From a virus: a DNA stretch of 36,212 nt. Positions 1 through 36,212 of the stretch are shown here, in pieces. Within the stretch, counting starts at the first letter, position 1. Each line of letters opens with the position of its first letter. A model generated the notes under the pieces. It was not told the DNA's origin and made no database searches. It saw only the letters and a program-made list of their open reading frames with translations. Where the stretch lies: positions 1 to 36,212 of IMG/VR virus record IMGVR_UViG_3300046820_000296. The stretch is one strand, 5' to 3'. The position numbers were made by a program, and so were the translations under genes.

Positions 1-127
1 GCTCTTTAGCCTCATCAAAGGTCTCCTTCGCTTTAAGGACTACCCCTTTGTATTCTTTGTATAGCTCACATCCCTGCTGGATAGCCTCAACAGCCTTGAG
101 AGCACCAGCAAGGATTATTAGAGGCAT
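1..127 (-). CDS. Small phage protein, N-terminal part (cut by window edge)
   Basis: An ATG at 127 opens 42 codons that run off the left edge without a stop. The product begins MPLIILAGALKAVEAIQQ, a hydrophobic/amphipathic helix, and continues with a Lys/Glu-rich helical stretch. It starts three bases after the stop of the ejection-protein gene at 131-1642, so it is the next cistron of the structural operon. The Shine-Dalgarno match is weak, which fits translational coupling. I do not recognise a function. A small membrane-associated or holin-like protein is possible from the position and the hydrophobic start, but that is only inference. Confidence 0.5.
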   Translation of the reverse strand, partial: MPLIILAGALKAVEAIQQGCELYKEYKGVVLKAKETFDEAKE

Positions 128-130
128 CTT

Positions 131-1642
131 TTAAGGTTGAGTCATTACACCACCAAGTAAACCTTGGTATTTATAGTTAGGTTGGTCTTTAGCTGTACCT
201 GAAGCAATAGAGCGTGTCAAAGCTTCCACCTGACGGCGTTTCATTGCACTCAAAGCTGTTTCAGCAGCCATACCACCACCTGCTAACGCACCGCCGATGA
301 CAGGATCATAAATGATTGCACCCCCTGTAGCACCTGCCGACAAATGGCTCTTACGTGGGTCAAATCGGGAAAGGACAGACAAGAAGTTTTCTACAGGGCC
401 GCCACCAATAACCGACTTCATGGCGTTTACTTCAGCTTCGTTGAACATATTCCGTTTATTCTTATTTGCTAGAATATTCTCTAACTGTGAACGGATCAAC
501 TCAGCGTCTGATTTCCTAGGATTATTAGCACGAGCATCAGCTACATTAAAAGCATCTTCAACCACTTGAGCCTTACTTGCAGCTCTCCAGTCCTTACGCG
601 CAGCCATTACAGCTTGTACAGATTTATCAAGGCCGTCTTTTCCAGCAATAATATCTCTACCTGTAAGGCTACTAATATAATCATCCACACCCTCAACCAT
701 AACCTTACCTAAGCGGCGAGTATTAGAGTCAGCATCATTAGACAAGTTAGTAGCAATAGAACGCAACTTCTCAATTTTGTTGAAAGGAACTCGTTCAGTA
801 CCAATAATCTCTTGGAATGTGTCTAAGGCGTTAGCGATCTTTGTGTCCGTCTTAGGAATATAGTTATTGTTATCCAACTCTTTACGAAGGTTTCCTACCA
901 TATCCAAAGCACTCTTAGGCTTAACAGTAACACCTGCTTCATCCATCTTAGCGTAATTAGCAGCAGCACGAGCACGAACTTCAGGGATACTCATAGTACC
1001 AACCTTCGGTTCTAACATACCGCCAGCTTTACCAGCAGCGCCACCAGCAACCATGGAAGCGCCTAGTCCTACAGCAGTTCCTAGAAGAGGATTACCTGTG
1101 ATGTCTGTAGTCAGTTCAGCAACGGGTTGAGCTACAGCGCCACCAGCGGCAGCAGCAGGAAGACTACGTGCGAGACTACCAGCAGCAGCGGGAGCTACCT
1201 TAGCTAGTCCTGCTTGTCCTGTCAGTGCAGAGATACCGCCTTGAGCTAATTGTTCAGATGTTGTCTCAGGCATAGGAGCACCCATTTGATTCAACATGGC
1301 AGCTTGTTGCTGAGAAGAATAAGGTAAGCGACTTTGAGAGCCAACTAAGTTAGCGCCTACGTTGTACAGACCAGCACCGAAATCTAAAGCAGCTGTTGCA
1401 GGAGCTGTAAAAGCTTCATACACTGTTCGTCCTGTCAAGGCAGCTTGACGACCTAATTCTTGCATTCCTGTGCGAGGCTGTTCAACATCAGTACGACGAG
1501 GATCATTAGCCATCGTAGGACGACCACGAGCAGGTTCCGCAGACTGTCCTAGATAAGTTTTAATCTTCGAGAGTGCTTGCTCATTAGACAAACCATCAGG
1601 AAGTTCGTATTCTTTACCACCGTATTCGTAAATAACTGCCAT
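131..1642 (-). CDS. Putative internal virion / DNA-ejection protein (gp16 position)
   Basis: The 503-residue product starts with a short domain (YEYGGKEYELPDGLSNEQAL, about residues 5-24). I associate this type of start with phage internal virion proteins. Residues about 65-215 are very rich in Ala and Gly with several hydrophobic stretches, and the rest is mostly charged helix with Asn/Lys-rich turns. It follows tail adaptor, nozzle, fibre and two other Gln/Ala-rich proteins, which is the position of the T7 gp14-gp16 ejectosome. No lytic transglycosylase motif is evident, and it is far shorter than T7 gp16 (about 1300 residues). The inferred role is passage of DNA through the cell envelope. 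The assignment rests on position and composition. Confidence 0.6.
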   Translation of the reverse strand: MAVIYEYGGKEYELPDGLSNEQALSKIKTYLGQSAEPARGRPTMANDPRRTDVEQPRTGMQELGRQAALTGRTVYEAFTAPATAALDFGAGLYNVGANLVGSQSRLPYSSQQQAAMLNQMGAPMPETTSEQLAQGGISALTGQAGLAKVAPAAAGSLARSLPAAAAGGAVAQPVAELTTDITGNPLLGTAVGLGASMVAGGAAGKAGGMLEPKVGTMSIPEVRARAAANYAKMDEAGVTVKPKSALDMVGNLRKELDNNNYIPKTDTKIANALDTFQEIIGTERVPFNKIEKLRSIATNLSNDADSNTRRLGKVMVEGVDDYISSLTGRDIIAGKDGLDKSVQAVMAARKDWRAASKAQVVEDAFNVADARANNPRKSDAELIRSQLENILANKNKRNMFNEAEVNAMKSVIGGGPVENFLSVLSRFDPRKSHLSAGATGGAIIYDPVIGGALAGGGMAAETALSAMKRRQVEALTRSIASGTAKDQPNYKYQGLLGGVMTQP

Positions 1643-1649
1643 ATGTTGT

Positions 1650-2729
1650 TTAGTCCAGTTTGATTCGTTTAGGTTGCTGTGCTGTTTCGCCTACGTAATA
1701 AGGATCCACACCCTGAGACTTACGACGAGATTCAACACGCCCTTTAGCACGCTCTTGAGCAGCAATAATTGAGTCTTGATAACGCTTGAGTGCTTGGTAT
1801 GTAGCTTCTGTATCATTACGACCATAAGCAGCAATCAAAGCCTTTGCAAAACGCAATACATCTTTGTCAGTTTGAACACCCTTTTCAGCACTGACTTGTA
1901 AGTTAACAGCTGTGTCTACTGCTGACTTCAGGCCCTCATATGAACGAGCTTCAGGGCTAGAATTACCTGCTGCTAGTTGAGCTTCATATTTAAGGTTCTT
2001 TAGTGGGCCAAGTTCGAGCTTACGTACGCCTTTAGCATCAGGAGTCAACGCCTTCAAAGCAGGTTTCAGTGCATCTACTTGACCAGTGTACGTATCAATC
2101 GTTTCAAGATCTTTACCTTCTTCCTTTTGAAGACTAGCTGGAAGCATTTTAGGTTGGCTTCCTTTCATTGCAGCAGCTAATTGAGCCAACTGATTGCGAC
2201 TTTCAACTTGCATCTGAGCGATTTGAACAGCGGTAGCGCCTCGCTCACGAGCAGCTTGAATCATTGCCTCATTACGTAAACGTGTAGCTTCTAATTGAGC
2301 TTCATTACGATCTTTTGCAAGTTGGATTTGCATTTCACGTTGAGCTTGCTTCTCTTCAGTGCGACCTGAGATCTGAGACTCAACATTACGAATCTCTAAG
2401 GCACGTTGAGCCAACTGCATTGCACCTTGTTGGTCTCCTGCTTGAGCTAACGCTTGAGCTGCTTTAGTGATGGAAGTTACATCATTAGGGTCTAAACCTT
2501 GCAAGACCTGTTGACGCATACTTTGAAGCTTCAACATAGGGTCTTGAGCACCTAAGGCACTTCCAAGACCGCTACCAATTTGGTAACCTGCTACGCGCAT
2601 ACCAGCACTAGCTTGTTGCTCAGGAGTCAATCGAGCCATCTGAGCAGCCATAGCTTGTTGTTGAGCTAACTGAGCTTGCTGATATTGTTCAGGCGTAGTG
2701 AATAAGCCCATAATAGAATCTGTTGCCAT
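1650..2729 (-). CDS. Putative internal virion protein, Gln/Ala-rich coiled coil (gp15 position)
   Basis: The product has 359 residues. The N-terminus is Gln/Ala-rich (YQQAQLAQQQAMAAQMARL). Long heptad-like charged helix spans about residues 110-200, and a Lys/Arg-rich C-terminal third follows. There is no signal peptide or enzyme motif. It begins 4 bases after the 316-residue gene and ends 7 bases before the 503-residue gene, so all three are one transcription unit. Low-complexity helical composition and this position are typical of phage inner-core or ejection proteins. It could also be a tail-needle or chaperone-like protein; nothing in the sequence settles this. Confidence 0.55.
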   Translation of the reverse strand: MATDSIMGLFTTPEQYQQAQLAQQQAMAAQMARLTPEQQASAGMRVAGYQIGSGLGSALGAQDPMLKLQSMRQQVLQGLDPNDVTSITKAAQALAQAGDQQGAMQLAQRALEIRNVESQISGRTEEKQAQREMQIQLAKDRNEAQLEATRLRNEAMIQAARERGATAVQIAQMQVESRNQLAQLAAAMKGSQPKMLPASLQKEEGKDLETIDTYTGQVDALKPALKALTPDAKGVRKLELGPLKNLKYEAQLAAGNSSPEARSYEGLKSAVDTAVNLQVSAEKGVQTDKDVLRFAKALIAAYGRNDTEATYQALKRYQDSIIAAQERAKGRVESRRKSQGVDPYYVGETAQQPKRIKLD

Positions 2730-2733
2730 ATAA

Positions 2734-3684
2734 TTAAAACACTCCGTATTGAGCTAAATCGCTTATATCACCATAGCCGCCAAACGTGGAAGTAGGAATA
2801 ACATCCCCACCTGTTGTCCAGCTACCAACATTACCGAACAAGTTACCTAGTCCTTGAGTGAACTGAGTATTACCAGCTAAACCAGACAACAAATTACCTG
2901 TTGGGCTATACGCTGTAGCAGCTTTCAAGTAATCAGCGGCTCTTGAGCCAGCCAACGCTGTATTGCCTGCCAAGCCTGAGCTGAGTGTCAATGGTTGTTG
3001 TCCCAAAGCTTCAGTAGCACCTGCGGCAGTCAAGCCAGCTGTGTAAGGCTGATACGCACTAGACAATAAGCCCTGACCAAATTGATACTGTTGCTGACCT
3101 GCTTGAGTGGCATTAGCAGCCAACTGGAGGTCTTGCATGGCACGAGCATTCGCTAGAGCTTGATACTCAGGGTTAGACATACCTAAGTTACCACCTTGAG
3201 CGACTGACAAGCCTGTACGACCTGTGTTGCTCAGTTGGTTCATCAAGTTAGCTGATTGTTGTTCACGCAAAGGAGCCAACAGAGCTTGCTGGTTAGCGAT
3301 GTACTGCTGTGCTTGCTCCTGAGGAGACTGAGCCATGTACTGTCTACCCATAGCTTGAATGTTAGCTTGGTCTTGAAGATTAGCACCTAAACCACCCATC
3401 AGAGTATTCTGAGCAGCTTGTAAGCGAGGATCTAGAGTGTATCCAGCACTTGTCAAGTTACCTTGCGGATCGTAACCAAAGTTAGAAGTACCAAAGGTAT
3501 TAGTGATGCCTACAGGACGGAACTGAGCAGCCTGAGCAGCTTGTAAGTTACCTTGCTGTGCAGCTCGTCCTTGCTGAGAAGAACCCATAGCGCCTAAGCC
3601 ACCAGCAATCAAAGCAGGATTACCTGTGTAGATACCCGCAGCTGTAGAAGCTATAGGAAGAATATCTGAAACTAAGCTACCCAT
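2734..3684 (-). CDS. Putative internal virion protein (gp14 position)
   Basis: The product has 316 residues. A hydrophobic Gly/Ala N-terminus (about residues 4-35, SDILPIASTAAGIYTGNPAL) could insert in a membrane. A long Gln/Ala/Asn-rich middle region and a Gly/Thr/Leu-rich tail with repeated SGLAGNT motifs (about residues 236-270) follow. This pattern, a membrane-active start followed by low-complexity helix, matches the small ejection proteins of T7-like podoviruses. The gene lies directly after the 96-residue gp13-position gene, with only one base between. Function is inferred from order and composition. Confidence 0.55.
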   Translation of the reverse strand: MGSLVSDILPIASTAAGIYTGNPALIAGGLGAMGSSQQGRAAQQGNLQAAQAAQFRPVGITNTFGTSNFGYDPQGNLTSAGYTLDPRLQAAQNTLMGGLGANLQDQANIQAMGRQYMAQSPQEQAQQYIANQQALLAPLREQQSANLMNQLSNTGRTGLSVAQGGNLGMSNPEYQALANARAMQDLQLAANATQAGQQQYQFGQGLLSSAYQPYTAGLTAAGATEALGQQPLTLSSGLAGNTALAGSRAADYLKAATAYSPTGNLLSGLAGNTQFTQGLGNLFGNVGSWTTGGDVIPTSTFGGYGDISDLAQYGVF

Positions 3685-3685
3685 C

Positions 3686-3976
3686 TTATTTACTCCAAGT
3701 ATAAATGTGAGCAGAAGCTCCGTTATTTAATGTCATAATCTGCTTTCCTTTTGTCCAACCTAATGTGGTTCCGAATTTACTTAGTTTAGGGTTATCTTCT
3801 GTCACAAGGGCCACAAGAGGCAAAGGAAGAAGGCTCTGTAATGTGTTTAAATCTGCTATGAACTTCTGCTTAATCCTACCTGTCCATTTAAAGATATCAG
3901 TATGGAACCAGAGATAATTATCAAACCACTCTAGATACATAATGTAGTTATCTCTAATGACTACAGGTGTCTTCAT
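3686..3976 (-). CDS. Small conserved phage protein, gp13-like position
   Basis: The 96-residue product is aromatic-rich at the start (YLEWFDNYLWFHTDIFKW). It has a central segment (PLPLVALVTEDNPKLSKFGT, about residues 52-71) that resembles the strand-turn-helix of acetyltransferase-like (GNAT) folds, in which a residue ages into later rounds as 'kfg...GW'. The T7 gp13 gene sits in the same place, between tail and core genes. The start ATG touches the stop of the upstream tail-fibre gene (3977). I infer a virion assembly factor or core protein. The GNAT resemblance is only by eye, and no acetyl-CoA binding motif is clear. Confidence 0.5.
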   Translation of the reverse strand: MKTPVVIRDNYIMYLEWFDNYLWFHTDIFKWTGRIKQKFIADLNTLQSLLPLPLVALVTEDNPKLSKFGTTLGWTKGKQIMTLNNGASAHIYTWSK

Positions 3977-4843
3977 TTACTCATACAGAATGTTGATTGA
4001 ACCAGCGTCAAAGGTGTCAGTACCACCAACAGTGGTGATACGAACGCGATCTAATGTATCTGATAATGTTTTATTGCCATTAGCCATCATGATGCGTGGT
4101 AATGTTGAATACAAACTTGATGAATACACCCAAGTATTAGAACCAACAAGGCAAATTGTTGCAATACCGTATTCAAGATACGAAGCCGAATTTTGTTGCG
4201 TCAAAATAAAACCAGTAGTAGCTGTTGTTATGCCAGTACCACCTGAGTTATCCGCACCTGAAATGTAACTTGTAGTCTCAATACCACCAGAATCACCAAG
4301 CTGGATCAAAATATTTGACGAACCATTAGTAGACACACCATTAAACATCACGGTGATGCGCTTCACCCAAGACGGAATAGACGTAAAGTCAATGCTTGTA
4401 CCGCTTGTAGATGCAACAGCAGTTCCTGAAGTAAGAATACTGCTTCCCATTCCGTTAATGACAGGACTTGTGAGTGTCTTATTAGTTAAAGTTTGTGTAT
4501 CAGTTGTACCTACAACGGTTCCACTAGGCGCTGTCTTAGTCGCCCAAGTATCGAGATCAGCGTCCCAAGCTTGTACGTTAGTGCCAATAACAAGACCTAA
4601 GTTTGTTCTAGCGCCCGAAGCATTAGAAGCACCTGTGCCTCCATCAGCAACAGCAAGATCAGTAATACCTGTAATTGTCCCGCCAGTAATATTAGCAGAA
4701 GCATTGTCTGTCTTAGTAGCAATCGCTGTTGAAATGGCATTGAATTCAGTGTCGAACTCAGCGCCTTTAATGATCTTTAAAGGATTGCCAGTTGAGAGGC
4801 TATCCTTACTGGTAAAATTCGTACTCTTGGTGTAGTCTGTCAT
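3977..4843 (-). CDS. Tail fibre / receptor-binding protein
   Basis: The product has 288 residues. The N-terminus (MTDYTKSTNFTSKDSLSTGN) and the following segment IKGAEFDTEFNAIS are of a type found at the virion-anchoring end of podovirus fibres. Repeated fibre-shaft motifs follow: VADGGTGASNASGARTNLGL (about 65-84) and TQTLTNKTLTSPVINGMG (about 117-134). The C-terminal half, about residues 140-288, is Ser/Thr/Gly-rich beta structure and is probably the receptor-binding tip. The start overlaps the stop of the nozzle gene by 4 bases (ATGA). The collagen-like fibre at 13024-14328 shares the GGTGA and TLTNK motifs, so the two fibres may be partly related. Confidence 0.8.
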   Translation of the reverse strand: MTDYTKSTNFTSKDSLSTGNPLKIIKGAEFDTEFNAISTAIATKTDNASANITGGTITGITDLAVADGGTGASNASGARTNLGLVIGTNVQAWDADLDTWATKTAPSGTVVGTTDTQTLTNKTLTSPVINGMGSSILTSGTAVASTSGTSIDFTSIPSWVKRITVMFNGVSTNGSSNILIQLGDSGGIETTSYISGADNSGGTGITTATTGFILTQQNSASYLEYGIATICLVGSNTWVYSSSLYSTLPRIMMANGNKTLSDTLDRVRITTVGGTDTFDAGSINILYE

Positions 4844-6387
4844 GTTAGTTTTCCGTTCTTCGCTTGAATCTCTAATTTCTGTATAGACAAAGGTGAGCTA
4901 TTAATATCTGCTTCATATCCTGTCTGAATTACCTTACCTGAGCCTGTAGGGTAGACTTTAAGTGTCTGCAAAGCTACACCGTTACTGTATTCTGATCCTG
5001 AAGTATTATACTCGTTGACACCGAAATAAGCTACGCCTTGAGCAGGAATCTGTACGTTAGCAGCTTGATAGTTGCCATAGAAGTCATAACCCCACTTGAA
5101 TGTCAAGTACTGGTTACTACCGCCAATGACAACAGCGTTAAGACGTTTCAAGACAGAGGTAACTGATGGAGTACCTAAATCGGTATGATTAGTAAAATAC
5201 TGAAAACGATAAGTAGACGTATCATCTAAGTAACCAGTGTGTTTAGCAATGAAACCTTCCTTACCGAGAAGCAAGGAACCATCTGTGAGGACACAGAAGC
5301 TTTTAGGCTCAATACCCGTCCAAGTTGTAACCCTAGCAGCACCATCTGGAAGAGCGCCCTTCATGTCGAAACAATACACTGTCTTCAATACAGGGAGCGT
5401 CAATAAGTAGAAAGCATCTCTAGGTGAGTACACAGCCTTAATTGTTGAAGCGGTTTCACCAGCTACAGCAGACATCAAGTCATTACGTACATTCTTAGAG
5501 AGATCACGCAAAGGAGCTGACTTCTCTTGGATGGTACGAGTGACGCTACGCACACCAGTGTCAGACAAGAAGATAACATCTGTACCTGTATTAACCACTG
5601 AGTCCCTAGCGATACAGCCAATACCCGTGATGACATCATACAGAGTCATCGTAGCAGGGGTGTTAGCTCCTGTGTACACCAAGATGTTATGCTTACCGAA
5701 GATAAACAGGAAGTTGTTATGGGCAGCTAAGGCAACGATAGTGTCGCCACCTTTAGGCCACACAGTAGTTGTATCTAATGTACCTGCTGTACCTGAACCA
5801 AACTTATGAGGGTTCTTTAAATCAGTCCATTGAACAGTAACTTTGTCTGTAGAAGTATCAGCATTCCAGATACGTCCATAAGCACTGATAACAATATTAG
5901 CTAGTTGAACTGTACCGTTATACCCAGCTTCTTGGTCTACGCGATAGTATTGAGTTGTGGAGACTGCTGGATCAAAGCCGATAGGGACATGACCTCGTTG
6001 ATAAAAGTACAAGTCACCATCGAGGAAGGCTGTAGACCAGTTACTGTCTGTGATCGTAGGGGCAGTACCTACACCGTTAAAGGTAACTTCAGAGAGCGTA
6101 GTGCCTACTAACTTAAAGATCTTATTGTTACCTGCACACAGGGTGTAAGTAGTGCCGTCTTTGTCTACCAATTCAGCGATAGTCTTGACATCGGCAGTGC
6201 CTAAGGCAGCTAATGTGCTGTGCTGCTTAGACCATCCCTTACGAGCACCTACACGACCATATTGGTCAATGATTGCATTGTTAGCAACTAAGGCAAAGCC
6301 AGAGGCCAAATCCAGCGATGAATCCTGTGTGTTCAGGCCCATGAAGCCCGGAGCAGTGATCGAGAAGGATTGAATCTGTTGAGACAT
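4840..6387 (-). CDS. Tail nozzle / tail tubular protein B-like
   Basis: I chose the ATG at 6387 because it sits one base after the upstream stop (TAATATG). A longer frame to 6435 would overlap the adaptor gene and add 16 residues of no evident merit. The 515-residue product starts MSQQIQSFSITAPGFMGLNT and continues with SLDLASGFALVANNAIIDQY and GRVGARKGW, an N-terminal pattern I associate with podovirus tail nozzle proteins. The remainder is regular beta structure with repeated Trp, Gly and Tyr, consistent with a beta-propeller. In T7-like tails, gp12 forms the nozzle below the gp11 adaptor, and the same gene order is kept here. Confidence 0.75.
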   Translation of the reverse strand: MSQQIQSFSITAPGFMGLNTQDSSLDLASGFALVANNAIIDQYGRVGARKGWSKQHSTLAALGTADVKTIAELVDKDGTTYTLCAGNNKIFKLVGTTLSEVTFNGVGTAPTITDSNWSTAFLDGDLYFYQRGHVPIGFDPAVSTTQYYRVDQEAGYNGTVQLANIVISAYGRIWNADTSTDKVTVQWTDLKNPHKFGSGTAGTLDTTTVWPKGGDTIVALAAHNNFLFIFGKHNILVYTGANTPATMTLYDVITGIGCIARDSVVNTGTDVIFLSDTGVRSVTRTIQEKSAPLRDLSKNVRNDLMSAVAGETASTIKAVYSPRDAFYLLTLPVLKTVYCFDMKGALPDGAARVTTWTGIEPKSFCVLTDGSLLLGKEGFIAKHTGYLDDTSTYRFQYFTNHTDLGTPSVTSVLKRLNAVVIGGSNQYLTFKWGYDFYGNYQAANVQIPAQGVAYFGVNEYNTSGSEYSNGVALQTLKVYPTGSGKVIQTGYEADINSSPLSIQKLEIQAKNGKLT

Positions 6388-6388
6388 A

Positions 6389-7051
6389 TTAGGCAGGAAC
6401 CCAAGCATCATTCTCAGGTGAACGAGCCAGCTCAATAGCGATCACATCAGCTAGTGCTTTCTTAGCCAATGCGTAGCACTCAGAGCTAGACAATCCACCA
6501 TCTTCACCACGTTCAACCAAGGCTCTAGCGAGAGCACCTAGGACGATAGGCTCTTTAGGAAGCTTAGTAGTGTCTGCATCAGCACTCATGTCAGATTCTG
6601 GCACAACCAAGCTAAAACGGATATTGTTAGTGCCTACTGGAATAGGCCAGAGCATAACTTGAGAATCACCGTTGCTATCTACACCGTTGAAGGCATACTC
6701 GCTAGGATCAGCATTCTGAGGAGATGCGGAGCTATAAACCCTACGTTCAATCTTATCAACAGTAGTAGGCAACAAACCGCCGTAGTCAGTGATGTCTAGT
6801 ACGTTAGTGACACGGAAACGTGTACCTGCACCTGTCAAGGTATAACCAGTATATTGACTAGCTGTTGTAGTAACTGTCACAGAAGTGTTGAAGGCATCCC
6901 AATCGTAAGCATCAGCAACTTCACGTTTAGCATCATTCACGAACTTCCCTACCAATGTGCTCAGAGTGTTCTCAGCAACGGTAGAGACAGTAGGCTCACG
7001 AAGACGTACAAGGACGTCATTCACAAGAGAGAGGAAAGTAGGTAATGCCAT
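6389..7051 (-). CDS. Head-tail adaptor / tail tubular protein A-like
   Basis: The product has 220 residues. The N-terminus MALPTFLSLVNDVLVRLREP leads to a helical segment FVNDAKREVADAYDWDAF (about residues 37-54). This is the helix-turn-Trp pattern typical of gp11-type gatekeeper proteins of podoviruses ('in-dAkr-ve-a--W'). A beta-rich middle and a helical C-terminus (ALARALVERGEDGG) follow. In T7-like phages this protein forms a dodecameric ring between portal and nozzle. The gene lies directly upstream of the nozzle gene and is coupled to it. I am fairly sure of the family and less sure of its exact T7 equivalence. Confidence 0.75.
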   Translation of the reverse strand: MALPTFLSLVNDVLVRLREPTVSTVAENTLSTLVGKFVNDAKREVADAYDWDAFNTSVTVTTTASQYTGYTLTGAGTRFRVTNVLDITDYGGLLPTTVDKIERRVYSSASPQNADPSEYAFNGVDSNGDSQVMLWPIPVGTNNIRFSLVVPESDMSADADTTKLPKEPIVLGALARALVERGEDGGLSSSECYALAKKALADVIAIELARSPENDAWVPA

Positions 7052-7058
7052 ATGTTGA

Positions 7059-7259
7059 TTACTTATTCTTCTTGTTCATTTTGTTCTTCATGGTGCGCTG
7101 ACCACGCATGGGCATCTTAGCTTCACTCATGGCAATCGCAATAGCTTGCTTCTTGTCTTTAACGACAGGGCCACCTTTACCGCTATGGAGAGTACCTTCT
7201 TTGTACTCACCCATAACCTTACCGATTTTCTTAGTTTGTTTCTTGGTAGTTGTAGCCAT
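7059..7259 (-). CDS. Small basic protein, DUF6496-like
   Basis: The 66-residue, strongly basic product carries the motif KKIGKVMGEYKEGTLHSGKG followed by VVKDKKQAIAIAMSEA. This is the hallmark of the DUF6496 small proteins found in bacteria and phages. The C-terminus is a run of Lys/Arg/Asn/Met. The role is unknown; its charge suggests nucleic-acid or capsid-interior contact, which is inference. It lies between a small coiled-coil membrane protein and the tail adaptor gene in the structural operon. Confidence 0.7.
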   Translation of the reverse strand: MATTTKKQTKKIGKVMGEYKEGTLHSGKGGPVVKDKKQAIAIAMSEAKMPMRGQRTMKNKMNKKNK

Positions 7260-7271
7260 ACTATGTCCTTA

Positions 7272-7475
7272 TTACTTGAAGATTCTATCCATGAAGAATG
7301 TGATACCACCGCCAACTAAAGATGCAATGGTCATGCCCATCCAGAAACCACCTTTAGACCTGTTGGCTAACTCTAAAAGGCACTTAACGTCTCTACTAAG
7401 ATCGCGTACTTCACTTTGGAGGGCTTCTACTTGAGCTTCTAGGCGACCAAACTCACGAGCTGAAACCTCATCCAT
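7272..7475 (-). CDS. Small coiled-coil protein with C-terminal membrane helix
   Basis: I take the ATG at 7475 as the start. It overlaps the upstream stop as TGATG, and the preceding in-frame GTG adds one residue only. The 67-residue product has an N-terminal heptad helix (FGRLEAQVEALQSEVRDLSR, about residues 8-27) and one membrane span (FWMGMTIASLVGGGITFFMD, about 44-63). This coiled coil plus single span plan resembles haemolysin XhlA-like and holin-accessory proteins. I do not see a second span, so a classical holin is not supported. It could serve in lysis or in virion-membrane contact. Confidence 0.55.
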   Translation of the reverse strand: MDEVSAREFGRLEAQVEALQSEVRDLSRDVKCLLELANRSKGGFWMGMTIASLVGGGITFFMDRIFK

Positions 7476-7666
7476 CACTCTGCCTCAGGTGTGTCAGCAG
7501 TAACTTTCTTAGGACGGCCTACAGTCTTCTTGACTTCTTCAGTCTCGACAGGAGCCTCATCGACCACGACCTCATAGTCAGGATGACCCTTCATGGAGTC
7601 AATATCGACTTGATGTTCAAAAGTAACGGTGTTACCGCTGAGTAGGCATTTAAAAGTTACAGACAT
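7475..7666 (-). CDS. Small acidic protein with AT-hook-like tail
   Basis: The ATG at 7666 is preferred. A GAGGA Shine-Dalgarno sequence lies about 10 bases upstream, whereas the longer frame begins with TTG inside the hairpin at 7704-7719. The 63-residue product starts MSVTFKCLLSGNTVTFEHQV, a short beta-rich segment. It then has an acidic stretch followed by KKTVGRPKK, which resembles an AT-hook. It is the first gene after the major capsid gene, the place where head decoration or completion proteins often lie. Function is unknown. Confidence 0.55.
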   Translation of the reverse strand: MSVTFKCLLSGNTVTFEHQVDIDSMKGHPDYEVVVDEAPVETEEVKKTVGRPKKVTADTPEAE

Positions 7667-7703
7667 GGTATGGTTATCCTCAGTGTGTTGTAGTAGATAC
7701 ACC

Positions 7704-7719
7704 AAAGGAGCCGTCCTTT
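7704..7719 (-). other. Hairpin downstream of the capsid gene
   Basis: On the minus-strand transcript this reads AAAGGA-CGGC-TCCTTT, a perfect 6-bp stem with a 4-nt loop, about 28 bases after the capsid stop codon. No U-run follows, so it is not a canonical intrinsic terminator. It may protect the abundant capsid mRNA or reduce read-through; that is inference. Confidence 0.45.
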
Positions 7720-7747
7720 TGAGACAGCCCCTTCAGTTTAGCTACTA

Positions 7748-8686
7748 TTAGACTGGTACTGCCAATGCAACAGAAGCGTAGTCACGCAACTCAGCAACAC
7801 CGTACAGAGTATCAGCAGTAAACAGAGTACCGAGGTATTCTTGTTTGTACTGAGTCTGTGAACGGATACCGACTTGCTCCACCAAGACCATAGAGTCCTT
7901 GTGTGCCATCAAACAGATACGTGCTGGTTGAGCTGTACCTGAACCATCGTTAGCGTCTGTAGGTGTGTCAGCGTTGGTAGACACAAACACTTTAACGCCA
8001 TACACATCACCGATTTCACCGTTACGGATGGTGTTAGCACCGCCTTGTTCGCCCACAAAAGCTTGTTCAGTGAAACGAGCCAAGCCCATCAGAGTGTTAC
8101 GGCTCGATGGAGGAACGATGAAGAAACGACCGTCCATAGGCACATCAGCGTCATCCAAACGCTGAATAGAACGACGAATTGCAGCGTCAGTCAAAGCAGC
8201 TTGGTTGTCAGTGGTGTAGTCATAGGCGGTAGTACCGTTAGAACCGATGAAAGCACCAGCGTAACGAGCACCAGCGCCGCCTTGAGCCAGACGACCCAAC
8301 TGGATCAGATCTGTATCAACTTGTTTAGCCAAAGCGTAACCAGCATCATCAGTGTAGAACTGACGGAGGCTAGACAGGGCTTGAGCTTCTGTGATGTCTT
8401 CGATCAAGCGGCTGTATTCGTAGTGCTTGTTGATCAAGACTTGCACTTCAGATTCAGTAGCGGCGATCAAAGTCACTTGAGTCGATGCAGCCTTAGCGGA
8501 AGCAGAGCCACGGGTAGGGCTAGGAATGTGAACGGTGTCACCTTTCTTACCCTTGAAGCTCATTTTCTTAACGAGGTTAGCAGCGACCAAGCCTTTTTTG
8601 TAGGCTGCAACAATTTCATCACTCCAAATTTCAGGAATGAACGTTGCTGCGGTTGTATTGGTTACGTGATTAGTTCCGAGACCCAT
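7748..8686 (-). CDS. Major capsid protein
   Basis: The 312-residue product has N-terminal TTAATFIPEIWSDEIVAAYK, then a positively charged strand MSFKGKKGDTVHIPSPTRGS (about residues 42-61), a helix region, and a C-terminal LYGVAELRDYASVALAVPV. This order (IPEIWS, KGDTVHIP, VDTDLIQLGR, GFRFFIVPP-like DGRFFIVPPSSRN, YGVKVFVSTN) is characteristic of HK97-fold coat proteins of podoviruses. The gene follows the scaffold gene and has a strong AGGAG ribosome site 9 bases before ATG. It forms the icosahedral shell around the scaffold and later the DNA. I am confident of this call. Confidence 0.92.
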   Translation of the reverse strand: MGLGTNHVTNTTAATFIPEIWSDEIVAAYKKGLVAANLVKKMSFKGKKGDTVHIPSPTRGSASAKAASTQVTLIAATESEVQVLINKHYEYSRLIEDITEAQALSSLRQFYTDDAGYALAKQVDTDLIQLGRLAQGGAGARYAGAFIGSNGTTAYDYTTDNQAALTDAAIRRSIQRLDDADVPMDGRFFIVPPSSRNTLMGLARFTEQAFVGEQGGANTIRNGEIGDVYGVKVFVSTNADTPTDANDGSGTAQPARICLMAHKDSMVLVEQVGIRSQTQYKQEYLGTLFTADTLYGVAELRDYASVALAVPV

Positions 8687-8727
8687 TTTAAATACTCCTA
8701 AAGATATACAAATTAATTAATGTTCAA

Positions 8728-9504
8728 TTACCGGACACGCCCATCAGCGTAGGCTTGCATGATTTCAGGCTCTAACGCTTCATAACGATCCGGATCATTC
8801 ATTCGCAGCCGAATAAGGTCGGCCCGACGATAAACTCTCTTCGATGATTCACCAGTACCTCCGGTATCGACAGTAGCAGCTTTTAAGTTCTGCTTCAATG
8901 TCTCTTTACCTTTGGTCGCTACCTGTTGCGTCTTAACTTGTTTAAGTTGCTTAAAGGTAGACAACAATTCATTTGCGCTGTCGTAATCAAACTCAGCATC
9001 GGCTCTAGCGTACAACTGAGTGCGAACGGGAGATTGTTTTACCCACTCCGCAAACTCAGGATCTTGAACAATAGCACCGAAGTCAGGATGTTCTTGACTT
9101 AGCTTCTGTTGAATCTGCATCTTCTTAAATTCCTGAGCACTTTGTCGTGCAGCGAGAACATCTGGATGCTTGTCAATAGAATTACGAATTGCCTTCTGAG
9201 GATCTTCAAAGAAGTCAATTTCAGGCTCTGCTTCAGTAGGTGCAGCAGTTTTACTCGATAGACTTTGTTTCAACAATTCATCAGCAAGTTTACGAACCTC
9301 GCCAACTTCTTGTGCCTGTTTACCAATGAGCTTCTCAGCCTCTTGGTGCATCTTGATGATCTCCTGTGCGGACTTCCCTTTGTATTTCTCAGGGATTGTG
9401 TCTTCACTGGCGTGATCTTCTTCAATCTTGGGCGGTGTTGCGGTGAGTTGTTCAACTACGTCGAGTTCACCTACAGTACTATCTTCGTTATCATCTACTA
9501 ACAT
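8728..9504 (-). CDS. Capsid scaffold protein
   Basis: The product has 258 residues and is acidic at the start and charged-helical throughout. It carries the signature IPEKYKGKSAQEIIKMHQEA (about residues 38-57) and GKQAQEVGEVRKLADELLKQ, typical of podovirus scaffolds. The last 40 residues are basic (SSKRVYRRADLIRLRMNDPD), which is the part of scaffolds that usually docks to coat protein. The gene is directly upstream of the capsid gene and has an AAGGA ribosome site about 9 bases from ATG. The likely role is procapsid assembly followed by exit before DNA packaging. Confidence 0.88.
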   Translation of the reverse strand: MLVDDNEDSTVGELDVVEQLTATPPKIEEDHASEDTIPEKYKGKSAQEIIKMHQEAEKLIGKQAQEVGEVRKLADELLKQSLSSKTAAPTEAEPEIDFFEDPQKAIRNSIDKHPDVLAARQSAQEFKKMQIQQKLSQEHPDFGAIVQDPEFAEWVKQSPVRTQLYARADAEFDYDSANELLSTFKQLKQVKTQQVATKGKETLKQNLKAATVDTGGTGESSKRVYRRADLIRLRMNDPDRYEALEPEIMQAYADGRVR

Positions 9505-9553
9505 ATACTAATTCCTTTTCCTGCCACACGTATAAGATGTATGGTTCTAGGAC

Positions 9554-9582
9554 ACTATATTTAAAATAAACTCGGTCGTTAA
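9554..9582 (-). promoter_or_regulatory. Sigma-70-like promoter before scaffold and capsid genes
   Basis: Read on the minus strand, a -35 TTAACG (9577-9582; 4 of 6 consensus) is followed by a 17-base spacer and a -10 TATAGT (9554-9559; 5 of 6). The site lies in the 82-base gap between the zinc-ribbon gene and the scaffold gene and would give a leader of about 45 bases. Its location just before the genes needed in highest amount supports it. Confidence 0.5.
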
Positions 9583-9586
9583 TGAC

Positions 9587-9820
9587 TTATGAGTTCTGCT
9601 TTCTTTCTACGGCAAGCTTCTCAGCTCGCTTTCGTTCCCATGAGTCATAAGCTGTCGGAAAAGAGCCTGTCCAGCCTTCTAACTTCATGGTAGGTGCGCT
9701 AACTACTCTCTTAGAATCAGAACCACATTCCCGACAGGGAGTTGCGTGGCACTCTGTGTCTACAAAAGCATCAGTGCGATGACCGTTCTCACATAAGAAT
9801 TCAAAGATACGACGAGGCAT
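9587..9820 (-). CDS. FmdB-like zinc-ribbon protein
   Basis: The 77-residue product starts MPRRIFEFLCENGHRTDAFV and has Cys10, His14, Cys24, Cys29 and Cys32 (CRECGSDSKRVVSAP). This is the CxxC ribbon arrangement of FmdB-family proteins, in which 'C-CG' is followed by 'vSAP'. The C-terminus is charged helix. Such small ribbons are common beside phage capsid genes, with unknown role; nucleic-acid binding or regulation of late genes is a guess. The start overlaps the stop of the 85-residue gene (TAATG), so translation is coupled. Confidence 0.7.
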   Translation of the reverse strand: MPRRIFEFLCENGHRTDAFVDTECHATPCRECGSDSKRVVSAPTMKLEGWTGSFPTAYDSWERKRAEKLAVERKQNS

Positions 9821-10077
9821 TACACTTCACCAGTCTCTTGCAAATCCTTATAAGTACGGCTGTAGGCTTCCTTCAAGCCATATAACCAGTTCAAAATATC
9901 CATCTGTCCACGACGAAAGTCTAGATTGTGTGTTTCCGTGACAGAAGATAGTTTGTCGTAGCTATCCTTTACTTTGAGGATGTCTTCCATGAGATCTTTC
10001 CACCCTTGAGTGGACATCATGTCGAAGGCATCATCGTAGAATTTCGATAAATCTTGTACAGTTAGTTCTTTTTCCAT
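9820..10077 (-). CDS. Conserved phage hypothetical protein, helical
   Basis: The 85-residue acidic, all-helical product contains the segment NLDFRRGQMDILNWLYGLKE (about residues 50-69). I associate this motif (RGQ-DILNWL) with small proteins encoded next to phage zinc ribbons before the scaffold gene. No enzyme motif is visible. It is the first gene after the promoter at 10109-10137, with a leader of about 25 bases and only a weak ribosome site (ATAGG, 12 bases before ATG). It may be an assembly chaperone; this is inferred only from its neighbours. Confidence 0.6.
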   Translation of the reverse strand: MEKELTVQDLSKFYDDAFDMMSTQGWKDLMEDILKVKDSYDKLSSVTETHNLDFRRGQMDILNWLYGLKEAYSRTYKDLQETGEV

Positions 10078-10108
10078 GTAAGGAGAACCTATCAGTTAAT
10101 AAGTACGT

Positions 10109-10137
10109 AATGTATACTATTTTGTACTCTTTGTCAA
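10109..10137 (-). promoter_or_regulatory. Strong sigma-70-like promoter for the capsid operon
   Basis: On the minus strand the -35 is a perfect TTGACA (10132-10137). It is followed by 17 bases and a -10 TACATT (10109-10114; 4 of 6). It sits in the 79-base gap after the adhesin gene and faces the 85-residue gene. The expected start is near 10102. Confidence 0.75.
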
Positions 10138-10156
10138 CCCCTTATGAGTACTTTTT

Positions 10157-12841
10157 TTAGAAAAACATTAGAAAATTACCACCTACGCCACTAGCGGGGG
10201 CTACAACAGTGCCGTTGATGTAGCTGACGTTCAAATAGTTAATGCCACCACCAGCGGTAAACGTCAATCCTGTGTTGTTACCCGCATCAGTTGAGTTAGC
10301 ACCCATGAACCAAGTAGAGCCTTTTTGTAAGGTTGCTTGGGTAGTGTTAGTTGACCCTAACGTAACAAGGTTAACTAAAGCGCCTGTTAAGTTAAAGTTG
10401 GTAAAAATATTAGTCGTACCGCCTGTGAACAATACGCTTGTAAGGTTTACAGTGTTGGTTAGGTTGCTAAAGGTGTTGTTACCTGAAACCGTTAGCGTAC
10501 CAATACCGCCTTGATTCAATGTGCAGTTATATGTAGAGCCGCCGCCTACAAAGGTCTTGGCAGTAGCGGCAGTCATTGAGATCGTGCCTGTGCCTGTTCC
10601 TGCTGTAGTTGTGAATCCTGTGGGTGCTGCGTTGTTAAATGACGTTGTGTTTGCGTCAGGACAAACTAAAGTGCCGCCGTTAAAGGTTAGGTTTTTTGTT
10701 CCTGTGGACGTTGAGAAGCGAGTGCCAACTGTTAATGTTTTACCGTTTAAGTTCAAAGTGCCATTAGCTATACTAGCGGCTCTTGTAGAACCCATTGTTA
10801 AAGCATCTTCAAGTCGAAATGTTCCGCCAACGCCATTAAAATTAAGTGGGAAATCTATTGTCTTACCGTTTGTAGTAATCTGCTGAATGCCGCTAGTTCC
10901 TGCAAAAGTCATAGCGTTTACAACAGGAGTAAGCGTCATACCAGTAGAAAGCGTTAAGTTTCCATAGATTATTCCAGTTCCCGTTGAACCTAGCGTACCC
11001 GCAAAACCTGTAAAGTTAACATTTCTTGCTGTTGTACTAACTCCAAAAAAAATAGTCAACACATAAGTACCGCCAGTAAAATTAAAACTTATAGAGTTAG
11101 TTTCTGATAATTGGCCTGTGGATACAGTAATAGCAGTAGAACCTGTACTTGTGACGTTAACTACTTGAGTACCTGTTGTAGTTAATCCTGTAGTTGTTGC
11201 TGTAGTCCATACAGTACCCGTACCTGTACAAGTAATGTTACCTGTGCCAAAAGCAATGGTTCTAGTGTTTGAGTTGGTTGAACTAAAATTGCCTGTGCTT
11301 AATGTGTATGACTGAAGGTCTAACGTGCCTTGAGTTAGCGTTGTTGCTCCTGTTAAGGCTGTTGGGGTTGTCATTGCATCTTGCAAAGTAACTGAGCCAC
11401 TTGGACTGTTAATTGTGATGGCTTGAGCAAACGGCACACCAGCACTTGTAATTTGCTGTGTTGTGCGCCCCGCAAACGTGTAACTACCCGATACGTTGCT
11501 TGCATTTGTTACGCCCGTTCCACATATCCAATTGCCATGAATTATTGGGGTGTTTGATAATATTCCTAACGTCATAGTGTTTGACGTTCTTAACGACATA
11601 TCTATTGTGCCAATGTTATAACTGGCGTTAATATTTACCGTTGTGCCAGAAGAAGGATATGTAGCAGCAGGAAAGATGGCAGTATCTTGCGCCAACGGGA
11701 ACATAGTTGCGTCTAATGCACCGCCTGATGTAGCAGACCATGCCCCTGACGCTGATGTTCCCCAGTTTGCACCTAATGTTGATCTATAATAAACAGTCTT
11801 AGCAGCGTCAAATGTGATGTTGCTATTACCTTTACAGTCACCTAAACGAGTACCTGTAAACGGACTTCCTGCGCCAGAGGCAATAATGTCTCTAAAGTCA
11901 ACGTCAGTTAATGATTCTGCGGCGCAAGTTAATGTGCGCGGAGTACCAATCGTGTCAGAGGTAATAAATGTGCGATATGCCGCAGCAGTACCCGCGCTGA
12001 CTGTAAATGTTCCGTTAATTGTTTGGTTTGCGCTGATTGTTAGTGTAGTAATGCCAATCGTTGTTCGACCTGTTACCGATAAATTATTAAATGTATTTGC
12101 ACCTGTAATAACGTCAGAACCTTGAGCAGTAGATGTGAACGCTACATCGTAATAAGTTAACCCGCCACCAGCAAAAGTTGGTCCTGTACCGCTTGATAAA
12201 TTTATTGTTGATGTTCCTGCATTTAAAGTTGCGTTAGTGCTAGTTGCCATACTCCAAGCAGTACCGTTAGAACTCAATGTTATTGTGGAAGCGTTTAAAT
12301 TTATTGTTCTTGCGTTTGAGTTGCTAGATGAAAATGTTGAAGCAGTAATAGCATAATTACTTACTGAAGTATCAAAAGTTCCATTAATAAGCGATAAAGT
12401 AGAAGTTCCTAAATTAAGTGCAGAACCAAGAGTCCACCCACCACCTACACCATCAAATGTAACTGTTGAAAGAGATACGCCGTTAGTGGTTACAGTTTTG
12501 CCTGTAGTGGTGGCGTTAAATGTAGTTGTGCCTGTATAGGTACGGGTAAAGTTAGTAGCTTGAAATGTAAGACTGCCTGAAACTGTCAAACCAATGCTTG
12601 TTCCAGCAAGGGTCATCGTGCCATCAAGACCTGACGCTGTGAAGTCGTTACAGACCCTTGGCGATGTTGCCATAGTGACTGTAAATGCACCTGTGCCTAC
12701 GTTTGAATTGGCGTTAAAGAATACGTTATCTGCGGCAGTAGGAACGGAAGCACCACTAGCCCCGCCTGAAGTGGCAGACCAGTTAGCTGTGCTAGTACCG
12801 TCCCAAGTACCCGTTCCACCTACCCAATAACGATCAGCCAT
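10157..12841 (-). CDS. Giant repetitive virion adhesin (beta-helix-like)
   Basis: The product has 894 residues. A Trp-rich module at residues 4-42 (YWVGGTGTWDGTSTANWSAT, then VPTAADNVFF) returns in diverged form near residues 350-395 (NWGTSASGAWSATSGG, FPLAQDTAIF). Between and after these are many short beta repeats rich in Thr, Asn, Ser and Gly (for example NARTINLNASTITLSS and NTRTIAFGTGNITCTG). This is the plan of a right-handed beta-helix or stacked-sheet adhesin without an enzyme motif. It starts as TAATG with the 55-residue gene and belongs to the portal operon. The inferred role is host-surface or glycan binding. Composition is lower in C and more repetitive than its neighbours, compatible with acquisition or rapid evolution. 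Confidence 0.7.
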   Translation of the reverse strand: MADRYWVGGTGTWDGTSTANWSATSGGASGASVPTAADNVFFNANSNVGTGAFTVTMATSPRVCNDFTASGLDGTMTLAGTSIGLTVSGSLTFQATNFTRTYTGTTTFNATTTGKTVTTNGVSLSTVTFDGVGGGWTLGSALNLGTSTLSLINGTFDTSVSNYAITASTFSSSNSNARTINLNASTITLSSNGTAWSMATSTNATLNAGTSTINLSSGTGPTFAGGGLTYYDVAFTSTAQGSDVITGANTFNNLSVTGRTTIGITTLTISANQTINGTFTVSAGTAAAYRTFITSDTIGTPRTLTCAAESLTDVDFRDIIASGAGSPFTGTRLGDCKGNSNITFDAAKTVYYRSTLGANWGTSASGAWSATSGGALDATMFPLAQDTAIFPAATYPSSGTTVNINASYNIGTIDMSLRTSNTMTLGILSNTPIIHGNWICGTGVTNASNVSGSYTFAGRTTQQITSAGVPFAQAITINSPSGSVTLQDAMTTPTALTGATTLTQGTLDLQSYTLSTGNFSSTNSNTRTIAFGTGNITCTGTGTVWTTATTTGLTTTGTQVVNVTSTGSTAITVSTGQLSETNSISFNFTGGTYVLTIFFGVSTTARNVNFTGFAGTLGSTGTGIIYGNLTLSTGMTLTPVVNAMTFAGTSGIQQITTNGKTIDFPLNFNGVGGTFRLEDALTMGSTRAASIANGTLNLNGKTLTVGTRFSTSTGTKNLTFNGGTLVCPDANTTSFNNAAPTGFTTTAGTGTGTISMTAATAKTFVGGGSTYNCTLNQGGIGTLTVSGNNTFSNLTNTVNLTSVLFTGGTTNIFTNFNLTGALVNLVTLGSTNTTQATLQKGSTWFMGANSTDAGNNTGLTFTAGGGINYLNVSYINGTVVAPASGVGGNFLMFF

Positions 12842-13008
12842 TAGACCTCCTCGTCAGATGGAGGGGCAGTAACTACAGCAATCCAGTTGTCTAGACGCTG
12901 TTGCTTCATTGCTTCAATTTCAGCATCTGTGTAAGTGTGATCATCAGGCAAATGCAAAGCATCAGCAAACTTTCCGTACTGTGTATCAAAAGAGAAATCA
13001 ATTTTCAT
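12841..13008 (-). CDS. Small conserved phage protein (55 aa)
   Basis: An ATG at 13008 opens 55 codons ending in TAA at 12841-12843; its last base is the first base of the adhesin ATG (TAATG). The product starts MKIDFSFDTQYGKFADALHL, continues PDDHTYTDAEIEAMKQQRLD and ends in an acidic tail. This is a recognisable small phage protein whose typical shape is beta hairpin, PDDH turn, then helix. It lies between the collagen-like fibre and the adhesin, so it may be a fibre-associated or assembly factor. Function is unknown. Confidence 0.65.
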   Translation of the reverse strand: MKIDFSFDTQYGKFADALHLPDDHTYTDAEIEAMKQQRLDNWIAVVTAPPSDEEV

Positions 13009-13023
13009 TTTTTATATCAATCC

Positions 13024-14328
13024 TTATGCTTGAGTTGCTACTGCAATTACATCCCATCGGGTGTTGTTAGCATTATATATGCAACCGACATACGTTGTCT
13101 TACTTATTGTTGTCGCTGTTGGCAAAGTTACACCGATAACCGTGTAAGTTGAATCCCAAGTCAATGTTCTGCTAGTTCCGTTATCTAACAACCTAAAGAT
13201 TAACTTATCTCCATTCGTAGGAGTACCAGTAGGAGCGTTAATTGTCAAGTTAGCCGCTAGTGCTGTGTAAGCGTAGATGTCTCCAACAGATACATCAGGT
13301 GTCAAGGACGAAGCACTTGCAGCTGATACATCCCTAGGGTCAATACGCTTGTTTGTGAGCGTCTCAGTACCTGAGTAGGTAACAATAGAGGCTCCAGCAA
13401 GCGTTGTAGCGCCTGTACCGCCATTGGCGATAGCTACAGTGCCAGTTACGTTAGAGGCAGTACCTGTGGTGTTCTGGTTTAACGTAGGAAACGTACAGTT
13501 AGTTAACGTACCACTAGAAGGAGTACCTAACGCACCACCTGAGACTACATAGCCAGCGGAAGCGTGATTACCCCATCCGTAAGCTGTGTCCCAATTAGCT
13601 TGACTAGCTGTCGTAGGAATAGCGTACCCTGAAGTCATTGACAACGCTAGAGTACCTGATGTAGTCACAGGAGAACCTGTAACAGTCAACCCTGTAGGCG
13701 CAGTTAAACCTACCGAGGTCACAGTGCCGCTACCGCTTGATACCGTAGCCCATGAAGCATCCGTACCATCAGTGGTTAGAAACTTACCTGCATTTCCTGT
13801 TTGATCTGGGAGAGATGAGCCACTAACAGCAGGATTATTGAAGAAAACCTTGAGTTTCTCAGTGGTGTCTAATGGGAGAACTTCACCAGCATTGATTTCT
13901 TTACCATCAGTCAGAGTAATGACGAGTGAACCATCAAAGTCAACCCTAGCATCAGCTACGCCTACGCCTTGTTCACCGTCTTGACCGTCTTTACCATCAA
14001 CACCTCTAGGGCCTTGGATGCCGGGAGCACCGTCTAAGCCTCTATCGCCTTGCTCACCTTTAGGGCCTTGGATACCATCTTTACCTGAGGTGATTGACGC
14101 TGTTTTGCTCTCGATGAAGCCTGAAAGCTCATTGAAGCGGTTCTCTACGTTCTCTTGGATCTTCTTAACGGCTGCGATGACCATCTGAGCCTGAGTTTGA
14201 GACTCAAGTTTCATCTGTTCAGCCTTCAAAGCTGGAAGATTAGCTTGGATGTCCTTAACTAAGGCGAGTTTCTCTGCCTCAGAGAGATCTGAGATACCTA
14301 ATTTGGCTTCCAAGTCTTCTAGTTTCAT
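13024..14328 (-). CDS. Collagen-like tail fibre protein
   Basis: The product has 434 residues. Residues 1-75 form a charged coiled coil. Residues about 82-122 are Gly-X-Y collagen repeats (GKDGIQGPKGEQGDRGLDGA and onward). Thr/Ser/Gly-rich fibre repeats follow (ANGGTGATTLAGASIVTYSG, ETLTNKRIDPRDV), then a compact C-terminal domain (SVGDIYAYTALAANLTINAP to the end). Trimeric collagen shafts are common in phage fibres, and the C-terminal domain probably contacts the receptor or trimerises. The start overlaps the portal stop by 4 bases. A second fibre lies at 3977-4843 and a giant adhesin just downstream, so the virion may carry several receptor-binding proteins. Confidence 0.82.
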   Translation of the reverse strand: MKLEDLEAKLGISDLSEAEKLALVKDIQANLPALKAEQMKLESQTQAQMVIAAVKKIQENVENRFNELSGFIESKTASITSGKDGIQGPKGEQGDRGLDGAPGIQGPRGVDGKDGQDGEQGVGVADARVDFDGSLVITLTDGKEINAGEVLPLDTTEKLKVFFNNPAVSGSSLPDQTGNAGKFLTTDGTDASWATVSSGSGTVTSVGLTAPTGLTVTGSPVTTSGTLALSMTSGYAIPTTASQANWDTAYGWGNHASAGYVVSGGALGTPSSGTLTNCTFPTLNQNTTGTASNVTGTVAIANGGTGATTLAGASIVTYSGTETLTNKRIDPRDVSAASASSLTPDVSVGDIYAYTALAANLTINAPTGTPTNGDKLIFRLLDNGTSRTLTWDSTYTVIGVTLPTATTISKTTYVGCIYNANNTRWDVIAVATQA

Positions 14329-16382
14329 TTATTGAGACCTTCAGTCAAGCTTTTCAAGAATTCAGCATCAGATTTGCTCTGTTCGTTCCTGTGCTGGCTC
14401 ATTTGAAGCTCAACAATCTTCGCTTTGTTCTTGATGTCAGCTTCTTTGAGCATTAAGTCAGCAATTTTAACACGTTTCTCGAACTCTTGTGAAGCTAATT
14501 GATCATTATTAGGCAAGTTTTGAGTCGTAGAAGCGATAATCTTAGCTTCAACTTCCTTAGGCTTCAACTGAGTCTCCACCATTGTGTTCATAGCCTCAGC
14601 TTCGTTGCGTTTAGCTTGAGTAGTGTTCACTGCAATCTGAGCCTGAGCAGCTTGGATAGCCAGTTGTTGCTGCATTTGCTGCATCTCTTGTGCCTGAGGG
14701 TCAGGTTGAGCCATCTGATCGAGAGCTGCAATCATCTCAGCGCGGTTAGACAGAGAGGAGTTAGCGATAACACCCTTCAAGATCAAGGGCAACACTGGAG
14801 TATTCGGGCCTAAGGTCTGTAAGAGAGCGATGAACTGAGACTGTTCGTACTCACGAGCCATGATACCCAGAGTTGCTGTAGGTACGAAGTTCAAGTCAGC
14901 TGAAGGATAACGCTCAGGATCAAACTGCATGAACCTGAATGCTGCCTTCTTGATGAAAGGAGACAGGAAGTCCTCTTGGAAGTTCGTCAAGGTGCGCTTA
15001 TTCTTCTTAATCAACGAAGCCACAGCCATCGAGATACCACCTTGGGAGGCATCACGGGAGACTTGGGAGATCATACCATTGGTGTCCATCGTACCAGTAG
15101 CTTGCAGGAGCATACGCTCGAAGTTCTGAGCTGCCGCCGGAGCGTTACCATCTGTGCTACCGAACTTGAACGGCATCATGATCTCGGAGGGATTACCGTT
15201 AGTCAGGAGGGCCTTACCGGGCTTAACTTCAAACTTAGCACCACGAGGCAAGCGAGTAGCATCCATAGCGATCATGGGCGATGTAGTCAACGCCAATGAG
15301 TCTAGGTAGGCACGATACTGAGCATCGATGGCCTTTTGCATATTGTAAGCCTTCTCAACGACACCGCGACCCAACAGACGGTTAGGCACTGTATCGTCTT
15401 GGTACGTCATGATAGGACGATCCTTCATCATGTAAGGATTCTCTTCAGCCTTTAGGAGCAAGGAGCCATTACCGATAACGATGATAGCCTCTACGAGATC
15501 GGAGTAGTCATCAGCTGCTGAGTCTTCAGGGAAGAGATCTACAACTTCCTTACCGTCCCCTTCGAGTTGCTCCAAGTACTCACGAGGCACTAAGCCGTAG
15601 TACGTGAGCATCGTAGCTTTACCGTCTTGGTACTGACGTAGTTCCTGAGTAGCCTCTAGAGAGTCATCGTCCATGTAAGGGGAGATGTCTACCTTGCGAT
15701 AGATACCTGACTCCATACCAGCTACGATCTTATGCAAGCTCACAGGCTTCTCAATCGCTACACCCATACAGTCATCCACCGATGTACCGTTAGGGTCAAA
15801 CAAGAAGTTCTTAGGGTTGATAGGGTTCAAGGAGACGGAGATACGATCCTTCTCAACTACTCCAATGGCTGCTTGACCCATCACACCGGGGATAGCCTGA
15901 GTAGTTGGGGTGTACTCTTTAACAGTCTTCACAACCAACTCACCGATACCTGTACCGTAGATCTTAGCCATCAAGCCAATCTGGTCGATACTCTTACGGA
16001 TCTTATCCTTGTTGAAGTCTTCCATCATCATGGCCTTCAACATACCTACGTCGATAGGCTGACCGTTGATGTCCTTAACGTCATCTTCAATGTCGAAGAA
16101 CTCACCTTGACCGAACACAGCTTCCATGATCTCAGCATGAGATGTCTCAACAGCTTGCTGAGTGGCAGGGGAGATGATACGTGAACGCTCTGACTCACGG
16201 GTGGAGTCACTAGCTTGCCATTGACCACGGAAGATACGCTCGTACTCTTCCCAGTTATCAATGTAGTTAGCGTCACGGAAGTCACGCCAGCGCTCAATGT
16301 GATCCATCACCCATGAGACTAGCTCTTTGTCGTTCTCAGACGGCTCTTCAAATTGAGCGTCATTGTTCATGTTTTCAGCCAT
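14325..16382 (-). CDS. Portal protein
   Basis: The product has 685 residues, a usual length for P22-type portals. The N-terminal part (WVMDHIERWRDFRDANYIDN, about residues 29-48; RSRIISPATQQAVETSHAEI, about 86-105) and the segment QDDTVPNRLLGRGVVEKAYN (about 327-346) are typical portal elements. The C-terminal 130 residues are a Gln/Ala/Glu-rich coiled coil (QAQEMQQMQQQLAIQAAQAQ), which matches portal barrel regions. The dodecameric ring is the channel through which TerL pumps DNA. The gene has its own promoter at 16410-16438 and an AGGA ribosome site 7 bases before ATG. Confidence 0.92.
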   Translation of the reverse strand: MAENMNNDAQFEEPSENDKELVSWVMDHIERWRDFRDANYIDNWEEYERIFRGQWQASDSTRESERSRIISPATQQAVETSHAEIMEAVFGQGEFFDIEDDVKDINGQPIDVGMLKAMMMEDFNKDKIRKSIDQIGLMAKIYGTGIGELVVKTVKEYTPTTQAIPGVMGQAAIGVVEKDRISVSLNPINPKNFLFDPNGTSVDDCMGVAIEKPVSLHKIVAGMESGIYRKVDISPYMDDDSLEATQELRQYQDGKATMLTYYGLVPREYLEQLEGDGKEVVDLFPEDSAADDYSDLVEAIIVIGNGSLLLKAEENPYMMKDRPIMTYQDDTVPNRLLGRGVVEKAYNMQKAIDAQYRAYLDSLALTTSPMIAMDATRLPRGAKFEVKPGKALLTNGNPSEIMMPFKFGSTDGNAPAAAQNFERMLLQATGTMDTNGMISQVSRDASQGGISMAVASLIKKNKRTLTNFQEDFLSPFIKKAAFRFMQFDPERYPSADLNFVPTATLGIMAREYEQSQFIALLQTLGPNTPVLPLILKGVIANSSLSNRAEMIAALDQMAQPDPQAQEMQQMQQQLAIQAAQAQIAVNTTQAKRNEAEAMNTMVETQLKPKEVEAKIIASTTQNLPNNDQLASQEFEKRVKIADLMLKEADIKNKAKIVELQMSQHRNEQSKSDAEFLKSLTEGLNK

Positions 16383-16409
16383 TAGGTATCCTAATTAGGT
16401 TATGCGCGG

Positions 16410-16438
16410 AATATATCACAAAAGTAGTAATTTGTCAA
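16410..16438 (-). promoter_or_regulatory. Strong sigma-70-like promoter for the portal operon
   Basis: On the minus strand a perfect -35 TTGACA (16433-16438) is followed by a 17-base spacer and -10 TATATT (16410-16415; 5 of 6). The TGA inside the -35 is the terL stop codon, so gene end and promoter are fused. The predicted start is near 16403. A 10-bp palindrome CCTAATTAGG (16390-16399) lies in the leader between the start site and the portal ATG and could be an operator. Confidence 0.8.
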
Positions 16439-17694
16439 TACCCAGATATAATATCGAGTACTTCGTGATCGTCTTCTTCGTAGTCTTGCTGGTAGTTGCT
16501 CATCGCCAGTTGGTCAACGTAAGACAAGGAGTCAATCAAGTCATCGTGAACACCTGTGGCGGGGAACATAATGAATTGATCCTCAAATTGCTTCCAATCC
16601 TCATCGACGTTCAAGGAGATACGTCCATGCTCGAAGCGACCTTGTAAGGCCCATACGACCCTATCTGTCTTCTTCTTGTTACCGTGGGTGAGGTCGTGGA
16701 TGTGCGTATACACATTGTTCTTTCTCATCAAGTCTTGAAGGTAGTGCATCACAGCATTCTTCAAGGCTCCTCGCTCGATACCCACAGCGACAGGTTGATA
16801 CTCTTTCACAGCTAGAAGGATCTTCGAGGCAGTCTCCCTGATGTCCCAACGTCCGTGGATGATCTTCTTAACCCACCAGTCACCATTGTCTAGGATCTTA
16901 CAGACGGTGATAGCTGATTCATCTAGTCTCTTCTTAGAGGCTCCAGCGTTCTTAGCGACATCCTCGAAGCCAGCTAAGTCGATAGCGATAACGTAGTCAC
17001 CGTACTGAGGTTCATCTTTGTACTTTAACCACTCTTCCTTGAACAAGTCACTACCTGCTGTGTCGAAACTGGATAAATATTCTTGCTTGAAGGCGAAGGA
17101 GCTTAGAGTCCTCTCAGCAGCTTCAATCTCCTTAGGATCGATAGTCTCGTTGTCCTTGGTGGTGAAGTGCCATGACTGCCACTCCTCGTCCTTACCTTCT
17201 TGTCCTAGGTTAAAAACATCGTAGAACCAGTTACGACCACTAGGAGTACTAATAAATAAAGCTCTACCCTTCTTGTCTGACAGGGAAGCTCGAATGATCT
17301 TCTGCCATGTGTCTTCTTTGATAAAGGCACACTCGTCTAGCACGACATATGTAAGAGAAACACCACGGAGACTATCAGGATTATCAGCACCTCGAACGAG
17401 AATCTTACGTCCATTGATTAAGGTAATCTCCAAGTTGTTGACATGGGAAGTCTTGATGACAGGTCTACCTAAGTCAAGTAACAAGTCCCACATAATAGTT
17501 CTAGCTTGTCCTAGGGTGGGTGCTATGTACATCACAGCTGACCCTTCAGGACAGTTCAGAGCCTCAATGAGCAGGGTTACAGCTGAGAGCCTAGACTTAC
17601 CACATCGTCGTCCAGCTGCTACGACCTTGAAGCGATGGGAGTCTTTAAAGACCTCTTGTTGCCACTTCAGTAGTTGGAAGTTAAGAGCCGTCAT
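16435..17694 (-). CDS. terL: Terminase large subunit (TerL)
   Basis: The 419-residue product has the two parts of a packaging motor. The ATPase shows a Walker A-like AAGRRCGKS (residues 26-34), Walker B VVLDE (117-121) and coupling motif STPSG (149-153). The RNase H-like nuclease shows Asp239 in IAIDLAG, Glu307 in GIERGALK, and HDDLIDSL (383-390) with the third acidic cluster. It cuts concatemers and pumps DNA into the procapsid through the portal. The start overlaps the terS stop (ATGA). The length is short but complete for podovirus TerL. Confidence 0.95.
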   Translation of the reverse strand: MTALNFQLLKWQQEVFKDSHRFKVVAAGRRCGKSRLSAVTLLIEALNCPEGSAVMYIAPTLGQARTIMWDLLLDLGRPVIKTSHVNNLEITLINGRKILVRGADNPDSLRGVSLTYVVLDECAFIKEDTWQKIIRASLSDKKGRALFISTPSGRNWFYDVFNLGQEGKDEEWQSWHFTTKDNETIDPKEIEAAERTLSSFAFKQEYLSSFDTAGSDLFKEEWLKYKDEPQYGDYVIAIDLAGFEDVAKNAGASKKRLDESAITVCKILDNGDWWVKKIIHGRWDIRETASKILLAVKEYQPVAVGIERGALKNAVMHYLQDLMRKNNVYTHIHDLTHGNKKKTDRVVWALQGRFEHGRISLNVDEDWKQFEDQFIMFPATGVHDDLIDSLSYVDQLAMSNYQQDYEEDDHEVLDIISGY

Positions 17695-18095
17695 AGCTCC
17701 TCTTCCTTAGGCGTAACATCTTCAATGTCGTACTGAATCTCCTCAGCATCGACAGTAGGCGCAGTGAGACCTGTAATGTTAATGCTAATAGAAGGAGTAC
17801 CAGATCCTTGTTTAGTTTGTTCGAAAGCACTTACTGGCATTATCCTATCTACGACTAGCTTCCACGCAGCTGCTTGGTTCTTATGGTCATCATTGAGAGC
17901 AGCATTGAGGATAGTCTCTAAGACTTTGGCTGACTTAGGGGAGTTAAGCATCCTAGCTTTGTACTCATCGATAATAGCCTTATCACCCTTAGGACGACCT
18001 AAGGTTCCTCTGTTCTTGGACTTCTTAGCTACTATCTCACCCTTCTTAGGTCTACCTCGTCCTCTGACTTTAAACTCTGTGATCTCTTGTGTCAT
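17691..18095 (-). CDS. terS: Terminase small subunit (TerS) with AT-hooks
   Basis: I chose the ATG at 18095, which has an AAGGA ribosome site 6 bases upstream; a longer frame to 18152 lacks one. The 134-residue product has two AT-hook-like motifs near its start (RGRGRPKKG, residues 11-19, and GRPKG, 33-37). A helical core follows (KAIIDEYKARMLNSPKSAKV, then ILNAALNDDHKNQAAAWKLV), and the tail is acidic. The core and its place immediately before terL identify it as TerS, which binds the packaging site and loads TerL. The AT-hooks suggest that the packaging site is AT-rich. Confidence 0.8.
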   Translation of the reverse strand: MTQEITEFKVRGRGRPKKGEIVAKKSKNRGTLGRPKGDKAIIDEYKARMLNSPKSAKVLETILNAALNDDHKNQAAAWKLVVDRIMPVSAFEQTKQGSGTPSISINITGLTAPTVDAEEIQYDIEDVTPKEEEL

Positions 18096-18164
18096 CTTTG
18101 TCCTTTTAGGAGATGATAATAATAAATAAAGAGTTGGTTGCCTAGGAGCCACCTAAGACCTCTT

Positions 18165-18182
18165 GTGAGGGGCTTACCTCAC
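18165..18182. repeat. Short hairpin near terS
   Basis: GTGAGG (18165-18170) and CCTCAC (18177-18182) form a 6-bp stem with a 6-base loop. It lies within a wider inverted repeat GTTGGTTG (18133-18140) / CAACCAAC (18212-18219). In the terS leader RNA these could form one long stem-loop. Confidence 0.4.
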
Positions 18183-18228
18183 CTCATTCTTTGCCTAACA
18201 AAGAACCTTCTCAACCAACGTAATAGCA

Positions 18229-18253
18229 CTTAGAGTACTCTAGAGTACCTAAG
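18229..18253. repeat. Palindrome in the terS leader
   Basis: GTACTCTAGAGTAC (18235-18248) is a perfect 14-bp palindrome. With one bulged base (18234) it extends to CTTAG/CTAAG arms at 18229-18233 and 18249-18253. It is a good candidate for a dimeric DNA-binding site or a cruciform, and lies about 190 bases downstream of the terS promoter. Confidence 0.55.
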
Positions 18254-18308
18254 ACATTTAACTTTAATGCAAGAATCTAAATGAAGTATTTAACTACTTT
18301 ATTAAACC

Positions 18309-18324
18309 CTTGTGTCCACTTTCA
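18309..18324. repeat. Direct repeat CTTGTGTCCACTTTCA, copy 1
   Basis: This 16-base sequence is repeated exactly at 18541-18556. The second copy is extended on its left as AGACCTCTTGTG, which also occurs at 18156-18167. A variant, AGACCTCTTGTTGCCACTTC, lies inside the terL gene at 17649-17668. Confidence 0.55.
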
Positions 18325-18438
18325 AGTAAACACTAGGGCTAACTAAGTAACCTCATAAAGAAACTTCCTGTATTTAAACTAAGTAGCCTGTCTACAAAGT
18401 CTTCATTTGAGTTCTTGGAAGGATAACCTTCATAGAGA

Positions 18439-18466
18439 ATTATACTGTACTTTTCAGAGAAGTCAA
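18439..18466 (-). promoter_or_regulatory. Strong sigma-70-like promoter for terS-terL
   Basis: On the minus strand -35 TTGACT (18461-18466; 5 of 6) is followed by 16 bases and a perfect -10 TATAAT (18439-18444). Transcription would start near 18432 and leave an unusually long leader of about 340 bases before terS, which contains the palindrome and hairpins listed nearby. Confidence 0.72.
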
Positions 18467-18530
18467 GCATTATTTACATTTATTTATACTGTCTTCTATC
18501 TTTAGAGTCTACACTCTAACTTATCTACCT

Positions 18531-18577
18531 TCATAGACCTCTTGTGTCCACTTTCATGACCTCAAGCGGGTCTATGA
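18531..18577. repeat. Inverted repeat enclosing repeat copy 2
   Basis: TCATAGACC (18531-18539) and GGTCTATGA (18569-18577) are perfect 9-bp inverted repeats separated by 29 bases. The second exact copy of CTTGTGTCCACTTTCA (18541-18556) lies in the loop. The arrangement suggests a protein-binding or packaging-related site. Confidence 0.5.
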
Positions 18578-18807
18578 CAGCCCTCCTGTGCACAGATTAT
18601 CTCCATAGATCTAACCTGTCCCTAATTAGTTCCATAACTTCTTTGATTTTATTAGACTTTTTAGTCATGATTGTCTACTTTCTTAATTACTCTTTTTTGT
18701 GTACTTAGGAGGCTCCCACAAAAGTAATCACCCAAGCCTACCCCTCCCCCCTATCAAGTTACACTAATGACTCATTGGTCAGTAAAGTAGTAAGTATACA
18801 TACTAAG

Positions 18808-19122
18808 TTATCCACAGGTTACTAACAAGATCTCCACAGGTTGTGCATGAGAGGCGATGAAGCACCTATAAAGTACTACTCCAGCAACACAATAGTTCTA
18901 AGGGTAAACACCTACCTCAAGAGTTATCCACAAGAGGTTGTTACTAAGCTGTGCATAAGTACGTAGTTATCCACAGACTAATCAACTTGGTGCATAAAAG
19001 CTCACCAAAGTAGTGCACTGGTGTCCATTCTGCATCACAATGGTGCATCATAAATGAATACTATACGTTACAATCTATACACATCATAGACTATATGTAT
19101 ACAAATTAGTGAAAACTATACA
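18808..19122 (+). promoter_or_regulatory. Candidate replication origin with DnaA boxes
   Basis: Three exact DnaA boxes TTATCCACA occur on the plus strand at 18808-18816, 18924-18932 and 18967-18975, each preceded by AG. A fourth box TTATGCACA is on the minus strand at 18950-18958. Near matches lie at 18990-18998 and 18842-18850. An AT-rich stretch with repeated CTATAC or CTATAT (about 19060-19122) follows, the usual place for a duplex-unwinding element. The layout copies a bacterial oriC in miniature. Function as an origin, or as a sink or regulator for host DnaA, is inference. Confidence 0.55.
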
Positions 19123-19198
19123 TATCAAGTACTACAAAATCAGGGCTGGCATGGGGCTTGCAATATACCTAGCATTATCAACCACAGAGGTGCATCAC

Positions 19199-19378
19199 AT
19201 GACACACGCAACAGAATCAACTATCAAAGGCTTAATGCTTGATCTAAGCCAGTATCAGAAGGCTAAGGTATACTACGTGGCGCAGCGGTCTGAGTGTCCT
19301 ATCTGGGTCGCGTACGATATCTTAGTATCTGAAGAATGGGATTGTGATGACGCCATCAAGGATATTCGCAATATGTAA
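19199..19378 (+). CDS. Small early protein, unknown
   Basis: I chose the ATG at 19199, which has GAGG 8 bases upstream. A longer frame starts with GTG at 19109 in the AT-rich tract and has no ribosome site. The 59-residue product (starts MTHATESTIKGLMLDLSQYQ) is helical, with an Ala/Tyr/Val centre and an acidic end (SEEWDCDDAIKDIRNM). It is the first gene of the rightward block, the position where phages often keep host-takeover genes. I do not recognise the family. Confidence 0.6.
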   Translation: MTHATESTIKGLMLDLSQYQKAKVYYVAQRSECPIWVAYDILVSEEWDCDDAIKDIRNM

Positions 19379-19383
19379 ACAAC

Positions 19384-19399
19384 AGATCCTTCGGGGTCT
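19384..19399 (+). other. UUCG-loop hairpin before the 73-aa gene
   Basis: AGATCC-TTCG-GGGTCT forms a 6-bp stem (one G-U pair) capped by a very stable C(UUCG)G tetraloop and followed by TT. It lies between two early genes, just before the AAGGAG ribosome site of the next gene. It could act as a weak terminator or an mRNA-stabilising or processing element. Confidence 0.45.
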
Positions 19400-19416
19400 T
19401 TCAAGGAGTTATCACA

Positions 19417-19638
19417 ATGAAAACCATCATCCATGTGAACCAACACGCCATACGCCGGAATATCAAGGCTACTGAGCCTGAACCTGTGCTGACAGTCAAA
19501 ACTTACAAGTCCAACACCTACGCACATGAGGTAAGCATTGAAGGCTCTAGCAAGGTCGTATACAGTCCACACAAGCCTCTCTCATGTGGTGCTAGAGTGT
19601 GGATTGAAACTGAATCAACTGTAACTATTATTAAGTAA
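19417..19638 (+). CDS. Conserved phage protein, small beta-rich
   Basis: The 73-residue product starts MKTIIHVNQHAIRRN, followed by VLTVKTYKSNTYAHEVSIEG and VVYSPHKPLSCGARVWIETE. I recognise this plan (IHVNQH, then TVK-YKSN, then YSP-KPLSCGA-VWIET) as a small protein found in many phages and prophages of Pseudomonadota. No function is known to me. AAGGAG lies 9 bases before ATG. It heads the early accessory set before the first membrane micropeptide. Confidence 0.7.
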   Translation: MKTIIHVNQHAIRRNIKATEPEPVLTVKTYKSNTYAHEVSIEGSSKVVYSPHKPLSCGARVWIETESTVTIIK

Positions 19639-19650
19639 GGAATCTAAACC

Positions 19651-19734
19651 ATGAACACCCACGAATTCATTGACCGCTTTGTCTTGCCTGCCTTGACCTT
19701 CATTGCTATACTTGTGGTCTGGATGACAGCCTAG
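19651..19734 (+). CDS. Membrane micropeptide 1 (27 aa)
   Basis: An ATG at 19651 with AAGGA 9 bases upstream opens 27 codons ending in TAG. The product begins MNTHEFIDRF and then forms one hydrophobic helix, VLPALTFIAILVVWMTA. It is closely related to micropeptide 3 at 21654-21737: 15 of 27 residues are identical, and 8 of those 15 use different codons, so the protein sequence is under selection. A shorter relative lies at 20038-20112. The likely location is the inner membrane, with about 9 polar residues on one side. Function is unknown; a host-membrane effector, superinfection-exclusion peptide or type I toxin-like peptide are options. Confidence 0.65.
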   Translation: MNTHEFIDRFVLPALTFIAILVVWMTA

Positions 19735-19812
19735 TCTGTAGAGTCTCAGCGATGGGGCTTTATGGGGTAGGATTGTCTACCTGTCTCAATCAACTTGTTA
19801 AGGATTAACACA
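19735..19812 (+). promoter_or_regulatory. Structured leader, copy 1, with Shine-Dalgarno hairpin
   Basis: This 78-base gap contains a hairpin GGTAG-GATTGT-CTACC (19766-19781). It ends with TGTTAA-GGA-TTAACA (about 19797-19811), a perfect 6-bp dyad with the ribosome-binding GGA in its loop. It is clearly homologous to 21738-21825 (shared GGGGCTT, TATGGGGTA, AATCAACTT, TAAGGATTA). The following gene starts at 19813. Confidence 0.6.
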
Positions 19813-20016
19813 ATGTCAAACACTACACTAAACACAAACGTAAACGTAATGAAAGCAAGGGCAATGCTAGGCACTGTCTCAGGTGCTACATGCGTTGATT
19901 CTAGCTTACTGTTAGAAGATGATGGATTCTGTGCACTACTCACGAAACTGTCTCATACTGTCTCACTCAATGAGGGCATCGAAGCCTTGATAGAATACGT
20001 GAACAACAACTATTAA
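19813..20016 (+). CDS. Small early protein, unknown
   Basis: The ATG at 19813 follows the ribosome-site hairpin of leader copy 1; an in-frame TTG further upstream would place the hairpin in coding sequence. The 67-residue product starts MSNTTLNTNVNVMKARAMLG, has a middle segment TVSGATCVDSSLLLEDDGFC and ends LNEGIEALIEYVNNNY. It is probably helical, with no motif that I recognise. It is one of three accessory genes that follow a micropeptide plus leader unit. Confidence 0.55.
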   Translation: MSNTTLNTNVNVMKARAMLGTVSGATCVDSSLLLEDDGFCALLTKLSHTVSLNEGIEALIEYVNNNY

Positions 20017-20037
20017 TCAACAGTAAGGGAAAACACC

Positions 20038-20112
20038 ATGAACAATCTCGCTCAATCTGTCTTATACTGGGTTTATGCCGTGGCTATCTTAGTTGTTTGG
20101 CTAACTCTGTAA
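20038..20112 (+). CDS. Membrane micropeptide 2 (24 aa)
   Basis: An ATG at 20038, with TAAGGG 9 bases upstream, opens 24 codons ending in TAA. The product is one hydrophobic helix: MNNLAQSVLYWVYAV followed by AILVVWLTL. The C-terminal AILVVW-T motif is shared with micropeptides 1 and 3. It is more diverged and shorter, and lacks the EF/LIDR start. Its leader (20113-20214) is also the most diverged of the three. The inferred location is the cytoplasmic membrane. Function is unknown. Confidence 0.6.
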   Translation: MNNLAQSVLYWVYAVAILVVWLTL

Positions 20113-20214
20113 CAATCTACCGTGAAGCCTATTATGCGTAGGCTTTGCAGTGCATTGTCAATCGCATCCAGCGATGCTGCACTATCTCGCTAACTTGTTA
20201 AGGATTAACACACC
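20113..20214 (+). promoter_or_regulatory. Structured leader, copy 2, with Shine-Dalgarno hairpin
   Basis: ACAAT (20112-20116) can pair with ATTGT (20154-20158) around a perfect 7-bp hairpin AAGCCTA-TTATGCG-TAGGCTT (20125-20145). A second hairpin, GCATC-CAGC-GATGC, lies at 20164-20177. The last part repeats 21 bases of copy 1 exactly (20192-20212), including the dyad TGTTAA-GGA-TTAACA that holds the ribosome site. The next gene starts at 20215. Confidence 0.6.
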
Positions 20215-20547
20215 ATGAAAACCTCTGTAAATTTCCATGACTTCATTGACGCATTCAAACGCTTTGACCGCTATGACGGTTACGGTTACGAAGCCCTCAA
20301 AGTAATCTATAACTACTTGGAAGAATACGAAGAATCAACAGGCGAAGAAATAGAGTTAGATGTAATTGCAATCTGTTGTGACTATAACGTAGACACGCCT
20401 TTAAGCATTGCTGAAAATTATGGCATTGAGATTGACGTCAACGAAAATGATGATGAAATTACTCAGCAAGTTAAAGACTTTTTAGAATCGGCTACGATTA
20501 TGCTCGGTGAAACCGCTGACGGTCAAATAGTCTATCAAGTATTCTAA
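20215..20547 (+). CDS. Conserved phage protein, acidic
   Basis: The 110-residue product has FDRYDGYGYEALKVIYNYLE (about 17-36), then EEYEESTGEEIELDVIAICC (about 36-55) and a C-terminal GETADGQIVYQVF. The motif 'YEAL--L--YLEE-EE-TGEEIELDVIA-CC-Y' is one I recognise from small accessory proteins of phages and plasmids. It is strongly acidic, which could mean DNA mimicry or protein binding; that is inference. It follows leader copy 2. Confidence 0.65.
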   Translation: MKTSVNFHDFIDAFKRFDRYDGYGYEALKVIYNYLEEYEESTGEEIELDVIAICCDYNVDTPLSIAENYGIEIDVNENDDEITQQVKDFLESATIMLGETADGQIVYQVF

Positions 20548-20562
20548 ACTCAGGGGCTAACT

Positions 20563-20805
20563 ATGTTTAAAGTTATCGAAAAGGATAATCCATTGGCGGT
20601 GCATTGTCTCTGCGACACGTTAGAGCGTGCTCAGTATTGGATTGACGTTAGAGCGCCTTGTTCGCTTGAAAGTGTAGCATGTTGGGTAGAAAGTCAGTTA
20701 AACCTATCAACAGTGGACTTTGTAAGGTGTGTTGATAGCTTAGTTAGGCAAGGTTCCATTGAGCTATCAATAGACGGTGCAGGTATTGTTATAGATTTAA
20801 GATAA
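20563..20805 (+). CDS. Small protein, possible winged-helix fold
   Basis: The 80-residue product starts MFKVIEKDNPLAVHCLCDTL, with a short N-terminal part ending ERAQYWIDVRAP. The second half, SLESVACWVESQLNLSTVDF to SIELSIDGAGIVIDL, has the helix-helix-helix-hairpin order of a small winged helix. The resemblance is by eye only. A GGGG-containing ribosome site lies before ATG. It belongs to the same operon as its neighbours, with gaps of 15 and 9 bases. Confidence 0.5.
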   Translation: MFKVIEKDNPLAVHCLCDTLERAQYWIDVRAPCSLESVACWVESQLNLSTVDFVRCVDSLVRQGSIELSIDGAGIVIDLR

Positions 20806-20814
20806 GGTTTTAAT

Positions 20815-21324
20815 ATGTCTAATAACATAGAAAACAAAGTTTTGAAACAAGCCCTTGATGCGTTGAAGTTGATCGCTTCACAAGACCAAGGGTGTGGAGG
20901 AACTTACACCGAAGCGGACGCGTGGCGGTCAGCTAAATACATTGCACTTACTAACATTGCTTCAATTAAAGAAGGATTATCAAAGGTGTCCGCATTTTCA
21001 AAGCCTGTAGCTTGGATGGATGCTAATCAGCCTTGGGACTTATATAAAAATAAGCCTAACATAGAAGCGCTGCCTCTTTATACCGAACCTCCACAACATG
21101 CGCTCATAGCTGAACACCGGAAAAATAAGTATGATGAACTACAAAACAGAATGGAAACTTTGTTCCGTTGCCCACGGTGTTGGTATTCTGAAATTATCCC
21201 TAACCGTTCATGGGTTGGTCTTACAATGGAAGACAAAAAAGAATATGTAGCTCAAGACTTTGGAGGTAATCGACTAGATGCCATGGACTGGGCAGAAAAA
21301 CGATTAAAGGAGAAAAATACATGA
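20815..21324 (+). CDS. Phage accessory protein with PVAW...PLYT domain
   Basis: The product has 169 residues. The N-terminal helix (VLKQALDALKLIASQDQ, about 9-25) is followed by KPVAWMDANQPWDLYKNKPN and ALPLYTEPPQ (about 63-94). This domain, in which a short PVAW strand is followed by a PLYT-PPQ strand, is very common in accessory proteins of Pseudomonadota phages. The C-terminal part has CPRCWYSEIIPNRSW and an acidic helix. A second protein with the same plan lies at 24395-24865. The role is unknown. The stop overlaps the next ATG (ATGA). Confidence 0.65.
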   Translation: MSNNIENKVLKQALDALKLIASQDQGCGGTYTEADAWRSAKYIALTNIASIKEGLSKVSAFSKPVAWMDANQPWDLYKNKPNIEALPLYTEPPQHALIAEHRKNKYDELQNRMETLFRCPRCWYSEIIPNRSWVGLTMEDKKEYVAQDFGGNRLDAMDWAEKRLKEKNT

Positions 21325-21632
21325 AAAACTTTACCAAAGAAGACGCACTTTGTTTAATGAATGAGGCAGGGCTAGGAATCGGAGGGGCGTTTTATGTTGA
21401 AGATGTGCTCAGGTTTATGTCGTTAGTGGTTGAACGCGCCGATTTAAAACCTAGACTATTAGATGGACAGCTTCGGCGTCTATGGTGTCAATATGCGGCT
21501 AACATGCACGGCTGGCCCAATGATGGAGTGCCTCCGCTTTGTGATATAAATGGGTATGTAGGCTTTCAAGAGCCTTGGCATGAATCAGAATATCAAGTTT
21601 TCAAAGCGGGCTATCTATCAGCTTACAACTAA
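21321..21632 (+). CDS. Hypothetical accessory protein
   Basis: The 103-residue product starts MKNFTKEDALCLMNEAGLGI and is coupled to the gene before it by ATGA. It has a helical N-terminal half (YVEDVLRFMSLVVERAD) and an aromatic C-terminal half (GWPNDGVPPLCDINGYVGFQ, then EPWHESEYQVF). The N-terminal 'EDAL-LMNEAG' pattern recalls the small proteins at 32783-33034 and elsewhere in phage accessory regions. I do not recognise a function. Confidence 0.55.
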   Translation: MKNFTKEDALCLMNEAGLGIGGAFYVEDVLRFMSLVVERADLKPRLLDGQLRRLWCQYAANMHGWPNDGVPPLCDINGYVGFQEPWHESEYQVFKAGYLSAYN

Positions 21633-21653
21633 TCAACCAAAGGAATCACTACC

Positions 21654-21737
21654 ATGTCTATAAACGAACTGATCGATCGAGTTATCATCCCTGCTTTGGG
21701 CTTTGTTGCCCTTGTAGTGGTTTGGCTTACTGCCTGA
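21654..21737 (+). CDS. Membrane micropeptide 3 (27 aa)
   Basis: An ATG at 21654 with AAGGA 9 bases upstream opens 27 codons ending in TGA. The product starts MSINELIDRV and continues as one hydrophobic helix IIPALGFVALVVVWLTA. It aligns without gaps to micropeptide 1, sharing E5, I7, D8, R9, P13, A14, L15, F17, A19, V22, V23, W24, T26 and A27 besides Met1. Differences are mainly conservative and many codons differ. It probably spans the inner membrane once. The function is unknown. Confidence 0.65.
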   Translation: MSINELIDRVIIPALGFVALVVVWLTA

Positions 21738-21825
21738 GTTACAATCTAGCTTATAGGGGCTCTGCGAGGGGCTTCTATGGGGTACATTGTGTACCGTCAA
21801 TCAACTTTCTAAGGATTAGAACATC
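21738..21825 (+). promoter_or_regulatory. Structured leader, copy 3, with Shine-Dalgarno hairpin
   Basis: This 88-base gap is homologous to copy 1. The hairpin GGTACA-TTG-TGTACC (21781-21795) replaces GGTAG/CTACC. The ribosome-site dyad is TTCTAA-GGA-TTAGAA (about 21806-21820) instead of TGTTAA-GGA-TTAACA. Two pairs differ by changes on both sides (G-C to T-A and T-A to C-G), which keeps the dyad intact. Confidence 0.62.
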
Positions 21826-22080
21826 ATGCAAGCAATTCAAACACGCTATCTTTGCCCAACTAACTCACGCGGGGCACGCATCAAGGCCTCTTGTGCCGCT
21901 GGTTCAATCACAATCAGCTATCCACACGAGCTATCAGGCCAAGCGGTACATCGCAAAGCTGCTGAGGCTTTGGTGACTAAATTAGGCTGGGTTGACCCTT
22001 ATTATGGCGGCTTATTGGGTGGTTGTCTGCCTAATGGTGACTATTGCTTTGTGTTCACCTCTAAAGTGTCTGAGGAGTAA
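21826..22080 (+). CDS. Conserved phage/plasmid protein
   Basis: The 84-residue product starts MQAIQTRYLCPTNSRGARIK, with SITISYPHELSGQAVHRKAA and KLGWVDPYYGGLLGGCLPNG following. I recognise this pattern (TRY--PTNTRGSRIKA, YPHELSGEAVHR-AAEAL--KLGW, GLP-GDYCFVF) as a small protein common in phages and mobile elements of Pseudomonadota. The role is unknown. It follows leader copy 3, and its start is fixed by the ribosome-site hairpin. Confidence 0.7.
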   Translation: MQAIQTRYLCPTNSRGARIKASCAAGSITISYPHELSGQAVHRKAAEALVTKLGWVDPYYGGLLGGCLPNGDYCFVFTSKVSEE

Positions 22081-22086
22081 TAAACC

Positions 22087-22281
22087 ATGGCATTTTCTAC
22101 TTTACCCGTCCGTTTCTTTGTCGTTGACCACGATGTAGAAGATGATTGCATGGAATGGGACTTAAAAGAAGTCACAGAGCACGAATTCCTCAAAGCTGAG
22201 GGTTCAATCACATACGAACGACACACCAAGCGCGATAATGGTGTATCACAAATTTGTTTAACTAAGGGGTTAACATGCTAA
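22087..22281 (+). CDS. Hypothetical accessory protein
   Basis: The 64-residue product starts MAFSTLPVRFFVVDHDVEDD, with DLKEVTEHEFLKAEGSITYE following. It is probably a small beta-alpha protein with an acidic patch. It begins 6 bases after the previous stop. Its last codons contain the hairpin and ribosome site of the next gene and overlap that gene by 7 bases. No family is recognised. Confidence 0.5.
   Translation: MAFSTLPVRFFVVDHDVEDDCMEWDLKEVTEHEFLKAEGSITYERHTKRDNGVSQICLTKGLTC
22256..22274 (+). promoter_or_regulatory. Ribosome-site hairpin, fourth and weaker case
   Basis: GTTTAAC (22256-22262) and GTTAAC (22269-22274) can pair with one bulged base. The loop TAAGGG contains most of the Shine-Dalgarno sequence AAGGGG, and the ATG follows at once (22275). 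The layout resembles the leader hairpins at 19797, 20197 and 21806, although it lies inside the upstream coding sequence. Confidence 0.4.
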
Positions 22282-22541
22282 ACAACCGAGATTTTATCGA
22301 CCTCGAACGCCGCTTATGGCGTGAAGGCAACCCATTGTGTGATGAATTAGTCTCCACACGGGATGAGTTGCTACATTTATTGTCAGTATCTAAGAAGATA
22401 CTACAAAAGTATTCACCAGTAATCAATGCGCTACATTCGCCGGATGATCTGCGTACCGAAGGGAGCGACTTAGAATTCTTTAGAGAATGGGATAACTTCG
22501 GTGACACTTTGGACAATTTAACTTATCACTTGGGAGAATGA
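22275..22541 (+). CDS. Hypothetical helical accessory protein
   Basis: The 88-residue product starts MLNNRDFIDLERRLWREGNP and is helical almost throughout (LVSTRDELLHLLSVSKKILQ, about 25-44), with an acidic end (FFREWDNFGDTLDNLTYHLG). It overlaps the preceding gene by 7 bases and ends 4 bases before the next. No known family is recognised, and there are no Cys/His metal motifs or membrane spans. Confidence 0.55.
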   Translation: MLNNRDFIDLERRLWREGNPLCDELVSTRDELLHLLSVSKKILQKYSPVINALHSPDDLRTEGSDLEFFREWDNFGDTLDNLTYHLGE

Positions 22542-22545
22542 CATT

Positions 22546-22788
22546 ATGACAGAACAGGAATTCGAAGATCAATTCGACAGGGGAAACCTAGATTGTTCCT
22601 ATTGTGACTTTATTTGTGACAGGTATGATGCAATCAATAAGGAACACATGCTGCGATTATGGGATGATGATGGGGTATATGCTGACTTTAAAGATTCAAT
22701 GGTGACTACTGTGGTAGAAAAACAACAGTATTCATTGGGGCCTAATCCATTAGATAAATTCCCATCTATGTGGGGGACACCTAAATGA
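22546..22788 (+). CDS. Hypothetical acidic protein
   Basis: The product has 80 residues. The N-terminal half is acidic with a CSYCDFICDRYD motif (about residues 17-28). The CxxC...C pattern could bind metal but is not a standard finger. The middle reads LRLWDDDGVYADFKDSM. The stop overlaps the start of the micro-ORF at 22785 (ATGA). No family is recognised. Confidence 0.5.
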   Translation: MTEQEFEDQFDRGNLDCSYCDFICDRYDAINKEHMLRLWDDDGVYADFKDSMVTTVVEKQQYSLGPNPLDKFPSMWGTPK

Positions 22789-22847
22789 CCTTTATGATCA
22801 TAGTTTTCTATACAATCGATTTAATTGTGGAGCATGACCTGTGGTAA
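22785..22847 (+). CDS. Micro-ORF, hydrophobic peptide (20 aa)
   Basis: The ATG at 22785 overlaps the previous stop by ATGA and opens 20 codons to TAA. The peptide is MTFMIIVFYTIDLIVEHDLW, a hydrophobic segment with an acidic end. Its stop region overlaps a GTG start for the next small frame (GTGGTAA). Translational coupling is the main evidence. It may be only a spacer. Confidence 0.3.
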   Translation: MTFMIIVFYTIDLIVEHDLW

Positions 22848-22978
22848 ACCCTAAGCCTGACCCTTATTGGCCTTTTCCGTCTGAAGTGCCACCTAAGCCT
22901 TGGACACCTGAACAACAGAAGAAGTGGGCAGAGGATCAACTCAAGAATGTGCCTGAGAGCCCTTTAATGGGGCTTTAA
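22841..22978 (+). CDS. Small Pro/Trp-rich protein (45 aa)
   Basis: A GTG at 22841, overlapping the stop of the micro-ORF, opens 45 codons to TAA. The peptide starts MVNPKPDPYWPFPSEVPPKP and continues WTPEQQKKWAEDQLKNVP. Pro-rich plus one helix is a sensible small-protein composition, unlike random frames. A hairpin AGCCC-TTTAATG-GGGCT (22958-22974) overlaps its end and may be a weak terminator. No family is recognised. Confidence 0.42.
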   Translation: MVNPKPDPYWPFPSEVPPKPWTPEQQKKWAEDQLKNVPESPLMGL

Positions 22979-22988
22979 AGGCTAGTTT

Positions 22989-23010
22989 GTAAGTTTCGTG
23001 TAAGTTTCGT
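22989..23010 (+). repeat. Tandem 11-base repeat before the HNH gene
   Basis: GTAAGTTTCGT occurs twice in direct tandem (22989-22999 and 23000-23010) in the 72-base gap before the HNH gene. It is followed by a weak promoter-like sequence (TTCGTA, 17 bases, TATAGC). An operator overlapping a promoter is plausible. Confidence 0.45.
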
Positions 23011-23050
23011 ATGCTAAAGTCTTACCTTTATAGCTTTATGAGGGTAAGTT

Positions 23051-23551
23051 ATGGCTACACGAAAGCACAGACAAGATTTAATCAAAATGCACCATCACAA
23101 ATACACTCGACACTATACGACAGAGGGTTATTACTGCTTTTATTGCGGTGATCCTGCCGAAGGGTTAGATCATGTGCCGCCAATTAGCTTAATTGACGCT
23201 ATGCCGTACAAAAAGAGGAAACAAGACAGGATTCCCGCCGTAACTGTGGCTTGCTGTCAGGAATGTAACTCTGCCTTGTCAAGTCGAAGGCTTGCAACTG
23301 TGGATGATCGTCTGATGTTTCTAGAATCCTACTATGACGCAAAGTTTAAACAACAAAACGCCATGTGGACAGAAGAAGAAATCAACGAGTTAGGGTTTTC
23401 CCTACAAAAGAGCGTTAGAGCGCGACAGGAGAAACTTCAACGATACATTCATAAAATCCGAGCAATTCAACGCCGACACATCATGGTTGAGACACATCCG
23501 ACCTTTGAAGTGAATCCAGCAGAGGAAGAAAAGCTCAAAAGTAGCGTTTAA
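23051..23551 (+). CDS. HNH endonuclease
   Basis: The product has 166 residues. Zinc-binding pairs are Cys29-F-Y-Cys32 and Cys69-Q-E-Cys72, and the catalytic segment GLDHVPPISL (about 38-47) carries Asp40-His41. CCQECNSALSSRRL (68-81) supplies the distal Asn. This order, CxxC, DHVPP, CxxCN, is a clear HNH nuclease. A long basic C-terminal helix (RARQEKLQRYIHKIRAIQRR) may bind DNA. It could be a free-standing homing nuclease, a packaging-associated nuclease or a host-DNA nuclease. Its place among accessory genes, behind its own repeats, favours a selfish or host-directed role. Confidence 0.75.
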   Translation: MATRKHRQDLIKMHHHKYTRHYTTEGYYCFYCGDPAEGLDHVPPISLIDAMPYKKRKQDRIPAVTVACCQECNSALSSRRLATVDDRLMFLESYYDAKFKQQNAMWTEEEINELGFSLQKSVRARQEKLQRYIHKIRAIQRRHIMVETHPTFEVNPAEEEKLKSSV

Positions 23552-23621
23552 AACGATTTAAACCTACCTAGAAGCGATTTTGTACCTTCCAACCAATTCC
23601 GCAACATCCTAAGGAGTTAAA

Positions 23622-23894
23622 ATGCACTGCCAAGCCTGCAATCGATTGTTAAGTGACTTCGAATCAACGCGCAAACATGCCATCACGTTTGAATTCTTAG
23701 ACCTTTGCAAAGTTTGCTTTGAAGATGTGAAGACCATCATTCCTACGATTGACCGCAGAGAATTGATGACAGAACAAGATTTTGACGATGAACCAGAGGA
23801 TGATCTGGACACACAGGTTTCCCTAGAAGCTGAAGATGTACTATATAGCTATGTAGATACTATGAAGTTCTCTAGTGAAGACTACGATGTTTAA
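23622..23894 (+). CDS. Small zinc-finger-like protein
   Basis: The 90-residue product starts MHCQACNRLLSDFESTRKHA, with a second Cys pair in FLDLCKVCFEDV (about residues 25-36). The C3xxC6 ... C29xxC32 pattern with 'ACNRLLSDFE-TRK' is a zinc-ribbon type I recognise from T7-like phages. The C-terminal half is strongly acidic (EQDFDDEPEDDLDTQVSLEA). The likely role is protein or nucleic-acid binding. AAGGAG lies before ATG. Confidence 0.6.
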   Translation: MHCQACNRLLSDFESTRKHAITFEFLDLCKVCFEDVKTIIPTIDRRELMTEQDFDDEPEDDLDTQVSLEAEDVLYSYVDTMKFSSEDYDV

Positions 23895-23907
23895 GAGACT
23901 TCTATGT

Positions 23908-23965
23908 CATTAAAGCTCATTAAAGTAAATACTACTTTATTGTTTATCTTTAAAACTCATTAAAG
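23908..23965 (+). repeat. CATTAAAG repeats and inverted repeat
   Basis: CATTAAAG occurs at 23908-23915, 23918-23925 and 23958-23965. The middle copy overlaps a perfect inverted repeat TAAAGTA-AATAC-TACTTTA (23921-23939). A TATAAA lies at 23966-23971, only 10 bases before the next ATG. This looks like a small operator or leader region. Confidence 0.45.
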
Positions 23966-23980
23966 TATAAAGGGGATAAC

Positions 23981-24142
23981 ATGGAAGAAATTGTAACTCA
24001 ACATCAAGATGATTATGTCTTGTTACAAAAAGAAGCACATTATGTACACACCATTAATGCTTTTGTGGAATTGATTGTTGAACATGGGTGGGATAAAGTA
24101 ACGTCTGATCTTAGAATCGCTATGGGTAACAAATCATGGTGA
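23981..24142 (+). CDS. Small hypothetical protein (53 aa)
   Basis: An ATG at 23981, with AAGGGG before it, opens 53 codons ending in TGA. The product starts MEEIVTQHQDDYVLLQKEAH and continues FVELIVEHGWDKVTSDLRIA. It is helical and acidic, with no motif that I recognise. The stop overlaps the start of the next micro-ORF (TGATG). Ribosome site, codon use and overlap support it as real. Confidence 0.55.
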   Translation: MEEIVTQHQDDYVLLQKEAHYVHTINAFVELIVEHGWDKVTSDLRIAMGNKSW

Positions 24143-24192
24143 TGGCTTTGATTGTTTTTGTCTTAACTTTGATAAAGGTATCATTAAAATGA
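24142..24192 (+). CDS. Micro-ORF, hydrophobic peptide (16 aa)
   Basis: The ATG at 24142 overlaps the stop of the 53-residue gene (TGATG). The 16-codon frame (MALIVFVLTLIKVSLK) ends in a TGA that overlaps the ATG of the next gene (ATGA). The peptide is hydrophobic with a basic end. Overlaps on both sides suggest that ribosomes pass through it; whether the peptide matters is unknown. Confidence 0.35.
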   Translation: MALIVFVLTLIKVSLK

Positions 24193-24398
24193 GTGGAACT
24201 GCAACATTAACCTATGACTTGTCTAAACCTGAGCAGGTCATGGCACATAAGTACGCATTGAAGGGTCTTGAGGCTTGTCAGATGCTAGAGTCTCTAAAAG
24301 CAGCAACGGCTGGCTACCAAGCCTATAAAGGTCTCTCTGAGAGCGTTCTAGCGGACATCATCGCTGACTTGTCTAAATGGGAGGACGTGAAGCTATGA
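24189..24398 (+). CDS. Hypothetical helical protein
   Basis: The 69-residue product starts MSGTATLTYDLSKPEQVMAH, followed by KYALKGLEACQMLESLKAAT. It is a small mostly helical protein. The TYDLSKPE start is a pattern I have seen in phage accessory proteins of unknown role. It is coupled upstream (ATGA) to the micro-ORF and downstream (ATGA) to the PVAW protein. Confidence 0.55.
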   Translation: MSGTATLTYDLSKPEQVMAHKYALKGLEACQMLESLKAATAGYQAYKGLSESVLADIIADLSKWEDVKL

Positions 24399-24865
24399 CA
24401 CATGAAAATGCAATGAAGCTGGCGCTTGAGGCGTTAATGCACGAAATGAAATATGTTTTGTGCTGTATTAACTTAGACATAGTTCCGTTTGATGGTGATG
24501 ATTTTCATGAGGCTTTGCGGCTTGGTGAAGAAGCGCTGAACCATTGCGAGGACAAACTCAATATGGTCAAGCAAGAGCAGCGCAGTGATAGAGCGTTAGC
24601 GGACAGCGAGCATACGGGTGAGCCTGTGGCGTGGCGAGATAGAACGTCTGGGACTTTGCTTCATGAAAAATGGTTAGATGCTGAACCTCTTTACACCACA
24701 CCACAACCAAAACATGAGTGGGTTAGCTTAACTGATGATGAAGTGAGCATCATTGAGCATAAGGTCTACAGTCGAACAATTCAGAAGGGTAAATCCATGA
24801 GTGTGTTTATCGCTCAACTCGCCAAGGCCATCGATTCAGCATTGAAGGGGAAGAATAGTGCTTAA
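24395..24865 (+). CDS. Phage accessory protein with PVAW...PLYT domain, second copy
   Basis: I chose the ATG at 24395, which overlaps the previous stop (ATGA) and has GGAGG 10 bases upstream. The 156-residue product starts MTHENAMKLALEALMHEMKY. It has GEPVAWRDRTSGTLLHEKWL and AEPLYTTPQP in the middle and a helical tail (SLTDDEVSIIEHKVY). The domain plan matches the protein at 20815-21324, though overall similarity is low. Such proteins are widespread in phages, and the function is unknown. Confidence 0.62.
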   Translation: MTHENAMKLALEALMHEMKYVLCCINLDIVPFDGDDFHEALRLGEEALNHCEDKLNMVKQEQRSDRALADSEHTGEPVAWRDRTSGTLLHEKWLDAEPLYTTPQPKHEWVSLTDDEVSIIEHKVYSRTIQKGKSMSVFIAQLAKAIDSALKGKNSA

Positions 24866-24911
24866 TTACATTCTCAATCTCTTGTTACCGAAAGGGTATC
24901 AACCAAAATGA
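24858..24911 (+). CDS. Micro-ORF, hydrophobic peptide (17 aa)
   Basis: A GTG at 24858 lies inside the end of the previous gene, and a 17-codon frame (MLNYILNLLLPKGYQPK) ends with TGA overlapping the next ATG (ATGA). The peptide is a short hydrophobic helix with a basic Pro/Lys end. The double overlap is the only strong support. Confidence 0.33.
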   Translation: MLNYILNLLLPKGYQPK

Positions 24912-25291
24912 TTAGTTCTAAATTTATCCATGAAACCAAGGAAAAGCGTGAGCGCACAGGTAAACAATACGCTGATTGGATTCTTCTGCACCCTGAAGGC
25001 GTTACAGTCGCTCAGGTGACAGAGCACTTCAAAAAGAAGGATAAGAATACTGTCAGGGGTTTACTACAGAAGACACCTAACATCTATGTATCTCATTGGA
25101 CTAGGAACAGTAAGAACCTCCCACAAGCTATCTTCAAAGCTGTGAGAGAAGGTGAACCAGTGCCTGAAACAGTTAAAAACCTTAACTCAATTCATGCGAT
25201 GGATGTGCGACTCTCTAATGCGGGATATGTGCGTCAAGGCTTAACTGTAATCCGTGGGCCTTGGCCTTCAACTACAAGGGTGACAGCATGA
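24908..25291 (+). CDS. Putative DNA-binding protein (winged-helix-like)
   Basis: The product has 127 residues. Residues about 15-60 (RERTGKQYADWILLHPEGVT, VAQVTEHFKKKDKNTVRGLL) have the order of a helix-turn-helix with a 'GVTVAQVTEHF-K-KNTVRGLL' recognition pattern. The remainder is basic, with a Tyr/Trp strand. This suggests a small regulator or replication accessory factor. It is the first of the genes leading into the primase-helicase and is coupled to the zinc-finger gene after it (ATGA). The fold is inferred by eye. Confidence 0.5.
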   Translation: MISSKFIHETKEKRERTGKQYADWILLHPEGVTVAQVTEHFKKKDKNTVRGLLQKTPNIYVSHWTRNSKNLPQAIFKAVREGEPVPETVKNLNSIHAMDVRLSNAGYVRQGLTVIRGPWPSTTRVTA

Positions 25292-25578
25292 GTACACATG
25301 GTGATGGTGGTAAGGGATCAGCGAGGCGTAAGGAAGATGTCAGCAAGATTCATGAGAATTGGGATCGCATATTTGGTAAAAAGGACGACGATAAACCTAT
25401 GATTGACGATAACGAACACGATGAAGAAGATGGTAGCGAGGATGATGAGTACGACTACTGCCATGTCTGTAGCGGCTCAGGCGAGGGTATGTATGATGGC
25501 TCCAGTTGTCACGCTTGTGGCGGCACAGGGAACGCTACAGTAGACAAAGAGGATGACTGCTATGACGACTACGAGTAA
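25288..25578 (+). CDS. Acidic protein with DnaJ-type zinc finger
   Basis: I chose the ATG at 25288, which overlaps the previous stop. The 96-residue product starts MSTHGDGGKGSARRKEDVSK, then IHENWDRIFGKK (a common phage start motif). A very acidic linker follows (about residues 32-56), then a DnaJ-like cysteine module: Cys58-HV-Cys61-SGSGEG and Cys74-HA-Cys77-GGTG. The module binds one zinc ion and protein or DNA partners. It overlaps the primase-helicase gene by 17 bases, so it may act with it. The functional link is inferred. Confidence 0.68.
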   Translation: MSTHGDGGKGSARRKEDVSKIHENWDRIFGKKDDDKPMIDDNEHDEEDGSEDDEYDYCHVCSGSGEGMYDGSSCHACGGTGNATVDKEDDCYDDYE

Positions 25579-27193
25579 TCTCAAGGTAGCGTCTAAGTTC
25601 CTACGTCATGGGCCATGTGAGGCTTGTGGTAGCTCAGATGCCAACAGTTTCTACGATGATGGGCATACGTACTGTCATAGCTGTCAAAACTATACATCAG
25701 GAAATGAATATGTAAACAATTCCGCATTTTCTATACATGAGAAACCAACAAAAACTAAGGTATTTACAATGAAAACACAAGGGGAAGTGAAGGCCATAGT
25801 GGACAGAGGTATCGTCAGGGAAACCTGTGAGTTCTTCGGTGTCACACAGGAGACAGGGAAGCACTATTACCCTTACTACGATGAAACAGGCGCTAAGGTA
25901 GCTGAAAAGATCCGATCAGTTGAGAACAAGACATTCTCTATTGCAGGAAACTTCAACAAAGCTACTCTATTCGGACAGAACTTGTTTCAGAAAGAGGGTA
26001 AGTACATCACCATTGTCGAAGGTGAACTAGACGCATTGGCTTCGTATCAGATGACAGGCAGCAAATGGCCTACTGTGAGCATCCGTAATGGTGCTTCAGC
26101 GGCTGTTAAAGACTGCAAGGCTCAGTATGAGTATCTAGATAGCTTCGAGACTATCGTGATCTGCTTCGATGCTGATGAGGTAGGACAGAAGGCAGCTAAG
26201 GACGTAGCTGAACTCTTTGGCAACAAAGTTAAAATAGTCAAACATTTGAAGGAGTGCAAAGATGCCTGTGATTACCTCTCTAACGGACGAGGAGCTGAAT
26301 ACGTTAACCAGTGGTGGAGAGCTGAGAGTTATGTACCCGATGGGATCATCCAAGCCTCAACACTTTGGGACAGCGTATCTGCACCTGAGCCAGTCGCTGA
26401 GGCATTCTATCCATTCAAAGGACTTAATGAACTCCTCTACGGACTCAGATCGAGTGAACTCATTACTGTCACTGCTGGAAGTGGCCTCGGAAAGAGTCAG
26501 TTCCTTAGAGAAATCCTATTCCAAATCCTTAGAACAACTAAGTGGAATGTTGGGGGGATGTTCCTCGAAGAGTCGGTGCGAAAGACTGCCAGATCTATTA
26601 TGTCACTGCAAGCAAATAAGAAGCTACATTTGCCAGATACACCCGTCACAGAACGAGAATTGAAGGAGGCATTCGATGCTACTCTGGGTACTAATCGTGT
26701 GTTCCTCTTTGATCATTTCGGCTCCCTTGCTATTGACAACGTGCTTAACCGCATACGATATATGTCCAAGGCTTGTGATTGCCGTGTTGTTTTCTTGGAT
26801 CACATCTCTCTCGTTGTCTCTGGTATGGATGGGAATGATGAGCGCAAGTCTATTGATGTCTTAATGACCCGCTTGAGGACATTGGTGCAGGAGACAGGTA
26901 TTACCTTGATCTGCGTATCGCACCTGAAGCGTCCTAGCACATCTAACAAGGGACATGAGGACGGAGAAGCTGTATCGTTGTCTCAGCTGCGAGGCTCAGG
27001 TGCTATCGCTCAACTGTCCGATGCTGTGATCACCTTAGAGCGTAACTCCATGAGCACTGATCCTAATGTACGTCATACAACCAAGGTAGCAGTGGCTAAG
27101 AATCGCTACAATGGACTCACAGGCCCTGCTTGTGCGTTGAAGTACGACATGGATACAGGACGCATGATTGAAACTGTGATGGAGGAACTTTGA
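25562..27193 (+). CDS. DNA primase-helicase (T7 gp4-like)
   Basis: I prefer the ATG at 25562, which has AGAGG 10 bases upstream, over an in-frame ATG three codons before. The product has 543 residues. The primase zinc motif is Cys19-xx-Cys22 and Cys38-xx-Cys41. The TOPRIM domain shows ITIVEGELDALASYQ (Glu153) and VICFDADEVGQKAA (Asp203-Asp205). The hexameric RecA-like helicase has Walker A GSGLGKS (306-312) and Walker B VVFLDH (409-414). It unwinds the fork and makes RNA primers for the polymerase at 27660. It is full-length and complete. Confidence 0.93.
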   Translation: MTTTSNLKVASKFLRHGPCEACGSSDANSFYDDGHTYCHSCQNYTSGNEYVNNSAFSIHEKPTKTKVFTMKTQGEVKAIVDRGIVRETCEFFGVTQETGKHYYPYYDETGAKVAEKIRSVENKTFSIAGNFNKATLFGQNLFQKEGKYITIVEGELDALASYQMTGSKWPTVSIRNGASAAVKDCKAQYEYLDSFETIVICFDADEVGQKAAKDVAELFGNKVKIVKHLKECKDACDYLSNGRGAEYVNQWWRAESYVPDGIIQASTLWDSVSAPEPVAEAFYPFKGLNELLYGLRSSELITVTAGSGLGKSQFLREILFQILRTTKWNVGGMFLEESVRKTARSIMSLQANKKLHLPDTPVTERELKEAFDATLGTNRVFLFDHFGSLAIDNVLNRIRYMSKACDCRVVFLDHISLVVSGMDGNDERKSIDVLMTRLRTLVQETGITLICVSHLKRPSTSNKGHEDGEAVSLSQLRGSGAIAQLSDAVITLERNSMSTDPNVRHTTKVAVAKNRYNGLTGPACALKYDMDTGRMIETVMEEL

Positions 27194-27339
27194 TGATTGA
27201 AATGATTATCGTAGGTACTATCGGTATCGGTTACTCCGTTGTAGGTGTGCTACAGTGGCTCAAGGGTGACATGGGTGCTGGTATCATGTGGATCGGTTAC
27301 TCATTCGCTCAAATCGGACTATTTATAAACCTAAAGTGA
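27193..27339 (+). CDS. Small membrane protein, two spans (48 aa)
   Basis: The ATG at 27193 overlaps the primase-helicase stop (TGATG) and opens 48 codons to TGA. The peptide starts MIEMIIVGTIGIGYSVVGVL with a first span, then a short QWLKGDMGAG turn and a second span IMWIGYSFAQIGLFINL. This small two-span protein is a type I have seen next to phage replication genes. It may anchor the replication complex at the membrane; this is only inference. Confidence 0.6.
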   Translation: MIEMIIVGTIGIGYSVVGVLQWLKGDMGAGIMWIGYSFAQIGLFINLK

Positions 27340-27345
27340 GGCTTT

Positions 27346-27663
27346 ATGAACAACGATAAAGAACTGCTAGAGCTTGCAGCTAAAGCGGCTGGATATGAAT
27401 GGGATTGGTTTGGCCCTAATTTTCACATTGCCATTGATGAAAGGCGATTTACAGCTTGGAATCCATTAACAGACGATGGCGATGCTTTTCGTCTTATGGT
27501 GAATCTGGAAATAGCTATTAACCCCTACGCTGGAAAAGTTGTTACTTGGGTGGAAGCAAATAGGATGGCTACACATAAGACATGGGATAATAACGAAGAT
27601 GCAACAAAGGTAGTTAGATTGGCAATCGTAATAGCGGCAGCAGAAATCGGAAAGACGTTGTGA
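27346..27663 (+). CDS. Conserved phage hypothetical protein (phage 'AAKAAG' family)
   Basis: The 105-residue product starts MNNDKELLELAAKAAGYEWD and has FTAWNPLTDDGDAFRLMVNL in the middle and an amphipathic end (VVRLAIVIAAAEIGKTL). The pattern 'LLELAAKAAG---W...WNPL-DDGDA-RL-V-L...AA-EIG' is common to very many phage and prophage proteins of unknown function. It overlaps the GTG start of the DNA polymerase gene (GTGA), so the two are coupled. Confidence 0.7.
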   Translation: MNNDKELLELAAKAAGYEWDWFGPNFHIAIDERRFTAWNPLTDDGDAFRLMVNLEIAINPYAGKVVTWVEANRMATHKTWDNNEDATKVVRLAIVIAAAEIGKTL

Positions 27664-29393
27664 AAAGAATTGCTCTCGACATTGAGACTAACATGACACA
27701 TGATGTGATTCATCTATGTGTGACACAAGACATTGACACAGGAGAAACAATTACATGGAGCAATCCAAGTGGGTTAACAGCCTATCTCGAAAAGGCATCA
27801 CAGTTGATCGCATTCAACGGCCTATCATTCGACTTTCCGATCTTAAACAGGCTTTGGAAGACCAAGATTGGGTTGAAGAAAGCGTACGATCCACTCGTGG
27901 TAAGCAGACTTTTAGAGCCAACAAGGGACGGGGGACACAGCCTAGCAAGTTGGGGCGAAACTCTGAAGCTTCAGAAGATTGAGTACGAACGTGTTTGGGA
28001 ATGGTTAAACAATCGTAGACAAGAATACAAGGGAGAATGTTATGACAATCCTCACATGGATTTGCTTGAGCATTATTGTCAGCGGGACGTTGATGTGTTG
28101 GTTAGAGTCTTCAAACACTTAGAGCTAGAGATTGACTCTAAAGAGTTCTCTCGTGACTCAGTTCACTTGGAACACCAAGTAGCAGCTATCATAAACAAGC
28201 AAGAGAAGAATGGCTTCAAGTTAGACACTATTCACGCTACGTGCTTACTAGCTGAACTCAAGGGGAAGATGAGTGCCATCAATGACAAAATGCAGGATCT
28301 CTATCCACCGTATGAGGTTGAGCGCATCTCTGAAAAGACAGGGAAGGTTCTCAAGCCTGAAGTGGTGGTATTCAATCCAGCTTCTAGACAACAAATAGCT
28401 GAGAAGCTCATTGGCCTAGGGTGGAAACCTAAGAAGTTCACTGAGCCTACAGCTAACTACCCACAAGGTCAGGCTATTGTCGATGAAGCTGTGTTGATGT
28501 CTCTGAAGTATCCTATCGCTCAGTTGATCGCTGAGTACATGATGCTCGGTAAACGTATCGCTCAGATTGAATCGTGGTTAGAGGTCGTAGGAGCTGATGG
28601 TAGGGTACACGGTAGAGTCATCACCAATGGCGCTGTAACTGGAAGGGCTACTCATATGAAACCAAATATGGCGCAGATTCCAAATTCGGGGTCTCCGTAC
28701 GGGCCAGAGTGTAGACAATGTTGGACAGTGGAAGAGGGAAATGTGTTAGTTGGAGCAGATGCTAGTGGTTTGGAACTGCGAATGCTTGCTCACTATATGA
28801 AGGACGAAGCATATGTTAAAACAGTCTGTGAGGGATCGTCTAAAGATGGTACGGACATCCATACGATCAACCAGAAAGCAGCGGGGTTGCAGACACGCGA
28901 TCAAGCAAAGACGTTTATCTATAGCTGGATGTATGGCGCGGGGCCTTCCAAGGTTGGCTCGATTGTCGGTGGTAGTGCTAAGGATGGACAAAAGCTTATC
29001 GATGCCTTTCTTAAAGGGACTCCCGCACTCAAGCGTCTACGTGATAAAGTCGCCGTATACGCGAGCAAGGGCTATGTACCCGGGCTTGATGGTCGTAAGA
29101 TATGGGTTCGTAGTGAACACGCGGCACTCAATAGCTTGTTACAAGGCGCTGGCGCGATTGTCATGAAGAAAGCTCTTGTGTTATTTGATCAGACTGTCCG
29201 CAAGAATAAGTGGGAAGTCAAGTTGGTTGCGTGGGTGCATGACGAAGCTCAGATTGAATGTAGACCTGAGATAGCTGACTTAGTTGGCAAGGCTTTTGTC
29301 GATGCCATTAAAGATGCTGGCTTGGCGTATAACTTACGTTGTCCTCTCTCAGGAGAATACTCTGTCGGGGCCAACTGGCGCGAAACCCATTAA
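27660..29393 (+). CDS. DNA polymerase, family A (T7-like)
   Basis: The product has 577 residues and starts with GTG overlapping the previous stop. The 3'-5' exonuclease domain has Asp7 and Glu9 (LDIET), NGLSFDFP with Asp58, and YCQRDVD with Asp143. The polymerase domain shows motif A DASGLELR (Asp367), motif B RDQAKTFIYSWMYG (Arg413, Lys417, Tyr421, Tyr425) and motif C WVHDEAQIE (Asp528). Tyr421 sits where T7 polymerase has Tyr526, the residue that allows dideoxynucleotide use. It is shorter than T7 gp5 (704 residues), mainly in the thumb and linker. It replicates the phage genome together with the primase-helicase. Confidence 0.93.
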   Translation: MKRIALDIETNMTHDVIHLCVTQDIDTGETITWSNPSGLTAYLEKASQLIAFNGLSFDFPILNRLWKTKIGLKKAYDPLVVSRLLEPTRDGGHSLASWGETLKLQKIEYERVWEWLNNRRQEYKGECYDNPHMDLLEHYCQRDVDVLVRVFKHLELEIDSKEFSRDSVHLEHQVAAIINKQEKNGFKLDTIHATCLLAELKGKMSAINDKMQDLYPPYEVERISEKTGKVLKPEVVVFNPASRQQIAEKLIGLGWKPKKFTEPTANYPQGQAIVDEAVLMSLKYPIAQLIAEYMMLGKRIAQIESWLEVVGADGRVHGRVITNGAVTGRATHMKPNMAQIPNSGSPYGPECRQCWTVEEGNVLVGADASGLELRMLAHYMKDEAYVKTVCEGSSKDGTDIHTINQKAAGLQTRDQAKTFIYSWMYGAGPSKVGSIVGGSAKDGQKLIDAFLKGTPALKRLRDKVAVYASKGYVPGLDGRKIWVRSEHAALNSLLQGAGAIVMKKALVLFDQTVRKNKWEVKLVAWVHDEAQIECRPEIADLVGKAFVDAIKDAGLAYNLRCPLSGEYSVGANWRETH

Positions 29394-29396
29394 AAC

Positions 29397-29425
29397 TTGA
29401 CACTATCATTCATTTATGGTATAGT
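29397..29425 (+). promoter_or_regulatory. Strong sigma-70-like promoter before endonuclease VII
   Basis: A perfect -35 TTGACA (29397-29402) is followed by a 17-base spacer and -10 TATAGT (29420-29425; 5 of 6). Transcription should start near 29432, just before the strong ribosome site AAGGAGG of the endonuclease VII gene. It is the clearest promoter of the rightward block. Confidence 0.8.
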
Positions 29426-29444
29426 TGAGGTTTAAGGAGGCACT

Positions 29445-29882
29445 ATGCAAATAGGAAACGGAAACAAAAAACAAGCAGATCAAACAGCAGACCCATCAAA
29501 ATATCCACAAGGGCATTTCAAAGACAAGCCTTGTAGGTGCTGTGGTGAACTGTTCAAGCCTAAGGCTCCATCACATTTGTATTGTTCACAAGACTGTGCA
29601 GATGTTGGGCTTAACAACCGATACTTAAAAAGGAACTACAATACTGATTACAACAACGTAAAGCAGATGTATGAAGAACAAAATGACAGGTGTTTCTTGT
29701 GTGGTACAGAAGGTTTTAAAATGAATCCTAAGGCCAAGAAAAACCTTGTTGTCGATCACTGCCATACAACGGGAAAAGTTCGTAGGCTTTTGTGCCATAA
29801 TTGCAACAGAGCTTTAGGACTTTTTCAAGACAATCCTGATGTGCTCAGAAAAGCCGCAGACTATGTTGAGGGGTACAAGTGA
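29445..29882 (+). CDS. Recombination endonuclease VII
   Basis: The product has 145 residues. The catalytic His-Me finger has Cys83-FL-Cys86, DHCH (Asp104, His105, His107) and Cys117-HN-Cys120-Asn121. This matches the zinc cysteines, DHDH-type motif and catalytic Asn of T4 endonuclease VII. An extra N-terminal zinc finger is formed by Cys30/Cys33 and Cys47/Cys51 (CCGELFKPKAPSHLYCSQDC). It cleaves Holliday junctions and branched DNA before packaging. It has its own promoter and is followed at once by a coupled small gene. Endonuclease I at 31533 provides the same type of activity. Confidence 0.88.
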   Translation: MQIGNGNKKQADQTADPSKYPQGHFKDKPCRCCGELFKPKAPSHLYCSQDCADVGLNNRYLKRNYNTDYNNVKQMYEEQNDRCFLCGTEGFKMNPKAKKNLVVDHCHTTGKVRRLLCHNCNRALGLFQDNPDVLRKAADYVEGYK

Positions 29883-30064
29883 TCGATAAGTCAGACAAAT
29901 TGAAATCTCAGATCATGCTGAACATAGGTGAGAACTCTTTCACTCTATTACATTCAGACGATCTGGATCTCCTTGAGGTATACTTGGTGCTCTCAGCAGC
30001 CCTAGATTACATCGAGGATGAAGCAGAAGCTATCTCTCGTCGAGAAGGTAGTTATTTACAGTGA
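29879..30064 (+). CDS. Small acidic hypothetical protein
   Basis: The GTG at 29879 overlaps the stop of the endonuclease VII gene (GTGA). The 61-residue product is helical and acidic (IGENSFTLLHSDDLDLLEVY, then LSAALDYIEDEAEAISRREG). It lies directly before the structured leader of ssb. No family is recognised. It could bind a partner protein, as many small acidic phage proteins do. Confidence 0.5.
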   Translation: MIDKSDKLKSQIMLNIGENSFTLLHSDDLDLLEVYLVLSAALDYIEDEAEAISRREGSYLQ

Positions 30065-30196
30065 TAGAATCAGCTTGATCCAACACCTCTTATGAAAGTA
30101 GGAGAAGGCCCGAAAGGGCGGCAGTGTTCCTGTAGTATGGTAAGCAGGGTTTAACTAACGAGGCGAAAGCCCAATCCTAGAAAAGGAAAAGAAAGT
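30065..30196 (+). ncRNA. Structured RNA leader upstream of ssb
   Basis: The 132 bases before the SSB gene fold well by eye. AACAC (30082-30086) can pair with GTGTT (30124-30128). These enclose hairpin CTCTTA-TGAAAG-TAGGAG (about 30087-30104) and hairpin GCCC-GAAA-GGGC (30108-30119) with a GNRA tetraloop. A further hairpin GGC-GAAA-GCC lies at about 30163-30172. It does not match a riboswitch or ribozyme class that I know. Autoregulation by SSB binding to its own leader is one plausible use. A separate small RNA is another. Confidence 0.5.
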
Positions 30197-30616
30197 ATGT
30201 CAGATCTCAAAGCAGTAAAAATTAACGGTGAGTTGTTCTGGTCTAAGTGGATGGCTGAATTCAACACAGCATTCAACACCGACAATGATCGCTACGAATG
30301 CACCATCGGTAACATCTCCGATGACGATGCAGCGAAGCTCACAGGCTTAGGCATCAAAGTGAAGCACAAGGATGCTATGGGTAACTTCATTGTCGCTAAG
30401 AGCAAGTACTTGTTCAAGCCTACTGACGATAAGCTCCAAGAAGTGCCTATCGAGTCTCTCGGTAACGGTTCTAAGTGCGTAGCCATCGTAGGCTCGTACA
30501 CACACCGTATGTCAGCTAAACACGGTAATGCTCCATCGCTGAAGACAATCATGGTCACTGAAGTGAAGACTTACGTGCCTGAGACTACAACAGGCGAAGA
30601 TGACGACGCCCTCTAA
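30197..30616 (+). CDS. Single-stranded DNA-binding protein (T7 gp2.5-like)
   Basis: The 139-residue product starts MSDLKAVKINGELFWSKWMA. It has OB-fold-like strands, with DRYECTIGNISDDDAAKLTG (about residues 31-50) typical of phage gp2.5-type SSBs, and an acidic C-terminal tail ending GEDDDAL. The acidic tail with a final hydrophobic residue is what binds polymerase and primase-helicase in T7. It overlaps the exonuclease gene by 17 bases. The leader upstream is structured. Confidence 0.82.
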   Translation: MSDLKAVKINGELFWSKWMAEFNTAFNTDNDRYECTIGNISDDDAAKLTGLGIKVKHKDAMGNFIVAKSKYLFKPTDDKLQEVPIESLGNGSKCVAIVGSYTHRMSAKHGNAPSLKTIMVTEVKTYVPETTTGEDDDAL

Positions 30617-31328
30617 TGAGCGTCCTAAGTTAGCCATCATCGACGCTGACATCATAACCTATCGTGTTGGGTTTGCCAGTGAAGACGTTGATGAGGCTAT
30701 CTGTTTGGCTCGTGTGACTCAGTTAGTTCATGAGATTGTTTTCGATGACTTGAAGTGTGATGACTACAAAGCGTACATCACAGGTCGAGGAAACTTTCGC
30801 AATGAGATAGCAGTCACTGAGCCTTACAAAGGGAACAGGAAGGATGCTAAGAGGCCAGTGCATTACGAAGCTATCAGACACCATCTCCAGCGCCTAGGGG
30901 CAGAACTGGTTGAAGGTCAAGAAGCAGACGATGCAGTGGCTATCGAGGCAACTAAGACGGGTGGGTGGATTGTCTCCATTGACAAAGACCTAGATCAAGT
31001 CGCTGGTTGGCACTACAACTTTGTGAAGCATGAGGAATACTACGTTACTGAGGAGCAAGGTCTTCGTAACTTATTCACACAGGTGCTCACAGGAGATCGT
31101 ATTGACAACATCATTGGCTTGAAAGGCATTGGGCCTAAGAAGGCAGAGAAGCTTCTTAAAGATTGTAAAACTGCAAGGGAATACTATGACGCTTGTCTCA
31201 AAGCTTACGATGGTAATCAACTTCGTGTCGATGAAAACTTGATGTTGCTATGGCTACGAAGAACACCAAACCAAACGTGCCCTCATCTTTCTATTTTGTT
31301 GGGTGTCAATGGACAGTCAAGTACGTAG
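30600..31328 (+). CDS. 5'-3' exonuclease / flap endonuclease (T7 gp6-like)
   Basis: The product has 242 residues. Metal-binding acidic residues are Asp15 and Asp17 (IIDADIITY), Glu105, Glu108, Asp110 and Asp111 (EGQEADDAV), Asp128 and Asp130 (SIDKDLDQ), and Asp166 and Asp169 (TGDRIDN). The helix-3-turn-helix DNA-binding motif is GLKGIGPKKAEKLL (about 173-186). It removes RNA primers and degrades host DNA. The end of the gene overlaps the next gene by 79 bases, more than its neighbours do. Confidence 0.88.
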   Translation: MTTPSNERPKLAIIDADIITYRVGFASEDVDEAICLARVTQLVHEIVFDDLKCDDYKAYITGRGNFRNEIAVTEPYKGNRKDAKRPVHYEAIRHHLQRLGAELVEGQEADDAVAIEATKTGGWIVSIDKDLDQVAGWHYNFVKHEEYYVTEEQGLRNLFTQVLTGDRIDNIIGLKGIGPKKAEKLLKDCKTAREYYDACLKAYDGNQLRVDENLMLLWLRRTPNQTCPHLSILLGVNGQSST

Positions 31329-31546
31329 AGGACTTGAGCGAGTACGGTAAATGTGATTGTGCTACATTCATGATTTATCTTCGCTCAGGTATGAACAAGA
31401 ACTTCACCGAACAGACATTCTGCCATGAACTCGTCCACGCTATCATGTTCGCTATGGGACATACTAACCACGATGAGATCTTCGTAGATGCCTTCGGTGC
31501 TCTACTTCATCAATACGAACGGACTAGGATAAATGGTAACTCGTAA
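31250..31546 (+). CDS. Small zinc metallopeptidase-like protein (HExxH)
   Basis: The product has 98 residues. The sequence TFCHELVHAIMFAMGHTNHD carries the zinc motif His59-Glu60-xx-His63 and is followed by EIFVDAFGALLHQYE, in which Asp or Glu may be the third ligand. An N-terminal strand WTVKYVEDL precedes it. The family is common between nuclease genes of T7-like phages. The substrate is unknown. The start lies inside the exonuclease gene with no good ribosome site, so coupling is likely. It ends 14 bases into the endonuclease I gene. Confidence 0.75.
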   Translation: MATKNTKPNVPSSFYFVGCQWTVKYVEDLSEYGKCDCATFMIYLRSGMNKNFTEQTFCHELVHAIMFAMGHTNHDEIFVDAFGALLHQYERTRINGNS

Positions 31547-31988
31547 GACAACAAGTGACGTAAGAGCTAACGCTATCAGACATGGTTGGCGTAGCGGCTT
31601 AGAGGAGAAGGTTGCTAATGCTCTCACTGAAGCGGGTATCCCTTTCACGTATGAGAAGACCAAAGTTAAGTACATCAAGCCAGCGAGTGAACACCAGTAC
31701 ACACCTGACTTCGTACTTGACAACGGTATCATCATCGAGACTAAAGGGTTATTCACTGCTCTAGATCGTCAGAAGCATATGCTCGTTAAGAGGCAGCATC
31801 CTCACTTAGACATTCGTTTCGTATTCTCGAATAGCAAACAGCGTCTAAGTAAGGCATCTCGTACAACGTATGCTATGTGGTGCATTAAAAACGGGTATAT
31901 GTACGCTGATAAAGTAATCCCTGAAGATTGGCTTAAAGAACGTAGAAGGAGTGTTAAAGATGGACATAGAATTAATCAAGGAGAATGA
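31533..31988 (+). CDS. Endonuclease I (T7 gp3-like Holliday-junction resolvase)
   Basis: The product has 151 residues, close to the 149 of T7 endonuclease I. GWRSGLEEKVANALTEAGIP (about 18-37) with Glu24, YTPDFVLDNGIIIETKGLFT (about 56-75) with Asp59, Glu69 and Lys71, and QHPHLDIRFVFSNSK correspond in order and spacing to the T7 active-site regions (Glu20, Asp55, Glu65, Lys67). It cleaves branched DNA and takes part in host-DNA breakdown and debranching before packaging. It overlaps both flanking genes. Confidence 0.92.
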   Translation: MVTRKTTSDVRANAIRHGWRSGLEEKVANALTEAGIPFTYEKTKVKYIKPASEHQYTPDFVLDNGIIIETKGLFTALDRQKHMLVKRQHPHLDIRFVFSNSKQRLSKASRTTYAMWCIKNGYMYADKVIPEDWLKERRRSVKDGHRINQGE

Positions 31989-32142
31989 TGATGGCAGTGC
32001 AGACTTCCATATCAACTTGAGTGATCAAGAGCAAGCAGATCTGATTCGCTTTGCCTTCATTGAGATGCTCAAACGAGGAATAGAAGAAGGAAAGAAGTAC
32101 GATGTCGAAACTGATAGTTCACTACAAAGATCCCCCGTTTAA
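31960..32142 (+). CDS. Small acidic conserved phage protein
   Basis: I chose the ATG at 31960, with AAGGAG 8 bases upstream, over an in-frame GTG at 31951. The 60-residue product starts MDIELIKENDDGSADFHINL and has a C-terminal helix (FIEMLKRGIEEGKKYD). The 'ENDDGSAD--I-LS' start is typical of small proteins of unknown role in phage replication regions. It overlaps endonuclease I at its start and the next gene by 41 bases at its end. Confidence 0.55.
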   Translation: MDIELIKENDDGSADFHINLSDQEQADLIRFAFIEMLKRGIEEGKKYDVETDSSLQRSPV

Positions 32143-32308
32143 GCCTGACTGGACTGACGGGTGCTACAAAGTCTACGTGACTGACCATCCTAGACTAGGG
32201 TGTCGTTTAATTACAACATCTAAGGTCATCAGGGATTACGGTGATGGAATCTTTGAGACACAATGGGTGGTGTATCATCCTGTTGACGGAGACTTCAATG
32301 ACACTTGA
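32102..32308 (+). CDS. Hypothetical small beta-rich protein
   Basis: The 68-residue product starts MSKLIVHYKDPPFKPDWTDG, followed by CYKVYVTDHPRLGCRLITTS and a C-terminal FETQWVVYHPVDGDFND. It has alternating Tyr/Val/Trp strands typical of a small beta barrel or sheet. No family is recognised. It overlaps the preceding gene by 41 bases and the next start by 11 bases. Confidence 0.5.
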   Translation: MSKLIVHYKDPPFKPDWTDGCYKVYVTDHPRLGCRLITTSKVIRDYGDGIFETQWVVYHPVDGDFNDT

Positions 32309-32786
32309 GCAATATTTCCATAACATTGTAAACAAACAAAAGGAACCGACAACTATGTTTGATAATTTGAAAGCACATTTCATGTCCTTATGGACTAAGC
32401 TTGTAGCCTTCGTAGAAGACCATCCTAAGATCATGGATGATGACTACTGGGCTTTCGAGATGGTGACTCACGAGTGGATTGACGAATGCGGTGTTGTACA
32501 TCCTATCAAAGAGACAATCATTATTGAGCCTCATGACACTACTTGGATGGAAGTCCTAGACCGTATCCTAGACGAGATGGGTAAGCACTACGGATACAAC
32601 ATCAAAGAGCAAGTGTACTACTCAGTTGAGTTCCCTCTTAATGAAGTCGATGAGCACACTGGTAAGCCCTTCGCAGGTCATGGACGAAGCCTCAACGATA
32701 AGGTACTTCAGCAGCTCCTGTTGGCCTTCCCTGAGGTCTATGAGACATTCCCGTTCAACAAGCCAACTAAGGATCTCTTCGAATGA
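32298..32786 (+). CDS. Hypothetical conserved phage protein
   Basis: I take the ATG at 32298 (GGAG 6 bases upstream), giving 162 residues. A second good start at 32355 with AAAGGA 10 bases upstream would remove the first 19 residues. The product has MFDNLKAHFMSLWTKLVAFV (about residues 20-39), then WAFEMVTHEWIDECGVVHPI and MEVLDRILDEMGKHYGYNIK. It is acidic with many aromatic residues. No enzyme motif is visible. It sits between the resolvase cluster and the nucleotide-metabolism genes. Confidence 0.55.
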   Translation: MTLEQYFHNIVNKQKEPTTMFDNLKAHFMSLWTKLVAFVEDHPKIMDDDYWAFEMVTHEWIDECGVVHPIKETIIIEPHDTTWMEVLDRILDEMGKHYGYNIKEQVYYSVEFPLNEVDEHTGKPFAGHGRSLNDKVLQQLLLAFPEVYETFPFNKPTKDLFE

Positions 32787-33034
32787 CGCAAGATGAAATC
32801 ATTGAGATGGCTAGACAGGCTGGAATGCGTTTAGATAAACACAATGGCGGCTTTGTAGACGCATCCGAAATTAAACGTTTTGCCAAACTGGTAGAGGAAC
32901 GGACAGCAGACAAAGAGCGTGAGGCGTGTGCAAAGTTAGTTGAGGTTTTACCGCCTGTTAGCGAGTATCGACAACTAGAACGTGCCACATTCAAAGACGC
33001 AGCAACGGCAATCCGAGCAAGGGGGCAAGAATGA
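32783..33034 (+). CDS. Conserved phage hypothetical protein
   Basis: The 83-residue product starts MTQDEIIEMARQAGMRLDKH. It has IKRFAKLVEERTADKEREAC (about 30-49) and ends in AATAIRARGQE. This start-middle-end pattern (MT-DEII-MAR-AG, then LE-FA-LV...EREAC, then AIRARG) is very common among small phage proteins of unknown role. It overlaps its neighbours by ATGA on both sides (32783-32786 and 33031-33034). Confidence 0.65.
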   Translation: MTQDEIIEMARQAGMRLDKHNGGFVDASEIKRFAKLVEERTADKEREACAKLVEVLPPVSEYRQLERATFKDAATAIRARGQE

Positions 33035-33816
33035 GGATTTTAACAATACCTGATACGCAGTGCAAACCGGATGCCCCACAAGAGCATCTCACATGGGCAG
33101 GGAAAGCAATCTGTGAGTACCGTCCTGATGTCGTAGTTCACCTCGGTGATCACTGGGACTTCCCTAGTCTCTCAAGCCATGACAAAGCAGGTAGCAAGTA
33201 CTTTGAAGGTAAGCGCTACCTAGCTGACGTAGCAGCTGGAAACACAGGGATGCTGACCTTACTGAACCCTCTTCATGCGCTCCAGAAGAACCAGAAGGAG
33301 AACAAACAGAAGGTATACAAGCCTCGTATGGTGTTCTTGAAGGGTAACCATGAGAATCGACTCACGAGGGCTGTGAACAACAACCCCATGCTTGAAGGTC
33401 TACTGACCTACGATGACCTTAACTTGAAAGATTGGGAAGTACATGAATTTTTACATCCTGTTTTTATCAATGGTGTCGGTTTTAACCATTACTGGCCTGT
33501 TGGAGCTATGGGACGCCCTGCTGCTTCTCCTGCCGCTATCATTAGCAAGCTTCATATGTCTTGTGTCGCTGGTCATCAACAAGGTAAACAAATCGCCTAC
33601 GGCAAACGTGCTGATGGAAAGCCTATTTGCGCTATTGTTGCTGGCTCTTATTACCTTCATGACGAGGATTATATGGATCAGCTCAGTAACCGCCACTGGA
33701 GGGGCCTACTGGTGATGAACGAAGTAGAGGACGGACACTTCGATGAGATGTTCTTATCCATTGAATATTTAGAACGAAAGTACTCACATCATGAAACCAA
33801 CGCTCAAAGAGATTGA
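33031..33816 (+). CDS. Calcineurin-like metallophosphoesterase
   Basis: The product has 261 residues. The two-metal motifs are IPDTQ (Asp8, Gln10 in place of the more usual His), HLGDHWD (Gly39-Asp40), KGNHE (Gly105-Asn106-His107-Glu108), a His near 153, and GHQQG (Gly181-His182). This is the calcineurin-like phosphoesterase order. The substrate is unknown; phage members have been suggested to act on nucleotides, RNA ends or phosphorylated proteins. It is coupled to the gene before it and overlaps the DUF3310 gene. Confidence 0.85.
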   Translation: MRILTIPDTQCKPDAPQEHLTWAGKAICEYRPDVVVHLGDHWDFPSLSSHDKAGSKYFEGKRYLADVAAGNTGMLTLLNPLHALQKNQKENKQKVYKPRMVFLKGNHENRLTRAVNNNPMLEGLLTYDDLNLKDWEVHEFLHPVFINGVGFNHYWPVGAMGRPAASPAAIISKLHMSCVAGHQQGKQIAYGKRADGKPICAIVAGSYYLHDEDYMDQLSNRHWRGLLVMNEVEDGHFDEMFLSIEYLERKYSHHETNAQRD

Positions 33817-34078
33817 GGAGTATATGTCAGGATTGAACGGAACAACAGCTAAAGACCTAGCAATCAAGGGTGCTAATGCTAAACAAGTAAGTGGAAATCA
33901 TTACAAGGAGAAAGAAATTCAGCCTTGGGACTACATTTATGCAAATAACATTGGCTATTTTGAGGGAAACTGTGTAAAATACGTGTCCCGCTGGAAAGAC
34001 AAGGGCGGTATAGCCGACCTCCAAAAGGCAATCCATTACCTCGAAAAACTAATTGAACTAGAGAAAAGCAAACAATGA
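33791..34078 (+). CDS. DUF3310 protein
   Basis: The product has 95 residues. Residues about 34-84 (SGNHYKEKEIQPWDYIYANN, IGYFEGNCVKYVSRWKDKGG, then DLQKAIHYLEKLIELEK) match the DUF3310 signature, found in many phage nucleotide-metabolism clusters. Members have been annotated as nucleotide kinase-like, without proof that I can cite. It starts inside the phosphoesterase gene and overlaps the reductase ATG (ATGA), which fits a role in dNTP supply. Confidence 0.85.
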   Translation: MKPTLKEIEEYMSGLNGTTAKDLAIKGANAKQVSGNHYKEKEIQPWDYIYANNIGYFEGNCVKYVSRWKDKGGIADLQKAIHYLEKLIELEKSKQ

Positions 34079-35982
34079 CAACAATGACCCCCTATCAGAC
34101 CTACATCGCTAAGTCACGCTACAGCCGCTACTTGGACGATAAAGGCCGCCGTGAACACTGGCACGAGACAGCTAAACGCTACTTTGACTTCATGGAGAGT
34201 CACCTAAGTGACAAGCATAACTACACTTTGACACCTGAGTTGCGTAGCCGCTTAGAGAACGCAGTGATCAACTTGGATGTTATGCCTTCGATGCGTTCAA
34301 TCATGACCTCAGGTGAGGCTCTGGAGCGTCAGAACGTAGCTGGCTATAACTGTTCATTCCTGCCAATCGACGACCCTAAAGCCTTCGATGAGGCTATGTA
34401 CATCCTCCTGTGTGGTACAGGCGTAGGTTTCTCTGTGGAGCGTAAGTATGTCAATCGTTTACCTGAAATTCCTGAGAAGCTTTATGAGTCTAATACTGTG
34501 GTTCACGTTAAAGACTCCAAGGAAGGATGGGCAAAGGCTCTCCGTCAGGTCATGGCACTCCTATGGGCTGGCGAAGTCCCTAAGTGGGATGTCTCTGCTG
34601 TGCGTCCTGCTGGCACACGCCTCAAGACGTTCGGGGGACGTGCGAGTGGCCCAGAGCCGTTGGTTGAACTCTTTAAATACGTGGTCGCTAAGTTTAAAGC
34701 TGCCCAAGGGCGCAAGCTCTTCTCGATTGAAGCTCATGATATTCTGTGTAAAATTGGAGAAGTTGTGGTTGTCGGTGGAGTTCGTCGATCAGCGATGATC
34801 TCTCTGTCTGACTTAGACGATGATCGTATGGCTCACGCTAAAGCTGGTAACTGGTGGGACGGTAACGGGCAACGAGCCTTAGCTAACAACTCGGCAGTGT
34901 ATGATGTCAAGCCTGACGTAGGTCAGTTTATGCGTGAATGGAGCAATATTTATGAAAGCCACTCAGGTGAACGTGGAATCTTTAACCGCTATGCTTCGGA
35001 AATTCAAGCATCTAAGAATGGTCGCCGTGTATTGGGCAAAGAATGGGGTACTAACCCTTGTTCTGAAATTATTCTCCGGCCTTACCAATTTTGCAACCTC
35101 AGTTCAGTTATTGTGCGTTCGGGGGATACACTGGAGTCTCTTAAAGAAAAAGTTGCTATTGCGACAATCTTGGGAACCTTCCAATCGACCTTGACTAACT
35201 TCCCGTATCTTCGTAAGGTGTGGCAGACTAACACTGAAGAAGAGCGTTTGTTGGGTGTCTCCATGACTGGTATCCTAGACAATACATTGCTCAACAACGC
35301 CTACGACAAAGAGCTGCCAGCACGTTTGGAGGAATTGAAGAATGTCGCTGTGGATACTAATAAGCATCTTGCTGCTGAACTCGGCATCAATGCTTCTGCT
35401 GCGATCACCTGCGTTAAGCCAGAGGGAACGGTTAGTCAGCTTACTGGTACTGCCAGCGGTATTCATCCTCAACACAGTGCTTATTTCATTCGTCGTGTAC
35501 GCTCTGATGCCAAAGATCCGATCACTACTTTCTTGAAGGATGCTGGATTCCCTTGGGAGCCTTGTGTGATGAAGCCTGAGTCAACAGCTATCTTCTCCTT
35601 CCCGATGAAGACACCTGAGGGCGCTCGTCTACGTGAGGATTTGAATGCTATTGAACACTTGGACTTGTGGTTGACATTCCAGCGCCACTGGTGTGAGCAT
35701 AAACCTTCAGTGACCATCTCAGTCAATGAGAATGAGTGGCCTAAGGTAGGAGCGTGGACATGGGAGAACTTTGATGAGATTACTGGCGTATCGTATTTGC
35801 CTATGGATGGCGGTACGTATCGACAGGCTCCCTATGAGTCTATCGACGAAGCAACGTACAATTCGATGCTTGTGGAGATGCCTCAGTCGATTGATTGGGA
35901 AGCGATGAGCGAAGTTACAGATAACGTCGAGGGTGCTCAGATGTTGTCGTGTACTGCTGGAGCTTGTGAGATTGCCTTCTAA
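34075..35982 (+). CDS. Ribonucleotide reductase, class II (B12-dependent)
   Basis: The product has 635 residues. The active-site Cys-Glu lies in NPCSEI (Cys329, Glu331). The redox pair is Cys93 (YNCSF) and Cys340 (QFCNLSSV), with the same 11-residue gap found between Cys408 and Cys419 of the Lactobacillus leichmannii enzyme. The C-terminal shuttle pair is Cys626/Cys631 (CTAGACE). No radical-carrying small subunit gene is visible, as expected for a monomeric adenosylcobalamin enzyme. It converts ribonucleotides to deoxyribonucleotides. It is about 100 residues shorter than the L. leichmannii enzyme. Confidence 0.92.
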   Translation: MTTMTPYQTYIAKSRYSRYLDDKGRREHWHETAKRYFDFMESHLSDKHNYTLTPELRSRLENAVINLDVMPSMRSIMTSGEALERQNVAGYNCSFLPIDDPKAFDEAMYILLCGTGVGFSVERKYVNRLPEIPEKLYESNTVVHVKDSKEGWAKALRQVMALLWAGEVPKWDVSAVRPAGTRLKTFGGRASGPEPLVELFKYVVAKFKAAQGRKLFSIEAHDILCKIGEVVVVGGVRRSAMISLSDLDDDRMAHAKAGNWWDGNGQRALANNSAVYDVKPDVGQFMREWSNIYESHSGERGIFNRYASEIQASKNGRRVLGKEWGTNPCSEIILRPYQFCNLSSVIVRSGDTLESLKEKVAIATILGTFQSTLTNFPYLRKVWQTNTEEERLLGVSMTGILDNTLLNNAYDKELPARLEELKNVAVDTNKHLAAELGINASAAITCVKPEGTVSQLTGTASGIHPQHSAYFIRRVRSDAKDPITTFLKDAGFPWEPCVMKPESTAIFSFPMKTPEGARLREDLNAIEHLDLWLTFQRHWCEHKPSVTISVNENEWPKVGAWTWENFDEITGVSYLPMDGGTYRQAPYESIDEATYNSMLVEMPQSIDWEAMSEVTDNVEGAQMLSCTAGACEIAF

Positions 35983-35995
35983 GGTAGTTATCCTG

Positions 35996-36058
35996 ATGCG
36001 GGTGGTTGAAATGATCACCTGCTTTCATATTATCGCTAACGCTTGGAGGCACTGGTAA
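35996..36058 (+). CDS. Micro-ORF (20 aa) between reductase and last gene
   Basis: An ATG at 35996 opens 20 codons (MRVVEMITCFHIIANAWRHW) to a TAA that shares its last base with the next ATG (TAATG). The ribosome site is weak. The overlap suggests coupling. A GGTG...CACC hairpin also lies here. Confidence 0.28.
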   Translation: MRVVEMITCFHIIANAWRHW

Positions 36059-36212
36059 TGAGAGTAGACTTCTCATGGTCTGGAGGCTTTGTACTCGGTA
36101 TTAACCATACTGACCAAGCCATTGTAGAGACAGACGAAGATGAATACGAGATGGCTAGTGCTATCCTGATACATCTAGGCTTCTTCACAGTAGCAATCTT
36201 ATTCATAGACTA
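36058..36212 (+). CDS. Small phage protein, N-terminal part (cut by window edge)
   Basis: An ATG at 36058, with GGAGG 10 bases upstream, opens 51 codons that run off the right edge. The product starts MRVDFSWSGGFVLGINHTDQ, has an acidic turn (ETDEDEYEMA) and then a hydrophobic stretch (SAILIHLGFFTVAILFID), probably a membrane-associated helix. It follows the reductase gene. I do not recognise a function. Confidence 0.55.
   Translation, partial: MRVDFSWSGGFVLGINHTDQAIVETDEDEYEMASAILIHLGFFTVAILFID

What the first reader, a model, noticed from the sequence alone, without database searches (positions are those of the whole stretch)
19651..21825. Three-copy module: membrane micropeptide plus structured leader
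Three micro-ORFs (19651-19734, 20038-20112, 21654-21737) each encode one membrane helix ending in ...VVW-T-, each has a good ribosome site, and each is followed by a related 78-102-base leader and an accessory gene. Peptides 1 and 3 share 15 of 27 residues, yet 8 of those 15 use different codons, which is strong evidence of protein-level selection. I know of no described phage family with this plan. Roles such as membrane effector, superinfection exclusion or toxin are open.
Basis: partly seen in the sequence, partly recalled or inferred. Interest (0 to 1): 0.72.

Follow-up and report, generated by a model that had tools for sequence, protein, structure and literature searches.

The report
Single-helix micropeptide in phage early operon
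A group of uncultured bacterial viruses usually carry, near the start of their early genes, a very small gene for a peptide that is just one membrane-spanning helix; the peptide is conserved, is replaced in relatives by other peptides of the same kind, matched no family library searched, and has no known function.

Summary
In detail: three micro-ORFs of 27, 24 and 27 codons, each with a ribosome site and one predicted membrane helix. I found 61 distinct copies (family F1); pN/pS among near pairs is 0.17-0.26, so the peptide is selected.

The "three-copy module" is not a unit. All 34 closest relatives tested (terminase identity at least 86%, at least 2.5 kb of early region held) have F1, 33 of them once; the other is the window's near twin with three. 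The long hairpin follows 21 of 61 copies, also stands before the same downstream gene families away from F1, and follows the capsid gene. A second leader part is real: a covarying hairpin with the Shine-Dalgarno in its loop (44 of 192 AAGGAT starts; permuted mean 3.0), in held loci seen only in F1 phages.

In the sister clade (16 contigs) F1 (4) is mostly replaced by other single-helix peptides, F2 or F3; a second phage group shows the same F1/F2 swap. F1 and F2 were together in no locus held.

Best reading: an early inner-membrane effector acting on a host membrane protein, possibly superinfection exclusion. Expression, target and function are untested.

The parts
19651..19734 (+). F1 micropeptide copy 1 (27 aa, one predicted membrane helix)
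20038..20112 (+). F1 micropeptide copy 2 (24 aa, subtype ending VLYWxYAxAIxVVWLTL)
21654..21737 (+). F1 micropeptide copy 3 (27 aa)
19718..19795 (+). long covarying hairpin element (model R1); its 5' arm overlaps the last codons of copy 1
21729..21806 (+). long covarying hairpin element (model R1) behind copy 3
20122..20183 (+). different hairpin pair behind copy 2 (not found by R1; similar layout behind the peptide in L006 and L110)
19766..19781 (+). alternative small hairpin GGUAG..CUACC, mutually exclusive with the outer part of the long stem
21781..21795 (+). alternative small hairpin GGUAC..GUACC, mutually exclusive with the outer part of the long stem
19796..19810 (+). Shine-Dalgarno-in-loop hairpin UGUU-AAGGAUU-AACA of the next gene
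20196..20210 (+). Shine-Dalgarno-in-loop hairpin UGUU-AAGGAUU-AACA of the next gene
21807..21821 (+). Shine-Dalgarno-in-loop hairpin UUCU-AAGGAUU-AGAA of the next gene
19813..20016 (+). accessory gene behind copy 1 (67 aa, no PHROGs or Pfam hit)
20215..20547 (+). accessory gene behind copy 2 (110 aa, phrog_9974, unknown function)
21826..22080 (+). accessory gene behind copy 3 (84 aa, phrog_3199, unknown function)

Best explanation
The micro-ORFs encode F1, a 23-31 residue single-pass inner-membrane peptide made by one of the first genes of the operon that diverges from the terminase genes. SHOWN: it is a conserved protein family under purifying selection, normally one per phage, at a fixed place; other single-helix peptides (F2, F3) with no detectable kinship fill the same place in relatives, and F1 and F2 were never seen together in the loci held. 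INFERRED: the peptide is translated and enters the inner membrane; the slot has one job, and F1, F2 and F3 are alternative solutions. The most likely mechanism is that the helix binds sideways to a helix of a host membrane protein, through the nearly invariant A-x-x-V-V-W-x-T face, so preparing the cell for the phage. Shutting out a second phage (superinfection exclusion) or blocking a membrane-bound host function are the likeliest forms. The leaders are separate: a stop-codon hairpin that goes with certain downstream genes, and a hairpin that shows the Shine-Dalgarno in its loop. The window is a case in which accessory cassettes probably brought two extra copies.
For: 61 distinct F1 copies, 60 with ATG, 57 with a ribosome site as scored; pN/pS 0.17, 0.21 and 0.26 in the three identity bands above 65%. 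34 of 34 closest relatives with at least 2.5 kb of early region held carry it, 33 with one copy; of 26 whole records searched for F1, 12 had it, 11 with one copy and 1 with two. By a simple ORF caller it is gene 1-4 of the operon in 38 of 38 loci. Sister clade, 16 contigs: 4 F1, 9 F2 (one of them also F3), 1 F3, 1 weak F3-like, 1 none found. 0 of 80 F2 loci hold F1 within the 3 kb flanks. A second phage group, with no match to the window's terminase in the records held, carries F1 (L018, L019, L022; the last two share one sequence) or F2 (L185, L186, L218) beside the same two neighbours: a 116-aa protein 76-86% and a 181-aa protein 66-73% identical to the F1 member's. F2 is also under purifying selection (pN/pS 0.14-0.26).
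Against: No expression, localisation or target data. The membrane helix rests on hydropathy and reading of the sequence; the window's peptides are below the 30-residue limit of the structure tool. pN/pS rises to 0.38 in the most distant band (50-65% identity), where sites are saturated. F1, F2 and F3 may share an origin too old to see (F2 and F3 score 4.8 bits or less with the F1 model). One sister-clade contig (L124) shows no peptide and L151 carries F2 plus F3, so exclusivity is not perfect. F2 and F3 were first picked by eye from a hydropathy list. Peptide patterns were used to fetch part of the F1 set, which inflates the conservation of VVW; only the terminase sample is free of that, and it kept the best 80 of 415 relatives.
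Confidence: 0.5

Rival explanations
1. Superinfection exclusion specifically: each peptide type shuts the cell to phages of its own type, so the types mark exclusion groups.
For: Place among the first genes, predicted membrane helix, normally one per phage, alternative types in one slot, swap seen in two phage groups.
Against: No functional data; known exclusion proteins (T4 Imm, recalled) are larger; tail or receptor genes were not compared between types.
Confidence: 0.22
2. Leader peptide: ribosome stalling or termination on the micro-ORF regulates the next gene through the hairpin (attenuation).
For: The hairpin's 5' arm starts at or within the stop codon, and two mutually exclusive stems change in step. 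With a ribosome placed on the stop codon the small hairpin becomes more likely in 14 of 14 leaders scored, and predicted exposure of the Shine-Dalgarno rises in 10 of the 14 (W2 gave no scorable small hairpin).
Against: 40 of 61 F1 copies lack the hairpin; in the 57 copies with a called next gene the gap runs from 9 to 107 nt (one more at 171, over a decayed copy) and there are 18 downstream clusters. The same hairpin follows other genes, including the capsid gene. Shine-Dalgarno exposure falls in 4 of 14 and most rises are small.
Confidence: 0.07
3. A membrane toxin or pore-former of the type I toxin kind (DinQ, TisB; recalled).
For: Size and one-helix design are alike.
Against: It is kept in 34 of 34 close relatives, not a sporadic addiction module; no antitoxin RNA is known from Rfam matches (none), though antisense RNA was not otherwise sought.
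Confidence: 0.1
4. A holin or antiholin acting in lysis.
For: A membrane peptide of a phage in which I identified no holin (no full annotation was made).
Against: It sits in the operon that diverges from terminase, while the structural genes are on the other strand, with a 68-aa protein that by eye has a C-terminal hydrophobic stretch (7272-7478) as another candidate; that protein has no PHROG hit and only sub-threshold coiled-coil matches in Pfam.
Confidence: 0.06
5. The leader's Shine-Dalgarno-in-loop hairpins are host CsrA/RsmA sites, so the genes behind F1 answer to the host's Csr system.
For: GGA in the loop of a 4-bp hairpin, loop AAGGAU, over the ribosome site, as described for CsrA sites (PMC7652899, passages seen).
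Against: The loop has seven nucleotides, not the favoured six; the ACA and GU flanks of the consensus are absent; any such Shine-Dalgarno contains GGA. The host is unknown.
Confidence: 0.15

Closest known systems
Small single-helix regulators of bacterial membrane proteins (MgtR, MgrB, AcrZ, CydX kind; recalled)
   Same: Size class, one helix, likely lateral helix-helix action
   Different: Phage-borne, in an early operon slot with alternative families; no family match in the libraries searched
Type I toxin peptides DinQ/TisB/ZorO (recalled)
   Same: 18-30 residues, one hydrophobic helix
   Different: Kept in 34 of 34 close relatives; no antisense RNA known
Phage superinfection-exclusion membrane proteins (T4 Imm, recalled)
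   Same: Early, membrane, one per phage
   Different: F1 is much shorter; function untested here
CsrA/RsmA-binding hairpins
   Same: GGA in the loop of a short stem over the Shine-Dalgarno
   Different: Seven-base loop AAGGAUY, free stem sequence, no ACA/GU flanks
T7 RNase III processing hairpins between early genes (recalled)
   Same: Roughly 21-pair hairpins with internal mismatches at gene junctions
   Different: A second, mutually exclusive stem; no cleavage data

Membership tests
Any Pfam / PHROGs / NCBIfam family | profile match at the curated cut-off or E<0.001 | tested here: not met
   best F1 matches 0.042 (Pfam TMEM175, 14.8 bits, cut-off 25), 0.17 (phrog_4546), 0.046 (NCBIfam HpsJ, 13.6 bits, cut-off 60) for 4 queries; F2/F3 best 0.034 in PHROGs and 0.3 in Pfam, NCBIfam not searched for F2/F3
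Regulatory leader peptide (attenuator) | fixed link to one downstream gene and its leader | tested here: not met
   18 downstream clusters, hairpin behind 21 of 61
Regulatory leader peptide (attenuator) | mutually exclusive RNA structures that respond to a ribosome on the ORF | tested here: inconclusive
   small hairpin rises in 14 of 14 scored; predicted Shine-Dalgarno exposure up in 10, down in 4; stems covary
Type I toxin-antitoxin | short hydrophobic single-helix peptide | tested here: met
   sequence and hydropathy
Type I toxin-antitoxin | antisense RNA antitoxin | not testable with these tools
   no transcript data; no Rfam match
Holin | expression late, with lysis genes | tested here: inconclusive
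   gene 1-4 of the operon diverging from terminase in 38 of 38 loci, which speaks against it; timing was not measured
Superinfection exclusion | blocks infection by a second phage | not testable with these tools
   needs a bench test
CsrA/RsmA site | ANGGA in a hairpin loop | tested here: met
   AAGGATC heptaloop with 13 distinct stems, no other heptaloop above 2
CsrA/RsmA site | six-base loop with ACA and GU flanks (SELEX consensus RUACARGGAUGU) | tested here: not met
   seven-base loop; stems vary freely (consensus from passages of PMC7652899)
Rfam RNA family | covariance-model score | tested here: not met
   no match: window and 11 loci at gathering scores, window 19600-21900 also at E<=5

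The most novel reading that the evidence does not exclude
Phages of several groups share one early 'membrane micropeptide slot', filled by interchangeable, mutually exclusive one-helix peptides that act as exclusion-group determinants: a membrane-level identity system of phages built from peptides of only 23-32 residues, with F1 members tied to genes whose ribosome sites are shown in the loop of a covarying hairpin.
Probability: 0.2. Interest if true: 0.82.

Novelty: new variant of a known kind. Interest (0 to 1): 0.6.

Why it matters
Two peptide families without a match in the libraries searched (F1, 61 distinct copies held; F2, 420 relatives reported in one scan) sit in one slot of a phage lineage with 415 terminase relatives reported in IMG/VR. 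A slot that is nearly always filled, but by different one-helix peptides, is a clean lead to a common early membrane target in the host. It can be tested by expressing the peptides in a laboratory strain and by pull-down.

Tried and rejected
Rejected: peptide and leader as one module; attenuation by hiding the Shine-Dalgarno, for want of a constant effect (exposure up in 10, down in 4 of 14); the Shine-Dalgarno-in-loop hairpin as a genome-wide feature: over 444 gene starts the excess was small (stem of 4 or more: 106 observed, 84.2 permuted, highest of 300 permutations 106), and it is specific to AAGGATC/T loops; it was absent from F2 loci (0 of 80). F1 in cellular genomes: an exact-pattern scan of genome contigs gave 11 hits, 0 of 11 an F1-like micropeptide. 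Led nowhere: distant blastn of the region to cultured phages; terminase to cultured phages (26% identity in the 25 rows shown); paper searches on phage membrane micropeptides, on such phages, on RNase III sites and on an RNA motif name. The host is not known. No structure was predicted. The gene beside the terminase is called small terminase in my scripts by position only; neither it nor the neighbours used to mark the other phage groups has an informative PHROG match. One F1 copy (L048/L011) was dropped from the first list by a ribosome-site filter and restored by the HMM. Duplicate loci were removed before the count of 61, so the window's near twin L075 is not counted again; the 34 and 38 counts keep contigs that may be one virus (L044 and L104 carry the same peptide).
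Full report
OBSERVATION. Peptides 1 and 3 share 15 of 27 residues and 8 of the 15 use different codons. The window is an IMG/VR virus record of 36,212 bases with PHROG matches for terminase, portal, capsid, DNA polymerase, primase-helicase and ribonucleotide reductase. The 25 rows shown for its terminase among cultured phages are at 26% identity.

RELATIVES. Scans of viral contigs with the peptides and DNA patterns gave 39 loci with 38 distinct peptides in a first list. An independent scan with the terminase returned the best 80 of 415 relatives. An HMM of the peptides over 49,308 small open frames separated members (32.6 bits and above) from the next match (13.8 bits). After removing duplicate loci there are 61 F1 copies with 61 distinct 54-nt cores and 54 distinct peptide cores. 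W and T are kept in 61 of 61, the two V in 59 and 56, the A in 57; part of the set was fetched with patterns that demand VVW. pN/pS is 0.17, 0.21 and 0.26 in the identity bands above 65% and 0.38 at 50-65%. 60 of 61 start with ATG and 57 have a ribosome site as scored; of the other four, one had its start mis-chosen by my script (L023), two have no clear site (L011, L113) and one (second copy of L133) is a decayed copy without ATG.

DISTRIBUTION. Among the 80 terminase loci, those with identity of at least 86% and at least 2.5 kb of early region number 34, and 34 of 34 hold F1: 33 one copy, one (L075, near twin of the window) three. With 1.5 kb as the limit it is 35 of 36; the miss, L115, holds only 1.7 kb. 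In the 80-86% band 16 contigs qualify: 4 F1, 9 F2 (L151 also F3), 1 F3 (L145), 1 weak F3-like (L123, 19 bits), 1 with none found (L124). L135 and L138 share the same F2 region, so they may be one virus. Searching 26 whole records gave F1 in 12: one copy in 11, two in one. By a simple ORF caller F1 is gene 1 to 4 of the operon that diverges from the terminase in 38 of 38 loci.

THE SLOT. F2 (about 31 residues...GALAYFDVL..) has 420 relatives reported in one scan, of which the best 80 were kept. 0 of 80 F2 loci hold F1 or F3 at 25 bits or more within the held flanks, and no F1 locus held F2. 19 of the 80 have the window's terminase in the flank, 42 belong to a group marked by a 145-aa protein (G075), 9 match at least one marker of the G004 group (some at only 34-36% identity), 10 were unassigned. 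In the G004 group, whose records held show no match to the window's terminase (records may be fragments), F1 (L018; L019 and L022 with one sequence) and F2 (L185, L186, L218) lie beside the same neighbours: a 116-aa protein 76-86% identical and a 181-aa protein 66-73% identical to the F1 member's; neither has an informative PHROG match. So the peptide was exchanged at one place in a second phage group. The gene behind F2 in L186 is a phrog_9974 member, 63% identical to the gene behind copy 2 in the window. F2 is also under purifying selection. F2 and F3 are not detectably related to F1 (at most 4.8 bits). F1 also occurs in two further records with no match (L015) or only distant, partial matches (L039) to the window's terminase and polymerase.

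LEADER, PART ONE. A long hairpin (14 sequences, 21 pairs, 94.9% of cells paired, 10 pairs with changes on both sides; none of 500 shuffles reached this; slid controls 34-53% paired; the structure was derived from the same alignment) starts at the stop codon of the gene before it, and sometimes uses the last codons of F1. A small hairpin, mutually exclusive with the outer stem, is kept with many base-pair changes (16 stretches picked by eye, not tested against a control). With a ribosome placed on the stop codon the small hairpin becomes more likely in 14 of 14 scored leaders, while predicted Shine-Dalgarno exposure rises in 10 and falls in 4. The hairpin is behind 21 of 61 F1 copies (folding energy -20 kcal/mol or lower; none lies between -20 and -10). 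It follows the downstream gene cluster: phrog_3199-like 5 of 5, phrog_9974-like 11 of 17, four other clusters 0 of 21. It also stands where F1 is not adjacent, before genes of those or other families (L016, L036, L081, L100, L111, L121, L137; L147 at E 0.15 only), and behind the capsid gene (window 7682-7756 minus strand, L076, L101). So it is not part of a peptide module.

LEADER, PART TWO. The shared last stretch is a 4-bp hairpin with loop AAGGAUC/U that shows the Shine-Dalgarno. Of 192 distinct AAGGAT starts, 44 have the perfect stem (permuted mean 3.0, highest of 1000 permutations 9; sliding by -1, +1 and +2 gives 0, 0, 1), with 14 stem sequences. A loop-blind screen ranks AAGGATC far above any other heptaloop (13 distinct stems against at most 2); triloops, with only 64 kinds, reach 15. 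28 of the 44 are within 200 nt behind F1, in a set of loci partly fetched around F1. In the lineage, 24 of 38 F1 phages and 0 of 12 without F1 have one; 0 of 80 F2 loci do; L036, whose terminase is only 64% like the window's, has F1 twice and three such hairpins; L015, L018, L019, L022, L039 and L041, F1 loci of other groups, have none. Kinship is not removed from this comparison. A broader test over 444 starts showed only a small excess.

MECHANISM. Shown: protein-level selection, fixed place, one copy as a rule, alternative peptides. Inferred: translation, membrane insertion, a lateral helix contact through the conserved A, V, V, W, T face, one shared job. I favour an early membrane effector on a host protein; superinfection exclusion is the most testable form. 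Rivals and refutations are listed in their sections.

KNOWN KINDS. No significant Pfam, PHROGs or NCBIfam match for F1, none in PHROGs or Pfam for F2/F3; no Rfam match; no tblastn match of F1 or F2 in 50,697 phage records at E<=10, a weak test for such short queries. The pattern scan of genome contigs gave 0 of 11 true members. Papers: passages of PMC11323111 (phage small proteins review) and PMC7652899 (CsrA review) were seen; searches were seen as listings only and one search listed nothing; none of the listings names these peptides. Fremin et al. 2022 (thousands of small phage genes) was seen only as a reference and is not held, so whether it lists F1 or F2 is unknown. Names such as DinQ, TisB, MgrB and T4 Imm are recalled.

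Noticed in passing
window 24136-24192 (+): A second tiny hydrophobic peptide, MVMALIVFVLTLIKVSLK (18 aa, coordinates read off), whose stop overlaps the next gene's ATG; 37 distinct copies with the LTLxKV ending in held loci, in both terminase bands.
   Followed up: partly
window 18808-18975 (+): Three exact TTATCCACA (DnaA-box consensus, recalled) in 168 bases of the non-coding stretch before the early operon; expected 0.33 in the window; at least one in 25 of 47 related loci within 2 kb of the terminase start. Possible replication origin.
   Followed up: partly
window 7682-7756 (-): The same kind of long hairpin directly behind the major capsid gene (E 1e-6), also in L076 and L101.
   Followed up: partly
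L133, minus strand, reverse-complement 11440-11517: A second F1 copy without a start codon right behind a hairpin: a decayed duplicate.
   Followed up: no
L020, L021, L024, L026, L032, L037, L050: A fixed leader CTCACCAAGTATCGGAGCA before the gene behind F1 in place of the AAGGAUC hairpin, with the Shine-Dalgarno in a possible stem.
   Followed up: no
window 20215-20547 (+) and L186 3109-3438 (+): The phrog_9974 accessory gene follows F1 in the window and F2 in another phage group (63% identical), so the accessory pool is shared.
   Followed up: partly
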